A DNA stretch of 43,781 bases, taken from contig ONID01000006.1 in NCBI GenBank assembly GCA_900317765.1, positions 1 through 43,781 of the forward strand. Direction: 5' to 3'. Below, in pieces: positions 1 to 43,781 of the stretch. Numbering within the stretch: the stretch's first letter is position 1; the number at the start of each line of letters is the position of its first letter. Both the position numbers and the translations under genes were made by a program. The notes beneath the pieces were generated by a model. It was not told where the DNA came from. It searched no databases and worked only from the letters and a program-made list of their open reading frames with translations. Source of the DNA: an uncultured Eubacteriales bacterium. GTDB taxonomy: Bacteria; Bacillota; Clostridia; Oscillospirales; Acutalibacteraceae.

Positions 1-226
1 GGCAGAGCCCCACGAGGGAGCCTAGCTTAACTTGTTAAGCGGTGCGACCGAGCAAGACCAGTGTCGACACGCAAAAGGTTTGGGCGAATACAGAAATAGC
101 CCAATACAACGATTTTCTTGCCCCGACCGGAGAAAAACTTCGTTTTGAACAATGCATGTCCCACCAATTTCCGACATTTTCGAAGTTTTACAATCACCTG
201 GTTTTCCGATTACAAAGGAGGACAAC
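1..226. other. Intergenic leader, no gene recognised
   Basis: No convincing coding region. A perfect short palindrome, GCTTAAC-TT-GTTAAGC, lies near positions 25-40. A 9-bp inverted repeat (AAAACTTCG at 134-142, CGAAGTTTT at 181-189) lies upstream of the exporter gene and could fold in its leader. Reading frames here are shadows or upstream extensions of the exporter frame. The first ~100 bases could be the edge of a repeat or mobile element cut by the window, but nothing in the window proves this. Confidence 0.4.
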
Positions 227-1159
227 ATGAAAAACGCAAAACAAATGCGCGCCACCTTTCTGCTGCTGCTGACCGCCGTCATCTGGGGACTGGCATTCGT
301 GGCGCAGGAAGTGGGCGCGGAATATCTCGGCACCTTCTCCTTCAACGGCATCCGTTTTCTGCTCGGTGCGGTGTCGCTGATTCCCGTGATCCTGCTCTTT
401 GAACGGGAGAAGATGAGCGGAGGCAAATGGAAAAAGCTGCTGGGTAGTTCCCTTGTCGCGGGAACGGTGCTGTTTTCCGCCTCGGCTCTCCAGCAATACG
501 GCGTGCAGCTCGGTACGCCCGCAGGCAAGGCGGGATTTATTACGGGGCTCTACACTGTCATTGTGCCGATTCTGTCACTGGTGCTTTTCCGCCGGAGAAC
601 GCACCTGTTCGTCTGGGCAGGCGCATTGCTTGCGGTGGCGGGCCTGCTGCTGCTCAATCTCGACGAGCATTTCAATTTAGTGATCGGTACGGGCGAATGC
701 TGTCTGATCGCGGGTTCCGTGATGTGGGCGGTGCATATCCTGGTAATTGATAAATTCGTCGAATCCGTCAGCCCACTGAAATTCTCCATGGGACAGTTCA
801 TTGTCTGCGGCGCGGAGAGCATGGTCTGCGCCCTGCTGTGGGAAGAAATAACGCTGTCCGCTGTGCAGGCGGCGGCGGTACCGCTGTTCTACGGCGGCAT
901 CATGTCGGTGGGCGTCGCCTATACCTGTCAGGCATTGGGACAGAAGGATTCCGACCCGACGGTGGCGGCGATTGTCTTTTCGATGGAATCGGTTTTCAGC
1001 GTGATCGGCGGCGTGCTGATTCTTCACGCGCATATGGCGTGGCAGGCATACGCCGGCTGCGGGCTGATCTTCGCGGGCATTGTCATTGCCCAGCTCAGCC
1101 CCGGGCAAAAAAGCCAGACAAAGGATGAAAGCCTCACCGGTGCCAATTCCGCCGCTTAA
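227..1159 (+). CDS. EamA/DMT-family membrane transporter
   Basis: A 310-residue multi-spanning membrane protein of the drug/metabolite transporter superfamily, whose members usually export metabolites or amino acids; the substrate cannot be read from sequence. It shows the two-fold EamA repeat: the first half opens with a helix containing AVIWGLAFVAQEVG, the second with a helix containing AGSVMWAVHILVIDKFV, and about ten hydrophobic helices alternate with short basic loops. The end is hydrophilic. The ATG at 227 is chosen because AAAGGAGG (214-221) sits at ideal distance; the frame is open further upstream but those codons lack a ribosome binding site. A hairpin with a T-run follows, so it is probably transcribed alone. 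Length is normal for the family. Confidence 0.9.
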   Translation: MKNAKQMRATFLLLLTAVIWGLAFVAQEVGAEYLGTFSFNGIRFLLGAVSLIPVILLFEREKMSGGKWKKLLGSSLVAGTVLFSASALQQYGVQLGTPAGKAGFITGLYTVIVPILSLVLFRRRTHLFVWAGALLAVAGLLLLNLDEHFNLVIGTGECCLIAGSVMWAVHILVIDKFVESVSPLKFSMGQFIVCGAESMVCALLWEEITLSAVQAAAVPLFYGGIMSVGVAYTCQALGQKDSDPTVAAIVFSMESVFSVIGGVLILHAHMAWQAYAGCGLIFAGIVIAQLSPGQKSQTKDESLTGANSAA

Positions 1160-1194
1160 CGGCATTTCTTAACAAATCTGAATATTGATCAACC

Positions 1195-1247
1195 GCTTCC
1201 CTGTATGACTCTTCCTTAACGGAGGAGAAATGCGGGGGAGCTTTTTT
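1195..1247 (+). terminator. Rho-independent terminator after the exporter gene
   Basis: GCTTCCC (1195-1201) pairs with GGGGAGC, with an inner stem around CTTCC/GGAGG, followed by six Ts (1242-1247). The stem includes a G-T wobble and is branched, so it is moderately convincing. Confidence 0.55.
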
Positions 1248-1362
1248 GTCGCCTGTTGCATGGAGAATAATAATTTTCAAAAAAGTTGTGTGTGTTTTAA
1301 GTTTATTTATGTTTAGCCCTTTAGAATAGTACACGTAAAGACAAGCAAGGAGGCAAACGGAA

Positions 1363-2073
1363 ATGATCAGCAACAATGTCTTTGAGAGATATGAGATAAA
1401 ATATCTGGTCAGCAACCGCCAGAGAAGCATCCTCATGAACGAGATGCAGCGGCATATGAAACCGGACGCATACGGAAAAAGCACAATCTGCAACATCTAC
1501 TACGATACGCCGGATTATTACCTGATACGGCACTCGCTGGAAAAACCGGTCTACAAGGAAAAGCTCCGGGTGAGAAGCTACGGAACGGCGGCTTCGGGAG
1601 ACAGCGTGTTCGTGGAGCTGAAGAAGAAGTACCAGGAGGTCGTCTATAAGCGGCGAATCAGTCTGCCCGAGCGGGAAGCGATGTTTTATCTCGGCAGCGA
1701 CGCCAGCGGAGGTCTTGACGGACAGATCGGCAGCGAGATCGACTATTTCAGATTCATCTACAAAGACCTGTCCCCGAAGGTCTTCATCTCCTACGACCGG
1801 GAAGCCTTTTACGATAAGGAGGACGACAGCTTCCGGGTGACCTTCGACGGGAACATCATGTGGCGCACCAGCGATCTTTCGCTCACCAAGCCGCCCCGCG
1901 GAAGGAAGATTCTTCCCCCGGACACATCCCTCATGGAGGTCAAGACCTCCGGATGCATCCCGCTGTGGATGACCTCGCTCCTCTCGGAGAACGGCATCTT
2001 CAAAACCTCATTCTCCAAATACGGTAGAGCGTATGAGGCGCTCATGGAAAAAAGTTTGCTAAATGAACAGTGA
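1363..2073 (+). CDS. VTC-domain protein (polyphosphate polymerase-like)
   Basis: A 236-residue cytosolic protein spanning the whole VTC fold, the catalytic tunnel of the yeast Vtc4 polyphosphate polymerase. The hallmark basic and acidic strands are all visible: FERYEIKYLV near the start, EKLRVRSYG, VFVELKKKYQEVVYKRRI, SYDREAFYD, RVTFD and SLMEVK. These arginines, lysines and glutamates line the ATP/polyphosphate tunnel in known members, so it is likely catalytic; in many Clostridia the homologues accompany DUF4956 and CotH proteins and the true product is unproven. A strong AAGGAGG site lies about 10 bases before the ATG. It is followed by the DUF4956 gene after 79 bases that contain a GC-rich palindrome. 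No CotH gene is present in this window. Confidence 0.88.
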   Translation: MISNNVFERYEIKYLVSNRQRSILMNEMQRHMKPDAYGKSTICNIYYDTPDYYLIRHSLEKPVYKEKLRVRSYGTAASGDSVFVELKKKYQEVVYKRRISLPEREAMFYLGSDASGGLDGQIGSEIDYFRFIYKDLSPKVFISYDREAFYDKEDDSFRVTFDGNIMWRTSDLSLTKPPRGRKILPPDTSLMEVKTSGCIPLWMTSLLSENGIFKTSFSKYGRAYEALMEKSLLNEQ

Positions 2074-2084
2074 ATAACGTCGGA

Positions 2085-2109
2085 AGGCGCGTTCGCGCTT
2101 TGAATATTA
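2085..2109 (+). repeat. Short GC-rich palindrome, copy A
   Basis: GGCGCGTTCGCGCTTTGAAT lies 12 bases after the VTC stop codon. GCGCG-TT-CGCGC is a perfect stem. The flanking GTCGGA...AATATT context recurs at 15016-15042, so this is a repeated element rather than a chance hairpin. Confidence 0.6.
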
Positions 2110-2152
2110 GGATATTTTATTATTACTCAACCACCACAAGGAGGAACACATC

Positions 2153-2842
2153 ATGACAGAATCAATCTTTACGAACATAACAGAAGGAACCGCCACCATT
2201 GGCACGGCATCGTTTTTTGCCTGCATCCTGTCGGCGCTCGCTATCGGAACCGTTATGGCGCTGATCTACAGAATCAAAAACAGCAGCTCCCAGAGCTTTC
2301 TCGTGACGCTGTCTGTGATACCGGCGGCGGTGGCTATGGTTATCATGCTGGTCAACGGCGATTTCGGAACAGGCGTGGCGGTTGCGGGCGCCTTCGGGCT
2401 TATCCGCTTCCGTTCGGCACCCGGCACGGCGAAGGAAATCGCGGCGATCTTCACGGCAATGGGAGTCGGACTCGCCTGCGGTGTGGGATATATCGGCTAC
2501 GCGGCGGCGTTCGCTGCGATCATGTGCGGCGCTATGCTGCTCTACGGATTCATCGGGCTGGGCTCCGAAAAGAACGAGGAACGGCAGAAGAAGCTGACTA
2601 TCACCATCCCCGAAAACCTCGATTACAGCAGGGTATTTGACGATCTGTTTGATAAATACACCGTTTCGCACAGGCTGGTCAACGTCAAGACAACCAATAT
2701 GGGCAGTCTTTTCAAGCTGGCATACGATGTGGAACTCAAAACCGACGCGAGCGAAAAAGGATTTATCGACGAACTACGCTGCCGCAACGGCAATCTCGAA
2801 ATCAACCTCCACCGCCGTGAAAGCTCCATCGGCGAACTGTGA
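2153..2842 (+). CDS. DUF4956 membrane protein
   Basis: A 229-residue protein with three to four transmembrane helices in the first ~135 residues and a soluble C-terminal domain. The family signature AFGLIRFRSAPGTAKEIAAI lies between the second and third helices. Function is not established; the family is repeatedly found next to VTC-domain proteins, as here, so the pair may form a membrane complex coupling polymer synthesis to membrane passage (inference). AAGGAGG lies 8-9 bases before the ATG. The soluble tail (TITIPENLDYSRVFDDLFDKY onward) has the alternating pattern of a small alpha/beta regulatory-type domain, which I cannot name. Confidence 0.88.
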   Translation: MTESIFTNITEGTATIGTASFFACILSALAIGTVMALIYRIKNSSSQSFLVTLSVIPAAVAMVIMLVNGDFGTGVAVAGAFGLIRFRSAPGTAKEIAAIFTAMGVGLACGVGYIGYAAAFAAIMCGAMLLYGFIGLGSEKNEERQKKLTITIPENLDYSRVFDDLFDKYTVSHRLVNVKTTNMGSLFKLAYDVELKTDASEKGFIDELRCRNGNLEINLHRRESSIGEL

Positions 2843-2864
2843 GCAGGATTTCACAATACCCCGG

Positions 2865-2894
2865 TTGCAATATCACACAGGGCAATGTTATAAT
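2865..2894 (+). promoter_or_regulatory. Sigma-A type promoter before the beta-helix lipoprotein
   Basis: TTGCAA (2865-2870), an 18-base spacer and a perfect TATAAT (2889-2894) lie just after the DUF4956 gene. This suggests the lipoprotein has its own start of transcription as well as any read-through. Confidence 0.55.
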
Positions 2895-2982
2895 AGGCAT
2901 AGGAATTCCGGCAGAGGGTCAGCCGTTCCGCACGGCAAGGAAAGGCTGACCATACAGACCGAAGGAAAGGGCGTATGACAGA

Positions 2983-4869
2983 ATGAAATTCAAAAAGGGA
3001 ATCGCCGCGATCATGGCAGCGCTGATTATCGCATCGCTTGCGGGCTGCGGCACAGACGGAGAAGGTAAAAACACATCCAGTGAGCCGGTCAGACTGCTCG
3101 ATACCTCGGAGATGTTCAGCGGAAGGGACATCGAAAACGGCTATGACGAATCCGAATGCACCGTGATCACCCTCACGGGTGATTCCGCAAAGGTGAGCGG
3201 CGAAGGGGCGACGGTCAAAGGGAGCACCGTCACGATCAGCGCCGAGGGGGAATACCTCCTTTCGGGCAAACTTGACAACGGCTGTCTCATCATCGACGCG
3301 GACAGTAAAGACAAGATACGTCTGATTTTAAACGGCGCGGAGATCAGCAGCAAGACCTGTGCCGCCGTCAGCGTCAGACAGGCGGACAAGGTATTCATCA
3401 CGCTGGCAAAGGGGAGCGAAAACATGCTTTCCAACACCGCCGGTTCCAAGTCTGAGGATGAAGCTGACGCGGTGATATTCTCCAAGGACGATCTCACGAT
3501 CAACGGAGAAGGCAAACTCACCGTTACCGCCAACACGGGACATGGCATTGTCAGCAAGGATGATCTGGTGATTACCGGAGGGTCCTATACCGTGACGTCC
3601 GAGAAGAAGGGATTGGACGCGAACGACAGCATCCGCATTGCGTCCGGCTCATTCACGATAGATGCGGGAACCGACGCACTTCACTGCGAAAACGACGATT
3701 CCGCCAAGGGGTATATCTATATTGCGGACGGTTCGTTCAGCATAACCGCAGGAACGGACGGTATGGACGCAAGCGGCGTGATACAGATAGACAACGGCTC
3801 CATCACGCTCGCCACCGGCGGCGGAAACGCCAATGCCAGCACAGACAAGGGCGGCAAGATCAACCGGGACTGGGGCAACTGGGGAGGAAGAGGAGGACGC
3901 AGAACGCCAAGCGGCGGCAGCTCCGCAGAAACATCCAAGACCTCGGCAGGCAGCGGCTCCGAATCGTCCAGCGCTAAAGGGCTGAAATCCGACAGCTCGA
4001 TTGCCGTGAACAACGGCTCCATCACCATTGATTCCTCCGACGACGCGATACATTCCGACGGACAGGTCACCGTCGCCGACGGAAGCATTGCGATTACCTC
4101 GGGCGACGACGGCATTCACGCCGGTTCATCCCTGCAGATCAGCGGCGGAACAGTGAATGTTTCCAAGAGCTACGAGGGATTGGAGGGAATGACCATCGAC
4201 ATCAGCGGCGGCGACGTTTCGGTGACCGCGTCGGACGACGGTCTGAACGCGGCAGGCGGCAACGATGGCAGCAGCGTCAACGGACGACCCGGACAGAATC
4301 AGTTTGCGGCGCAGGAAGGCGTGTACATCCGCATTTCAGGCGGCAAGGTGACGGTCAATGCATCGGGAGACGGAATCGACTCCAACGGCGACGTGACCGT
4401 ATCGGGCGGTGAGACGTATGTCTCGGGTTCGACGGGCAACGGCAACGCCGCGCTCGATTACAACGGAGAAGCCACCGTGACGGGCGGTGTATTCATAGCC
4501 GCCGGAATGAGCGGCATGGCACAGAATTTCGGCAGCAGGTCCACCCAAGGCGCGATGCTGGTGAATGTGGAAAACCAGAAGGCAGACAGCAAGATCACCC
4601 TGAAGGATTCGGACGGCAAGACCCTTGCCGCCTATCAGCCGCCCAAGAGCTACAACAGCATTGTGGTCAGCACACCCGACATCCGCCAGGGCAAGACATA
4701 CACCCTGACGGCAGGTTCCGCGAAGGTGGAAGTGAAGATGGATTCACTGCTCTACGGCTCCGGCGGAGGAATGGGCGGCGGAAGAATGCCGGGAGGCGAT
4801 TTCCAAGGGGGAGATTTCCCTGGGGGAGGAAATTCACCCGGAGGACGTCCTCCGCGCGGCAGAGGTTGA
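2983..4869 (+). CDS. Secreted beta-helix-like lipoprotein (carbohydrate-binding, DUF4353-like)
   Basis: A 628-residue exported lipoprotein. Residues 1-22 are a lipoprotein signal ending SLAGC, with Cys22 to be lipidated. The rest is built from many imperfect repeats of the type 'I-x-GGT-V-x-V-SDDGI(H/N)A' (for example GSIAITSGDDGIHAGSSLQI and GGDVSVTASDDGLNAAGG), each predicted to be one turn of a right-handed beta-helix. This is the style of the 'carbohydrate-binding domain-containing' DUF4353 family. A Gly/Ser/Arg-rich low-complexity insert occurs at about residues 290-325 and the C-terminus is a Gly-rich tail. It follows VTC and DUF4956 genes, as in other Clostridia, and probably acts at the cell surface; the ligand is unknown. 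Start chosen because it opens directly on the signal peptide. Confidence 0.82.
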   Translation: MKFKKGIAAIMAALIIASLAGCGTDGEGKNTSSEPVRLLDTSEMFSGRDIENGYDESECTVITLTGDSAKVSGEGATVKGSTVTISAEGEYLLSGKLDNGCLIIDADSKDKIRLILNGAEISSKTCAAVSVRQADKVFITLAKGSENMLSNTAGSKSEDEADAVIFSKDDLTINGEGKLTVTANTGHGIVSKDDLVITGGSYTVTSEKKGLDANDSIRIASGSFTIDAGTDALHCENDDSAKGYIYIADGSFSITAGTDGMDASGVIQIDNGSITLATGGGNANASTDKGGKINRDWGNWGGRGGRRTPSGGSSAETSKTSAGSGSESSSAKGLKSDSSIAVNNGSITIDSSDDAIHSDGQVTVADGSIAITSGDDGIHAGSSLQISGGTVNVSKSYEGLEGMTIDISGGDVSVTASDDGLNAAGGNDGSSVNGRPGQNQFAAQEGVYIRISGGKVTVNASGDGIDSNGDVTVSGGETYVSGSTGNGNAALDYNGEATVTGGVFIAAGMSGMAQNFGSRSTQGAMLVNVENQKADSKITLKDSDGKTLAAYQPPKSYNSIVVSTPDIRQGKTYTLTAGSAKVEVKMDSLLYGSGGGMGGGRMPGGDFQGGDFPGGGNSPGGRPPRGRG

Positions 4870-4931
4870 GGTTCTTCTGAGACAGATTCAGGGTGATATT
4901 AGACAACACACGGCATTGAATGGGGTGAACG

Positions 4932-5105
4932 ATGATGGCATTTGAACATGGACATTATATTGATTCGGGCTTGCCGCTTGAGTAACTTGAGAAACGACTT
5001 CAAAAAGAAATTGAAAAAGAGAAGTATATCAAGTCCTGTGACGAGCTTCCAGAAGTATTTGAAGATCAGGATGAAGAAGATTCCGAAGAGGAAAATGAAG
5101 AGTGA
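4932..5105 (+). pseudogene. Small gene interrupted by an in-frame TAA
   Basis: From the ATG at 4932 the frame reads MMAFEHGHYIDSGLPLE, meets TAA at 4983-4985, and continues in the same frame as LEKRLQKEIEKEKYIKSCDE and an acidic tail to TGA at 5103-5105. Both halves look like real protein (charged helix, then Glu/Asp-rich end) and GAA to TAA would be a single change. The DNA is clearly more AT-rich than neighbouring genes. An overlapping +1 frame (4942-5172) is open but gives an unnatural Lys/Arg-rich protein. Product unknown. A sequencing error is possible. Confidence 0.45.
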
Positions 5106-5180
5106 AAAAATAGCGATGGCATCAATCGAAAATTTATGCCGCTTTGAGGAATATATGAATCAGTTAATGTAGGTGATAAA

Positions 5181-5417
5181 GTGGATATATTTGATCAGCT
5201 GGCAAAAACCAAAGAAGAATATTATTCGATTTTTCCGGACGATCCATTGGTTGCGTATGACGATGATTATGCTTGCTCGGCGGAGTATGAAATATCTGTG
5301 TTCAAATGGGCGATAGAGAACAGGCGACACTGGTATGATTATCCGAATCTGTCAGGAGCTTACAGCAAATTATCATTAACTTATTCGGATTGGAGAAAAT
5401 ATCAAGAAAAATCTTGA
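5181..5417 (+). CDS. Small hypothetical protein, 78 residues
   Basis: Starts with GTG preceded by AGGTGAT. The protein (MDIFDQLAKTKEEYYSIF...) is acidic, soluble and rich in Tyr and Trp; I do not recognise the family. Together with the interrupted gene just upstream it forms an AT-rich pair unlike the flanking GC-rich genes, suggesting recent acquisition. The composition (no low-complexity, helical N-terminus, aromatic core) makes it look like a genuine gene rather than a random frame, but the evidence is limited to that and the ribosome binding site. Confidence 0.55.
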   Translation: MDIFDQLAKTKEEYYSIFPDDPLVAYDDDYACSAEYEISVFKWAIENRRHWYDYPNLSGAYSKLSLTYSDWRKYQEKS

Positions 5418-5446
5418 TATTGACATCAGCATCAACCAGTAGACAA

Positions 5447-5496
5447 ACAAAAAAGCCCTTGATTAAGGCAATTCAGTTGCCGGAAATCAAGGGCTT
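5447..5496 (-). terminator. Strong terminator for the minus-strand tRNA transcript
   Basis: AAGCCCTTGATT (5453-5464) pairs perfectly with AATCAAGGGCTT (5485-5496), with an inner GGCAA/TTGCC stem. Read on the minus strand the hairpin ends in a run of Ts, so it terminates leftward transcription from the tRNA gene. About 130 bases lie between the tRNA end and this hairpin. Confidence 0.8.
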
Positions 5497-5624
5497 GGGT
5501 TGTGTAAATCATTATTCAGTCTTCAGTCAGAAAATCCTGCACGCAGGAGGGATAGGTCAACAGAAATCCCGCCAAAAAAAACAAAGCGAAAATCCAATCG
5601 AAAAGCTCGACAGGATTTCCGCTC

Positions 5625-5701
5625 TGGTCCGAGTGGCGAGAGTCGAACTCACGGCCTCTTGAACCCCATTCAAGCGCGCTACCAAACTGCGCTACACCCG
5701 G
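5625..5701 (-). tRNA. tRNA-Pro (anticodon GGG)
   Basis: On the minus strand a 77-base cloverleaf: acceptor arm CCGGGTG with CACTCGG (one G-T pair), D-arm with the GTAGCGCAG and TTGGTAG motifs, anticodon stem CTTGA/TCAAG around the loop ATGGGGT, T-arm with GTTCGACTC, and encoded CCA. Anticodon GGG decodes CCC and CCU. Confidence 0.95.
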
Positions 5702-5718
5702 ATTTCTGCAACGTTGAT

Positions 5719-5747
5719 ATTCTATCACAGGAGACTTTAATTGTCAA
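5719..5747 (-). promoter_or_regulatory. Promoter of the tRNA-Pro gene
   Basis: On the minus strand TTGACA (complement at 5742-5747), a 17-base spacer and TAGAAT (complement at 5719-5724) lie 18 bases upstream of the tRNA 5' end: a near-consensus sigma-A promoter. Confidence 0.8.
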
Positions 5748-5839
5748 GTGTTTTTTTCTGTTTTTTAAAACTTTTTTTGCCTGCGTTCGCCTTTTCTCGA
5801 TTTTTCCTTAAATTTATACTGAATTTGGGAACTTAGTTG

Positions 5840-5867
5840 TTGATTTTTCTTGAATCTGTGGTATAAT
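5840..5867 (+). promoter_or_regulatory. Extended -10 promoter before the DegT-like gene
   Basis: TTGATT (5840-5845), 16 bases, then TGGTATAAT with a perfect TATAAT (5862-5867) preceded by an extended -10 TG. It lies 33 bases before the GTG start codon. Confidence 0.65.
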
Positions 5868-5900
5868 GATTAGGAATATAAGTGGGAGAGAGCGTAAAAA

Positions 5901-6905
5901 GTGAATAAATTAGATTTGTTTTGTGAAGATGTTAGAAAAAGGCTGGGAGCGTCTGAGTGCAGATCGTTTTCCGGCAAGGTGGAGGGTATCACCGCACTCT
6001 TTGAGGCTATTCAGCTTGGCAATAAGGACTGCGTTTATCTGTCTGCGCTCGCTCCGGGTTATTTCGTTCGGGCGATTCTTGCCTGCGGCGCTGTGCCCGT
6101 CTTTTGTGACATTACCGCCGACGGCTTTGTCATTGACCATAAATCTCTTGCCGAAGCGGTCAGACAGACGGTCAATGAAGACAGACTTTATCCGCGTGCC
6201 GTGATCGCAGAGCATTTCGGCGGAATGCCGTTCTCTGTCAAGGCAGTCAAGGACGTCTGCGACCGTATGGGTCTTTTCCTCATCGAGGACTGCGGCTGCG
6301 GCTTCGGCTGTCGCTGGGACGGTCAGGAATGCGGCTCCTTCGGCGATTATTCGCTGATTTCGCTGGGCACTTCCTCCGTCTTCGGCTCCGGCGGAAGCGG
6401 CTGTCTGGTAGCGGCGAACGGCGCCAATGAACTGGCTTCCCTCATCGAGGTCTGCGACGGCTCCGGTTGGGATACCGCCGACGGGATTTATGGCAAGTCG
6501 CTTGCCGGTTTTTCCCAGACAATGCCCCGGACGCTTGCCGATGCGGAATCCGCCCTTGCGGAAATCACCGGCATAATGAAGGAATCCGACTTCTGGCTGC
6601 GTCGCGCAGGCGGCAGACAAAAGAGTTCCTGCTCCGCAACCATCGTGATCGCACAGAGCGAAGCCCACTGCGACGCCGCAGTGGCGAGCTTTGATGCCGC
6701 GGGACTCTCCGATCTGGTCAGAAAACTGCACGTTCACCGCAGGGCATGCTTCGAACACGGCTGCCGCGGGTTCAAGTCGCTCGAGAACGCCTCGGCACTC
6801 GCACCCCGAGCCTTTTCCGTCGACATATTCGGCGCACTTCATTCCGGCGGAATTCCCGACCTGATGAAGCAGCTCCGCTTCGTCGCCGAAAAAATACATG
6901 CATAG
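5901..6905 (+). CDS. DegT/DnrJ/EryC1-like protein lacking the PLP lysine
   Basis: A 334-residue soluble protein with the fold pattern of DegT/DnrJ/EryC1/StrS sugar aminotransferases: cofactor-face segment GITALFEAIQLGNKDCVY, then GAVPVFCDI, RAVIAEHFGG, LFLIEDCGCGFG (Asp130 equivalent of the PLP-ring aspartate), FGDYSLISLG and a Gly-rich turn. Family members form a Schiff base between PLP and a lysine in the motif S-F-x-x-x-K. Here the motif reads SLGTSS, putting Ser159 where the lysine should be, so normal transamination is unlikely; the family also contains dehydratases and non-catalytic homologues. It starts with GTG after GGGAGAG. It precedes the FHA-ABC and kinase genes, separated by a palindromic repeat that begins in its stop codon. 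Role unknown. Confidence 0.75.
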   Translation: MNKLDLFCEDVRKRLGASECRSFSGKVEGITALFEAIQLGNKDCVYLSALAPGYFVRAILACGAVPVFCDITADGFVIDHKSLAEAVRQTVNEDRLYPRAVIAEHFGGMPFSVKAVKDVCDRMGLFLIEDCGCGFGCRWDGQECGSFGDYSLISLGTSSVFGSGGSGCLVAANGANELASLIEVCDGSGWDTADGIYGKSLAGFSQTMPRTLADAESALAEITGIMKESDFWLRRAGGRQKSSCSATIVIAQSEAHCDAAVASFDAAGLSDLVRKLHVHRRACFEHGCRGFKSLENASALAPRAFSVDIFGALHSGGIPDLMKQLRFVAEKIHA

Positions 6906-6937
6906 AGCGCGGCGCATTCGCAACGCTAAGAGATTAG
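6905..6937 (+). repeat. Short GC-rich palindrome, copy B
   Basis: GAGCGCGGCGCATTCGCAAC followed by GCTAAGAGATTAG. Its first base is the last base of the preceding TAG stop codon. The GAGCGC...GCTAAGAGA(T/A)TAG frame recurs at 42301-42333. Confidence 0.6.
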
Positions 6938-6980
6938 TGTACTATTATCTAAATATATTTTGATTCGGAGGACTGAGAAC

Positions 6981-9398
6981 TTGGAAAATAATTTTATGAA
7001 TGTCAATCCTGACTCTTCCGCGGTGGTTGATTTTGACGGAAGCACCGGCTGTTCGGTTACGATTTTTGACTACAGCCATATTCCGGACGAATACAATCTG
7101 ATGGCGTTCGGCAAGGAAACCGTTTCCTTCGGACGTGACGACACCAACGACATTATGATCGCGTCCGACATCGTCTCCCGTCGTCACGGACACTTCACCC
7201 TCACCGGCGGTCATTGCTATATCACCGATGACGGCAGCACCAACGGCATTTATGTCAACGGCAAGCTGATTACCCAGATCGAGCTCAAGGACGGCGATTC
7301 CATCCGCATTGACGATATGGAGCAGTCGCTATACAGCGGCATCAGCATGGTCTTTTCCGACAAGAATTCCGGCGCCGATTGGAACAGCGTCCAGCTCGCC
7401 AAGGACGTCACCACCATCGGCAGGAACAAAAACTGCGATATTGCGGTGGACGATCCCAGGATGGAGGATGAAGCCGCCGAAATCCGCATTGAAGGCGTCA
7501 CCTCCTACGTCCTCTGTAATCAGGGAGAACTGCGCGACATCCTGATCAACAACGAGATCATGGAGGGCGAACGCTACAATCTCCACGATGAAGATATTTT
7601 TGTGATAGGAAACACCAAGTTCTCCTACTCCAAGGGCTGCGTCTACTACAAACAGGAAAAATCCGGTCTTTCCATTGAATTGGTCAATATTTCCAAATTC
7701 GTACATCAGGGCGTCGGCAAGGATAAGAAGATTCTCGATGACACCAGCATGCTGATTCTTCCGGGCGATTTCGTCGCCATCGTCGGCGGTTCCGGTTCCG
7801 GCAAATCCACCCTGATGAACTGCATCAACGGCTTCGACAAGCCCTCCACCGGCAAGGTGCTGGTCAATCGCCGCGATCTCTATGAAAATTACGACGAACT
7901 GAAATACAACATCGGCTACGTTCCGCAGCAGGATATTGTTCACGAAAATCTCACCCTGATCAGTATGCTGCGCTATGTCGCAAAGCTCCGGCTTCCCGAC
8001 GGCACCACACGTGCCGAACGCGAAAAGCGCATTGCCGATGTCCTGCGCACCGTTGAGCTTACCAAGCACAAGAACAAGCTCATCCGCAAGCTTTCAGGCG
8101 GTCAGAAAAAGAGAGCATCCATTGCCGTCGAGCTCATGAGCGACCCGGGACTTTTCTTCCTCGATGAGCCTTCCTCCGGTCTTGACCCCGGAACCGAGCG
8201 CACCCTCATGCATACCCTCAAGCGCATGACCGACGAGGGCAAGACGGTTATCATGATCACCCACAACACCAACAACATCCACCTCTGCGACAAGCTGATC
8301 TTCCTCGGTGCCGGCGGCTATGTCGCCTTCTGCGGCAATCCTGCCGACGCACGTTCCTTCTTCGGCATTCCCAAAGATCAGGATCTCACCGACGCCTACA
8401 CCAAGGTCGAGGAAGACCCCAAGGGCTGGGAGGAAAAATTCAACGCTTCGCCCTACAACAAGATTCAGACCATCGGCGAGCTGAAAACGCCTCCCATGAC
8501 CGCTCAGCAGAAAAAAGAGCGCAAGAAGAAGCTCGAAAAGGAAAACCACAAGTCCTTCCTGCACCAGTTCCGCGTGCTCTCCGCCAGATATATCAACCTT
8601 ATCTGGAATGACAAGATGCGCCTGCTCTTCTTCCTGCTTCAGGGTCCGCTGATTGCCTATCTCTTCTCCTTTGTCACGGTGGAGAACACCTTCAAGTCCT
8701 ATTTCGACGCGCAGTCCATGCTCTTCTGTCTCTCCTGCGCCGGCATCTGGGTTGGTCTGATGAATTCCATCCAGGAAGTCTGCAAGGAACGGAACATCGT
8801 CCGGCGTGAATATATGTCGGATGTGCGGCTGAGTTCCTATATCTGTTCCAAGTTGGCTGTCCAGACGCTGCTCGCTGTCGTGCAGTGCGGTCTGATGCTC
8901 GCCGTATTCGTCTACACCATCGGCAAGCCGGACAAGGGCGTGATCTTCGGCAATTCCACCATTGAGATGATGATCACCCTCGTGCTCATTACCGTGTCAT
9001 CCTCCTCGCTGGGACTGCTCGTCTCCTCTCTTGTTAAGAATACCGACCGCGCGATGGTTTTCGCTCCCATTATCCTCATTCCGCAGCTGCTTTTCTCAGG
9101 CATCCTCTTCAAGCTCGAAGGCGTCACCGAGGTGCTTTCCTGGATCTGCGTCAGCCGCTGGGGTATGCAGGCATTCAGCAACACCGCCGATCTCAACGGC
9201 GTGCTGTGGAACGGTCTGTCGCTCAAATACAAGTCCGCTGATATGCTGCAGCAGGCATATGATCTGAATAAAAATTCACTCTATGCACATTCTGCCAACA
9301 ATCTGCTGCTCTCGTGGGGCGTTATGCTGATCACTATCGTCGTTTTCTGCTTTATCAGCGCCACCGTGCTTCGCAGCGTGAAAAATGACAAACGATAA
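6981..9398 (+). CDS. FHA-FHA-ABC ATPase/ABC-2 permease fusion transporter
   Basis: An 805-residue membrane exporter subunit. Residues ~40-115: first FHA domain with GRDDTNDI, SRRH and STNG, the phosphothreonine-binding residues. Residues ~138-213: second FHA-like domain with GRNKNCDI but MEDEAAEI in place of S-R-x-H, so probably not phosphopeptide-binding. Residues ~235-460: ABC ATPase with Walker A GGSGSGKST, signature LSGGQKKR and Walker B LFFLDEP, closest in style to ABCG/White half-transporters. From ~540: ABC-2 permease with about six helices and an SSSSLGLLVSSL stretch. ABCG-type halves dimerise. The start is TTG at 6981 because GGAGG (6967-6971) is 9 bases upstream; an in-frame ATG at 6996 is too far. 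The kinase gene overlaps its end, suggesting kinase-controlled transport. Confidence 0.9.
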   Translation: MENNFMNVNPDSSAVVDFDGSTGCSVTIFDYSHIPDEYNLMAFGKETVSFGRDDTNDIMIASDIVSRRHGHFTLTGGHCYITDDGSTNGIYVNGKLITQIELKDGDSIRIDDMEQSLYSGISMVFSDKNSGADWNSVQLAKDVTTIGRNKNCDIAVDDPRMEDEAAEIRIEGVTSYVLCNQGELRDILINNEIMEGERYNLHDEDIFVIGNTKFSYSKGCVYYKQEKSGLSIELVNISKFVHQGVGKDKKILDDTSMLILPGDFVAIVGGSGSGKSTLMNCINGFDKPSTGKVLVNRRDLYENYDELKYNIGYVPQQDIVHENLTLISMLRYVAKLRLPDGTTRAEREKRIADVLRTVELTKHKNKLIRKLSGGQKKRASIAVELMSDPGLFFLDEPSSGLDPGTERTLMHTLKRMTDEGKTVIMITHNTNNIHLCDKLIFLGAGGYVAFCGNPADARSFFGIPKDQDLTDAYTKVEEDPKGWEEKFNASPYNKIQTIGELKTPPMTAQQKKERKKKLEKENHKSFLHQFRVLSARYINLIWNDKMRLLFFLLQGPLIAYLFSFVTVENTFKSYFDAQSMLFCLSCAGIWVGLMNSIQEVCKERNIVRREYMSDVRLSSYICSKLAVQTLLAVVQCGLMLAVFVYTIGKPDKGVIFGNSTIEMMITLVLITVSSSSLGLLVSSLVKNTDRAMVFAPIILIPQLLFSGILFKLEGVTEVLSWICVSRWGMQAFSNTADLNGVLWNGLSLKYKSADMLQQAYDLNKNSLYAHSANNLLLSWGVMLITIVVFCFISATVLRSVKNDKR

Positions 9399-10266
9399 TA
9401 TGACTTTTACTTCGGATTTCAGTTCATCCGGAAGTAACGCAGCCGATGTTATCATCAACGGCGACGTCTTTCGCATGGACGGGATGATTTACCAGGGTAA
9501 CGACAGCCGGATCTTCTCCGCTCATTCATTGCAAAGCGGCGGAGATTCGGCTTTTGTCATTAAATGCCTGACCTGTCCGAAGGACGGCGACGTCTGGCGC
9601 ATGGCTATGCGGGAGATCGAAGCCGGCAACCTCCTGCGCCGCTGTCCCTATGTCGTTCCGCTGCGCGGTTACAGCGTCGTCGCTGACAGGAATCAGGCGG
9701 AGTATCAGCTTTTTCTGCTCTTTGACCGCCTGCAATGCCTGGACAATATGGAGATTTCCGACACCCGCGTTGTGCTGGAAATTTGCCGCGACATCTGCCG
9801 CGCCCTTGCCTTCATGCGGAAAAAAGGGCTGATGCACGGCGACGTAAAGCCCCGCAACATCTATTCCGACGGCGAAAAATGGCTGCTCGGCGACCTCGGA
9901 AGCGTCTGTGTTGCGGGCGAAGTGCCGCAGTACGGCAGCGAGGGCTATCTCTCGCCCGAGGCTGCACGCGGGGAATCCTGCGACATCCGCGCCGATCTCT
10001 ATTCGCTCGGCATCACTGTATATAAATTACTCAGTGGCGGCAGACTGCCCTTCTGCGACCTTCCCTGCGCCGAAATGAGCGACAGCGACGTGTATCTCGC
10101 CATCAGAAGAAGGCTCTCCGGAGAGGAGATTCCGCCGCTGCCCGGTGTGAACTGCCAAGTCAACAACCTGCTGCGGAAACTGTGCCGTTTCCGGCGGGAA
10201 GACAGATTCAAAAAGCCCTCTGATGCGGCGGAATTTGTTCAAAAGCTGCTGCTTGCGTCATTCTGA
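9385..10266 (+). CDS. Serine/threonine protein kinase
   Basis: A 293-residue soluble Hanks-type kinase without a transmembrane or PASTA region. Visible motifs: VIK lysine (Lys60), helix-C glutamate in MREIEAGNLL, catalytic loop HGDVKPRN (Asp153, Lys155, Asn158; Arg of HRD replaced by Gly), DLG in place of DFG (Asp170), and GYLSPEAA as the APE motif. The ATP-binding lobe is short with a weak Gly loop (QGNDSRIFSA). All key catalytic residues are present, so it is likely active; the 'GD' catalytic loop means it need not require activation-loop phosphorylation. Its ATG overlaps the transporter gene by 14 bases (an alternative ATG is at 9400), implying translational coupling. The natural partner is the FHA domain of that transporter. 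Confidence 0.9.
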   Translation: MTNDNMTFTSDFSSSGSNAADVIINGDVFRMDGMIYQGNDSRIFSAHSLQSGGDSAFVIKCLTCPKDGDVWRMAMREIEAGNLLRRCPYVVPLRGYSVVADRNQAEYQLFLLFDRLQCLDNMEISDTRVVLEICRDICRALAFMRKKGLMHGDVKPRNIYSDGEKWLLGDLGSVCVAGEVPQYGSEGYLSPEAARGESCDIRADLYSLGITVYKLLSGGRLPFCDLPCAEMSDSDVYLAIRRRLSGEEIPPLPGVNCQVNNLLRKLCRFRREDRFKKPSDAAEFVQKLLLASF

Positions 10267-10377
10267 ACAGATTATCATAAAATTTTTTTTACATTATTAT
10301 CATAGAAATATCCTAAGAATGATGTATAATAATTAGGTTAAGATAATTCTGTCAGTATATGATAACGGGGTGAGCAA

Positions 10378-11052
10378 TTGGAATACACCGAGAAGGAGAA
10401 AAAAGGCATTGACAAGGTCGAGCGCATGAACCGGCTCTTTGACAAAATTCTGCTGCCTGCGATCGGCATTCTGATTATTATGCTGCTTGTTTCCTTCACT
10501 GTCAATAAATACCGCGAGAAATTCGGTTCCGACCGTCAGTCCGCTTCCCAGACCGCCGTGCAGCAGTCCGAGCCGCAGGCGTTCGCCTTGAGAAGAAGCC
10601 TCCTGGCGGGGTATGCGCAGTACAAAGAGCAATTCGATGCCTACGGCTACAAGCCCGTCGAAGGGTATTCCTACGATCTGTCGCTCTGCAAGACGGTGGA
10701 CGATGAGATGTCCATTTTCCAGTTTGCCGACGGCACACTCGGCGAGCTGACCATTATCAATTACATTCCGTCGGATAAAAAATCCCCCTACGATTCGCTC
10801 TCGCTGGCGATTTCCTCCCAAAGGCTGATCACCGTCACCGCCAAAAACGGGGAAGAGAGCCATTCCGTCACCTTCCTGTCCTATGACTTTTCCTCCTATA
10901 CGTCCGACCAGGAGGAGGAATTCAACGCGCTGATGAAACTCACCGACATCGGCGAGCTTTCCGCTATCTACGAAATCTTCGAAACCGACATCTCCAACAT
11001 CGCCCAAAAATGCCAAACTACAGGCAGTAGGCAGAAGGGAGATAGAATGTAG
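10378..11052 (+). CDS. Membrane-anchored hypothetical protein of the kinase/FHA locus
   Basis: A 224-residue protein starting with TTG behind GGGGTGAG. Residues 1-20 are charged and cytosolic, residues ~24-42 (ILLPAIGILIIMLLVSFTV) form one membrane helix, and the rest is an extracytoplasmic alpha/beta domain with no motif that I recognise. A TATAAT at 10325-10330 may be its own -10 box but lacks a good -35. It follows the kinase gene by 111 bases in the same direction and is probably part of the same module, for example a substrate or partner of the transporter (inference). The last residues (QTTGSRQKGDRM) are encoded by degenerate AGGCAGTAGGCAG sequence and may be a recent extension. Confidence 0.7.
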   Translation: MEYTEKEKKGIDKVERMNRLFDKILLPAIGILIIMLLVSFTVNKYREKFGSDRQSASQTAVQQSEPQAFALRRSLLAGYAQYKEQFDAYGYKPVEGYSYDLSLCKTVDDEMSIFQFADGTLGELTIINYIPSDKKSPYDSLSLAISSQRLITVTAKNGEESHSVTFLSYDFSSYTSDQEEEFNALMKLTDIGELSAIYEIFETDISNIAQKCQTTGSRQKGDRM

Positions 11053-11086
11053 GAGAGGTAGGGGGGTGCATTCGGAGCTGCTGCAT

Positions 11087-11112
11087 TATTCAAGGCGCGA
11101 ATGCGACGCGCT
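11087..11112 (+). repeat. Short GC-rich palindrome, copy C (left direct repeat of the Rpn gene)
   Basis: TATTCAAGGCGCGAATGCGA at 11087-11106, continuing CGCGCT. The 20 bases recur exactly at 12138-12157 on the other side of the nuclease gene. Confidence 0.7.
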
Positions 11113-11129
11113 CATGGGGGTTGATACCG

Positions 11130-12125
11130 ATGGCAAAGGATAAGGATACACTGACAAAAAAGTATATTGGACGCCCCGATGTATTTGCTGACGCGTTCAA
11201 CCTGCTGATCTATGATGGAAGACAGGTGATCAAGCCGGAAGAGCTGCGGGATCTGGATACAACGGCGATAGCCCTTCCCTTTGGTTTGGAAGGAGCGCAG
11301 GCGCCGGTTCAAAGAATTCGGGACGTATTGAAGCAATGGGTGATCAAACGGGACGACAAAGCAGCGTACCTGCTGCTCGGCGTGGAAAATCAATCCGATA
11401 TTCACTACGCAATGCCGGCGCGGAGTATGCTGTACGACGCGCTGCAATACACGGCGCAGGTGGAAGCAACAGCAAAGGCGCATAAAAAGGCGACCGGAGA
11501 AGACCGTCCCACTTCCGGAGAATATCTTTCTGGGTTTTACAGAAGCGATCAGCTGATTCCGGTGATCACGCTGGTGATTTATTTCGGGGCAAAGCGCTGG
11601 GACGGTCCGATGTCCCTCAGAGAAATGTTCACAGTCAGGGACAACGCTATTCTGAAATTTGCTGCCGATTACCGCATCAACCTGGTTGCGCCCGAGGCGC
11701 TGACGGAACAGCAGGCGGATAAGCTTTGCAGCGATCTGAAGGAAGTCATGCTGTTTGTGAAGTATTCCGAAGACAAGGATAAGCTTCAGGCCATCGTCGA
11801 GCACGACAAGGGATTTCAGTCCATCGCCCGCGAAACCGCCGAAGTGATCAAAGCCGTGACAGGCACCGAGATCAGGATCAATGCAGGAGAGGAGAGTATC
11901 AACATGTGCAAAGCAATTCAGGACATCAGATTGGAAGGACTTATGGAAGGCCGCATGGAAGGCCGTAGGGAAGGAATTGAACAGGGCGTAGAAGAAACCG
12001 TACTCATGACGGTGAACATCCTCAGATCATTAGGGATGACAGACGAGGACATTGTTGACAAAATAGTGGAGAATTCCAGCATAAGCGAGGAAGAAGCAGA
12101 GCGCTATGTGTACGGGGCAGAATAA
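11130..12125 (+). CDS. Rpn/YhgA-like nuclease, putative transposase
   Basis: A 331-residue soluble protein of the Rpn (recombination-promoting nuclease)/YhgA-like putative transposase group of PD-(D/E)XK enzymes. The typical start is present: TKKYIGRPDVFADAFNLLIY followed by KPEELRDLD. The middle has the AYLLLGVENQSDIHYAMPAR strand set with the acidic E-x-Q catalytic pair, and VITLVIYFGAKRWDGP. The C-terminal region has the EGRMEGRREGIEQG repeats common in this family. ATG at 11130 is chosen because GGGGG (11116-11120) is well placed; a TTG nine bases earlier is possible. Known members nick DNA and stimulate RecA-independent recombination in E. coli. The gene is bracketed by 20-bp direct repeats and stands as a single unit between unrelated genes, consistent with a mobile or recently inserted gene. 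Confidence 0.85.
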   Translation: MAKDKDTLTKKYIGRPDVFADAFNLLIYDGRQVIKPEELRDLDTTAIALPFGLEGAQAPVQRIRDVLKQWVIKRDDKAAYLLLGVENQSDIHYAMPARSMLYDALQYTAQVEATAKAHKKATGEDRPTSGEYLSGFYRSDQLIPVITLVIYFGAKRWDGPMSLREMFTVRDNAILKFAADYRINLVAPEALTEQQADKLCSDLKEVMLFVKYSEDKDKLQAIVEHDKGFQSIARETAEVIKAVTGTEIRINAGEESINMCKAIQDIRLEGLMEGRMEGRREGIEQGVEETVLMTVNILRSLGMTDEDIVDKIVENSSISEEEAERYVYGAE

Positions 12126-12137
12126 TTCTGTCGTGTA

Positions 12138-12157
12138 TATTCAAGGCGCGAATGCGA
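12138..12157 (+). repeat. Short GC-rich palindrome, copy D (right direct repeat of the Rpn gene)
   Basis: TATTCAAGGCGCGAATGCGA, identical over 20 bases to 11087-11106 and starting 13 bases after the nuclease stop codon. Confidence 0.7.
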
Positions 12158-12180
12158 AATCAGACGTTATTCAGTATTCT

Positions 12181-12208
12181 TTTAGCGGCGCGAATGCGAC
12201 GCGTTTTT
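12181..12208 (+). repeat. Short GC-rich palindrome, copy E
   Basis: TTTAGCGGCGCGAATGCGAC continuing GCGTTTTT. Nearly the reverse complement of copy F at 14954-14983. It lies immediately upstream of the ribosome binding site of the NlpC/P60 gene. Confidence 0.65.
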
Positions 12209-12229
12209 AGGGAGTTGTTATTCATAAAT

Positions 12230-13933
12230 ATGAAGTTAAAAATGGCGCGGGTTCTGGCACTGGCCGTGGCGATGATGATGATTGTTACGCTTGCGGCGGA
12301 ACCGGTATTCGCAGCGAAGATCAAGGGCAAGACAGGCATTGGCATGGCAGAATGGGCTTTCAAGGCGTACAATGAAGGCTGGACATATAAATGGGGCGGT
12401 TCGAGCGCCGGCAAGGTGGACTGTTCGGGTCTGATACGCTCCTACTGCAACGGAAAAGGCGGCGGCGCAAAGGCTCTGCTGGACGCTTCCTCCGTCAACG
12501 GCAGCGCAAACGATATGCCGCGCATTCACGGACTCGGTCTGTGGTGCGAGGGACACGCCGGCGTCTATGTCGGCAAGAACAAGGACGGCGTTGACATGGC
12601 GATCGACATGCGCAATTCCAAGGTGAATGTGGTGTATTCCGCCATGAAGACGCGGTACTACAGCCCGTGGATCAAGTGGTTCAAGATCAGCATGATCTCC
12701 TATCCCGATACCGGATGGTTTGAATTCCGCGGCGATACATTCTATTATAAGAACGGCGAGTTTGTTGTCGGCAAGGTGACAATTGACGGCAAGACATATG
12801 ATTTCGGCAAATCGGGTGCCCTCAAAGGTGAAGTGAAAACAACTCCGACCACCACTACATCCAAGCAAAAGACCACCACTACAACCACCACCACGACAAC
12901 CGCCGCTCCGACCACTACTGCGACTACCACGACAACGACCACTGCGGCTCCCACCACCACGACCACCACCACCGAGGCTCCGACGACCACCACCCGATAC
13001 ACGGAGCCGGAAACCACGACGACGGTGAGAACGACCACAACCACCACAACCACCACGACGACGACTACAACCAGGACGACAACGACGACCACCACCACCG
13101 AGAGAAGGACGACTTCCGCAACGACTGCTAAAAAGACCACGACCACCAAGCCGCCCGAGAAGAAGACCACCACGCAGAAGCAGACCGAGAAGAAGACCAC
13201 AACCTCCACCGCTTCCGCCAAAAAGACCACGGAATTCACGAAAAAATCCACAACCAAAAAGGCAACGGAATCCACGAAAAAATCCACAACCAAAAAGACC
13301 CCCGATACCACGACAAAATCCGCTTCCCAAAAGACGACGACCACCACCACAGCCCGTTCCACCACGACGACCACCACAGAGGCTCCGACCACTACCACGA
13401 CCACCGGCTACAAATCATATGAAGGAGGCATGAAGGGGGACGTCGTTGGCAGGATCCAGAAGCGGCTGTACGAATTGGGGTATTACGACCAGGACATCAC
13501 GAATTATTACGGCCCCTTCACCCGCGACGCGATCAAGGCCTTCCAGAAAGCGCTCGGCGTGCTGCCCACCGGCATTGCGGACGAGGCGACACAGAAAGCC
13601 CTCTTTGCGGACGATGCACCGGTTTTTTCGGATGAGAATTCGCTGATGAATGACGACGCCTATCAGATCGACCGGACAGAGCAGGAGCAGACCGAGGAAG
13701 AGTCCAAGCAGGAAGAAGAACCGCCTGTGATCGTCGATTCCGAAGGCATTGCTTCCCTGAGTATGTCTGCCAATCCATACAGCTTTACACGCACTTACGG
13801 AGAATCCGGACCTCTGCAGACAATGGGCGTTTTCTCCTACAAATCGCCCACAGTGGTGTTTTACCGCGATGGCGAGAGCTATGAAGTCACCGAGGAAATG
13901 ATGGAAACGCTGGATAACTGCGTTTTTATGTAA
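12230..13933 (+). CDS. Secreted NlpC/P60 endopeptidase with Thr-rich linker and peptidoglycan-binding domain
   Basis: A 567-residue exported protein. Residues 1-28: signal peptide ending EPVFA. Residues ~35-155: NlpC/P60 domain with catalytic Cys65 in VDCSGLIRSYC and His109 in GHAGVYVG; such enzymes cut D-Glu-diaminopimelate peptide bonds of the cell wall. Residues ~160-200: one or two wall-binding type repeats (WFEFRGDTFYYKNGEFVVGK). Residues ~203-394: a Thr/Lys/Pro linker of the Ruminococcus kind, probably O-glycosylated. Residues ~395-462: PG_binding_1 domain (VGRIQKRLYELGYYDQDI...). Residues 463-567: acidic tail of unknown role. The ATG at 12230 is chosen since it opens on the signal peptide; AGGGAG at 12208-12213 is rather distant, so TTG at 12215 or a downstream ATG at 12242 is not excluded. 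Confidence 0.88.
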   Translation: MKLKMARVLALAVAMMMIVTLAAEPVFAAKIKGKTGIGMAEWAFKAYNEGWTYKWGGSSAGKVDCSGLIRSYCNGKGGGAKALLDASSVNGSANDMPRIHGLGLWCEGHAGVYVGKNKDGVDMAIDMRNSKVNVVYSAMKTRYYSPWIKWFKISMISYPDTGWFEFRGDTFYYKNGEFVVGKVTIDGKTYDFGKSGALKGEVKTTPTTTTSKQKTTTTTTTTTTAAPTTTATTTTTTTAAPTTTTTTTEAPTTTTRYTEPETTTTVRTTTTTTTTTTTTTTRTTTTTTTTERRTTSATTAKKTTTTKPPEKKTTTQKQTEKKTTTSTASAKKTTEFTKKSTTKKATESTKKSTTKKTPDTTTKSASQKTTTTTTARSTTTTTTEAPTTTTTTGYKSYEGGMKGDVVGRIQKRLYELGYYDQDITNYYGPFTRDAIKAFQKALGVLPTGIADEATQKALFADDAPVFSDENSLMNDDAYQIDRTEQEQTEEESKQEEEPPVIVDSEGIASLSMSANPYSFTRTYGESGPLQTMGVFSYKSPTVVFYRDGESYEVTEEMMETLDNCVFM

Positions 13934-13979
13934 GATAATATAATACGAAATAATTTTAGTGAAAGGTGGTGCCGCCGAT

Positions 13980-14954
13980 ATGATGAGCGAAGGAATGTTG
14001 CGTCTGGTCATTTTAATATCGGTGGTTTCCGCCGTTTTGCTGATCGGCATGATCATATTCGGCTTCTGGATGTTTGATTTTGCGCTTGTGCGCAAGGAAC
14101 AGATGGATTTTGACGCGGGCGACGACCTTCTGCCGCATATGGACGTCATCCGGTTCCGCAGCCACGAGGCGCAGAACAAGATCAAAGCCATGAAGCATGA
14201 GGAAGTGTTTATCAAATCCTACGACGGACTTCTTCTTCATGCGACGTTTGTGCAGTCGGCTTACTTCTCCCGCAAGGTGCTCATTGCCGTGCACGGCTAC
14301 AACAGCTTCGGTATGTTCGATATGTCGTCAGTGGTGCCTTTCTATCGTGGAATGGGCTACAACGTCATCATTGTGGACGACCGCGCACACGGCAGGAGCG
14401 AAGGCAAATTCATCGGCTTCGGATGGCTCGACCGCCTCGATGTGATGAACTGGATCAGGTACGCCATTGACCGATTTGGCGACAACTGCGAGATTCTCCT
14501 TCACGGCGTGTCGATGGGCGCTGCGACTGTTCTCATGACCAGCGGCGAGAGCTGTCTTCCCGAACAGGTCAAGGGCGTCATTGCCGACTGTCCCTTTGCC
14601 GGAGCGTATGAGGAATTTGGCTACATCATGCGCAGCAACTACCGCGTTCCCGGCAGACCGCTGCTTTATTTCGCCAGCATGGTCTGCAAGATGCGCGCCG
14701 GTTACACCTTCGGTCAGGCTTCCACCCTGAAAGCCGTCCGGAACATCCGTATTCCTGTCCTTTTCATTCATGGCGACAACGACACCTTCGTTCCGCCCTA
14801 CATGACGAAGCGCATGTTCAAAGCCTGCAAAGTCAAGCAGAAATACCTCTATATCTGCCCCGAAGCCACCCACTGCTACAGCGCATTCCAGGACATGGAC
14901 ACATACGTCAGCCATCTGACCGACTTCGTCTACAACATACACCACCCGGAGTAG
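13980..14954 (+). CDS. Membrane-anchored alpha/beta hydrolase
   Basis: A 324-residue protein: N-terminal membrane helix (residues ~7-33), then an alpha/beta-hydrolase domain. The strand VLIAVHGYNSFGMF supplies the oxyanion loop, GVSMGA the nucleophile elbow (Ser178), HGDNDTFVPP the acid and EATHCYS the catalytic histidine, so the triad is complete. The closest style is the YqkD/'alpha/beta hydrolase, BAAT/bem46-like' group; substrate unknown, probably an ester or peptide at the membrane. ATG at 13980 is chosen because GAAAGGTGGT ends 10 bases before it, over the upstream GTG at 13959. It follows the NlpC/P60 gene by 46 bases and may share its transcript. Confidence 0.88.
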   Translation: MMSEGMLRLVILISVVSAVLLIGMIIFGFWMFDFALVRKEQMDFDAGDDLLPHMDVIRFRSHEAQNKIKAMKHEEVFIKSYDGLLLHATFVQSAYFSRKVLIAVHGYNSFGMFDMSSVVPFYRGMGYNVIIVDDRAHGRSEGKFIGFGWLDRLDVMNWIRYAIDRFGDNCEILLHGVSMGAATVLMTSGESCLPEQVKGVIADCPFAGAYEEFGYIMRSNYRVPGRPLLYFASMVCKMRAGYTFGQASTLKAVRNIRIPVLFIHGDNDTFVPPYMTKRMFKACKVKQKYLYICPEATHCYSAFQDMDTYVSHLTDFVYNIHHPE

Positions 14955-14983
14955 AGCGCGTCGCATTTGCGCCGCTAAAAAAA
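14954..14983 (-). repeat. Short GC-rich palindrome, copy F (inverted)
   Basis: GAGCGCGTCGCATTTGCGCC followed by GCTAAAAA. The first base is the last base of the hydrolase TAG stop, as in copy B. It is almost the reverse complement of copy E. Confidence 0.65.
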
Positions 14984-15013
14984 TAATGAATGGCTAATCA
15001 TGGATAAAGAATA

Positions 15014-15042
15014 ATGTCGGAGCGCGTTCGCGCTGGATAATA
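15014..15042 (+). repeat. Short GC-rich palindrome, copy G
   Basis: ATGTCGGAGCGCGTTCGCGC followed by TGGATAATA. GCGCG-TT-CGCGC stem as in copy A, with the same GTCGGA and AATATT flanks. Confidence 0.6.
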
Positions 15043-15054
15043 TTGTGAATAATG

Positions 15055-15106
15055 AAGGAAGTTTCTTTTGGGCTTGGTTGTTTCTTTGCCCGGGGCTTCC
15101 TTTTTT
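15055..15106 (+). terminator. Terminator after the alpha/beta hydrolase
   Basis: AAGGAAG (15055-15061) pairs with CTTCCTT, with an inner GGGC/GCCC stem, ending in six Ts (15101-15106). The rest of the gap to 15338 holds the promoter below and no gene. Confidence 0.75.
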
Positions 15107-15214
15107 CAGTGCGTTTTTCCTGCACAAATAATTCCTAAATAAATGCATTGAGGGTTTTATATTTGGCTAAAACGGCGAATTATACCTGAAAAATGCAGGA
15201 TTACAAAAAAACAC

Positions 15215-15243
15215 TTGCAAATTTTCTTCAATTGTATTATAGT
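15215..15243 (+). promoter_or_regulatory. Promoter of the aminotransferase gene
   Basis: TTGCAA (15215-15220), 17 bases, TATAGT (15238-15243). It leaves a leader of about 90 bases with no clear riboswitch. Confidence 0.55.
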
Positions 15244-15338
15244 AGATTACAGCGTTTTGTGTGCGGAATGTGTTTTGGCGTTTAGTATGCCCTGATTCAT
15301 GCCGCATTTTGAATATTTTGAGGGAGAGTGTTTTTACT

Positions 15339-16619
15339 ATGGCATCGTATATGGATATGAGCAAGCAGGAGCTTCTTGCGGAAAAAGAGAGATTACAGCA
15401 GGAATACGACGGCTACAAGGCGGAGCAACTCAGCCTGAATATGGCGAGAGGTATTCCCAGCAAGGCACAGTTAGAGCTTTCCATGGGTCTGCTCGATTCG
15501 GTCAACAGCTCCACCGACCTCACCGGCATCAACGGCGCGGATTACCGCAATTACGGCATTCTCGACGGCATCCCCGAGGCCAAGCAGCTTTTTGCCGATC
15601 TCTTTGACGTTACCACCGATCAGATCATCGTGGGCGGCAATTCGAGCCTCACGCTTATGTTCGACACCATTTCCTCCGCCATGGCGCACGGTCTGCTCGG
15701 CAGCACCCCCTGGGCAAGCCTTCCCGAGGTCAAGTTCCTCTGCCCGGTTCCCGGCTATGACCGTCACTTCGGCATCACCGAATACTTCGGCATCAAGATG
15801 ATTCCCGTTGAGATGAACGAGGACGGTCCCGACATGGACTATATCGAAAAGGTCGTGGAAAGCGATCCCTATGTCAAGGGCGTCTGGTGCGTTCCCAAAT
15901 ATTCCAACCCCACCGGCATCACCTACTCCGATGAAGTGGTGCGCCGTTTTGCCAATCTCAAGCCCGCTGCGCAGGATTTCAGAATCTTCTGGGACAACGC
16001 CTACTGCATTCACCACCTTTTCAATGACGATGTGCAGCTGCTCGACATTCTCAAGGAATGCGAGAAGGCAGGCAATCCCAACATGGTCTATATGTATTTC
16101 TCCACCTCCAAAATCACCTTCCCCGGCGCAGGTCTCGCCGGAATGGCTTCCTCCAAGGAGAATATCACCGCCATCAAGAAGCGTATGACGGTGCAGTCCA
16201 TCGGCCCCGACAAGATCAACCAGCTGCGTCACATGAAGTTCTTTGTCAACCTCGACGGACTGCTTGACCAGATGAAAAAGCACGCCGACATCATCCGTCC
16301 CAAGTTTGAAGCGGTGGAAAAGACACTCACCGAGCGGTTCGGCGACTGCGGCATCGCTAAATGGAGTAAGCCCAACGGCGGCTACTTTGTCAGCCTGAAC
16401 GTGCTCGACGGGTGCGCCAAGAAGACTGTCAAGCTCTGTAAGGAAGCAGGCGTCACACTTACCAAAGCCGGTGCGACCTATCCCTACGGCAGCGACCCCA
16501 AGGACAGCAACATCCGCATTGCGCCCACTTCACCCACTGTGGAGGAGCTCACCGAGGCGATGAAGGTTCTTGCGTGCAGCGCGAAGCTGGCGGCAGTCAA
16601 TAAGCTGTTGGAAGACTGA
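15339..16619 (+). CDS. PLP-dependent aminotransferase, MocR-type (putative aspartate aminotransferase)
   Basis: A 426-residue cytosolic fold-type I aminotransferase of the Aminotran_MocR family, stand-alone (no GntR DNA-binding domain). Visible: substrate loop LSLNMARGIPS, IVGGNSSLTLMFDTIS contacting PLP phosphate, CPVPGYDRHF, KYSNPTG with the PLP Asn, FWDNAY with the ring-contact Asp, and STSKITFPGAG with catalytic Lys258. Family members transfer amino groups between an amino acid such as aspartate or alanine and 2-oxo acids; the exact substrate is not fixed by sequence. AGGGAG (15321-15326) lies 12 bases before the ATG. It has its own promoter and is followed by a palindromic element, so it is monocistronic. 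Confidence 0.9.
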   Translation: MASYMDMSKQELLAEKERLQQEYDGYKAEQLSLNMARGIPSKAQLELSMGLLDSVNSSTDLTGINGADYRNYGILDGIPEAKQLFADLFDVTTDQIIVGGNSSLTLMFDTISSAMAHGLLGSTPWASLPEVKFLCPVPGYDRHFGITEYFGIKMIPVEMNEDGPDMDYIEKVVESDPYVKGVWCVPKYSNPTGITYSDEVVRRFANLKPAAQDFRIFWDNAYCIHHLFNDDVQLLDILKECEKAGNPNMVYMYFSTSKITFPGAGLAGMASSKENITAIKKRMTVQSIGPDKINQLRHMKFFVNLDGLLDQMKKHADIIRPKFEAVEKTLTERFGDCGIAKWSKPNGGYFVSLNVLDGCAKKTVKLCKEAGVTLTKAGATYPYGSDPKDSNIRIAPTSPTVEELTEAMKVLACSAKLAAVNKLLED

Positions 16620-16637
16620 ACGTATAGCGTAAAAAAT

Positions 16638-16703
16638 GAGAATTAAAGCGCGCAGCGCTCTTTCTATTATCTTAGCGAACGAATGTGAGCGCTTTTAATT
16701 CTC
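16638..16703. repeat. Long inverted repeat containing palindrome copy H
   Basis: GAGAATTAAAGCGC (16638-16651) faces GCGCTTTTAATTCTC (16689-16703), pairing over 14 positions with one bulge. The right half TTAGCGAACGAATGTGAGCG matches the dispersed palindrome family. It may act as a bidirectional transcription stop after the aminotransferase gene. Confidence 0.6.
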
Positions 16704-16786
16704 AATTAGCAGTCTTTTCAAGATCAATTATCTTTCTCCTCATTTGTAAAATTTTTGCTGAATTTCAAAAAATTAGCACAAAATTA

Positions 16787-16815
16787 TTGACATATCGGTT
16801 TATTGATTTTATAAT
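16787..16815 (+). promoter_or_regulatory. Consensus promoter of secDF
   Basis: TTGACA (16787-16792), 17 bases, TATAAT (16810-16815): both hexamers match the sigma-A consensus exactly. The expected start of transcription is about 16822. Confidence 0.85.
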
Positions 16816-16827
16816 ATATCTCGTTAC

Positions 16828-16855
16828 GTCCGTTATCATCGGTGTGATAACGGAC
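16828..16855 (+). promoter_or_regulatory. Perfect 11-bp hairpin/palindrome in the secDF leader
   Basis: GTCCGTTATCA and TGATAACGGAC are exactly complementary around the 6-base loop TCGGTG. It begins about 6 bases after the predicted transcription start and has no T-run, so it is either an operator or a 5' RNA stem rather than a terminator. Confidence 0.65.
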
Positions 16856-16921
16856 TGTTTGCTTGTATGCGCGGTTCGCTTACGGGCATCGGGCAAGTAA
16901 AATAGTCAAGGAGGAAATAAA

Positions 16922-18421
16922 ATGAAGCGTGTTGGCAAGCCGTGGTTTTTTGTGGTAGCCCTGCTGATTTTCGCTCTGGCGTTCACATCGTTCTTCGGCG
17001 TGTATGAGCAGAACGGCGACCTGCAGGACACGATTATCCGCGGCGCAAAGGATATCAGATGGGGTACCGATATTCAGGGCGGTGTTAACGTCATCTTCGG
17101 ACCTGAGGAGAATATCGACGCTACCGACAACCAGATCGACAGCGCTAAGTCGATTCTTGAAATCCGTCTTGTTTCTTCGGGCGTTACCGACTACGAACTG
17201 TACGCTGACAAGGACAACGACCGGCTGCTGGTCAGCTTCCCCTGGAAGGACAACGATTCCCAGAACGTGGCAGGCACTATCAAGAGCCTCTCACAGAGTG
17301 CGGAGCTTCTCTTTATCGGCGGCGCTCCCACTTCCATCAAGATCGAATACAACGAGGACGGCACCAAGACTGTCACTAATCAGGACGGCGAGGATGTCGA
17401 CATCGTGATCGAGGGTAAGGACGTCAAAAAGGCGGAGTACGGCACGGCAGGCGATAAAAATGAAATCGTCGTCAGCCTTGAACTCACCGATTCCAAAGCA
17501 GAGGGCGAGACCCAGACCGGCGCGGAGAAATTCGCAGCCGGCACTGAGAAGTATCTCAACCAGCAGATTTCCATCTGGATGGACGAGAACTGCATTTCCG
17601 CTCCCACTGTCAACAGCGTGATCGCTGACGGCAAGGCGCAGATTTCCGGCAACTTCGACGCCGCTTCCGCAAAGGACCTCGCCGACAAGATCAACGCCGG
17701 TGCGCTTCCCTTCAAGCTGGTGACCATCGACTATTCGTCGGTTGACCCGACGCTCGGTTCCGACGCTCTGACCGCTATGCTGATTGCCGGTATCATCGCA
17801 TTCAGCCTGATTTGTGTCTTCATGATCGCTTATTACAGACTGCCCGGCTTTGTCGCCTGCATTTGCCTGCTCGGTCAGGTGGCGGGTACCATCGCCGCTG
17901 TCTCGGGCTATTTCGCGGCATTCGACAGCTTCACGCTGACGCTGCCCGGTATCGCAGGTATTATTCTGTCGGTCGGTATGGGCGTTGACGCCAACATCAT
18001 CACCGCTGAGCGTATCCGCGAAGAACTGCGCAAGGGCAAGACCCTCGACGGCGCTATCAAGGCAGGTTCCGCCAACAGCTTCTCCGCTATTTTCGACAGC
18101 AATATTACCAACATTATAGTTTCTGTCATTCTCATGGGTGTATTCGGACCTCCCGATACGGTCTGGAGCACGCTGCTCTACCCCTTCCTCTGGATGTTCG
18201 GCCCCTCCACCACCGGCGCGATCTATTCCTTCGGTTACACCCTGCTGGTCGGCGTTGTGCTCAACTTCATCATGGGCGTTGGCGCATCCAGAATCATGAT
18301 CAGATCGCTCTCCGGCTTCAAGTTCCTGCGCAGCAGAGTTCTCTATGGCGATTACACCGAGAAGAAAAAGCAGGAACTTGCTGAGGCTCATGCGGCAGCA
18401 GTCACAAAGGAGGCGTTTTAA
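16922..18421 (+). CDS. secD: Protein translocase subunit SecD
   Basis: A 499-residue membrane protein that with SecF uses the proton gradient to pull exported proteins through SecYEG. Residues ~8-28 form helix 1; DIRWGTDIQGGVNVIF is the conserved D1 motif; a large extracellular domain with SAKSILEIRLVSSGV and VNSVIADGKAQISGNF follows; then helices 2-6 with LTLPGIAGIILSVGMGVDANIITAERIREEL, split here as the D4 region, and FDSNITNIIVSVILMGVFG. Length is normal. Strong GGAGG site 8 bases before ATG. secF follows after 3 bases. yajC is not adjacent. Confidence 0.96.
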   Translation: MKRVGKPWFFVVALLIFALAFTSFFGVYEQNGDLQDTIIRGAKDIRWGTDIQGGVNVIFGPEENIDATDNQIDSAKSILEIRLVSSGVTDYELYADKDNDRLLVSFPWKDNDSQNVAGTIKSLSQSAELLFIGGAPTSIKIEYNEDGTKTVTNQDGEDVDIVIEGKDVKKAEYGTAGDKNEIVVSLELTDSKAEGETQTGAEKFAAGTEKYLNQQISIWMDENCISAPTVNSVIADGKAQISGNFDAASAKDLADKINAGALPFKLVTIDYSSVDPTLGSDALTAMLIAGIIAFSLICVFMIAYYRLPGFVACICLLGQVAGTIAAVSGYFAAFDSFTLTLPGIAGIILSVGMGVDANIITAERIREELRKGKTLDGAIKAGSANSFSAIFDSNITNIIVSVILMGVFGPPDTVWSTLLYPFLWMFGPSTTGAIYSFGYTLLVGVVLNFIMGVGASRIMIRSLSGFKFLRSRVLYGDYTEKKKQELAEAHAAAVTKEAF

Positions 18422-18424
18422 TCT

Positions 18425-19462
18425 ATGGTTAAAAGTTATGTTGACAGAAAAGAATTCAAATTTCTTGAAAACCGTAAGAAATTCCTTCTTGTCGCTCTTT
18501 GTGTGATTTGTCTCGGCGTGCTTTTCAATGTCTTCAGAGGCGTGAAGCTGGACATCAAATTCACCGGCGGTGCTATGCTGAAATATTCCTACGCGCTGGA
18601 TAAGTCGGTTTCCGCTTCCGATGTGTCCGCCAGTGACTACATGAAGCTCGACAAGACAAAGGTTGCCGCGGTCGTCAAGGAAGTTACCGAAAAGGATTCC
18701 ACCATCACCATCGCACAGAGTGCAACTTCCGAGGGCGGTGTCAAGAATACCGTTACCGTCTCTATGAGCGGTAAGAATACCATCGCCGAAGACGCCGGCG
18801 AACAGGTCGCCCAGAAGCTGACCGAACAGTACCCCAAAGTGAATTTCTCACTGCTTGAATCCAACTCGGTCGATGCCACAACCGGCGGCGAATTCTTCGG
18901 CAAGTGCCTTGTCGCCGTCATTCTCGCTGCGGTGTTCATGATCATCTACGTCGCTCTGCGTTTCAAGAAGATCGGCGGTATGTCGGCGGGTGTTACGGCT
19001 ATCATCGCTATCATTCACGATTGCCTGATCGTCTACTTCACCTTTGTCATCTTCGGCTTCTCCATCGACGACAACTTCATCGCCGTGCTGTTGACCATTA
19101 TCGGCTACTCCATCAACTCCACCATCATCATCTACGACAGAATCCGTGAGAACCGCACGATTATGGGCGATAAGGCAAGCTATGCAGAGCTGGCCAACCG
19201 CAGTCTCAATGAGACGCTCGGCAGAACCATCAATACCAACCTCACCCTCTTGGCGGCTGTGCTGACCATTGTGATCGTCGCTTATATCTACGACATCCGT
19301 TCCATCATCACATTTGCCGTTCCCATGATGGCGGGCGTTATCGCCGGCGCTTATTCCTCCATGTTCATCTCCAATTCCCTGTGGGTCACATGGCGCGAAT
19401 ACCGCGACAGGCAGATGGCTCTTAAAAAGGCTGCTTCCTTCGGCAAGAAGAAAAAGAAGTAA
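18425..19462 (+). CDS. secF: Protein translocase subunit SecF
   Basis: A 345-residue partner of SecD with six helices. FRGVKLDIKFTGGAMLKY is the N-terminal FTGG motif; FMIIYVALRFKKIGGMSAG, IAIIHDCLIVYFTFVIFGF and TIIGYSINSTIIIYDRIREN carry the conserved SecF helices, and NETLGRTINTNLTLLAAVL the last motif. It has a longer than usual periplasmic-type loop (residues ~55-140). ATG lies 3 bases after the SecD stop; the ribosome binding site AAAGGAGG is inside the end of secD, so the two are translationally linked. A terminator follows. Confidence 0.96.
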   Translation: MVKSYVDRKEFKFLENRKKFLLVALCVICLGVLFNVFRGVKLDIKFTGGAMLKYSYALDKSVSASDVSASDYMKLDKTKVAAVVKEVTEKDSTITIAQSATSEGGVKNTVTVSMSGKNTIAEDAGEQVAQKLTEQYPKVNFSLLESNSVDATTGGEFFGKCLVAVILAAVFMIIYVALRFKKIGGMSAGVTAIIAIIHDCLIVYFTFVIFGFSIDDNFIAVLLTIIGYSINSTIIIYDRIRENRTIMGDKASYAELANRSLNETLGRTINTNLTLLAAVLTIVIVAYIYDIRSIITFAVPMMAGVIAGAYSSMFISNSLWVTWREYRDRQMALKKAASFGKKKKK

Positions 19463-19488
19463 TTTTTTCGGATTGACAGTTTTATCGC

Positions 19489-19536
19489 GGGAGTCGTTTC
19501 GGACGCGCTTTGCGTCCCGGAACGGCTCCTGTTTTT
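19489..19536 (+). terminator. Terminator after secF
   Basis: GGGAGTCGTTTCGGACGC pairs with GCGTCCCGGAACGGCTCC (a few wobbles, one bulge) and is followed by TGTTTTTA. A clear Rho-independent terminator. Confidence 0.85.
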
Positions 19537-19721
19537 ATTTGACAGAATGCAAGCACAATTGTGTTGATTTTATTAATTATCTGATAATATTGCTGTGTAT
19601 TGCTTTACTTTTTTGCTGATTTTAGGTAGAATAATCCATAGATAGATTGCCTTTTTCAGCTTTGGGCGGAGCAGGGCAATGGATCGTATTATCTATATTT
19701 TTTTTGAAAGGATGGTTCTTC

Positions 19722-20396
19722 ATGAAAAAACTATTTGCATTCCTTCTCGCCGCAATGATGTGCGTTTCGCTGGCTGCCTGCGGAAAAGACTCCGAGGATA
19801 AGGACGAAACCGAAAGCACACCCCTCGTCGGCGGCTGGACTGAAGCCGAATCCACTGAGGTCACAGATGAGGTCAGAAACCTGCTGAATAAAGCGACGGC
19901 CCAATTGGTAGGCGGAACCTATGAACCTATCGCTTATCTGAGCAGCCAGGTTGTTGCGGGTACCAACCACCGCATTCTCTGCAAGTTCACCCCCGCCACC
20001 AAGGATCCCAAGTCCACCTATGCCATCGTGACCGTTTACGAAGATCTCGAGGGCAACGCGGAAATTACCCAGATACTCAATTCCGAGGCTGAGGTGAAGG
20101 TAACCGATCAGGTGATCGACGGCGGCTGGTTTGCTCCCGAAACTTATAAAGTTCCCAAAGAAGCCGTTGACGCGCTGGTAAAAGCCTCTGAACACGTTGT
20201 TGGCGCGTCCTATCATCCTGTTCTGCTTCTTGGCACAAAGGTTGTCGCGGGTATCAATTACTGCATGCTTTGCGAAGTTACGCCCGTCACGGAGAACGCA
20301 GAATCCCATTATGCCATCGTGATATTGAGCCAGGGAGTAGGCGGCACGACAAGCGTTCTCGAAACCTACGATTTCAACGAGGAGAATGCTGAATAA
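19722..20396 (+). CDS. Lipoprotein with two cystatin-like repeats
   Basis: A 224-residue exported lipoprotein. Residues 1-20 are a signal ending SLAAC (Cys20 lipidated). Two tandem repeats follow, about 37-120 and 134-217. Each has GGW at its start (LVGGWTEAES; IDGGWFAPE), an amphipathic helix (EVRNLLNKATAQLVGGTYEP; AVDALVKASEHVVGASYHP) and then SSQVVAGTNHRILCKF or GTKVVAGINYCMLCEV. The order N-terminal Gly pair, helix, QxVxG hairpin is that of cystatins, inhibitors of papain-like cysteine proteases; the first repeat keeps Q-V-V-A-G exactly, the second has K for Q. The later Pro-Trp hairpin is not seen. ATG at 19722 has GAAAGGATGG upstream. It stands alone between two terminators. It probably acts on the outer face of the membrane; inhibition of a protease is inference. 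Confidence 0.8.
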   Translation: MKKLFAFLLAAMMCVSLAACGKDSEDKDETESTPLVGGWTEAESTEVTDEVRNLLNKATAQLVGGTYEPIAYLSSQVVAGTNHRILCKFTPATKDPKSTYAIVTVYEDLEGNAEITQILNSEAEVKVTDQVIDGGWFAPETYKVPKEAVDALVKASEHVVGASYHPVLLLGTKVVAGINYCMLCEVTPVTENAESHYAIVILSQGVGGTTSVLETYDFNEENAE

Positions 20397-20449
20397 ATAT
20401 TCCATATGTTTTAGCAGTCTGATCGTATAACGGTTTATTATGAATTGTT

Positions 20450-20492
20450 AAGCCGGAAAATTCAACCGCAAGGAAGAATTTTCCGGCTTTTT
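20450..20492 (+). terminator. Strong terminator after the cystatin-like lipoprotein
   Basis: AAGCCGGAAAATTC (20450-20463) pairs perfectly over 14 bases with GAATTTTCCGGCTT (20476-20489), followed by Ts. Confidence 0.9.
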
Positions 20493-20544
20493 CAAGTGTT
20501 TTCCGATCAATTGTTAAATATTTAATAAAAATGCGCTCTCAGCC

Positions 20545-20573
20545 TTTACATTTTATAGTATTTTGTGTAAAAT
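20545..20573 (+). promoter_or_regulatory. Promoter of pyrH
   Basis: TTTACA (20545-20550), 17 bases, TAAAAT (20568-20573), upstream of pyrH and downstream of a terminator. Confidence 0.6.
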
Positions 20574-20635
20574 AAATTGAGTATTTTAAGTTGCGGTTTC
20601 CCCGCAGAGAAATTTGTGAGAGAGGCATGATTTTT

Positions 20636-21343
20636 ATGCAGGCTAAATATTCCCGCGTGCTGCTCAAGCTGAGCGGCGAAGCTCTGGCAGGCGACAAGCA
20701 TTTCGGTCTGAATGACGAGGTCATCCGCAGAATCTGCACATCCGTCAAGAAGTGCGCCGATATGGGCGTGCAGATCGGCATTGTCGTCGGCGGCGGCAAT
20801 TTCTGGCGCGGAAGAAGTTCCGAGGGTATGGACAGAACCCGCGCCGATCATATCGGCATGCTTGCCACCCAGATGAACGCCCTTGCGGTCGGAGATATGC
20901 TCGAACAGTTAGGCTGCGATGTCAGGGTGCAGTCTGCTATCCCGATGAATACCGTCGCCGAACCCTACATCCGCAACCGCGCAGTCCGTCACCTGGAAAA
21001 GGGCAGAATCGTTATCTTCGGCTGCGGTACAGGCAATCCCTTCTGCTCCACCGATCTTGCGGCAGCTCTTAGGGCAGCCGAGATCGAAGCCGAGGTCATC
21101 TTCAAGGCGACCATGGTGGACGGCGTTTATGACAGCGATCCCAAGAAGAATCCCGACGCGGTGAAGTTCGACACCATCACCTTTGAAGAAGTCCTGGTCA
21201 GGAATCTGCAGGTCATGGACAGCACCGCTGCCGCTATGTGCCGCGAAAACAAAATCCCGATTCAGGTCTACAACCTCGAAAATCCCGACGACATGGTCAA
21301 AGCCATGATGGGCGAACCAGTCGGCACACTCGTTACCCCTTAA
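20636..21343 (+). CDS. pyrH: Uridylate kinase (UMP kinase)
   Basis: A 235-residue cytosolic amino-acid-kinase-fold enzyme that phosphorylates UMP to UDP with ATP in pyrimidine nucleotide synthesis. Motifs: RVLLKLSGEAL at the phosphate site, IGIVVGGGNFWRGR, DRTRADHIGMLATQMNALAV, IFGCGTGNPFCSTDLAA contacting UMP, and ATMVDGVYDSDPKKNPDA for ATP binding. Length is standard. ATG at 20636 is preferred over 20627 because GAGAGAGG ends 10 bases upstream. It opens the conserved pyrH-frr-uppS-cdsA-dxr-rseP run; rpsB and tsf, often upstream in Firmicutes, are absent. Confidence 0.96.
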   Translation: MQAKYSRVLLKLSGEALAGDKHFGLNDEVIRRICTSVKKCADMGVQIGIVVGGGNFWRGRSSEGMDRTRADHIGMLATQMNALAVGDMLEQLGCDVRVQSAIPMNTVAEPYIRNRAVRHLEKGRIVIFGCGTGNPFCSTDLAAALRAAEIEAEVIFKATMVDGVYDSDPKKNPDAVKFDTITFEEVLVRNLQVMDSTAAAMCRENKIPIQVYNLENPDDMVKAMMGEPVGTLVTP

Positions 21344-21347
21344 ACCA

Positions 21348-21382
21348 GGTAGTAGGTAGGAGGTAGCAGGTAGGAGGTTTGC
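21348..21382 (+). repeat. Degenerate GGTAG-type short repeat between pyrH and frr
   Basis: Imperfect tandem units of GGTAGTA/GGTAGGA/GGTAGCA. A related degenerate stretch occurs at about 11024-11066. No coding or structural role can be shown. Confidence 0.45.
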
Positions 21383-21453
21383 CTGTTGCTGATGCTTTTT
21401 CACTACCCACTTCTCACTGACCACTAATCACTAATAAAGAAGGATGAATAATT

Positions 21454-22008
21454 ATGCAAAAAAAGATCGACGATATGAAGGCAAAAATGGAAAAGACACT
21501 CGACGTTCTCGCCGGTGAATTCAAGACGCTTCGCGCAGGCAGAGCCAATCCCGCTATCATCGACAAGGTGAATGTGGATTACTACGGCGTTCCCACGCCT
21601 ATCAATCAGCTTGCTGTGGTGAATGTTCCCGAAGCAAGAACGCTGACCATTCAGCCCTGGGATTCCCATACCCTCAAGGCCATTGAGAGAGCCATCAATG
21701 AAGCCGACATCGGCATCAATCCCCAGAACGACGGCAAGATTATCCGCCTCGTTTTTCCGCCGCTCACCGAGGAACGCCGCAAGGAACTCTCCAAGGAAGT
21801 TCACAAGATGGGCGAGGACAGCAAGGTCGCCGTCCGTTCCATCCGCCGCGACGCGGTTGACAAGCTCAAGGCAATGAAGAAGGCCTCCGAAATCACCGAG
21901 GATGACCTCAAGCAGGGTGAGAAGAAAATTCAGGATCTTACCGACAAATATTGCAAGCAGATCGACTCTATGGCAGCAGACAAGACAAAGGAGATCATGG
22001 AGATCTGA
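21454..22008 (+). CDS. frr: Ribosome recycling factor
   Basis: A 184-residue cytosolic protein that splits post-termination ribosomes together with EF-G. The tRNA-mimic fold is evident: N-terminal helix AKMEKTLDVLAGEFKTLRAG with the RAGRANP motif, then VDYYGVPTPINQLA, TLTIQPWD, GINPQNDGKIIRLVFPPLTEERR (domain II) and the long C-terminal helices. Length normal (185 in E. coli). AAGAAGGATG lies before the ATG. It follows pyrH after 110 bases and is closed by its own terminator. Confidence 0.97.
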   Translation: MQKKIDDMKAKMEKTLDVLAGEFKTLRAGRANPAIIDKVNVDYYGVPTPINQLAVVNVPEARTLTIQPWDSHTLKAIERAINEADIGINPQNDGKIIRLVFPPLTEERRKELSKEVHKMGEDSKVAVRSIRRDAVDKLKAMKKASEITEDDLKQGEKKIQDLTDKYCKQIDSMAADKTKEIMEI

Positions 22009-22071
22009 CCTTCTGCAACGGCGGCTGTCTGCACGGCTGCCTTGACAACGGTGTGCTTCCACATAATACTG

Positions 22072-22109
22072 AAAGCTCCCTTTACACTTCTCTGAAAAGG
22101 GAGCTTTTT
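22072..22109 (+). terminator. Terminator after frr
   Basis: AAAGCTCCCTTT (22072-22083) is exactly complementary to AAAGGGAGCTTT (22096-22107), followed by Ts. It separates pyrH-frr from the uppS operon. Confidence 0.9.
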
Positions 22110-22179
22110 GAGTAAACCCGTACAAGATCTATTGGTTTACCTGTGGCAAGAAAAATAAAGTGTAAAAGAGAGGACAGCC

Positions 22180-22929
22180 GTGTTATTCAAGAAAAAACAA
22201 ACCCAAGAAACAATCGACCGTTCCAAGAGAATATTGCCGGCGCATGTGGGCATCATCATGGACGGCAACGGCAGATGGGCCAAAAAGAGAGGCCTGCCGC
22301 GGCAGGCGGGGCACAAGGTCGGCGCAGCCACCTTCAAAAAGATCACCAGATACGCCAACAGCATCGGCATCAAGAGTCTGACGGTCTACGCTTTTTCCAC
22401 CGAAAACTGGAAACGTCCCAAGGAAGAAATCGACGCGCTGATGGACATCTTCTACGATTATCTGATAGAAGCCCTGCGCGATTTCAGCGAGGAAAACATC
22501 CGCACCATATTCATCGGCGACGTGACCGCGTTCAGCCCCAAGCTCCAGCAGCTCATTCACGAGACCGAGGAAATCTCCTCCGACAAGACCGGAATGCGGC
22601 TCAATATTGCCATGAATTACGGCGGCAGGAACGAGATCGTCAAGGCTATGCGGGAAATTTCGCAGGAGGTCGCCGACGGCAAGCTGAAATCCGATGACAT
22701 CACTCCCGATATTATTTCGGATCACATGTACACCTTCGGGCAGCCCGATCCCGATCTCATCATTCGTCCCAGCGGCGAATACCGCACTTCCAATTTCCTT
22801 CTGTGGCAGTCGGCGTATTCGGAGTACGTCTTTATGGACGAGATACTCTGGCCGGATTTCTCCACCGAGGACTTTGAGCGTGCGCTCGATGAATATGCAA
22901 GAAGAAACCGTCGTTTCGGAGGTGTGTGA
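22180..22929 (+). CDS. uppS: Undecaprenyl diphosphate synthase (cis-isoprenyl transferase)
   Basis: A 249-residue enzyme that adds isopentenyl units in cis to farnesyl diphosphate, giving the C55 lipid carrier for peptidoglycan and other wall polymers. Motifs: HVGIIMDGNGRWAKKRGLPR with catalytic Asp28, GHKVGA, SLTVYAFSTENWKRP, MNYGGRNEI, and PDLIIRPSGEYRTSNFLLWQ near the C-terminus. GTG start at 22180 behind GAGAGG. The cdsA start lies 4 bases after its stop. Length normal. Confidence 0.97.
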   Translation: MLFKKKQTQETIDRSKRILPAHVGIIMDGNGRWAKKRGLPRQAGHKVGAATFKKITRYANSIGIKSLTVYAFSTENWKRPKEEIDALMDIFYDYLIEALRDFSEENIRTIFIGDVTAFSPKLQQLIHETEEISSDKTGMRLNIAMNYGGRNEIVKAMREISQEVADGKLKSDDITPDIISDHMYTFGQPDPDLIIRPSGEYRTSNFLLWQSAYSEYVFMDEILWPDFSTEDFERALDEYARRNRRFGGV

Positions 22930-22933
22930 TCAA

Positions 22934-23800
22934 ATGAAAACCCGAATTCTGACCGCATGCGTCTGCGTGCCAATGGCTGTCGCCGTGCTGTGGCTGGGAG
23001 TTTATTTTTCCTGGGTGTTCACCGCCACGCTGCTGGCGCTCTGCTTCATCGGCATCCATGAGGCGCTCAAAACTGCCGGCGCGGACAATGTCAAGATTAT
23101 CTACGCGCCCTGTTTTGCCTATGGCGCTGTCGTGCTCCTTGCACCCTATATCACCAATCCCGTGAAGATGTACGGCACTGTCATGGCGGCTTCCATGATC
23201 TTTCTCTTTGTGATGTTCGGCATCCTGCTCAAAAAGCACTCCGAACTGCGGATTGAAAAGGTCTGCACGTCGATGATTCTCACGATGTTTGTCGCCCTTC
23301 CCTTTATGGTGCTGGAGATGATTTTCGGCGTTTCACTGAAAACTTCCGACGCGGCTTCACACGCACTGGGACTGTCGCTCACGGTCTATTGCCTGGTGGT
23401 CGCTTGGATGGCGGACATCGGCGCCTACTTCATCGGCAGAACCTTCGGCAAGCACAAGCTTGCGCCCGTTCTCAGCCCCAAAAAGACAATCGAAGGTTCG
23501 GTCGGCGGTTTTTTGATTTCCATGATTTTTTCCATCGGCGCGGCATATTTATATGCTGATGTCTTTCAATGCACACCGAAGGACATCAATTATCTCAACC
23601 TGACCCTCATCACCGCGATCTGCATCCTGATGTCGATGTTCGGAGATATTTCCTTCTCCACCGTCAAGCGTCAGTACGGCATTAAGGATTTCGGCAATCT
23701 GCTTCCCGGTCACGGTGGTGTGCTTGACAGATTCGACAGCGTTCTCTTTGTCTGTCCGACATTTTTCATGCTGAATATTGTGCTTCCCGTTTTAAAATAA
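22934..23800 (+). CDS. cdsA: Phosphatidate cytidylyltransferase
   Basis: A 288-residue membrane enzyme making CDP-diacylglycerol from phosphatidate and CTP, the entry to phospholipid synthesis. About eight helices; the family signature near the C-terminus is complete (STVKRQYGIKDFGNLLPGHG then GVLDRFDS). The frame is open 80 codons upstream through uppS, but ATG at 22934 is right: GGAGGTG lies 10 bases before it and the first helix begins at once. It is tightly linked to uppS and dxr. Confidence 0.96.
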   Translation: MKTRILTACVCVPMAVAVLWLGVYFSWVFTATLLALCFIGIHEALKTAGADNVKIIYAPCFAYGAVVLLAPYITNPVKMYGTVMAASMIFLFVMFGILLKKHSELRIEKVCTSMILTMFVALPFMVLEMIFGVSLKTSDAASHALGLSLTVYCLVVAWMADIGAYFIGRTFGKHKLAPVLSPKKTIEGSVGGFLISMIFSIGAAYLYADVFQCTPKDINYLNLTLITAICILMSMFGDISFSTVKRQYGIKDFGNLLPGHGGVLDRFDSVLFVCPTFFMLNIVLPVLK

Positions 23801-23856
23801 CGCGGAGTGAACGGGCGTGAAGCGCTCAATGCATTGCTTTATTAGGATAAATAATT

Positions 23857-25035
23857 ATGATTGATTTGAACAATATCAAAAAAAGGCGAAATATCGCTAT
23901 TCTCGGCTCTACCGGTTCCATCGGAACGCAGGCGCTCGACGTTGTGCGCGGCATGGGACTGCATGTCACGGCGCTCTGTGCCAACCGTTCCATTGATTTG
24001 CTCGAGCAGCAGGCGAGGGAATTCAAGCCCGAGGTCGTCGCTGTTATGGACGGGACCGCAGCAGCTGAACTCAAAATCAAGCTGGCGGACACTTCCGTCA
24101 AAGTGCTGCAGGGCATGGACGGCTTTATCGAAGCGGCTACCCTTGCACAAAATGACGTTGTGCTCAATTCCGTTGTCGGTATGGTGGGACTGGTTCCGAC
24201 GCTTGCCGTGATTGAAGCGGGCAAGGATCTGGCGCTTGCCAACAAGGAGACGCTGGTCGCAGGCGGTCAGCTCGTGATGAACGCTGCCCGCGAAAAGGGA
24301 GTGCCGATTCTGCCGGTTGACAGCGAACATTCGGCTATCTTTCAATGCCTGCAGGGTTCGCCCGGACCACACGCCTTCCGCAGGATTATTCTGACCGCGT
24401 CCGGAGGCCCCTTCTTCGGCAAAAAGCGGGAAGAGCTGCTTGACGTGACGCCCGAACAGGCGCTGAAACATCCCAACTGGAGCATGGGCGCGAAGATTAC
24501 CATTGATTCCGCTACCCTGATGAACAAGGGCTTGGAGGTCATCGAGGCGGCTTGGCTATTCAATAAGGGCGTGGACGACATCGAAGTGGTTGTGCAGCGG
24601 GAGAGCATTATTCATTCGGCTGTGGAATACTGCGACAATTCCGTGATCGCACAGTTAGGAACGCCGGATATGCGCATTCCTATTCAATATGCCATCAGCT
24701 ATCCTGACCGCGTGCCGTCACCTGCGAAGCCGCTCGATCTGTTTGAGGTCGGCAAGCTGACATTCTACAGACCGGACACGGAAACCTTTGTTTGTTTAGC
24801 TGCCTGTAAGGAGGCCATGCGCAGGGGAGGTCTTGCGCCTGCCGCCGCAAACGGTGCTAATGAGAAAGCGGTTGAGCTCTTCCTGAAGAAGAAGATCGGG
24901 TTCCTCGACATTGGAAAGTATGTATGGGAAGCGATGGATCGTCAGCCGAAGGTGGAGAGTTTCACGGTGGAGGACGTTTTGGAATGTGACAAGGCGGCGC
25001 GGGAATATGTGATGAAAGCGTCGGGAAATATATAG
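23857..25035 (+). CDS. dxr: 1-deoxy-D-xylulose 5-phosphate reductoisomerase
   Basis: A 392-residue cytosolic enzyme of the MEP pathway: rearranges and reduces DXP to 2-C-methyl-D-erythritol 4-phosphate with NADPH and a divalent metal. Motifs: ILGSTGSIGTQALDVV (NADPH site), LANKETLVAGGQL, PVDSEHSAIFQCL (metal ligands), TASGGPFF, LMNKGLEVIEAAWLF and VVQRESIIHSAVEY. Length normal. It directly abuts rseP. Together with ispG in this window it shows that isoprenoids are made by the non-mevalonate route. Confidence 0.97.
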   Translation: MIDLNNIKKRRNIAILGSTGSIGTQALDVVRGMGLHVTALCANRSIDLLEQQAREFKPEVVAVMDGTAAAELKIKLADTSVKVLQGMDGFIEAATLAQNDVVLNSVVGMVGLVPTLAVIEAGKDLALANKETLVAGGQLVMNAAREKGVPILPVDSEHSAIFQCLQGSPGPHAFRRIILTASGGPFFGKKREELLDVTPEQALKHPNWSMGAKITIDSATLMNKGLEVIEAAWLFNKGVDDIEVVVQRESIIHSAVEYCDNSVIAQLGTPDMRIPIQYAISYPDRVPSPAKPLDLFEVGKLTFYRPDTETFVCLAACKEAMRRGGLAPAAANGANEKAVELFLKKKIGFLDIGKYVWEAMDRQPKVESFTVEDVLECDKAAREYVMKASGNI

Positions 25036-26112
25036 TTGATAGGAGTGGTCAATATTTCAACAGTAAACATCATACTGACGGTGATCATAGCGGTCATACT
25101 GTTTGCGATGATCATCGGCATACACGAATTCGGGCATTTCATCACGGCGAAGAAATTCGGCGTGAAGGTCAATGAATTTGCCTTAGGAATGGGTCCCAAG
25201 CTCATTTCCAAACAGGGAAAGGAAACGCTCTATTCTCTCCGTCTTATTCCGATTGGCGGCTACTGCGCCATGGAGGGCGAGGACGAGGACAGCAGCGACG
25301 AACGCGCTCTTAACAACAAAAAATGGTGGCAGCGCGGCATTATTCTTGCCGCGGGAGCCTTTATGAATATCGTACTCGGCATCTTGTTTATGTTTGTCAT
25401 CCAGGTGCAGGAGCCTTATTATGCATCCACCAAGATCGCCTATCTGGTGAGCGATTCCACCAGCGTGAATGCGGGAATTGAGCTGGGAGACGACATTTAT
25501 TCCATCAACGGATACCGCACCCACTGCGCCACCGACATCAGTTTTGCCCTTTCCACCGCGAAGGAAGGCATCATCGACATCACCGTCAAGCGGGACGGGA
25601 AAAAGATAGAATTCAAGGATCTGCATATGGCCGTGGAGGACTTCAACGGCACCAAGGTGACCACCATCGACTTCAAGGTCAAGCGGGTGGATAAAACCGT
25701 CTGGACGGTGATTTCCAACACCTTCACCGAGACATATGCCTATGTGCGCATGATTTATTCCAGCATCATCATGATGGTCACGGGTCGTGTCGGATTCAAT
25801 GAGGTTTCCGGTCCCGTGGGAATGGCGTCCGCCATTGGTCAGGTCGCCGAAGCCGGCTTCAAATACAGCTTTATGGACGGACTCAACAACATCATCAACT
25901 TCATGGCGCTGATCACGGTTAACCTCGGCATCTTCAATCTGCTGCCGCTTCCGGCTCTCGACGGCGGAAGACTGCTCTTCGTGATCATTGAAGGCATCCG
26001 GCGCAAGCCTATCGACCCCGAAAAGGAGGGCATCGTTCACTTTGTCGGTTTTGCCCTTCTGATTCTCCTGATGATTATTATCACCATCAAGGACGTCTGG
26101 TCGCTGTTCTGA
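25036..26112 (+). CDS. rseP: RIP metalloprotease RseP (site-2 protease, M50)
   Basis: A 358-residue membrane protease that cuts transmembrane segments, typically anti-sigma factors and leftover signal peptides. The zinc site is IGIHEFGHF (His30, Glu31, His34) in helix 1; a PDZ-like domain spans ~120-200 (SVNAGIELGDDIYSINGYRT); the third metal ligand is in NLLPLPALDGGRLLF. The start is uncertain: dxr ends at 25035 and the TTG at 25036 is in frame, but AGGAG at 25041-25045 points to a start near 25045-25054, where only GTG or ATT is available. An adjacent anti-sigma target is not visible. Confidence 0.93.
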   Translation: MIGVVNISTVNIILTVIIAVILFAMIIGIHEFGHFITAKKFGVKVNEFALGMGPKLISKQGKETLYSLRLIPIGGYCAMEGEDEDSSDERALNNKKWWQRGIILAAGAFMNIVLGILFMFVIQVQEPYYASTKIAYLVSDSTSVNAGIELGDDIYSINGYRTHCATDISFALSTAKEGIIDITVKRDGKKIEFKDLHMAVEDFNGTKVTTIDFKVKRVDKTVWTVISNTFTETYAYVRMIYSSIIMMVTGRVGFNEVSGPVGMASAIGQVAEAGFKYSFMDGLNNIINFMALITVNLGIFNLLPLPALDGGRLLFVIIEGIRRKPIDPEKEGIVHFVGFALLILLMIIITIKDVWSLF

Positions 26113-26127
26113 TTTCTTTTGCTTATC

Positions 26128-26177
26128 AAAAAGGCAATCCGGCTGTTTTTCAATCGGGTTGCCTTTTATTTTTTTCA
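26128..26177 (+). terminator. Terminator after rseP
   Basis: AAAAGGCAA pairs with TTGCCTTTT around an inner CCG/CGG stem and is followed by a T-rich run. It closes the uppS-cdsA-dxr-rseP operon. Confidence 0.85.
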
Positions 26178-26210
26178 TTGATTGCCTATCAAACAAAGAG
26201 AGGAAAAAAT

Positions 26211-27002
26211 ATGCTCATTACCGACAAGCGGATTGACGGCGGAAAGGCGTTTGACTGGGGAAGAACCTCGGAGGATTACGCTAAATACCGCGATATTTAC
26301 CCCGAAATCTTCTATCGGAAGATAACCGACCTCGGTCTCTGCGTCAGCGGTCAGAAGGTGCTCGACATCGGCACCGGAACGGGCGTCATTCCCCGCAATT
26401 TGTACCGTTTCGGCGCGCAGTGGACCGGCACCGACATTTCTCCCGAACAGATCGCCCAGGCGGAACGCCTTTCACAGGAGGCGGGAATGAATATTTGCTT
26501 CTTTGCCGTTCCGACCGAGGAATTGGGTTTCCCGCCGGCATCCTTCGACGTGATCACCGCCTGCCAGTGCTTCTGGTATTTCGATCACGCCAAGGTCATG
26601 CCCATGCTGCGGAAGTTCCTGCAACCCGGCGGCAGGCTGCTGATCCTATACATGGCGTGGCTGCCCTTCGAGGACGAGATCGCTTCCGCCAGCGAGGAAA
26701 TTGTGCTGCGTTACAGTCCCGGCTGGACGGGAGCAGGGGAGACGGTGCATCCCATCGACATTCCGGAAGTCGCTTATGAATATTTTATCTTGGAGCATCA
26801 CGAGGAATACCGTCTGGAAGTTCCCTTTACCCGCGAGAGCTGGCACGGACGCATGAAGGCCTGCCGCGGTGTGGGCGCTTCTTTATCGGGAGAACAGCTC
26901 GCGCAGTGGGAGCGCGAGCATTGGAACATGCTCACCGGGCGCGCACCGGAGCAATTTGAAATACGGCACTACGCCGCCATTGCGGTTCTGAAACGCCTGT
27001 AA
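26211..27002 (+). CDS. Class I SAM-dependent methyltransferase
   Basis: A 263-residue cytosolic methyltransferase of the Methyltransf_11/25 type. Motif I KVLDIGTGTGVIPRNLYRFG binds SAM; TGTDISPEQIAQAE is motif II; FDVITACQCFWYFD and KFLQPGGRLLILYMAW follow. Substrate unknown. ATG at 26211 is preferred (AGAGAGG 8 bases before). It sits alone after the rseP terminator at the start of a 5-kb block that separates rseP from ispG. Confidence 0.88.
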   Translation: MLITDKRIDGGKAFDWGRTSEDYAKYRDIYPEIFYRKITDLGLCVSGQKVLDIGTGTGVIPRNLYRFGAQWTGTDISPEQIAQAERLSQEAGMNICFFAVPTEELGFPPASFDVITACQCFWYFDHAKVMPMLRKFLQPGGRLLILYMAWLPFEDEIASASEEIVLRYSPGWTGAGETVHPIDIPEVAYEYFILEHHEEYRLEVPFTRESWHGRMKACRGVGASLSGEQLAQWEREHWNMLTGRAPEQFEIRHYAAIAVLKRL

Positions 27003-27073
27003 GTCCTCTGCCTGAAGAGGCAACAGAGAAACAAGCGCTCAGCACTTTTTATTCACCATGAGGAGTTGATTAC

Positions 27074-27586
27074 ATGAAAAGACTTTACTGCGGAGGAAGC
27101 TTTTGTTTTGATATAACCCGTTCTGACTACAGGAAACATGCCGAGAATGACTTCCGGGTCAGGCTGCTCGGCTCCGTTGAACGTCTTCTGATCAGGCAAA
27201 GCGGAACCATGGTCGGTAATGACGTGGAATATATCGGCCCGTTTTATGTAGAAACAGAGGATGTTCCATACGGATTGAATGACGAAATAATCGTCCGCAA
27301 CGAGATGGAGATGATCGAAAGCTGCACCGACGCGGTGTTCCTTCTCGACGACGGATGCTGTCCCGGAACGGTCGCTGAACTTATTCTTGCCAGCCAAAAG
27401 GGAAAGGACACGGCCGTGTTTTATATTAACAGAGGGGAAGGGGAGGAAACCGAGAGCCGGCTGCATACCCCTTGCTGGTTCCCGATCATTATGAGTCAGA
27501 AACTCAATCCGAATACAAGGCTTTTTTCGTGCAGTGACCGGGAAGACGCCATCAAAATCCTTATGGAATACGTTTCCCTTTTGTGA
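27074..27586 (+). CDS. Hypothetical protein, possibly nucleoside 2-deoxyribosyltransferase-like
   Basis: A 170-residue soluble protein. Its layout, an N-terminal strand with YCGGSFCFD, a middle segment IGPFYVETEDV, then NEMEMIESCTDAVFLLDDGC and CPGTVAELILASQKGK with a final strand TAVFYI, resembles the nucleoside 2-deoxyribosyltransferase/LOG-like Rossmann group, in which the D-x-x-x-x-G-T-x-x-E-L segment holds the catalytic glutamate. I infer a nucleotide-handling role only by this pattern. GAGGAG precedes the ATG. It converges on the radical SAM gene. Confidence 0.55.
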   Translation: MKRLYCGGSFCFDITRSDYRKHAENDFRVRLLGSVERLLIRQSGTMVGNDVEYIGPFYVETEDVPYGLNDEIIVRNEMEMIESCTDAVFLLDDGCCPGTVAELILASQKGKDTAVFYINRGEGEETESRLHTPCWFPIIMSQKLNPNTRLFSCSDREDAIKILMEYVSLL

Positions 27587-27596
27587 AGGCGAGTCC

Positions 27597-27649
27597 GTTG
27601 TGGGTCTTAACATATCCTTTGCATACCAGGGGAAGGATGACGTCACAAC
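27597..27649. repeat. Nested inverted repeat between convergent genes
   Basis: GTTGTG (27597-27602) faces CACAAC (27644-27649) and ATCCTT (27614-27619) faces AAGGAT (27633-27638). It lies at the junction of two convergent genes and could stop transcription from both, though no T-run is seen. Confidence 0.35.
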
Positions 27650-28509
27650 AGGCTTGTCTGCTCAAATCCGTCGTCCGGGAATTCATTCAGATAGGCGAAT
27701 ATCTCGTCCTGTCTGTGCATGATTCCGTGGCTGCGGCAGAACGAGCGGAAAATCTCATTGAGCCGCGGCGTGTTCGGCGACGGCAGTTCATAGGCGTTGC
27801 CGTAGAGCGAAATGTATTTTTCCTTCAGTCCCGGGAAGTGTCGGTCGAGGGCGTCGTAATAATACTCCCTGTCGCCCTCCCGCAGCGTCATTCCCATGCC
27901 GAAGCAGAGGATTCCCTTCACGCCTGCATCCGCGCAGCAGTTCAGTATGCCGAGAAGGTTTTCAGGGGTGTCGTTGATGTACGGCAGGATCGGACAGAGC
28001 CACACCACTGTCGGGATTCCTTCGGCGCGCATGGTTTTCAGCACGGCGACGCGTTCGGCTGTGGCGGAGACATTCGGCTCCACAATGCGGCAGAGGTCTT
28101 CATCGTATGTGGTCAGCGTCATCTGCACCACTGCTTTTGCCTTCTCATGTATGCTTTTCAGCAGATCAAGGTCGCGGAGTATGCGGGATGATTTGGTGAG
28201 TACCGACACCCCGAAGCCGTAACGCTCAATGATCGCAAGGCATTGCCTCGTCAGTCCTAATTTTTCTTCGATGTGCAGATAGGGGTCGCACATCGCACCG
28301 GTGCCGATCATGCACCGGTTTTTCTTTTTGCGCAGTGCCCGTTCCAGCAGCTCCGGCGCGTTGATTTTGACCTCAATGTCCTCGAATGCGTGTGTCATTC
28401 CGTAGCATTTGCTTCTCGAATCACAGTAGATGCAGCCGTGGGAACAGCCGCGGTAGATGTTCATCCCGTTTTTGGGCGACAATATGCTCTTTGCGTACAC
28501 TTCATGCAT
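27643..28509 (-). CDS. Radical SAM protein, SPL/Rv2578c-like
   Basis: A 288-residue protein on the opposite strand to all other protein genes here. The radical SAM cluster motif is CSHGCIYC (Cys22, Cys26, Cys29), preceded by SPKNGMNIYRG as in the spore-photoproduct-lyase-like 'SPL family radical SAM' proteins (Rv2578c type). TGAMCDPY, LTKSSRILRDLDLL, VQMTLTT and GIPTVVWLCPILPYIND are further conserved barrel strands. It lacks the long C-terminal domains of true SplB, so the substrate is unknown. ATG at 28509 (reading left) is chosen because GGAATGAGAAG lies before it. A TATAAT lies on the minus strand at 28549-28544. Confidence 0.88.
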   Translation of the reverse strand: MHEVYAKSILSPKNGMNIYRGCSHGCIYCDSRSKCYGMTHAFEDIEVKINAPELLERALRKKKNRCMIGTGAMCDPYLHIEEKLGLTRQCLAIIERYGFGVSVLTKSSRILRDLDLLKSIHEKAKAVVQMTLTTYDEDLCRIVEPNVSATAERVAVLKTMRAEGIPTVVWLCPILPYINDTPENLLGILNCCADAGVKGILCFGMGMTLREGDREYYYDALDRHFPGLKEKYISLYGNAYELPSPNTPRLNEIFRSFCRSHGIMHRQDEIFAYLNEFPDDGFEQTSLL

Positions 28510-28653
28510 AGTCTTCTCATTCCTGTCATTGATTGCTGTTATTATTATACATGTTTTTCCGCAGAAGTACATAGGTGTTACTGCTGTTTTTTTCTGCTGA
28601 TTGGAAAAAATTACAAAAATAATAAAATATATTACAGATTTTAAAGAAATTAG

Positions 28654-28682
28654 TTGACTTTTTGAATAAGTTGTTTTATAAT
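28654..28682 (+). promoter_or_regulatory. Promoter before the surface protein gene
   Basis: TTGACT (28654-28659), 17 bases, TATAAT (28677-28682). The leader of ~160 bases is AT-rich; no known riboswitch could be matched. Confidence 0.65.
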
Positions 28683-28846
28683 ATCCTAAAAAGATAACAT
28701 TAGTTGTAATTTATTTTATATATATTCAAAAAGATGATTTTGTAATTGCTTTATGGTCAATAATATCATAATAGTATATTAGCGGTGCGGTAAGGGGCAA
28801 ACTGCATGGCTGTATAGAATATTTATTTTAGAGAGGATGTTTTTTT

Positions 28847-30076
28847 ATGAAGTCCAGAATGAAGATTAAATTGTTTTTCGCTATGGCGATGGCAGTAGGT
28901 CTCCTCATCTGTGTCGTCGGTTTCTCTGCTTTTGCGGCTGCGCCCTATGAGAATCCGGATGACATTCCAGGATTTGCGACACACTCCCAAACCATAACAG
29001 CAGAGGACGGCACGGAGACCGAAATTTCATGGAGTGAAATCAGTTTTGAGTTCAATGTCTTTGATTATTTTGAGAAAGTGGTTGGTTCCGATTCGTATCA
29101 GGTCTGGTCAAGTTCGGAAAACGAACCAGAACTCCCGCAGAGTTACCTGACAAATGGCTATACTGTCAATATTGATGATCTTTGTTTACCTGAGTATAGT
29201 TGGCAAACGGATGATGAAGGAAATTTCATTATTTTCAGGGGCTATGGTCTCTCAGATGCTTCCGGTAATGTGATCGGTGGTGCTATCACTACATTAACTG
29301 AAGATAACCACGGTTGTACTCTTGCCCCGGTTTTCACTCCTGCCACTGACGAGGAAAGAGAGGAAATCGAAAAAGAATTAGCTGAAGCAGAGAAAGAAGA
29401 GGCAGAGCGTCAGGCGAACGGTGTTGCCGGATATGTTTTTGAATGGGATGAAGATGGAGAACATTTTACATATACGCAATACTGGCTTTTAAGTGAGATT
29501 AAGATCGTCAAAACGCCTCTGAGCGGAGACGCCCTCGCCAATGCCCTTGCCAAAGCAGGCGTTGACTCGAAAAATAAAGTGGCATATGATATTAAAATAT
29601 ATGCTGATTGGGATGATGATTGTCAATATCCGTTGTTTGTAAGAAGTGGCAAAAGTATCTCTGTGACTCTTCCTAAGCCCGATGTCGAGGGCGCTGAGGT
29701 TTTCGAAATCGTTCATATCAAGGACGACGGATCCATTGAAAAACTACCTGCAACGGTTGACGGAAACAACCTTAATTTCAGCATTACCAGCTGCAGTCCG
29801 TTTGTTCCCAGCGGTGGTCCTGCGCCTGACTCTGGCGATTCCACTTCGTCCGATGATACCACTACAACTGCTGTTACTACTACGACCACAGCAACCACCA
29901 CGACCACAGCAGCCTCTTCCGACACCAATAAGGGCAGCACCAACAGCCCCAACACAGGTGAGGGCTCGGTTATTCCCGTAGTGGTACTCTTTATCCTTTC
30001 CGTTGTCGCGGCAGGCGGTGTGCTTGGTTTCACCGTGTTGAAGAAGAGATTTTCGGCAGAGAGCGTTGAGAAATGA
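28847..30076 (+). CDS. Wall-anchored surface protein with Thr linker and SPNTG signal
   Basis: A 409-residue exported protein. Residues 1-31: signal peptide ending FSAFAAA. Residues ~32-320: two or more globular parts rich in Asp/Glu, with a charged helix REEIEKELAEAEKEEAERQA around residue 170; I do not recognise them. Residues ~335-365: Ser/Thr linker (TTTTAVTTTTTATTTTTAA). C-terminus: SPNTG (367-371), membrane helix and KKR tail, a class of sortase signal like LPXTG. Expressed from its own promoter. Ends with a hairpin terminator. Likely a lineage-specific surface protein. Confidence 0.75.
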   Translation: MKSRMKIKLFFAMAMAVGLLICVVGFSAFAAAPYENPDDIPGFATHSQTITAEDGTETEISWSEISFEFNVFDYFEKVVGSDSYQVWSSSENEPELPQSYLTNGYTVNIDDLCLPEYSWQTDDEGNFIIFRGYGLSDASGNVIGGAITTLTEDNHGCTLAPVFTPATDEEREEIEKELAEAEKEEAERQANGVAGYVFEWDEDGEHFTYTQYWLLSEIKIVKTPLSGDALANALAKAGVDSKNKVAYDIKIYADWDDDCQYPLFVRSGKSISVTLPKPDVEGAEVFEIVHIKDDGSIEKLPATVDGNNLNFSITSCSPFVPSGGPAPDSGDSTSSDDTTTTAVTTTTTATTTTTAASSDTNKGSTNSPNTGEGSVIPVVVLFILSVVAAGGVLGFTVLKKRFSAESVEK

Positions 30077-30160
30077 TTTTTTCAGCACAATCGATAACAG
30101 TTTGAATGAGAAATATTAACGTGATTGTTGTGAGTTTTTTATTTGATTTGTAATTGCCCC

Positions 30161-30210
30161 AAAAACCGAGGATTGTCACGCTTGCTGGCGCGAATGGTCC
30201 CCGGTTTTTT
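30161..30210 (+). terminator. Terminator after the surface protein gene, carrying palindrome copy I
   Basis: AAAAACCGAGGA pairs with TCCCCGGTTTTTT, one mismatch, closing a large loop that includes GGCGCGAATG, the core of the dispersed palindrome family. Confidence 0.7.
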
Positions 30211-30294
30211 CTCTTCTCCTAAGGATATCCATTTTGTAAGCTCTGCCTATAGCTGTTCCGTCGTTGTTTTTCTTTCATTTTTTGCAGAATGATA

Positions 30295-30323
30295 TTGAAT
30301 TTCATTGACCGATAAGGTATAAT
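30295..30323 (+). promoter_or_regulatory. Promoter of the second Rpn-like gene
   Basis: TTGAAT (30295-30300), 17 bases, TATAAT (30318-30323), only 25 bases before the start codon. Confidence 0.65.
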
Positions 30324-30347
30324 TAAAAGGGGGGGGAGGGAATGGCC

Positions 30348-31199
30348 ATGGACGCTAATAGGCCTATTGTCAAGCTGAAATTGGACGTGATATTCAAGAG
30401 GGTTTTCGGTGACGAAAACAACACCGATATTATTGCCGCGTTATTATCCGCTTTGCTCGAAATACCGCGCGAAAGCATTGAGAGAATTACTCTAAACAAT
30501 GTCGAGATAACCCCGGCATATCTGGAACAGAAATTCAGTCGGTTGGATATGAAGATGGATGTTGACGGGAAAACCGTCAATGTTGAAATGCAGGTCAATT
30601 ACGAGCCTGATTTCCGGGAACGCACGCTTTTCTACTGGTCCAAGCTCTACAGCGACGAGCTGAAAACCGGCGACGAATACGGTTCTCTCAAAAGAACGGT
30701 GTGCATCAATCTGATTGATTTCAATTTGTTTGATTGCGAAGATTATCATTCCCAGTTCAGTGTGATGGAGAATTCGCGCCACGAAGTGCTTACGGATAAG
30801 CTGGCTATTCACTTCTTTGAACTGAAAAAGAGCCGTAAATTCCACAAAAACAGTCCGATGGACGAATGGCTTGAATTGATTAATGCGGAAACGGAGGGAG
30901 ATTTGATGGAGATTCAGAACAACACAGCCATCCCCGAGGTCAACAAGACGATATTAATCATCCGAAACCTCAGTGGAGATGAAAAGGTACGCCAGGAGGC
31001 CTACTACCGCGAAAAACGCCTCCACGACGAAGCAACCGCGCTTGGTCACGCCCGCCGTGAGGGCATTGCCGAAGGTCTTGCGAAAGGACGCGCGGAAGGA
31101 CGTGCGGAAGGACGTGCCGAGGTCAGAAATCAAATGGCTGAGAGACTGCGTGCCAAAGGTATGACGGATGACGAGATCAGGGAGATATTGGGTGAATAA
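30348..31199 (+). CDS. Rpn family nuclease, PD-(D/E)XK putative transposase
   Basis: A 283-residue soluble protein of the PD-(D/E)XK nuclease family transposase group (PF12784 type). PIVKLKLDVIFKRVFGDENN is the typical start; the catalytic set is in LDMKMDVDGKTVNVEMQVN (Asp then Glu-x-Gln). ERTLFYWSKLYSDELKTGDEY and VCINLIDFNLF follow. The end has the EGRAEGRAEGRAEV repeat and MTDDEIREI helix, as in the other Rpn-like gene at 11130, though the N-terminal halves differ clearly. ATG at 30348 is chosen over 30342, since the G-rich GGAGGG ends at 30340. A G8 run (30329-30336) lies just before it. Confidence 0.85.
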   Translation: MDANRPIVKLKLDVIFKRVFGDENNTDIIAALLSALLEIPRESIERITLNNVEITPAYLEQKFSRLDMKMDVDGKTVNVEMQVNYEPDFRERTLFYWSKLYSDELKTGDEYGSLKRTVCINLIDFNLFDCEDYHSQFSVMENSRHEVLTDKLAIHFFELKKSRKFHKNSPMDEWLELINAETEGDLMEIQNNTAIPEVNKTILIIRNLSGDEKVRQEAYYREKRLHDEATALGHARREGIAEGLAKGRAEGRAEGRAEVRNQMAERLRAKGMTDDEIREILGE

Positions 31200-31203
31200 C
31201 GGT

Positions 31204-31251
31204 TCCCCGTGGGAGTACATTCCATGAATGTATTTTTCACGGGGCTTTTTT
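31204..31251 (+). terminator. Terminator after the second Rpn-like gene
   Basis: CCCCGTG (31205-31211) pairs with CACGGGG, with an inner TACATTC/GAATGTA stem, then CTTTTTT. Confidence 0.9.
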
Positions 31252-31283
31252 GGCGATTTTTTATCCTTCTTGTATGAATGTCC

Positions 31284-31312
31284 TTGCCAATTTACCAAAT
31301 GTGTGGTATAAT
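31284..31312 (+). promoter_or_regulatory. Promoter of ispG
   Basis: TTGCCA (31284-31289), 17 bases, TATAAT (31307-31312) with an extended -10 TGG before it. It drives ispG and probably the downstream small genes. Confidence 0.7.
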
Positions 31313-31391
31313 TATTTTAATAGTGTAAACTCGGCTGAGTGTATGCATTTTTGCATAGAATGAAATAATGCTCTGAAAGGAAGGATTTATT

Positions 31392-32441
31392 ATGGAGAGA
31401 AGAAAAAGCAGAAAAGTCAAGGTCGGCAATATTTACATAGGCGGAGATGCGCCGGTGACCATTCAGTCCATGCTGAACAAGCCCTCCACCGACATCGAGG
31501 GCAGCGTGGCACAGGCCAAGGCGCTGGAAGCTGCCGGGTGCGAGATTATCCGCGCCGCTGTGCCGGATATGCCTGCCGTCAGGCTCATCGCGGCGCTGAA
31601 GGAAGCCGTTTCGGTGCCCATCGTCGCGGACATTCATTTTGACTATAAGCTCGCCATAGAATCGGCTGCCGCCGGTGTGGATAAAATCCGTATCAATCCC
31701 GGCAACATCGGCGACGAAAGCCGCGTCAAGGCGGTGGTGGACGTCTGCCGTCAGAAGAATATTCCCATCCGCGTGGGCGTCAATTCCGGTTCGGTGGAGA
31801 AGTCCATTCTCGCCAAATACGGCTCTCCCACAGCTGAAGCACTCGTGGAGAGCGCTCTCTATCACGTCTCGCTGCTCGAGAAATTCGACTTTTTCGACAC
31901 CGTTATTTCCATGAAATCCTCCACGGTGCAGACCATGGTGGAATCCTACCGCATTGCAGCCGAACGCTGCGATTATCCGCTGCATTTGGGCGTGACCGAA
32001 GCCGGAACCGAGCGCATGGGTCTGATCAAGTCCTCCGCCGGTCTGGGTTCGCTGCTCATGGATGGCATCGGCGACACGGTGCGCGTTTCACTTACTGCCG
32101 ATCCGGTGCGTGAGGTTTATGCCGCCAAGGATATTCTGCGTGGTCTGGACATTCGCAAGGGCGGCATCCAGTTTGTCTCCTGTCCCACCTGCGGACGTAC
32201 CCGCATTGACCTCATCAAGCTGGCCGAGGACGTGCAGGAGGCGCTCAAGGACGTCGACAAGGACATCAAGGTCGCCGTCATGGGCTGCGTTGTCAACGGC
32301 CCCGGTGAAGCCCGTGAAGCCGATATCGGCGTTGCCGGAGGTGTCGGCTGCGGTCTTATCTTCAAAAAGGGAGAGGTTCTCCGCAAGGTTGCCGAAGAAG
32401 ACCTTCTCACCGAACTTCTCAAAGAAATTGATAAGCTCTAA
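31392..32441 (+). CDS. ispG: 4-hydroxy-3-methylbut-2-enyl diphosphate synthase
   Basis: A 349-residue iron-sulfur enzyme (GcpE) making HMBPP from MEcPP, the penultimate step of the MEP pathway. Motifs: IQSMLNKPSTDIEGS, PIVADIHFDYKLA, KIRINPGNIGDE, RVGVNSGSVEK, and the cluster cysteines in SCPTCGRTRIDL and GCVVNGPGEARE. Length is that of the bacterial short form. GAAAGGAAGG lies before the ATG. In many Clostridia it directly follows rseP; here a 5-kb block intervenes. Confidence 0.97.
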   Translation: MERRKSRKVKVGNIYIGGDAPVTIQSMLNKPSTDIEGSVAQAKALEAAGCEIIRAAVPDMPAVRLIAALKEAVSVPIVADIHFDYKLAIESAAAGVDKIRINPGNIGDESRVKAVVDVCRQKNIPIRVGVNSGSVEKSILAKYGSPTAEALVESALYHVSLLEKFDFFDTVISMKSSTVQTMVESYRIAAERCDYPLHLGVTEAGTERMGLIKSSAGLGSLLMDGIGDTVRVSLTADPVREVYAAKDILRGLDIRKGGIQFVSCPTCGRTRIDLIKLAEDVQEALKDVDKDIKVAVMGCVVNGPGEAREADIGVAGGVGCGLIFKKGEVLRKVAEEDLLTELLKEIDKL

Positions 32442-32477
32442 TATAGACGGAAGATTCTTCATGGAGCGTGCGCAGAT

Positions 32478-32738
32478 ATGGGGGCGGAATGGATGGCTGA
32501 TTCGGCTTATATCAAGAAGTACAAGATACAAAGAGGTCTGCTCAAGGGGGTAGGTCTCAAGGGCAGACACAGAAGGCTGCTCAAGAGGGAATTCAAAAAG
32601 ACGCTGCGCTGCTATGTCGGCCGTTCCGCGACGATGGCCGCAGGAGTCGCCGCGGCATTGATCGGACGGAAAATCAAGGCGCTTCCGAAGCGTTCGCTCA
32701 CCCATAAATCCTTGCCGGAAGGAAAAAAGCCAAAATAG
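32478..32738 (+). CDS. Small basic hypothetical protein
   Basis: An 86-residue protein, extremely basic (RKIKALPKRSL, GRHRRLLKREFKK) with one moderately hydrophobic Ala-rich segment (MAAGVAAALIG). No family recognised. The start may be 32478 or the in-frame ATG at 32493. It lies 36 bases after ispG and is probably co-transcribed. Such basic peptides may bind nucleic acid or membrane; no evidence here distinguishes these. Confidence 0.5.
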   Translation: MGAEWMADSAYIKKYKIQRGLLKGVGLKGRHRRLLKREFKKTLRCYVGRSATMAAGVAAALIGRKIKALPKRSLTHKSLPEGKKPK

Positions 32739-32760
32739 CGGAAGGCAGAAGGTGGTCGGT

Positions 32761-32925
32761 ATGAAGATATTGCAATTAGTGACTGTGCATGCGCTGTCAG
32801 AAATGAAAAACATCAGGCTCTCCAGAAAGAGCAAGCGCAAGATCAGAAAGGCTGCCAACACGTCGGTGGACGCTGCGGTCAGCGTCGCTGCGGACGTGCT
32901 CAAGGGCATGCGGAAACAGAAATAA
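32761..32925 (+). CDS. Very small basic protein, 54 residues
   Basis: From ATG at 32761 to TAA at 32923-32925: MKILQLVTVHALSEM, a basic middle (LSRKSKRKIRKAAN) and an Ala/Val-rich end (DAAVSVAADVLKGM) plus RKQK. AAGGTGG lies 6 bases before the ATG. It resembles the preceding 86-residue protein in having a basic stretch next to an Ala-rich helix, so the two may be related. Function unknown. Confidence 0.55.
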   Translation: MKILQLVTVHALSEMKNIRLSRKSKRKIRKAANTSVDAAVSVAADVLKGMRKQK

Positions 32926-32944
32926 CCAAGGGAGGATTATCCAC

Positions 32945-33484
32945 ATGGCAAAAAAGAAGCTCTCAACACAACAGAAAATAGAAAAATACAAAAGAAAACG
33001 GCGCATCGGCCTCACTGTCAAAATCATCATTGCGGCGATTATTGTGGCACTGATGATTCCGGCGACATATTACGGATATTATTATGTGGTGTTTTCTGTT
33101 CTCCCGGCCAGGTCCTATGACCCTGACAAAATTACCGGAGTGGGCTATTGCAGACCGCTGCATATGATTCCAAAAGATAATACGGAAAGCACATTTGTAC
33201 TTGCCTATTATTATAACGGATGCTGGAATGTGGTGGACGATTCTCAGAAACTGAAGGACAACCGCGAAAACTTCATGATTTACAAGGAAGACGACAAATG
33301 GCATGAGGGAACCCACTTGCAGCTGATGCTCATCAAGGACACCTATATGTTCAATAACATTCCTCTTTGCGAAAAAATGCTGATTGACAACAGGTGCTTC
33401 AAGGACTGCACCAAAAAAATGACCATGGAAGAGTTTGAACAGTATGTCTCTGAACACGGCTATACTTCGGTGTATATCCAATGA
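32945..33484 (+). CDS. Single-pass membrane protein, unknown function
   Basis: A 179-residue protein: basic N-terminus (MAKKKLSTQQKIEKYKRKRR), membrane helix ~23-45, and an extracytoplasmic domain with four cysteines, no recognised family. GGGAGGA lies before the ATG. It precedes polC by 34 bases in the same direction and is likely co-transcribed with ispG and polC. Confidence 0.7.
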   Translation: MAKKKLSTQQKIEKYKRKRRIGLTVKIIIAAIIVALMIPATYYGYYYVVFSVLPARSYDPDKITGVGYCRPLHMIPKDNTESTFVLAYYYNGCWNVVDDSQKLKDNRENFMIYKEDDKWHEGTHLQLMLIKDTYMFNNIPLCEKMLIDNRCFKDCTKKMTMEEFEQYVSEHGYTSVYIQ

Positions 33485-33518
33485 TTTGTTTATTTTTGAG
33501 AAGGAGACCCTTTAAGGA

Positions 33519-36500
33519 ATGACGAGTAAAATAACCGACATTTTTACGGAAGCCGCGGAGCATTACAATGTCAGACAGATCAGCGACGGAGAGATTACGC
33601 GCATCCGCTTCACCGACAGGTGCAGGGCGATGATCGTGTGGGCTGAATTCTGCGAGTATATCGACCGCGAGCTTCTCTTCAAAGCCGAGCACGACATCCG
33701 TGAGAGCTACGGATTCAGCTCGGTGATGATCAGACCAAAGTTCCCGGAGAAATGCTTCAACAAGTCGGTGCTGAACGATATGGTGATGGAGCTGAAGCGA
33801 CGCATTTCCACCGTCAACGGCTCATTTGTCAATTGCAGATGGACCTGGGACAGCGCAAACGGCGTGGTGGAGTGTGAGCTTGCCCACAATGCCCTTGCAC
33901 TGCTGGCAGAGAAGCATTTCAATGAGGAATTTGTCAACCTGGTACACGACGAATTCGGAAAAAACGTTGAATTAAAGCTGTGCTTCGACGAGAGCGCAGC
34001 GCGTACCTTACCGATTCCCGCTCCGGCACCCGAACCGATCAAGCCTGCGCCGTCGCCTCAGCCGGCAGGAGATCCGCCGCCGTGGGAAGCTTCACCGCCT
34101 CCCATGCCCGACCGTCCGGAATTTACCGGAGAGGTCCGCGCCAGGAAGGTCAAAGTGCAGGAGGGCCCTGCCAGCCTCACTTTTGAGGGAATTCCGGAAA
34201 AATATCACGATCCTGAAATCATCTACGGCAAGCCCAAGGGCATTCCTGCCGTGCCGATGATCGATCTCAACCCGAATTACAAAAAGGTGACGGTCTACGG
34301 CGAGATATTCAGCTTTTCCACCAAAGACACAAAAGCCGGAGACAAGCAGATCGTCTCCTTTGCCCTTACCGACAAGACTTCCTCCGTTCAGATCAAGATG
34401 ATCGTCAAAAACGAGGACAAGGATTTTCTGAGCCTGCTGGGAGACGGCAAGATAGCAGCCGTTCAGGGGGAATACAAATTCGACGACTTCGACCATGAAT
34501 TCGCCGTTCGCCCCCAGTGCATCGCCTCATTGAAGGAAACCAGGCGCACCGACTGTTCCGAGGTCAAGCGCGTCGAACTGCACATGCACACTAACATGTC
34601 CGCCATGGACGCGATGACTCCCACCAAGAAGCTGGTGCAGCGCGCCGCGGATTGGGGAATGACAGCCATTGCCATCACCGACCACGGTGTCGCACAGGCG
34701 TTCCCCGACGCGATGAATGCCGCCAAAGCCTGCAAGAAGGATGGCAAACCCATCAAGATTCTCTACGGCATCGAGGCGTATTACATTGACGATATGGTGG
34801 ACATTGTCAAGGGAGAGGATTCCAGACCTATAGACGGAGAATTCATCGTTTTTGACTTAGAGACCACCGGACTGAGTGCTTCCACCGAGAGGATCACCGA
34901 GATCGGTGCTGTGCGCTACAAAGGCGGCGAGATTTTAGATAAATTCAATACCTTCGTCAATCCCCATATGTCCATCCCGGAGAAGATCGTGGAGCTGACC
35001 GGCATCACGGACGAGATGGTGAAGGACGCTCCCGACGAGAATGAGGCTGTCAGGGCGTTCCTCGAATACTGCGGGGAGCATCCGATATTCATTGCGCACA
35101 ACGCCAATTTCGACATCGGCTTTATGAAGGCGGCCTGCGAGCGCTGCTCGATTGACTTCGATCCGGTGTACATCGACACCGTTCCGCTGGCGCGTGCGCT
35201 TCATCCGACACTCAAAAACCACAAGCTCGACACGGTGGGCGAATATCTCGAAATTCCCCCCTTTGAGCACCACAGGGCATGCGACGACGCGCTGGCTCTG
35301 GCGCAGATCGTACAGAAGGAATTCGAGCTTCTGACAAAGGAGTACCAGGTGTGCAGTGTGAAGGACATTAACACCAAGGCAAAATCCACCGATACGACCA
35401 AGCTCCGTCCCAACCACATGATCATCATCGCGCAGAACCTTGTGGGTCTGAAGAACCTCTACAAACTGATTTCCGCCTCCAATCTGAAATACTTCCACCG
35501 CAAGCCGAGAATTCCCCGCAGCGAGATCATCAAGCGCCGGGAAGGGCTGATCATCGGCAGCGCATGCGAACAGGGCGAGCTTTACCAGGCGATCCTGCTG
35601 GGGCGCAGCGAAGCCGACGTGGAAAAAATCGCTGCCTTTTACGATTATCTCGAAGTCCAGCCGCTTGGCAACAACGAATTCATGCTGCGCGACGGCAAGG
35701 TGAAGGACAGACAGGGACTCATCGATATCAACAAAAAGATCATAGACCTCGGCGACAGGCTGGGCAAGCCGGTTGTCGCCACCTGCGACGTGCATTTCAT
35801 GGATCCCGAGGACTCGGAGTTCCGCAAGGTGCTGATGGTGCAGCAGGGCTTCACCGATGCGGACAAACAGGCGCCGCTTTACCTGCGCACGACGGAGGAA
35901 ATGCTCGCCGAATTCGACTATCTGCCGCCCGAGAAGGCTTATGAGATTGTCGTCGCCAACACCAACAAAATCGCCGATATGGTGGAGGAAATCAAGCCGA
36001 TTCCCGACGGCGTTTTCCCGCCTTCCATCGACGGCGCGGAGCAGCAGCTCCGCGACATTTCCACCGCAAAGGCGCATGAAATCTACGGTGATCCGCTGCC
36101 GGAGTACGTACAGGCACGACTCGACAAGGAGCTGAATTCCATCATCGGCAACGGCTTCGCTGTCATGTATATGACGGCGCAGAAGCTCATCGCCTATTCC
36201 GAGGAAAACGGCTACCTGGTCGGCTCCCGAGGTTCCGTCGGTTCCTCCTTTGTCGCCACCATGTCGGGCATCTCGGAGGTCAATCCCCTTGCGCCGCATT
36301 ATGTCTGTCCCAACTGCAAGTGGAGCCAGTTTTTCGAAAAGAGCCTTGAATACGGCTCCGGTTTCGACCTGCCGCCCAAGAAATGCCCCCAGTGCGGCAC
36401 CGAGCTTAACCGTGACGGACACGAGATTCCCTTTGAAACCTTCCTCGGCTTCAACGGCGACAAGCAGCCGGATATCGACCTGAATTTCTCCGGCGAGGTG

Positions 36501-37907
36501 CAGTCCAAGGTGCACAAGTACACCGAAGAGCTTTTCGGCAAGGACAACGTCTTTAAAGCCGGTACCATTTCCACCGTCGCCGAAAAAACCGCCTACGGCT
36601 ATGTCAAGGGGTACGAGGAGAAGATGGGACTGCATCTGCCCTCCGCCGAGGTGGAACGCCTCAAAAAAGGCTGTATGGGCGTCAAATCCACCACCGGTCA
36701 GCATCCCGGCGGCATGGTCGTCGTGCCGCGTGACAAGGAGATCGAGGACTTCTGTCCCGTACAGCATCCCGCCGACAAGAAGGATTCCGACACCATCACC
36801 ACCCACTTCGACTTCCATTCCATCCACGACACCATCCTCAAGCTTGACGAGCTCGGACACGATGTGCCGACCATCTACAAGTACCTCGAGGAATACACCA
36901 ATGTGCCGATTTCAGGCATTACCATGAGCGACCCGCAGGTCATGAGTCTCTTTACTTCCACCGAAGCGCTGGGCATTACCGAGGAACAGTGCATGAGCAA
37001 GACCGGCACCTTCTCGCTGCCTGAGGTGGGAACCAACTTCGTCCGCCAGATGCTGATTGACACGCAGCCAAAGACCTTTTCCGACTTGCTGCAGATTGCC
37101 GGACTGTCCCACGGTACCGACGTTTACCTCGGCAACGCGCAGGAACTGATTGCCAACGGCATCTGCTCCATTTCGGAGGTTATCGGAACACGTGACAGCA
37201 TTATGACCTACCTCATCGCCAAGGGCGTTCCGAATCAGATGTCCTTCAAGATCATGGAGATCGTGCGTAAAGGCAACGCCAAGAAGCTGCTCACGGATGA
37301 ACATGTCCAGACCATGAGAGACAACGGCGTTCCGGACTGGTACATTGATTCCTGCTTCAAGATCAAATACATGTTCCCTAAGGCGCATGCCGCTGCCTAT
37401 ATGATCGCTACCCTTCGTCTCGGCTGGTACAAGGTGCATACGCCGGAAGAGTATTACGCGGCATACTTCACCGTGCGCGCCGACGAATTCGACGCGGAGC
37501 TGGCTACCTCCGACATGCGCAACATCAAGGCGGTCATCAAGGAACTCGACGCCAAGGGCAGAGGCGCCACCGCCAAGGAGCAGAACAAGCTGGCCACGTT
37601 GCAGATTCTCAACGAAGCGCGTGAACGCGGCGTTGTGTTCCTGCCGGTCGATCTCTACAGGAGCGACTCCCGCAAATTCCTCATGGAGGGCAAGCAGATC
37701 AGGCTGCCTTTTACCACATTGAAAGGACTGGGTGAAGCTGCTGCCGTCAGCCTGGTGGAATCCCGCGCCAACGGAAACAAATTCATGTCCAAGAGCGACG
37801 TGCAGATGCGTTCCGGCATTTCAAAGGGCGTGATGGAAATTCTGGAGAACGCCGGTGTTCTTGACGGCATGGCAGAGAGCAATCAGGTGAGTTTATTTGA
37901 CTTCTGA
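33519..37907 (+). CDS. polC: DNA polymerase III PolC-type alpha subunit
   Basis: A 1462-residue replicative polymerase of low-GC Gram-positives with its own proofreading. Residues ~240-330: OB domain (VTVYGEIFSFSTKDTKAGD). ~348 on: PHP (VELHMHTNMSAMDAMT). ~440-590: 3'-5' exonuclease inserted in PHP, with Exo I FIVFDLETTGL, Exo II HNANFDIGF and Exo III HRACDDALAL. ~929-960: zinc finger CPNC...CPQC. ~980: catalytic PDIDLNFSGE. Later: HHH and finger region. A Pro-rich linker (PIPAPAPEPIKPAPSPQP) lies near residue 170. Length is typical (1437 in B. subtilis). AAGGAG precedes ATG. It marks the organism as Firmicutes. Confidence 0.97.
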   Translation: MTSKITDIFTEAAEHYNVRQISDGEITRIRFTDRCRAMIVWAEFCEYIDRELLFKAEHDIRESYGFSSVMIRPKFPEKCFNKSVLNDMVMELKRRISTVNGSFVNCRWTWDSANGVVECELAHNALALLAEKHFNEEFVNLVHDEFGKNVELKLCFDESAARTLPIPAPAPEPIKPAPSPQPAGDPPPWEASPPPMPDRPEFTGEVRARKVKVQEGPASLTFEGIPEKYHDPEIIYGKPKGIPAVPMIDLNPNYKKVTVYGEIFSFSTKDTKAGDKQIVSFALTDKTSSVQIKMIVKNEDKDFLSLLGDGKIAAVQGEYKFDDFDHEFAVRPQCIASLKETRRTDCSEVKRVELHMHTNMSAMDAMTPTKKLVQRAADWGMTAIAITDHGVAQAFPDAMNAAKACKKDGKPIKILYGIEAYYIDDMVDIVKGEDSRPIDGEFIVFDLETTGLSASTERITEIGAVRYKGGEILDKFNTFVNPHMSIPEKIVELTGITDEMVKDAPDENEAVRAFLEYCGEHPIFIAHNANFDIGFMKAACERCSIDFDPVYIDTVPLARALHPTLKNHKLDTVGEYLEIPPFEHHRACDDALALAQIVQKEFELLTKEYQVCSVKDINTKAKSTDTTKLRPNHMIIIAQNLVGLKNLYKLISASNLKYFHRKPRIPRSEIIKRREGLIIGSACEQGELYQAILLGRSEADVEKIAAFYDYLEVQPLGNNEFMLRDGKVKDRQGLIDINKKIIDLGDRLGKPVVATCDVHFMDPEDSEFRKVLMVQQGFTDADKQAPLYLRTTEEMLAEFDYLPPEKAYEIVVANTNKIADMVEEIKPIPDGVFPPSIDGAEQQLRDISTAKAHEIYGDPLPEYVQARLDKELNSIIGNGFAVMYMTAQKLIAYSEENGYLVGSRGSVGSSFVATMSGISEVNPLAPHYVCPNCKWSQFFEKSLEYGSGFDLPPKKCPQCGTELNRDGHEIPFETFLGFNGDKQPDIDLNFSGEVQSKVHKYTEELFGKDNVFKAGTISTVAEKTAYGYVKGYEEKMGLHLPSAEVERLKKGCMGVKSTTGQHPGGMVVVPRDKEIEDFCPVQHPADKKDSDTITTHFDFHSIHDTILKLDELGHDVPTIYKYLEEYTNVPISGITMSDPQVMSLFTSTEALGITEEQCMSKTGTFSLPEVGTNFVRQMLIDTQPKTFSDLLQIAGLSHGTDVYLGNAQELIANGICSISEVIGTRDSIMTYLIAKGVPNQMSFKIMEIVRKGNAKKLLTDEHVQTMRDNGVPDWYIDSCFKIKYMFPKAHAAAYMIATLRLGWYKVHTPEEYYAAYFTVRADEFDAELATSDMRNIKAVIKELDAKGRGATAKEQNKLATLQILNEARERGVVFLPVDLYRSDSRKFLMEGKQIRLPFTTLKGLGEAAAVSLVESRANGNKFMSKSDVQMRSGISKGVMEILENAGVLDGMAESNQVSLFDF

Positions 37908-37958
37908 GGAATGTTTTTGTTCCATCCGTCAAAGTTTTATCGGAATGTGATGAATCAC

Positions 37959-37987
37959 TTGATTTTTACATGCTACTATGTTATCAT
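37959..37987 (+). promoter_or_regulatory. Promoter of the his genes
   Basis: TTGATT (37959-37964), 17 bases, TATCAT (37982-37987), 53 bases before hisZ. It overlaps the inverted repeats listed next. Confidence 0.5.
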
Positions 37988-38000
37988 GTTAGCATGCTAA
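37969..38000 (+). promoter_or_regulatory. Palindromic operator candidate over the his promoter
   Basis: CATGCTA (37969-37975) and TAGCATG (37990-37996) are inverted repeats, and TTAGCATGCTAA (37989-38000) is itself a perfect 12-bp palindrome. They straddle the -10 box, the position expected of a repressor site. TrpR-family regulators of histidine genes are known in Firmicutes, but the identity of the regulator is a guess. Confidence 0.5.
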
Positions 38001-38039
38001 AGTAACATAAGCAATTAAACCTGTAAGGAAGGCAAGAGA

Positions 38040-39230
38040 ATGAGAAAAAACTACAAGATTACCCCCGAGGGAACAGGCGACCTGCTTTTTTCGGAATGCG
38101 TTGAACGCCGCGCAGTCGAATCCAAGATCTGCAAGATGTTTGCACGCGGCGGCTACAACGAAGTGCGCACGCCTTTTTTGGAATTTTATGACGTGTTCAA
38201 CCTCGGGGACAGCTTCCTGCCGATGGACAGCATGTACAAGCTCAGCGACAACAAAGGAAGGCTGATGGTGCTGCGTCCCGACAATACCCTTCCCATCGCC
38301 CGCATGACCGCCACCAAGCTGAGCAATGCCCAGCTTCCCATCAGGGTGTATTATTCCCAGACCAGCTTTGCCATCGGGCAGAGTCTCAGGGGCGAAAGCG
38401 ACCAGAACAAGCAGACCGGCATCGAGCTGATCGGCGCCGGCGGTATTAAAGCCGACCTGGAAGTGATCGTGATGGCGATTAATTCCCTGCGTTCCAACCT
38501 CGACGACTTCCGCTTTGAGATAGGCCATTCCGGCATCTTCAAGGCGCTTGCCGACAACCTCAATGTCGATGAGGAGACAAAAGAGGAACTGCGGGATTAC
38601 ATCGAATCCAAGAATTACGGCGCTCTCTCGGAAGCGCTCGAACAGATGCCGGACAGCAGTTCGGTGCGCGCGCTCCGTCAGCTGCCGAGAATGTTCGGCG
38701 GCGCGGAGGTGCTGCGGCAGGCGTATGAAGTGTTTGAAGGCTGCGGCGTGACGGAGTACCTCGATTACCTGGGCGACATCTTCGGAAGGCTCTCCCAGCT
38801 CGGACTGGGCGACAAGCTGATTTTCGACTTCGGCATCGTTCACCGCAAGGACTATTACACCGGCGTTGTCTTTACCGCCTATGCCCACGGTTCGGGAAAC
38901 AAGGTGCTTTCCGGCGGTCGGTATGACAATCTGCTCAGGAAGTTCGGATTTCCCACACCCGCCTGCGGCTTTGCCGTGGACATCGACGCGCTGACAAAGG
39001 CATGTTCCCATATGCGCTGCGTCACCGCGAAGATACCGCAGATTCTTGTCCATTCCGACGAGGGATTTGAGATCAAGGCGCTGCAATACGCCTCCAAGTT
39101 GGCGGGAGAGAAGCACATCTACGAGTATTCGGTGTGCGATACCCTCGACGAGGCGTTGGAATACGCCCGCGCCAAGGGTATTTCCCGCGTCGATCACATC
39201 GGCGAGGACATCGAGATCATTCAATTATAG
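38040..39230 (+). CDS. hisZ: ATP phosphoribosyltransferase regulatory subunit HisZ
   Basis: A 396-residue protein resembling a histidyl-tRNA synthetase core without anticodon-binding tRNA function; it forms an octamer with the short HisG and makes it responsive to histidine. Class II synthetase-like motifs: GTGDLLF, RTPFLEFYDVF, LRPDNTLPIARM, RVYYSQTSFA, and FTAYAHGSGNKVLSGGRYDN near 300. The C-terminal region is short compared with HisS. AAGGAAGG precedes ATG. hisG follows directly. Confidence 0.93.
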   Translation: MRKNYKITPEGTGDLLFSECVERRAVESKICKMFARGGYNEVRTPFLEFYDVFNLGDSFLPMDSMYKLSDNKGRLMVLRPDNTLPIARMTATKLSNAQLPIRVYYSQTSFAIGQSLRGESDQNKQTGIELIGAGGIKADLEVIVMAINSLRSNLDDFRFEIGHSGIFKALADNLNVDEETKEELRDYIESKNYGALSEALEQMPDSSSVRALRQLPRMFGGAEVLRQAYEVFEGCGVTEYLDYLGDIFGRLSQLGLGDKLIFDFGIVHRKDYYTGVVFTAYAHGSGNKVLSGGRYDNLLRKFGFPTPACGFAVDIDALTKACSHMRCVTAKIPQILVHSDEGFEIKALQYASKLAGEKHIYEYSVCDTLDEALEYARAKGISRVDHIGEDIEIIQL

Positions 39231-39252
39231 ATGAATGAATGGAGGCTTTTGT

Positions 39253-39885
39253 TTGAAACCATTGAGAATTGCACTCACGAAGGGCAGACTGGAGAAGGAC
39301 ACCGTCGCCCTCTTTGAAAAAATCGGTTACGACTGCTCGGCAGTCAGGGAGAAGGGAAGAAAGCTCATTCTGCCTGTCGGGGACAGCATCGAGGTGGTGC
39401 TTGCCAAGGCACCCGACGTGATCACCTACGTTGAGAACGGCGTTTGTGACCTCGGTGTTGTGGGAAAGGACACCATCATCGAAAACGGTTCCTGCTTCTA
39501 TGAGATACTTGACCTCGGCTTCGGGCGGTGCAAATTTGCCGTCGCCGGCAAGAAGGGCGTGGACTGCCTTTCGGGATTCAGCACCAAGACCATCGCCACC
39601 AAATATCCCAACGTGACCCGCCGGTATTTCGAATCAAAGGGAATGGACGTGCGCGTCATCAAGATCGAAGGCTCTGTGGAGCTGGCTCCGCTGCTCGGGC
39701 TTTCCGATGCGATCGTGGATATTGTGGAAACAGGCTCAACCCTGAAGGAAAACGGTCTGGAGGTCAAAGAGGACGTTTGCCCCATTTCGGCGCGTCTGAT
39801 ATGCAATACGGCGAGTCTGAAGCTGCGCAAGGCGGAAATCGAGGCGCTGGCGCAGCAGATGGAAAACGCCATTTCGGAGGGATGA
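39253..39885 (+). CDS. hisG: ATP phosphoribosyltransferase, short form HisG
   Basis: A 210-residue catalytic subunit of the first histidine-pathway step (ATP + PRPP to phosphoribosyl-ATP). Motifs: LRIALTKGRLEKD, DVITYVENGVCDLGVVGKDT, TKYPNVTRRYF, and SVELAPLLGLSDAIVDIVET for the PRPP loop (G-x-x-A/D-x-I-V-D-x-V). The short form needs HisZ, which is next door. The start is TTG at 39253: GGAGG (39241-39245) is 7 bases upstream and the preceding in-frame ATG at 39235 lies before that site. Confidence 0.96.
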   Translation: MKPLRIALTKGRLEKDTVALFEKIGYDCSAVREKGRKLILPVGDSIEVVLAKAPDVITYVENGVCDLGVVGKDTIIENGSCFYEILDLGFGRCKFAVAGKKGVDCLSGFSTKTIATKYPNVTRRYFESKGMDVRVIKIEGSVELAPLLGLSDAIVDIVETGSTLKENGLEVKEDVCPISARLICNTASLKLRKAEIEALAQQMENAISEG

Positions 39886-39888
39886 CCT

Positions 39889-40329
39889 GTGATTAAGAAA
39901 ATAGTTCCGGATATGCTGGATGAACTCACCGCGCTGTTTGTCGAGACCTTCAACGCGCCGCCGTGGAACGATATGTGGACCACCGAGACAGCCAGACTCA
40001 GGCTGCGCGACATCATGCGAATGCCGAATTTCTGCGGCGCTGTCGAACTCCGCGACGACAGAATTGTGGGATTGATCATGGGTCACGGAGAGCATTCTTA
40101 CGACGGCATGCATTTTCAGATATTGGAACTGTGTGTGGCAAACGACATGAAGGGTCACGGAATCGGCGGTAATATGCTGCGTGATTTCATTGATTATCTC
40201 GACCGCAAGGGCGTTGTCTCGGTATACCTGCTCACTATGCGCGGCGCAGCCAGTGAGGATTTCTACGCGGCGCAGGGATTTGATACAGTCAGAGATATGT
40301 GCATTATGAGCAGGCATAAGGAAGGCTGA
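39889..40329 (+). CDS. GNAT family N-acetyltransferase
   Basis: A 146-residue acetyl-CoA dependent acetyltransferase. ELCVANDMKGHGIGGNMLRD contains the acetyl-CoA loop (K-G-H-G-I-G) and SEDFYAAQGFDTVRD the last motif. Substrate unknown; proteins, amines or small molecules are all possible. GTG at 39889 begins 3 bases after the hisG stop, and GGAGGG lies in the end of hisG, so it is co-translated with it although no histidine role is known. Confidence 0.88.
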   Translation: MIKKIVPDMLDELTALFVETFNAPPWNDMWTTETARLRLRDIMRMPNFCGAVELRDDRIVGLIMGHGEHSYDGMHFQILELCVANDMKGHGIGGNMLRDFIDYLDRKGVVSVYLLTMRGAASEDFYAAQGFDTVRDMCIMSRHKEG

Positions 40330-40396
40330 GAATTCAGCTGTCAGCCCGCGTTCTGACCAACCATTGCTTATTCAAATCACAAGGGGGTAAAATATA

Positions 40397-41611
40397 ATGA
40401 AAAAGATGACGATGATTAAAAAGGCGGCATTGCTGCTTTCAGCTGTGATGCTGTTTCCGATGTTCGCTGTGGGATGTGAATCGGCCCAGGAGATCATCAA
40501 AAAGCGTGAACGTGCCGACGAGGTGACCAAGCTTGCCGAAGAATACATGCAGGAAAAGTACAACCGCGGCTTCAAGGTCAACAAATGCGAGGAGGCTGAA
40601 GGCGAGGAGTACAAAGGGGACTACCTGATTTCCTTCAACGGCGGTATTCATGCGTTTTACGACTCCGATGAGGAGCTCTTCTACGATGACCGTCAGTCGT
40701 CTTCTATCAACGAGCTGATTATGCGGGACATATGGAAACCCATGTTTGATCAATTCAGAATTCCCTATGATAATTTCAGCGACCAGACACAGACCTTCAA
40801 TATGGTCTATTGCCTGAAACGGGGCGGTAAGGAAACAAAATACAGCATGTACCACGAATACTACGACAGCACCCCCCAGTATTTTGCGGTACACAGTCAG
40901 TTATTCGTCAATACCGATAACATCATTGTGATTTCGGATAAACAGAATGAATGTATGAATCTGTTTAACACCATCAAGCCCACCATAGATACCTTTTTCA
41001 AAGGACAGAAAAAAGGCGCTATGCATATTTATTCCGTGACGGAGGAGTATCATTCCAGACGGGATTTTGACCCGGCGCAGGTTGACGAGACCACCCAGGG
41101 ATGCGTCGCCCATATCTTCTTCGGCGAGAAGAAGTATTGCGCCTACACCGGATTTTCCAAGGTGACGGAGGGCCTTTACGGAAGCGTCTGCCATATGAGC
41201 GGTACCGTTTTGAATGACGGAGAGATCATGCTCACGCCGGTTGACGATTTTGAGGCGCTGAAGAAAAGCATTGTCGAAAATATGGACAGCAAGGAGATCG
41301 GTCTGTTAGACAAATACACTGCCAAAAAGCGTGACATTGACTTTGGCGACGCGATTTATAAGGTCGAGATCACGTCAAGAATCAATCAGACCTATTGGGA
41401 TAAGGTCACGGTGGCCTTTATGATGAAGGACAGCGACGCCCCGATAGAGAAATATTCCGAAATCAACGAGAAGGAGCGCAGTTTCTTTGCCTACAATATG
41501 AACGGCACGGAATACAACGCAACCTGCCTCTGTTCCCCCAACAGCCGTTCCGTCATGTTTGACTACAAGATGGGAGACGAGGTTTACTTCTGGTTCGGAA
41601 GTCAGAAATAA
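40397..41611 (+). CDS. Lipoprotein of unknown function
   Basis: A 404-residue exported lipoprotein. Residues 1-27 are a signal ending MFAVGC. The mature part is rich in charged and aromatic residues, with no recognised domain; KNGY/KCEEAEGEEYKG and the repeat-like DIYSVTEEYH and KVTEGLYGSV stretches show regular beta strands. AGGGGG lies 9 bases before the ATG. It sits between GNAT and DIP1984 genes in the his region. Function is not deducible. Confidence 0.7.
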   Translation: MKKMTMIKKAALLLSAVMLFPMFAVGCESAQEIIKKRERADEVTKLAEEYMQEKYNRGFKVNKCEEAEGEEYKGDYLISFNGGIHAFYDSDEELFYDDRQSSSINELIMRDIWKPMFDQFRIPYDNFSDQTQTFNMVYCLKRGGKETKYSMYHEYYDSTPQYFAVHSQLFVNTDNIIVISDKQNECMNLFNTIKPTIDTFFKGQKKGAMHIYSVTEEYHSRRDFDPAQVDETTQGCVAHIFFGEKKYCAYTGFSKVTEGLYGSVCHMSGTVLNDGEIMLTPVDDFEALKKSIVENMDSKEIGLLDKYTAKKRDIDFGDAIYKVEITSRINQTYWDKVTVAFMMKDSDAPIEKYSEINEKERSFFAYNMNGTEYNATCLCSPNSRSVMFDYKMGDEVYFWFGSQK

Positions 41612-41626
41612 CGGAGGTTTTTCAAG

Positions 41627-42085
41627 ATGAAATTAGCGGAAGCGTTGCAGGAAAGAGCGGACATCAATATCAAATTGAAGCAGCTCGAACGGCGCATGCA
41701 GAACAATGCGCTCGTGCAGGAAGGCGAAGCCCCTTCCGAAGACCCCGAAGCCCTTCGCCGTGAGCTGGACGGCTGTATCGAACGGCTTATGTGGCTTGCG
41801 GGCAGGATCAATCTCACCAATTGCCGTACAGTGGTGGACGGACGTACTCTCACCGAACTGATTGCAGAAAAGGATGCGCTGACGCTGAAGCTGTCGGCTT
41901 ACCGCAATCTCGTGAATACCGCTGGAGAAAGAGTTTACCGTGCAAGAGGTTCCGAGATTCGCATCGTCTCCGCTGTTCCGGTAGCGGAAGTGCAGAAGCA
42001 GGTTGACCGCATGGCCAAGCAGCTGCGGATTCTTGACAACAGGCTGCAAGAGACCAACTGGACAACGGAGCTTTTGGAGGACTAA
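41627..42085 (+). CDS. DIP1984 family protein
   Basis: A 152-residue helical, mostly coiled-coil cytosolic protein. It begins MKLAEALQERADINIKLKQL and has VQEGEAPSEDPEAL, NLTNCRTVVDGRTLTELIAEKDAL, all matching the DIP1984 (septicolysin-like) family pattern. The biochemical role is unknown. ACGGAGG precedes ATG, 15 bases after the lipoprotein stop. Confidence 0.85.
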   Translation: MKLAEALQERADINIKLKQLERRMQNNALVQEGEAPSEDPEALRRELDGCIERLMWLAGRINLTNCRTVVDGRTLTELIAEKDALTLKLSAYRNLVNTAGERVYRARGSEIRIVSAVPVAEVQKQVDRMAKQLRILDNRLQETNWTTELLED

Positions 42086-42366
42086 TTCAGATAATAATTC
42101 AGCGGTAGCGCCACACAGGGCGAATGTCTCGCGGCAGCTGCGTCAAGCTGCAACTCACATTCCGAAAGGAATATGGTTGTCTCAGGGCGGATGTTTTGTT
42201 TTTTGACAGCGTAAGCCCCCATCGAGTACAGACGTATTGTTATTGCTCACATTTTATTACCAAGACATTGACTGTGCCGCGCGAGGGTGGGCAAGGGGAA
42301 GAGCGCAGCTTTGCAAAGCTGCTAAGAGAATAGATAATAGATATTTGTTTTTGAAGGAGAAAAAAT
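42086..42366. other. 281-base structured gap before hisD
   Basis: No gene with support. Contains ATTCC-GAAA-GGAAT (about 42159-42172), a GNRA-capped hairpin, GCAGCT...AGCTGC before it, a T-rich stretch TTTTGTTTTTT, and palindrome copy M near 42301. No T-box specifier or GGTGGNACCGCG motif was found, so histidine attenuation cannot be claimed. Confidence 0.5.
42301..42333 (+). repeat. Short palindrome, copy M
   Basis: GAGCGCAGCTTTGCAAAGCT followed by GCTAAGAGAATAG. The 14-bp AGCTTTGCAAAGCT is a perfect palindrome. The right flank matches copy B at 6925-6937 in 12 of 13 bases. Confidence 0.55.
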
Positions 42367-43653
42367 ATGATTAAAATAGTGAAGGCGGACGGTGTCGCCG
42401 AGAGGGAGTTTTTAGCGAAGCTCCGGGAGAGAAGCGGCGAGACCGACAGGAAGGTGACGGAGATCGTCTCCGGCATTCTAGCCGACATCAAGGCAAAAGG
42501 AGACGAGGCGGTCAAGGCTTACACCGCTAAATTCGACTGCGCCAGTCCCGAGTATTTTGAGGTGCCGAGGGAAGTCATCGACGGCGCGGAAAAGGAATGC
42601 GACGAAAAACTGGTAGCTGCTATGAAACGTGCAGCCGAAAATATAAAAAATTTCCATGAGCGGCAGGTACAGCAGAGCTGGCTGATCGCCAAGGAAAACG
42701 GTGTGATCTTAGGACAGAGAATACGCGGCCTGCACAGAGTCGGCGTCTATGTTCCCGGCGGAACGGCTGCGCTCTTTTCTTCGGTGCTGATGAATGTCAT
42801 TCCCGCCAAGATTGCAGGCGTGAAGGAAATCATTATGGCAACGCCTCCCGGCAAAGACGGAAGAGCGAACCGCGAAATTCTCGCAGCGGCGGCGATTGCA
42901 GGCGTGGACAGGGTGTTCCTCTGCGGCGGCGCACAGGCGATCGGCGCTCTTGCCTACGGTACGGCTTCCATACCCAAGGTTGACAAGATCGTCGGCCCCG
43001 GCAATATTTTTGTCGCCACGGCAAAGAAGCTGGTTTACGGCGCCGTCGATATCGACATGATCGCCGGTCCAAGCGAGATACTCATTGTAGCCGACGAAAA
43101 GGCCAATCCCAAGTTCCTCGCCGCCGACCTCATGAGTCAGGCGGAGCACGACAAACTCGCTTCCGCGATTCTTGTCACCACCAGCGCAGCGCTTGCCGAA
43201 GAAACCGACAAAGAGCTTGCCCGTCAGTGCGCGCTGCTGTCCCGCAGCGAGATCATTGAGGAATCCATCGCCAACTACGGCGGCATCATCGTCTGCAACT
43301 CGCTCGACGATGCGGTGGACATGGCCAACGAGCTGGCGCCGGAACACCTCGAAGTCTGCGTGGAAAACCCGATGGAATACATAGGCAGACTCGACAACGC
43401 CGGTTCCGTGTTCCTCGGCAATTACGCCCCCGAACCGCTGGGCGATTACTTCGCCGGACCCAATCACGTGCTTCCCACCAGCGGCACAGCGAGATTCTTC
43501 TCCCCGCTGTCTGTGGATACATTCATCAAGAAATCCAGCTTCATCTACTACAACGAACCTGCCCTGCGCGAGGTCAAGGATGATGTGGTGATCATGGCGG
43601 AGAATGAAAGCCTTACCGCGCACGCCAATGCGATTAAGGTAAGATTTGAATAA
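42367..43653 (+). CDS. hisD: Histidinol dehydrogenase
   Basis: A 428-residue zinc enzyme that oxidises L-histidinol to L-histidine via the aldehyde with two NAD+, the last two steps of histidine synthesis. Motifs: RIRGLHRVGVYVPGGTA, GGAQAIGALAYGT, VDKIVGPGNIFVATAKK, DMIAGPSEILIVAD, SQAEHDKLASAIL (zinc ligand His), NELAPEHLEVCVE, GPNHVLPTSGTARFFSPLSV. Length normal. GAAGGAG lies 9 bases before the ATG. It is separated from hisZG by three other genes. Confidence 0.97.
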   Translation: MIKIVKADGVAEREFLAKLRERSGETDRKVTEIVSGILADIKAKGDEAVKAYTAKFDCASPEYFEVPREVIDGAEKECDEKLVAAMKRAAENIKNFHERQVQQSWLIAKENGVILGQRIRGLHRVGVYVPGGTAALFSSVLMNVIPAKIAGVKEIIMATPPGKDGRANREILAAAAIAGVDRVFLCGGAQAIGALAYGTASIPKVDKIVGPGNIFVATAKKLVYGAVDIDMIAGPSEILIVADEKANPKFLAADLMSQAEHDKLASAILVTTSAALAEETDKELARQCALLSRSEIIEESIANYGGIIVCNSLDDAVDMANELAPEHLEVCVENPMEYIGRLDNAGSVFLGNYAPEPLGDYFAGPNHVLPTSGTARFFSPLSVDTFIKKSSFIYYNEPALREVKDDVVIMAENESLTAHANAIKVRFE

Positions 43654-43657
43654 AAAA

Positions 43658-43703
43658 GGGAAAAAAGCATAGCGCAGCGCATAATTAGCGAGCGTTTTTT
43701 CCC
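43658..43703 (+). terminator. Hairpin and T-run after hisD, carrying palindrome copy J
   Basis: GGGAAAAAAGC (43658-43668) faces GCGTTTTTTCCCC. Its loop has AGCGCAGCGCATAATTAGCG, related to the dispersed palindromes. A likely terminator, 5 bases after the stop codon. Confidence 0.55.
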
Positions 43704-43781
43704 CAGGCGAGCGTGGGGTCCAGGGCAATGTCATCAACTTAAGAAGAAACCTGCGCCGGGGGCGCTCCTACCGGCACTTCG
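43704..43781. other. Right window edge, unassigned
   Basis: Contains GGGCAATGTCATCAACTTAA and a GC-rich end. The former resembles sequences at the tips of bacterial insertion elements, but no transposase or matching partner is in view, so I do not call an element. Confidence 0.3.

Follow-up and report, generated by a model that had tools for sequence, protein, structure and literature searches.

PknF of Mycobacterium tuberculosis is a membrane kinase, and the phosphorylated threonines of the transporter Rv1747 are located in the linker between its FHA domains. Passages of PMC3908365 describe Rv1747 as a two-FHA ABC transporter of the G subfamily that is encoded in one operon with PknF (Rv1746), pknF lying upstream. 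They report that PknF phosphorylates Rv1747 in vitro, that the interaction of the two proteins in yeast two-hybrid needs both FHA domains, and that Rv1747 is positively modulated by PknF. Excerpts of PMC5549992 place FHA I at residues 29-92 and an FHA II construct at residues 201-310, and report that FHA I binds phosphorylated Rv2623 and that PIM levels are lower in an Rv1747 mutant. In excerpts of PMC9312465, a disordered linker connects the two FHA domains, and Rv1747 1-310 phosphorylated by PknF forms condensates in vitro. The function of Rv1747 is given as unknown in the passages of PMC3908365, as against the altered PIM levels in those of PMC5549992, and its substrate is not settled in these texts.

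The locus described here lies in a window of 43,781 nucleotides (the whole stretch of DNA that was analysed) from a genome of 2.9 Mb in 244 contigs, estimated as 86.5% complete. Close orthologues are found in MAGs, including two that come from the omasum and abomasum of goats, and RUG isolates are rumen genomes; the host is a gut bacterium, probably of rumen origin. The ORF listing contains four consecutive reading frames on the + strand, at 5901-6905, 6960/6981-9398, 9385-10266 and 10378-11052, in the positions given by the original prediction. The features of the locus are as follows.

5840..5867, + strand: promoter-like site ahead of the DegT-like gene, TTGATT-16-TATAAT with TG preceding the second hexamer (consensus scan).
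5901..6905, + strand: predicted pseudo-aminotransferase of DegT fold, Ser159 in place of the PLP lysine (PF01041, 2.8e-25).
6981..9398, + strand: FHA1-FHA2-NBD-TMD half-transporter, ABCG-like exporter (Pfam/NCBIfam, motifs, start comparison).
7122..7310, + strand: FHA1, phosphothreonine site intact (PF00498, 1.5e-17, genome search).
7410..7610, + strand: FHA2, degenerate, SxxH His lost (PF00498, 3.3e-9, genome search).
9385..10266, + strand: Hanks-type Ser/Thr kinase, non-RD (H-G/C-D), alternative start ATG 9400 (PF00069, 1.1e-19).
10303..10330, + strand: promoter-like site, TAGAAA-16-TATAAT, ahead of the 10378-11052 gene (consensus scan; TATAAT in 11/11 aligned loci).
10378..11052, + strand: protein of an unnamed family, alpha/beta domain preceded by a single long helix predicted at the N-terminus (no Pfam match; AlphaFold model).

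The transporter frame is readable from 6960, but its start is most likely TTG 6981, a codon that lies 9 bases after a GGAGG and recurs as a start in 8/8 loci compared. The transporter and kinase genes had been predicted to overlap. With a kinase start at ATG 9385 they share 14 bases, whereas a start at ATG 9400 would leave no overlap; L062 and L066 have an overlap of 4 bases. Upstream of the DegT-like gene, a similar TTGATTTTT...TATAA arrangement was recognized by eye in 7/10 aligned genus stretches (10 of the 17 available were aligned and 7 left out). A consensus match at this place is by itself no sign of function, and the site is a putative promoter. The pseudo-DegT, exporter and kinase genes are presumably co-transcribed.

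The transporter was found in 18/18 genomes of a Ruminococcus-like genus. The kinase gene follows it directly in all of them, with overlapping reading frames in the loci inspected, so that the pair, whose linkage in relatives the original prediction had proposed to check, is linked throughout the genus. The DegT gene precedes the transporter in 17/17 genus genomes with a readable upstream region (16 alignment rows plus G165); G160, cut by a contig end, was left out of this count. The core is a set of three genes, in which that of the half-transporter (FHA-FHA-ABC-ABC2) has the gene of the DegT-fold protein ahead of it and that of the Hanks-type kinase behind it. Full-length genus transporters are 69-94% identical to that of the window, and the corresponding ranges are 40-71% for the kinase, 46-80% for the DegT-like protein and 52-72% for the 10378-11052 protein. 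Conserved neighbours identified downstream are an NlpC/P60 gene, a hydrolase, a member of the aspartate aminotransferase family and SecDF. The genus also has a paralogue in which the transporter is split into two genes, with a PP2C phosphatase alongside in 4/4 readable loci (L087-L090). In L089 this PP2C lies in two reading frames. A fifth copy of the split paralogue (G165) is truncated at the start of its contig, the remainder of which yielded no PP2C.

Pfam assigns two FHA stretches, ABC_tran and ABC2_membrane to the 6960-9398 frame, in agreement with the predicted fusion of two FHA domains, an ABC ATPase and an ABC-2 permease; the FHA domains, the NBD and the ABC-2/ABCG TMD are all within one polypeptide. 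Among NCBIfam families it scores highest against TIGR00955, the pigment precursor permease subfamily (1.1e-71), with 242 bits, below the cut-off of 736 for that family. Walker A, LSGGQ and Walker B were located and are intact. The protein is presumably an ABCG-type half-transporter that would dimerise and export an envelope component.

The motifs of the FHA family serve phosphothreonine recognition. In FHA1, the signature GR / SRRH / STNG (G58, R59, S73, H76, S93, T94, N95, G96) is identical in 15/15 full-length genus rows, the partial rows L068, L069 and L070 being left out of the FHA-ABC residue counts. In FHA2, the SxxH His is lost in 14/15 of these rows and the Arg of the GR motif in 4/15, and judged by its motifs the domain looks dead. 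This agrees with the original view that the first FHA domain keeps its phosphothreonine site and the second has lost it. Invariant columns amount to 17% in FHA2, 54% in FHA1 and 72% in the NBD of the genus rows, FHA2 being the least conserved of seven segments compared. By eye, the distant loci L079 and L080 present the opposite state, with FHA1 degenerate and FHA2 kept. FHA1 ends at residue 117 and FHA2 begins at 143-151, leaving 25-33 residues between them by the Pfam bounds. Among solved FHA domains, FHA1 matches GarA best by sequence (6.2e-10); it also matches the Rv1747 domains 6cah (3.5e-7) and 6ccd (1.1e-5).

Pkinase is the sole Pfam family above cut-off in 9385-10266 (PF00069, 1.1e-19), and no second domain was found. 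Compared with solved kinases, the kinase profile is closest to PknB structures (1.3e-22). The Hanks-type hallmarks (catalytic Lys, HxD, Asn, DxG and the Glu of APE) are present in 18/18 genus kinases, and K60, H151, D153, K155, N158, D170, G172 and E192 are invariant in all of these rows. A typical glycine-rich loop was not seen by eye. The HRD Arg is replaced by Gly or Cys in 18/18, which places these kinases outside the RD subgroup. PknB-like kinases are activated by phosphorylation of threonines in the activation loop; here, 12/18 kinase rows have no loop Thr, five have one and one (L067) has two. Since no second domain was found, the kinase is non-RD and most rows lack a loop Thr, its activity is probably controlled by a partner, for which the DegT-like protein is a candidate. 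An apparent absence of the kinase from L061, L070 and L071 was ruled out, as it was found there in another frame.

The product of 5901-6905 matches DegT_DnrJ_EryC1 (PF01041, 2.8e-25) over profile positions 27-224 of 360. Its fold type I architecture is complete in the AlphaFold model (pLDDT 86.7), for which the best Foldseek match is 4qgr (5.7e-21). In three PDB alignments (HMMER), the PLP lysine of the solved enzymes pairs with S159, and this position is Ser or Thr in 16/16 genus rows. A Lys is found there in 17/19 out-of-genus matches of the DegT profile, with the two matches without it (L107, L112), which look poorly aligned or partial, counted as misses. In DegT enzymes an Asp pairs with the PLP ring nitrogen; it is replaced by Asn in 3/16 genus rows. 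The protein, which had been predicted to be a degenerate DegT-like protein, thus appears from its residues to be a conserved pseudo-aminotransferase. In a search of 150 genomes of the family with the DegT profile, genus matches lie near 1e-180 and the next best at 4.4e-35, and no closer out-of-genus relative was seen among these genomes. Invariant residues include C69, C131, H277, H279 and C283, and 6/16 Cys are invariant, compared with 60/334 columns overall. The protein is presumably a regulator or scaffold rather than an aminotransferase.

The 10378-11052 protein has no Pfam family. It is present in 18/18 genus genomes and its gene adjoins the kinase gene in 14/18; in G150, G162 and G165 the two genes are apart, and in G151 contig ends on both sides make the placement undecidable. 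In the window, a 111-base gap separates the two genes, and a TATAAT box is found in the corresponding gap in all 11 loci of an alignment that covered the 14 linked loci except L056, L069 and L070. The original prediction had this protein complete the locus. Its separation from the kinase in 3/18 genomes and its own promoter-like box led us to reject it as an obligate part, and the gene is a neighbour outside the conserved unit. An NlpC/P60 gene follows it in the other 13 linked loci, an extra ORF intervening only in the window. In the AlphaFold model, a long helix at the N-terminus is followed by an alpha/beta domain; the mean pLDDT is 79.2, with low values in about the first 62 residues, and there is no PDB fold match at E <= 0.001. 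The N-terminal helix is a putative membrane anchor.

The transporter is rare beyond the genus. Of 150 genomes sampled from the family, 4 match at E <= 1e-90, including G000 itself and the genus member G036; at E <= 1e-80, matches number 12/391 in the class and 2/398 in the phylum, G000 being included in each count. Linkage outside the genus was assessed in 14 fetched loci (L074-L086 and L144) of 5.5-17 kb each, one of which, L086, has a split transporter whose ORF did not align to the FHA part. The kinase, PP2C, DegT and 10378 families were sought by HMM in all frames of these and the paralogue loci, and 43 of their ORFs were scanned against Pfam. Within the fetched stretches, a kinase is found in 4/14 loci (L074, L077, L078, L082) and a PP2C phosphatase in 4/14 (L076, L077, L082, L085), so that 6/14 have one or the other and 8/14 have neither; the DegT-like and 10378 proteins were absent from all 14. 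In other Clostridia (L074, L076, L077, L078, L082), FHA-ABC proteins that are 37-46% identical likewise have genes of Thr phosphorylation around them, with PP2C, vWA-FHA and multidomain kinases close by. Unlike the present locus, these loci lack a DegT-like gene, both FHA sites look intact by eye, and the kinases, present in L074, L077, L078 and L082, exceed that of the window in length and match the further Pfam families NPCBM/TPR, F5/8 type C, DUF5050 and NHL.

The likeliest reading, to which we assign a probability of roughly 60%, is that the three genes form an operon for a phosphothreonine-gated exporter similar to PknF-Rv1747. The kinase would phosphorylate a threonine residue, either of the transporter or of a partner, and FHA1 would bind the resulting phosphothreonine, whereby the exporter would be switched or clustered. 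Such phosphorylation to switch export, as originally proposed, is consistent with the unaltered residues and with the linkage kept among relatives, and is partly supported. Gating is favoured by the FHA1 site (15/15), the ATPase motifs, the kinase residues (18/18), and the linkage of the kinase (18/18) and DegT (17/17) genes. It is also favoured by the kinase or PP2C in 6/14 out-of-genus loci, the PP2C beside the split paralogue (4/4), the match of FHA1 to both solved Rv1747 FHA domains, and the kinase-substrate relation of PknF and Rv1747 in the passages cited above. Against it stand the 8/14 out-of-genus loci with neither gene, the best solved FHA1 match being GarA, a soluble regulator, rather than Rv1747, and the lack of an Rv1747-like long linker and, by eye, of a typical glycine-rich loop in the kinase. 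A further point against gating by the neighbouring kinase is that FHA1 may read another kinase, as 15 kinase matches in this genome exceed the Pfam cut-off. In such a kinase-rich genome (15 Pkinase, 8 PP2C and 8 FHA matches over cut-off), FHA1 might read phosphothreonine mainly from other kinases, the neighbouring kinase being co-regulated and acting elsewhere. That no kinase was found in 10/14 out-of-genus loci (fetched stretches) agrees with this cross-talk, which we nevertheless consider unlikely given the adjacency of kinase and transporter in 18/18 genus genomes and their overlapping frames in the loci inspected.

Alternatively, the DegT-like protein might still handle a nucleotide or amino sugar without PLP-lysine chemistry, the exporter moving the product and the kinase acting as flow control. 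Its fold is complete in the model, and C69, C131, H277, H279 and C283 are among the invariants, suggesting that the pocket may be reused. With the PLP lysine lost in 16/16 rows, the PLP Asp changed to Asn in 3/16, and none of the conserved genes recognized downstream (NlpC/P60, hydrolase, aspartate aminotransferase family, SecDF) belonging to a sugar pathway, such biosynthetic coupling seems very unlikely. We regard as highly improbable a scheme in which the partner is the 10378-11052 protein, phosphorylated on the tail at its N-terminus (Y-T-E-K-E) and bound there by FHA1, so that its alpha/beta domain would be brought to the exporter. The protein is indeed present in 18/18 genus genomes, and T4 is invariant in the 14 linked rows and also Thr in G151 and G162. 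Ser replaces it in G150 and G165, and for this reason T4 was discarded as strong evidence for an FHA1 ligand; the gene is moreover separated from the kinase gene in these two genomes and in G162, has its own promoter-like box, and the membrane orientation of its product is a prediction only. An extension of phosphothreonine gating itself is that the pseudo-aminotransferase senses a nucleotide-sugar-like metabolite and controls the non-RD kinase, and that the phosphothreonine made by this kinase acts through FHA1 to gate the exporter. Such a three-protein metabolic export switch is a speculative and distinctly doubtful proposal.

If phosphothreonine gating is the right reading, FHA-ABC export of this type is not confined to mycobacteria. 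It would also exist in some Clostridia, as a gene set present throughout a genus, to which a sugar enzyme that is catalytically dead has been added as a regulator. The form found here would be simpler, with one live FHA domain, a short linker and a kinase in which a single domain was found, and could be easier to study. Such a simpler and harmless relative could help with the question of the Rv1747 substrate.

Control of secretion by a kinase and an FHA protein is likewise described, in passages of PMC3953482, for PpkA/Fha of the T6SS, where the secretion machine is different. Compared with the DegT/DnrJ/EryC1/StrS sugar aminotransferases (e.g. 4qgr), the 5901-6905 protein has the fold in common, matched over profile positions 27-224 of 360, but it lacks the PLP lysine, its PLP Asp is not fixed, and at 334 aa it is shorter than the solved DegT chains in the alignment listing (359-445 aa). 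The gene set had been thought uncharacterised; this does not hold for the pair of a kinase and a two-FHA ABC exporter, which is known as PknF-Rv1747. The added pseudo-DegT gene is the part for which the open-access literature searched gave no precedent; no report of a Clostridia FHA-ABC, of a DegT pseudoenzyme with FHA or of this gene set was found there. Like PknF-Rv1747, the present locus has two N-terminal FHA domains, an NBD and a TMD in one polypeptide, a half-transporter of the G subfamily and an adjacent Ser/Thr kinase gene. Unlike in that system, the kinase gene is downstream here, as opposed to pknF upstream, its product yielded no second domain, the inter-FHA stretch is 25-33 residues (Pfam bounds) instead of a long linker, FHA2 has lost its SxxH His, so that the two sites are not both intact, and a pseudo-DegT gene is added. 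By analogy, the pair may work like PknF-Rv1747. Since two live FHA domains and a long linker, two features of PknF-Rv1747, are not shared, we regard the locus as a system of known type with variations, in which the dead sugar enzyme is the real novelty of the gene set.

The protein encoded by the gene immediately downstream of the kinase gene (10378-11052, + strand) belongs to an unnamed family that was found in 18 of the 18 genus genomes. The Pfam search gave no match for it, and the fold search against the PDB found no similar structure at E ≤ 0.001. Other features of the window that flank the studied locus are as follows:

1363-4869, + strand, consecutive genes for a VTC domain protein, a DUF4956 protein and a Cthe_2159 carbohydrate-binding protein
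5625-5701, - strand, tRNA-Pro (ggg), on the 5' side of the DegT-like gene
11121-12125, + strand, ORF for a YhgA-like putative transposase/Rpn-type protein (PF04754, 6e-5)

The YhgA-like ORF separates the 10378-11052 gene from an NlpC/P60 gene. Because these two genes directly adjoin each other in the other 13 genus loci where the former is linked to the kinase gene, the ORF looks like an insertion in the window's lineage. Upstream, we take the VTC/DUF4956/Cthe_2159 row to be a polyphosphate-polymerase-like cluster. The ORF overlying the tRNA also has matches upstream of the DegT gene in loci L057, L064, L033 and L037.

A genome search of G000, which holds the window, returned 15 kinase, 8 PP2C and 8 FHA matches over the cut-off, several of them clustered (contigs C34, C151, C45 and C142). 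Going by this genome's own counts alone, we judge these numbers to be high for 2.9 Mb. The same genome carries a split paralogue of the transporter (L087):

C97:20433-23441, FHA-FHA-NBD gene with the TMD encoded by a gene of its own, immediately preceded by a PP2C phosphatase gene

PP2C also adjoins the paralogue in L088, L089 and L090. Finally, in two distant FHA-ABC proteins from outside the genus (L079 and L080), FHA2 looks intact and FHA1 looks degenerate, the mirror image of the state in the studied genus.
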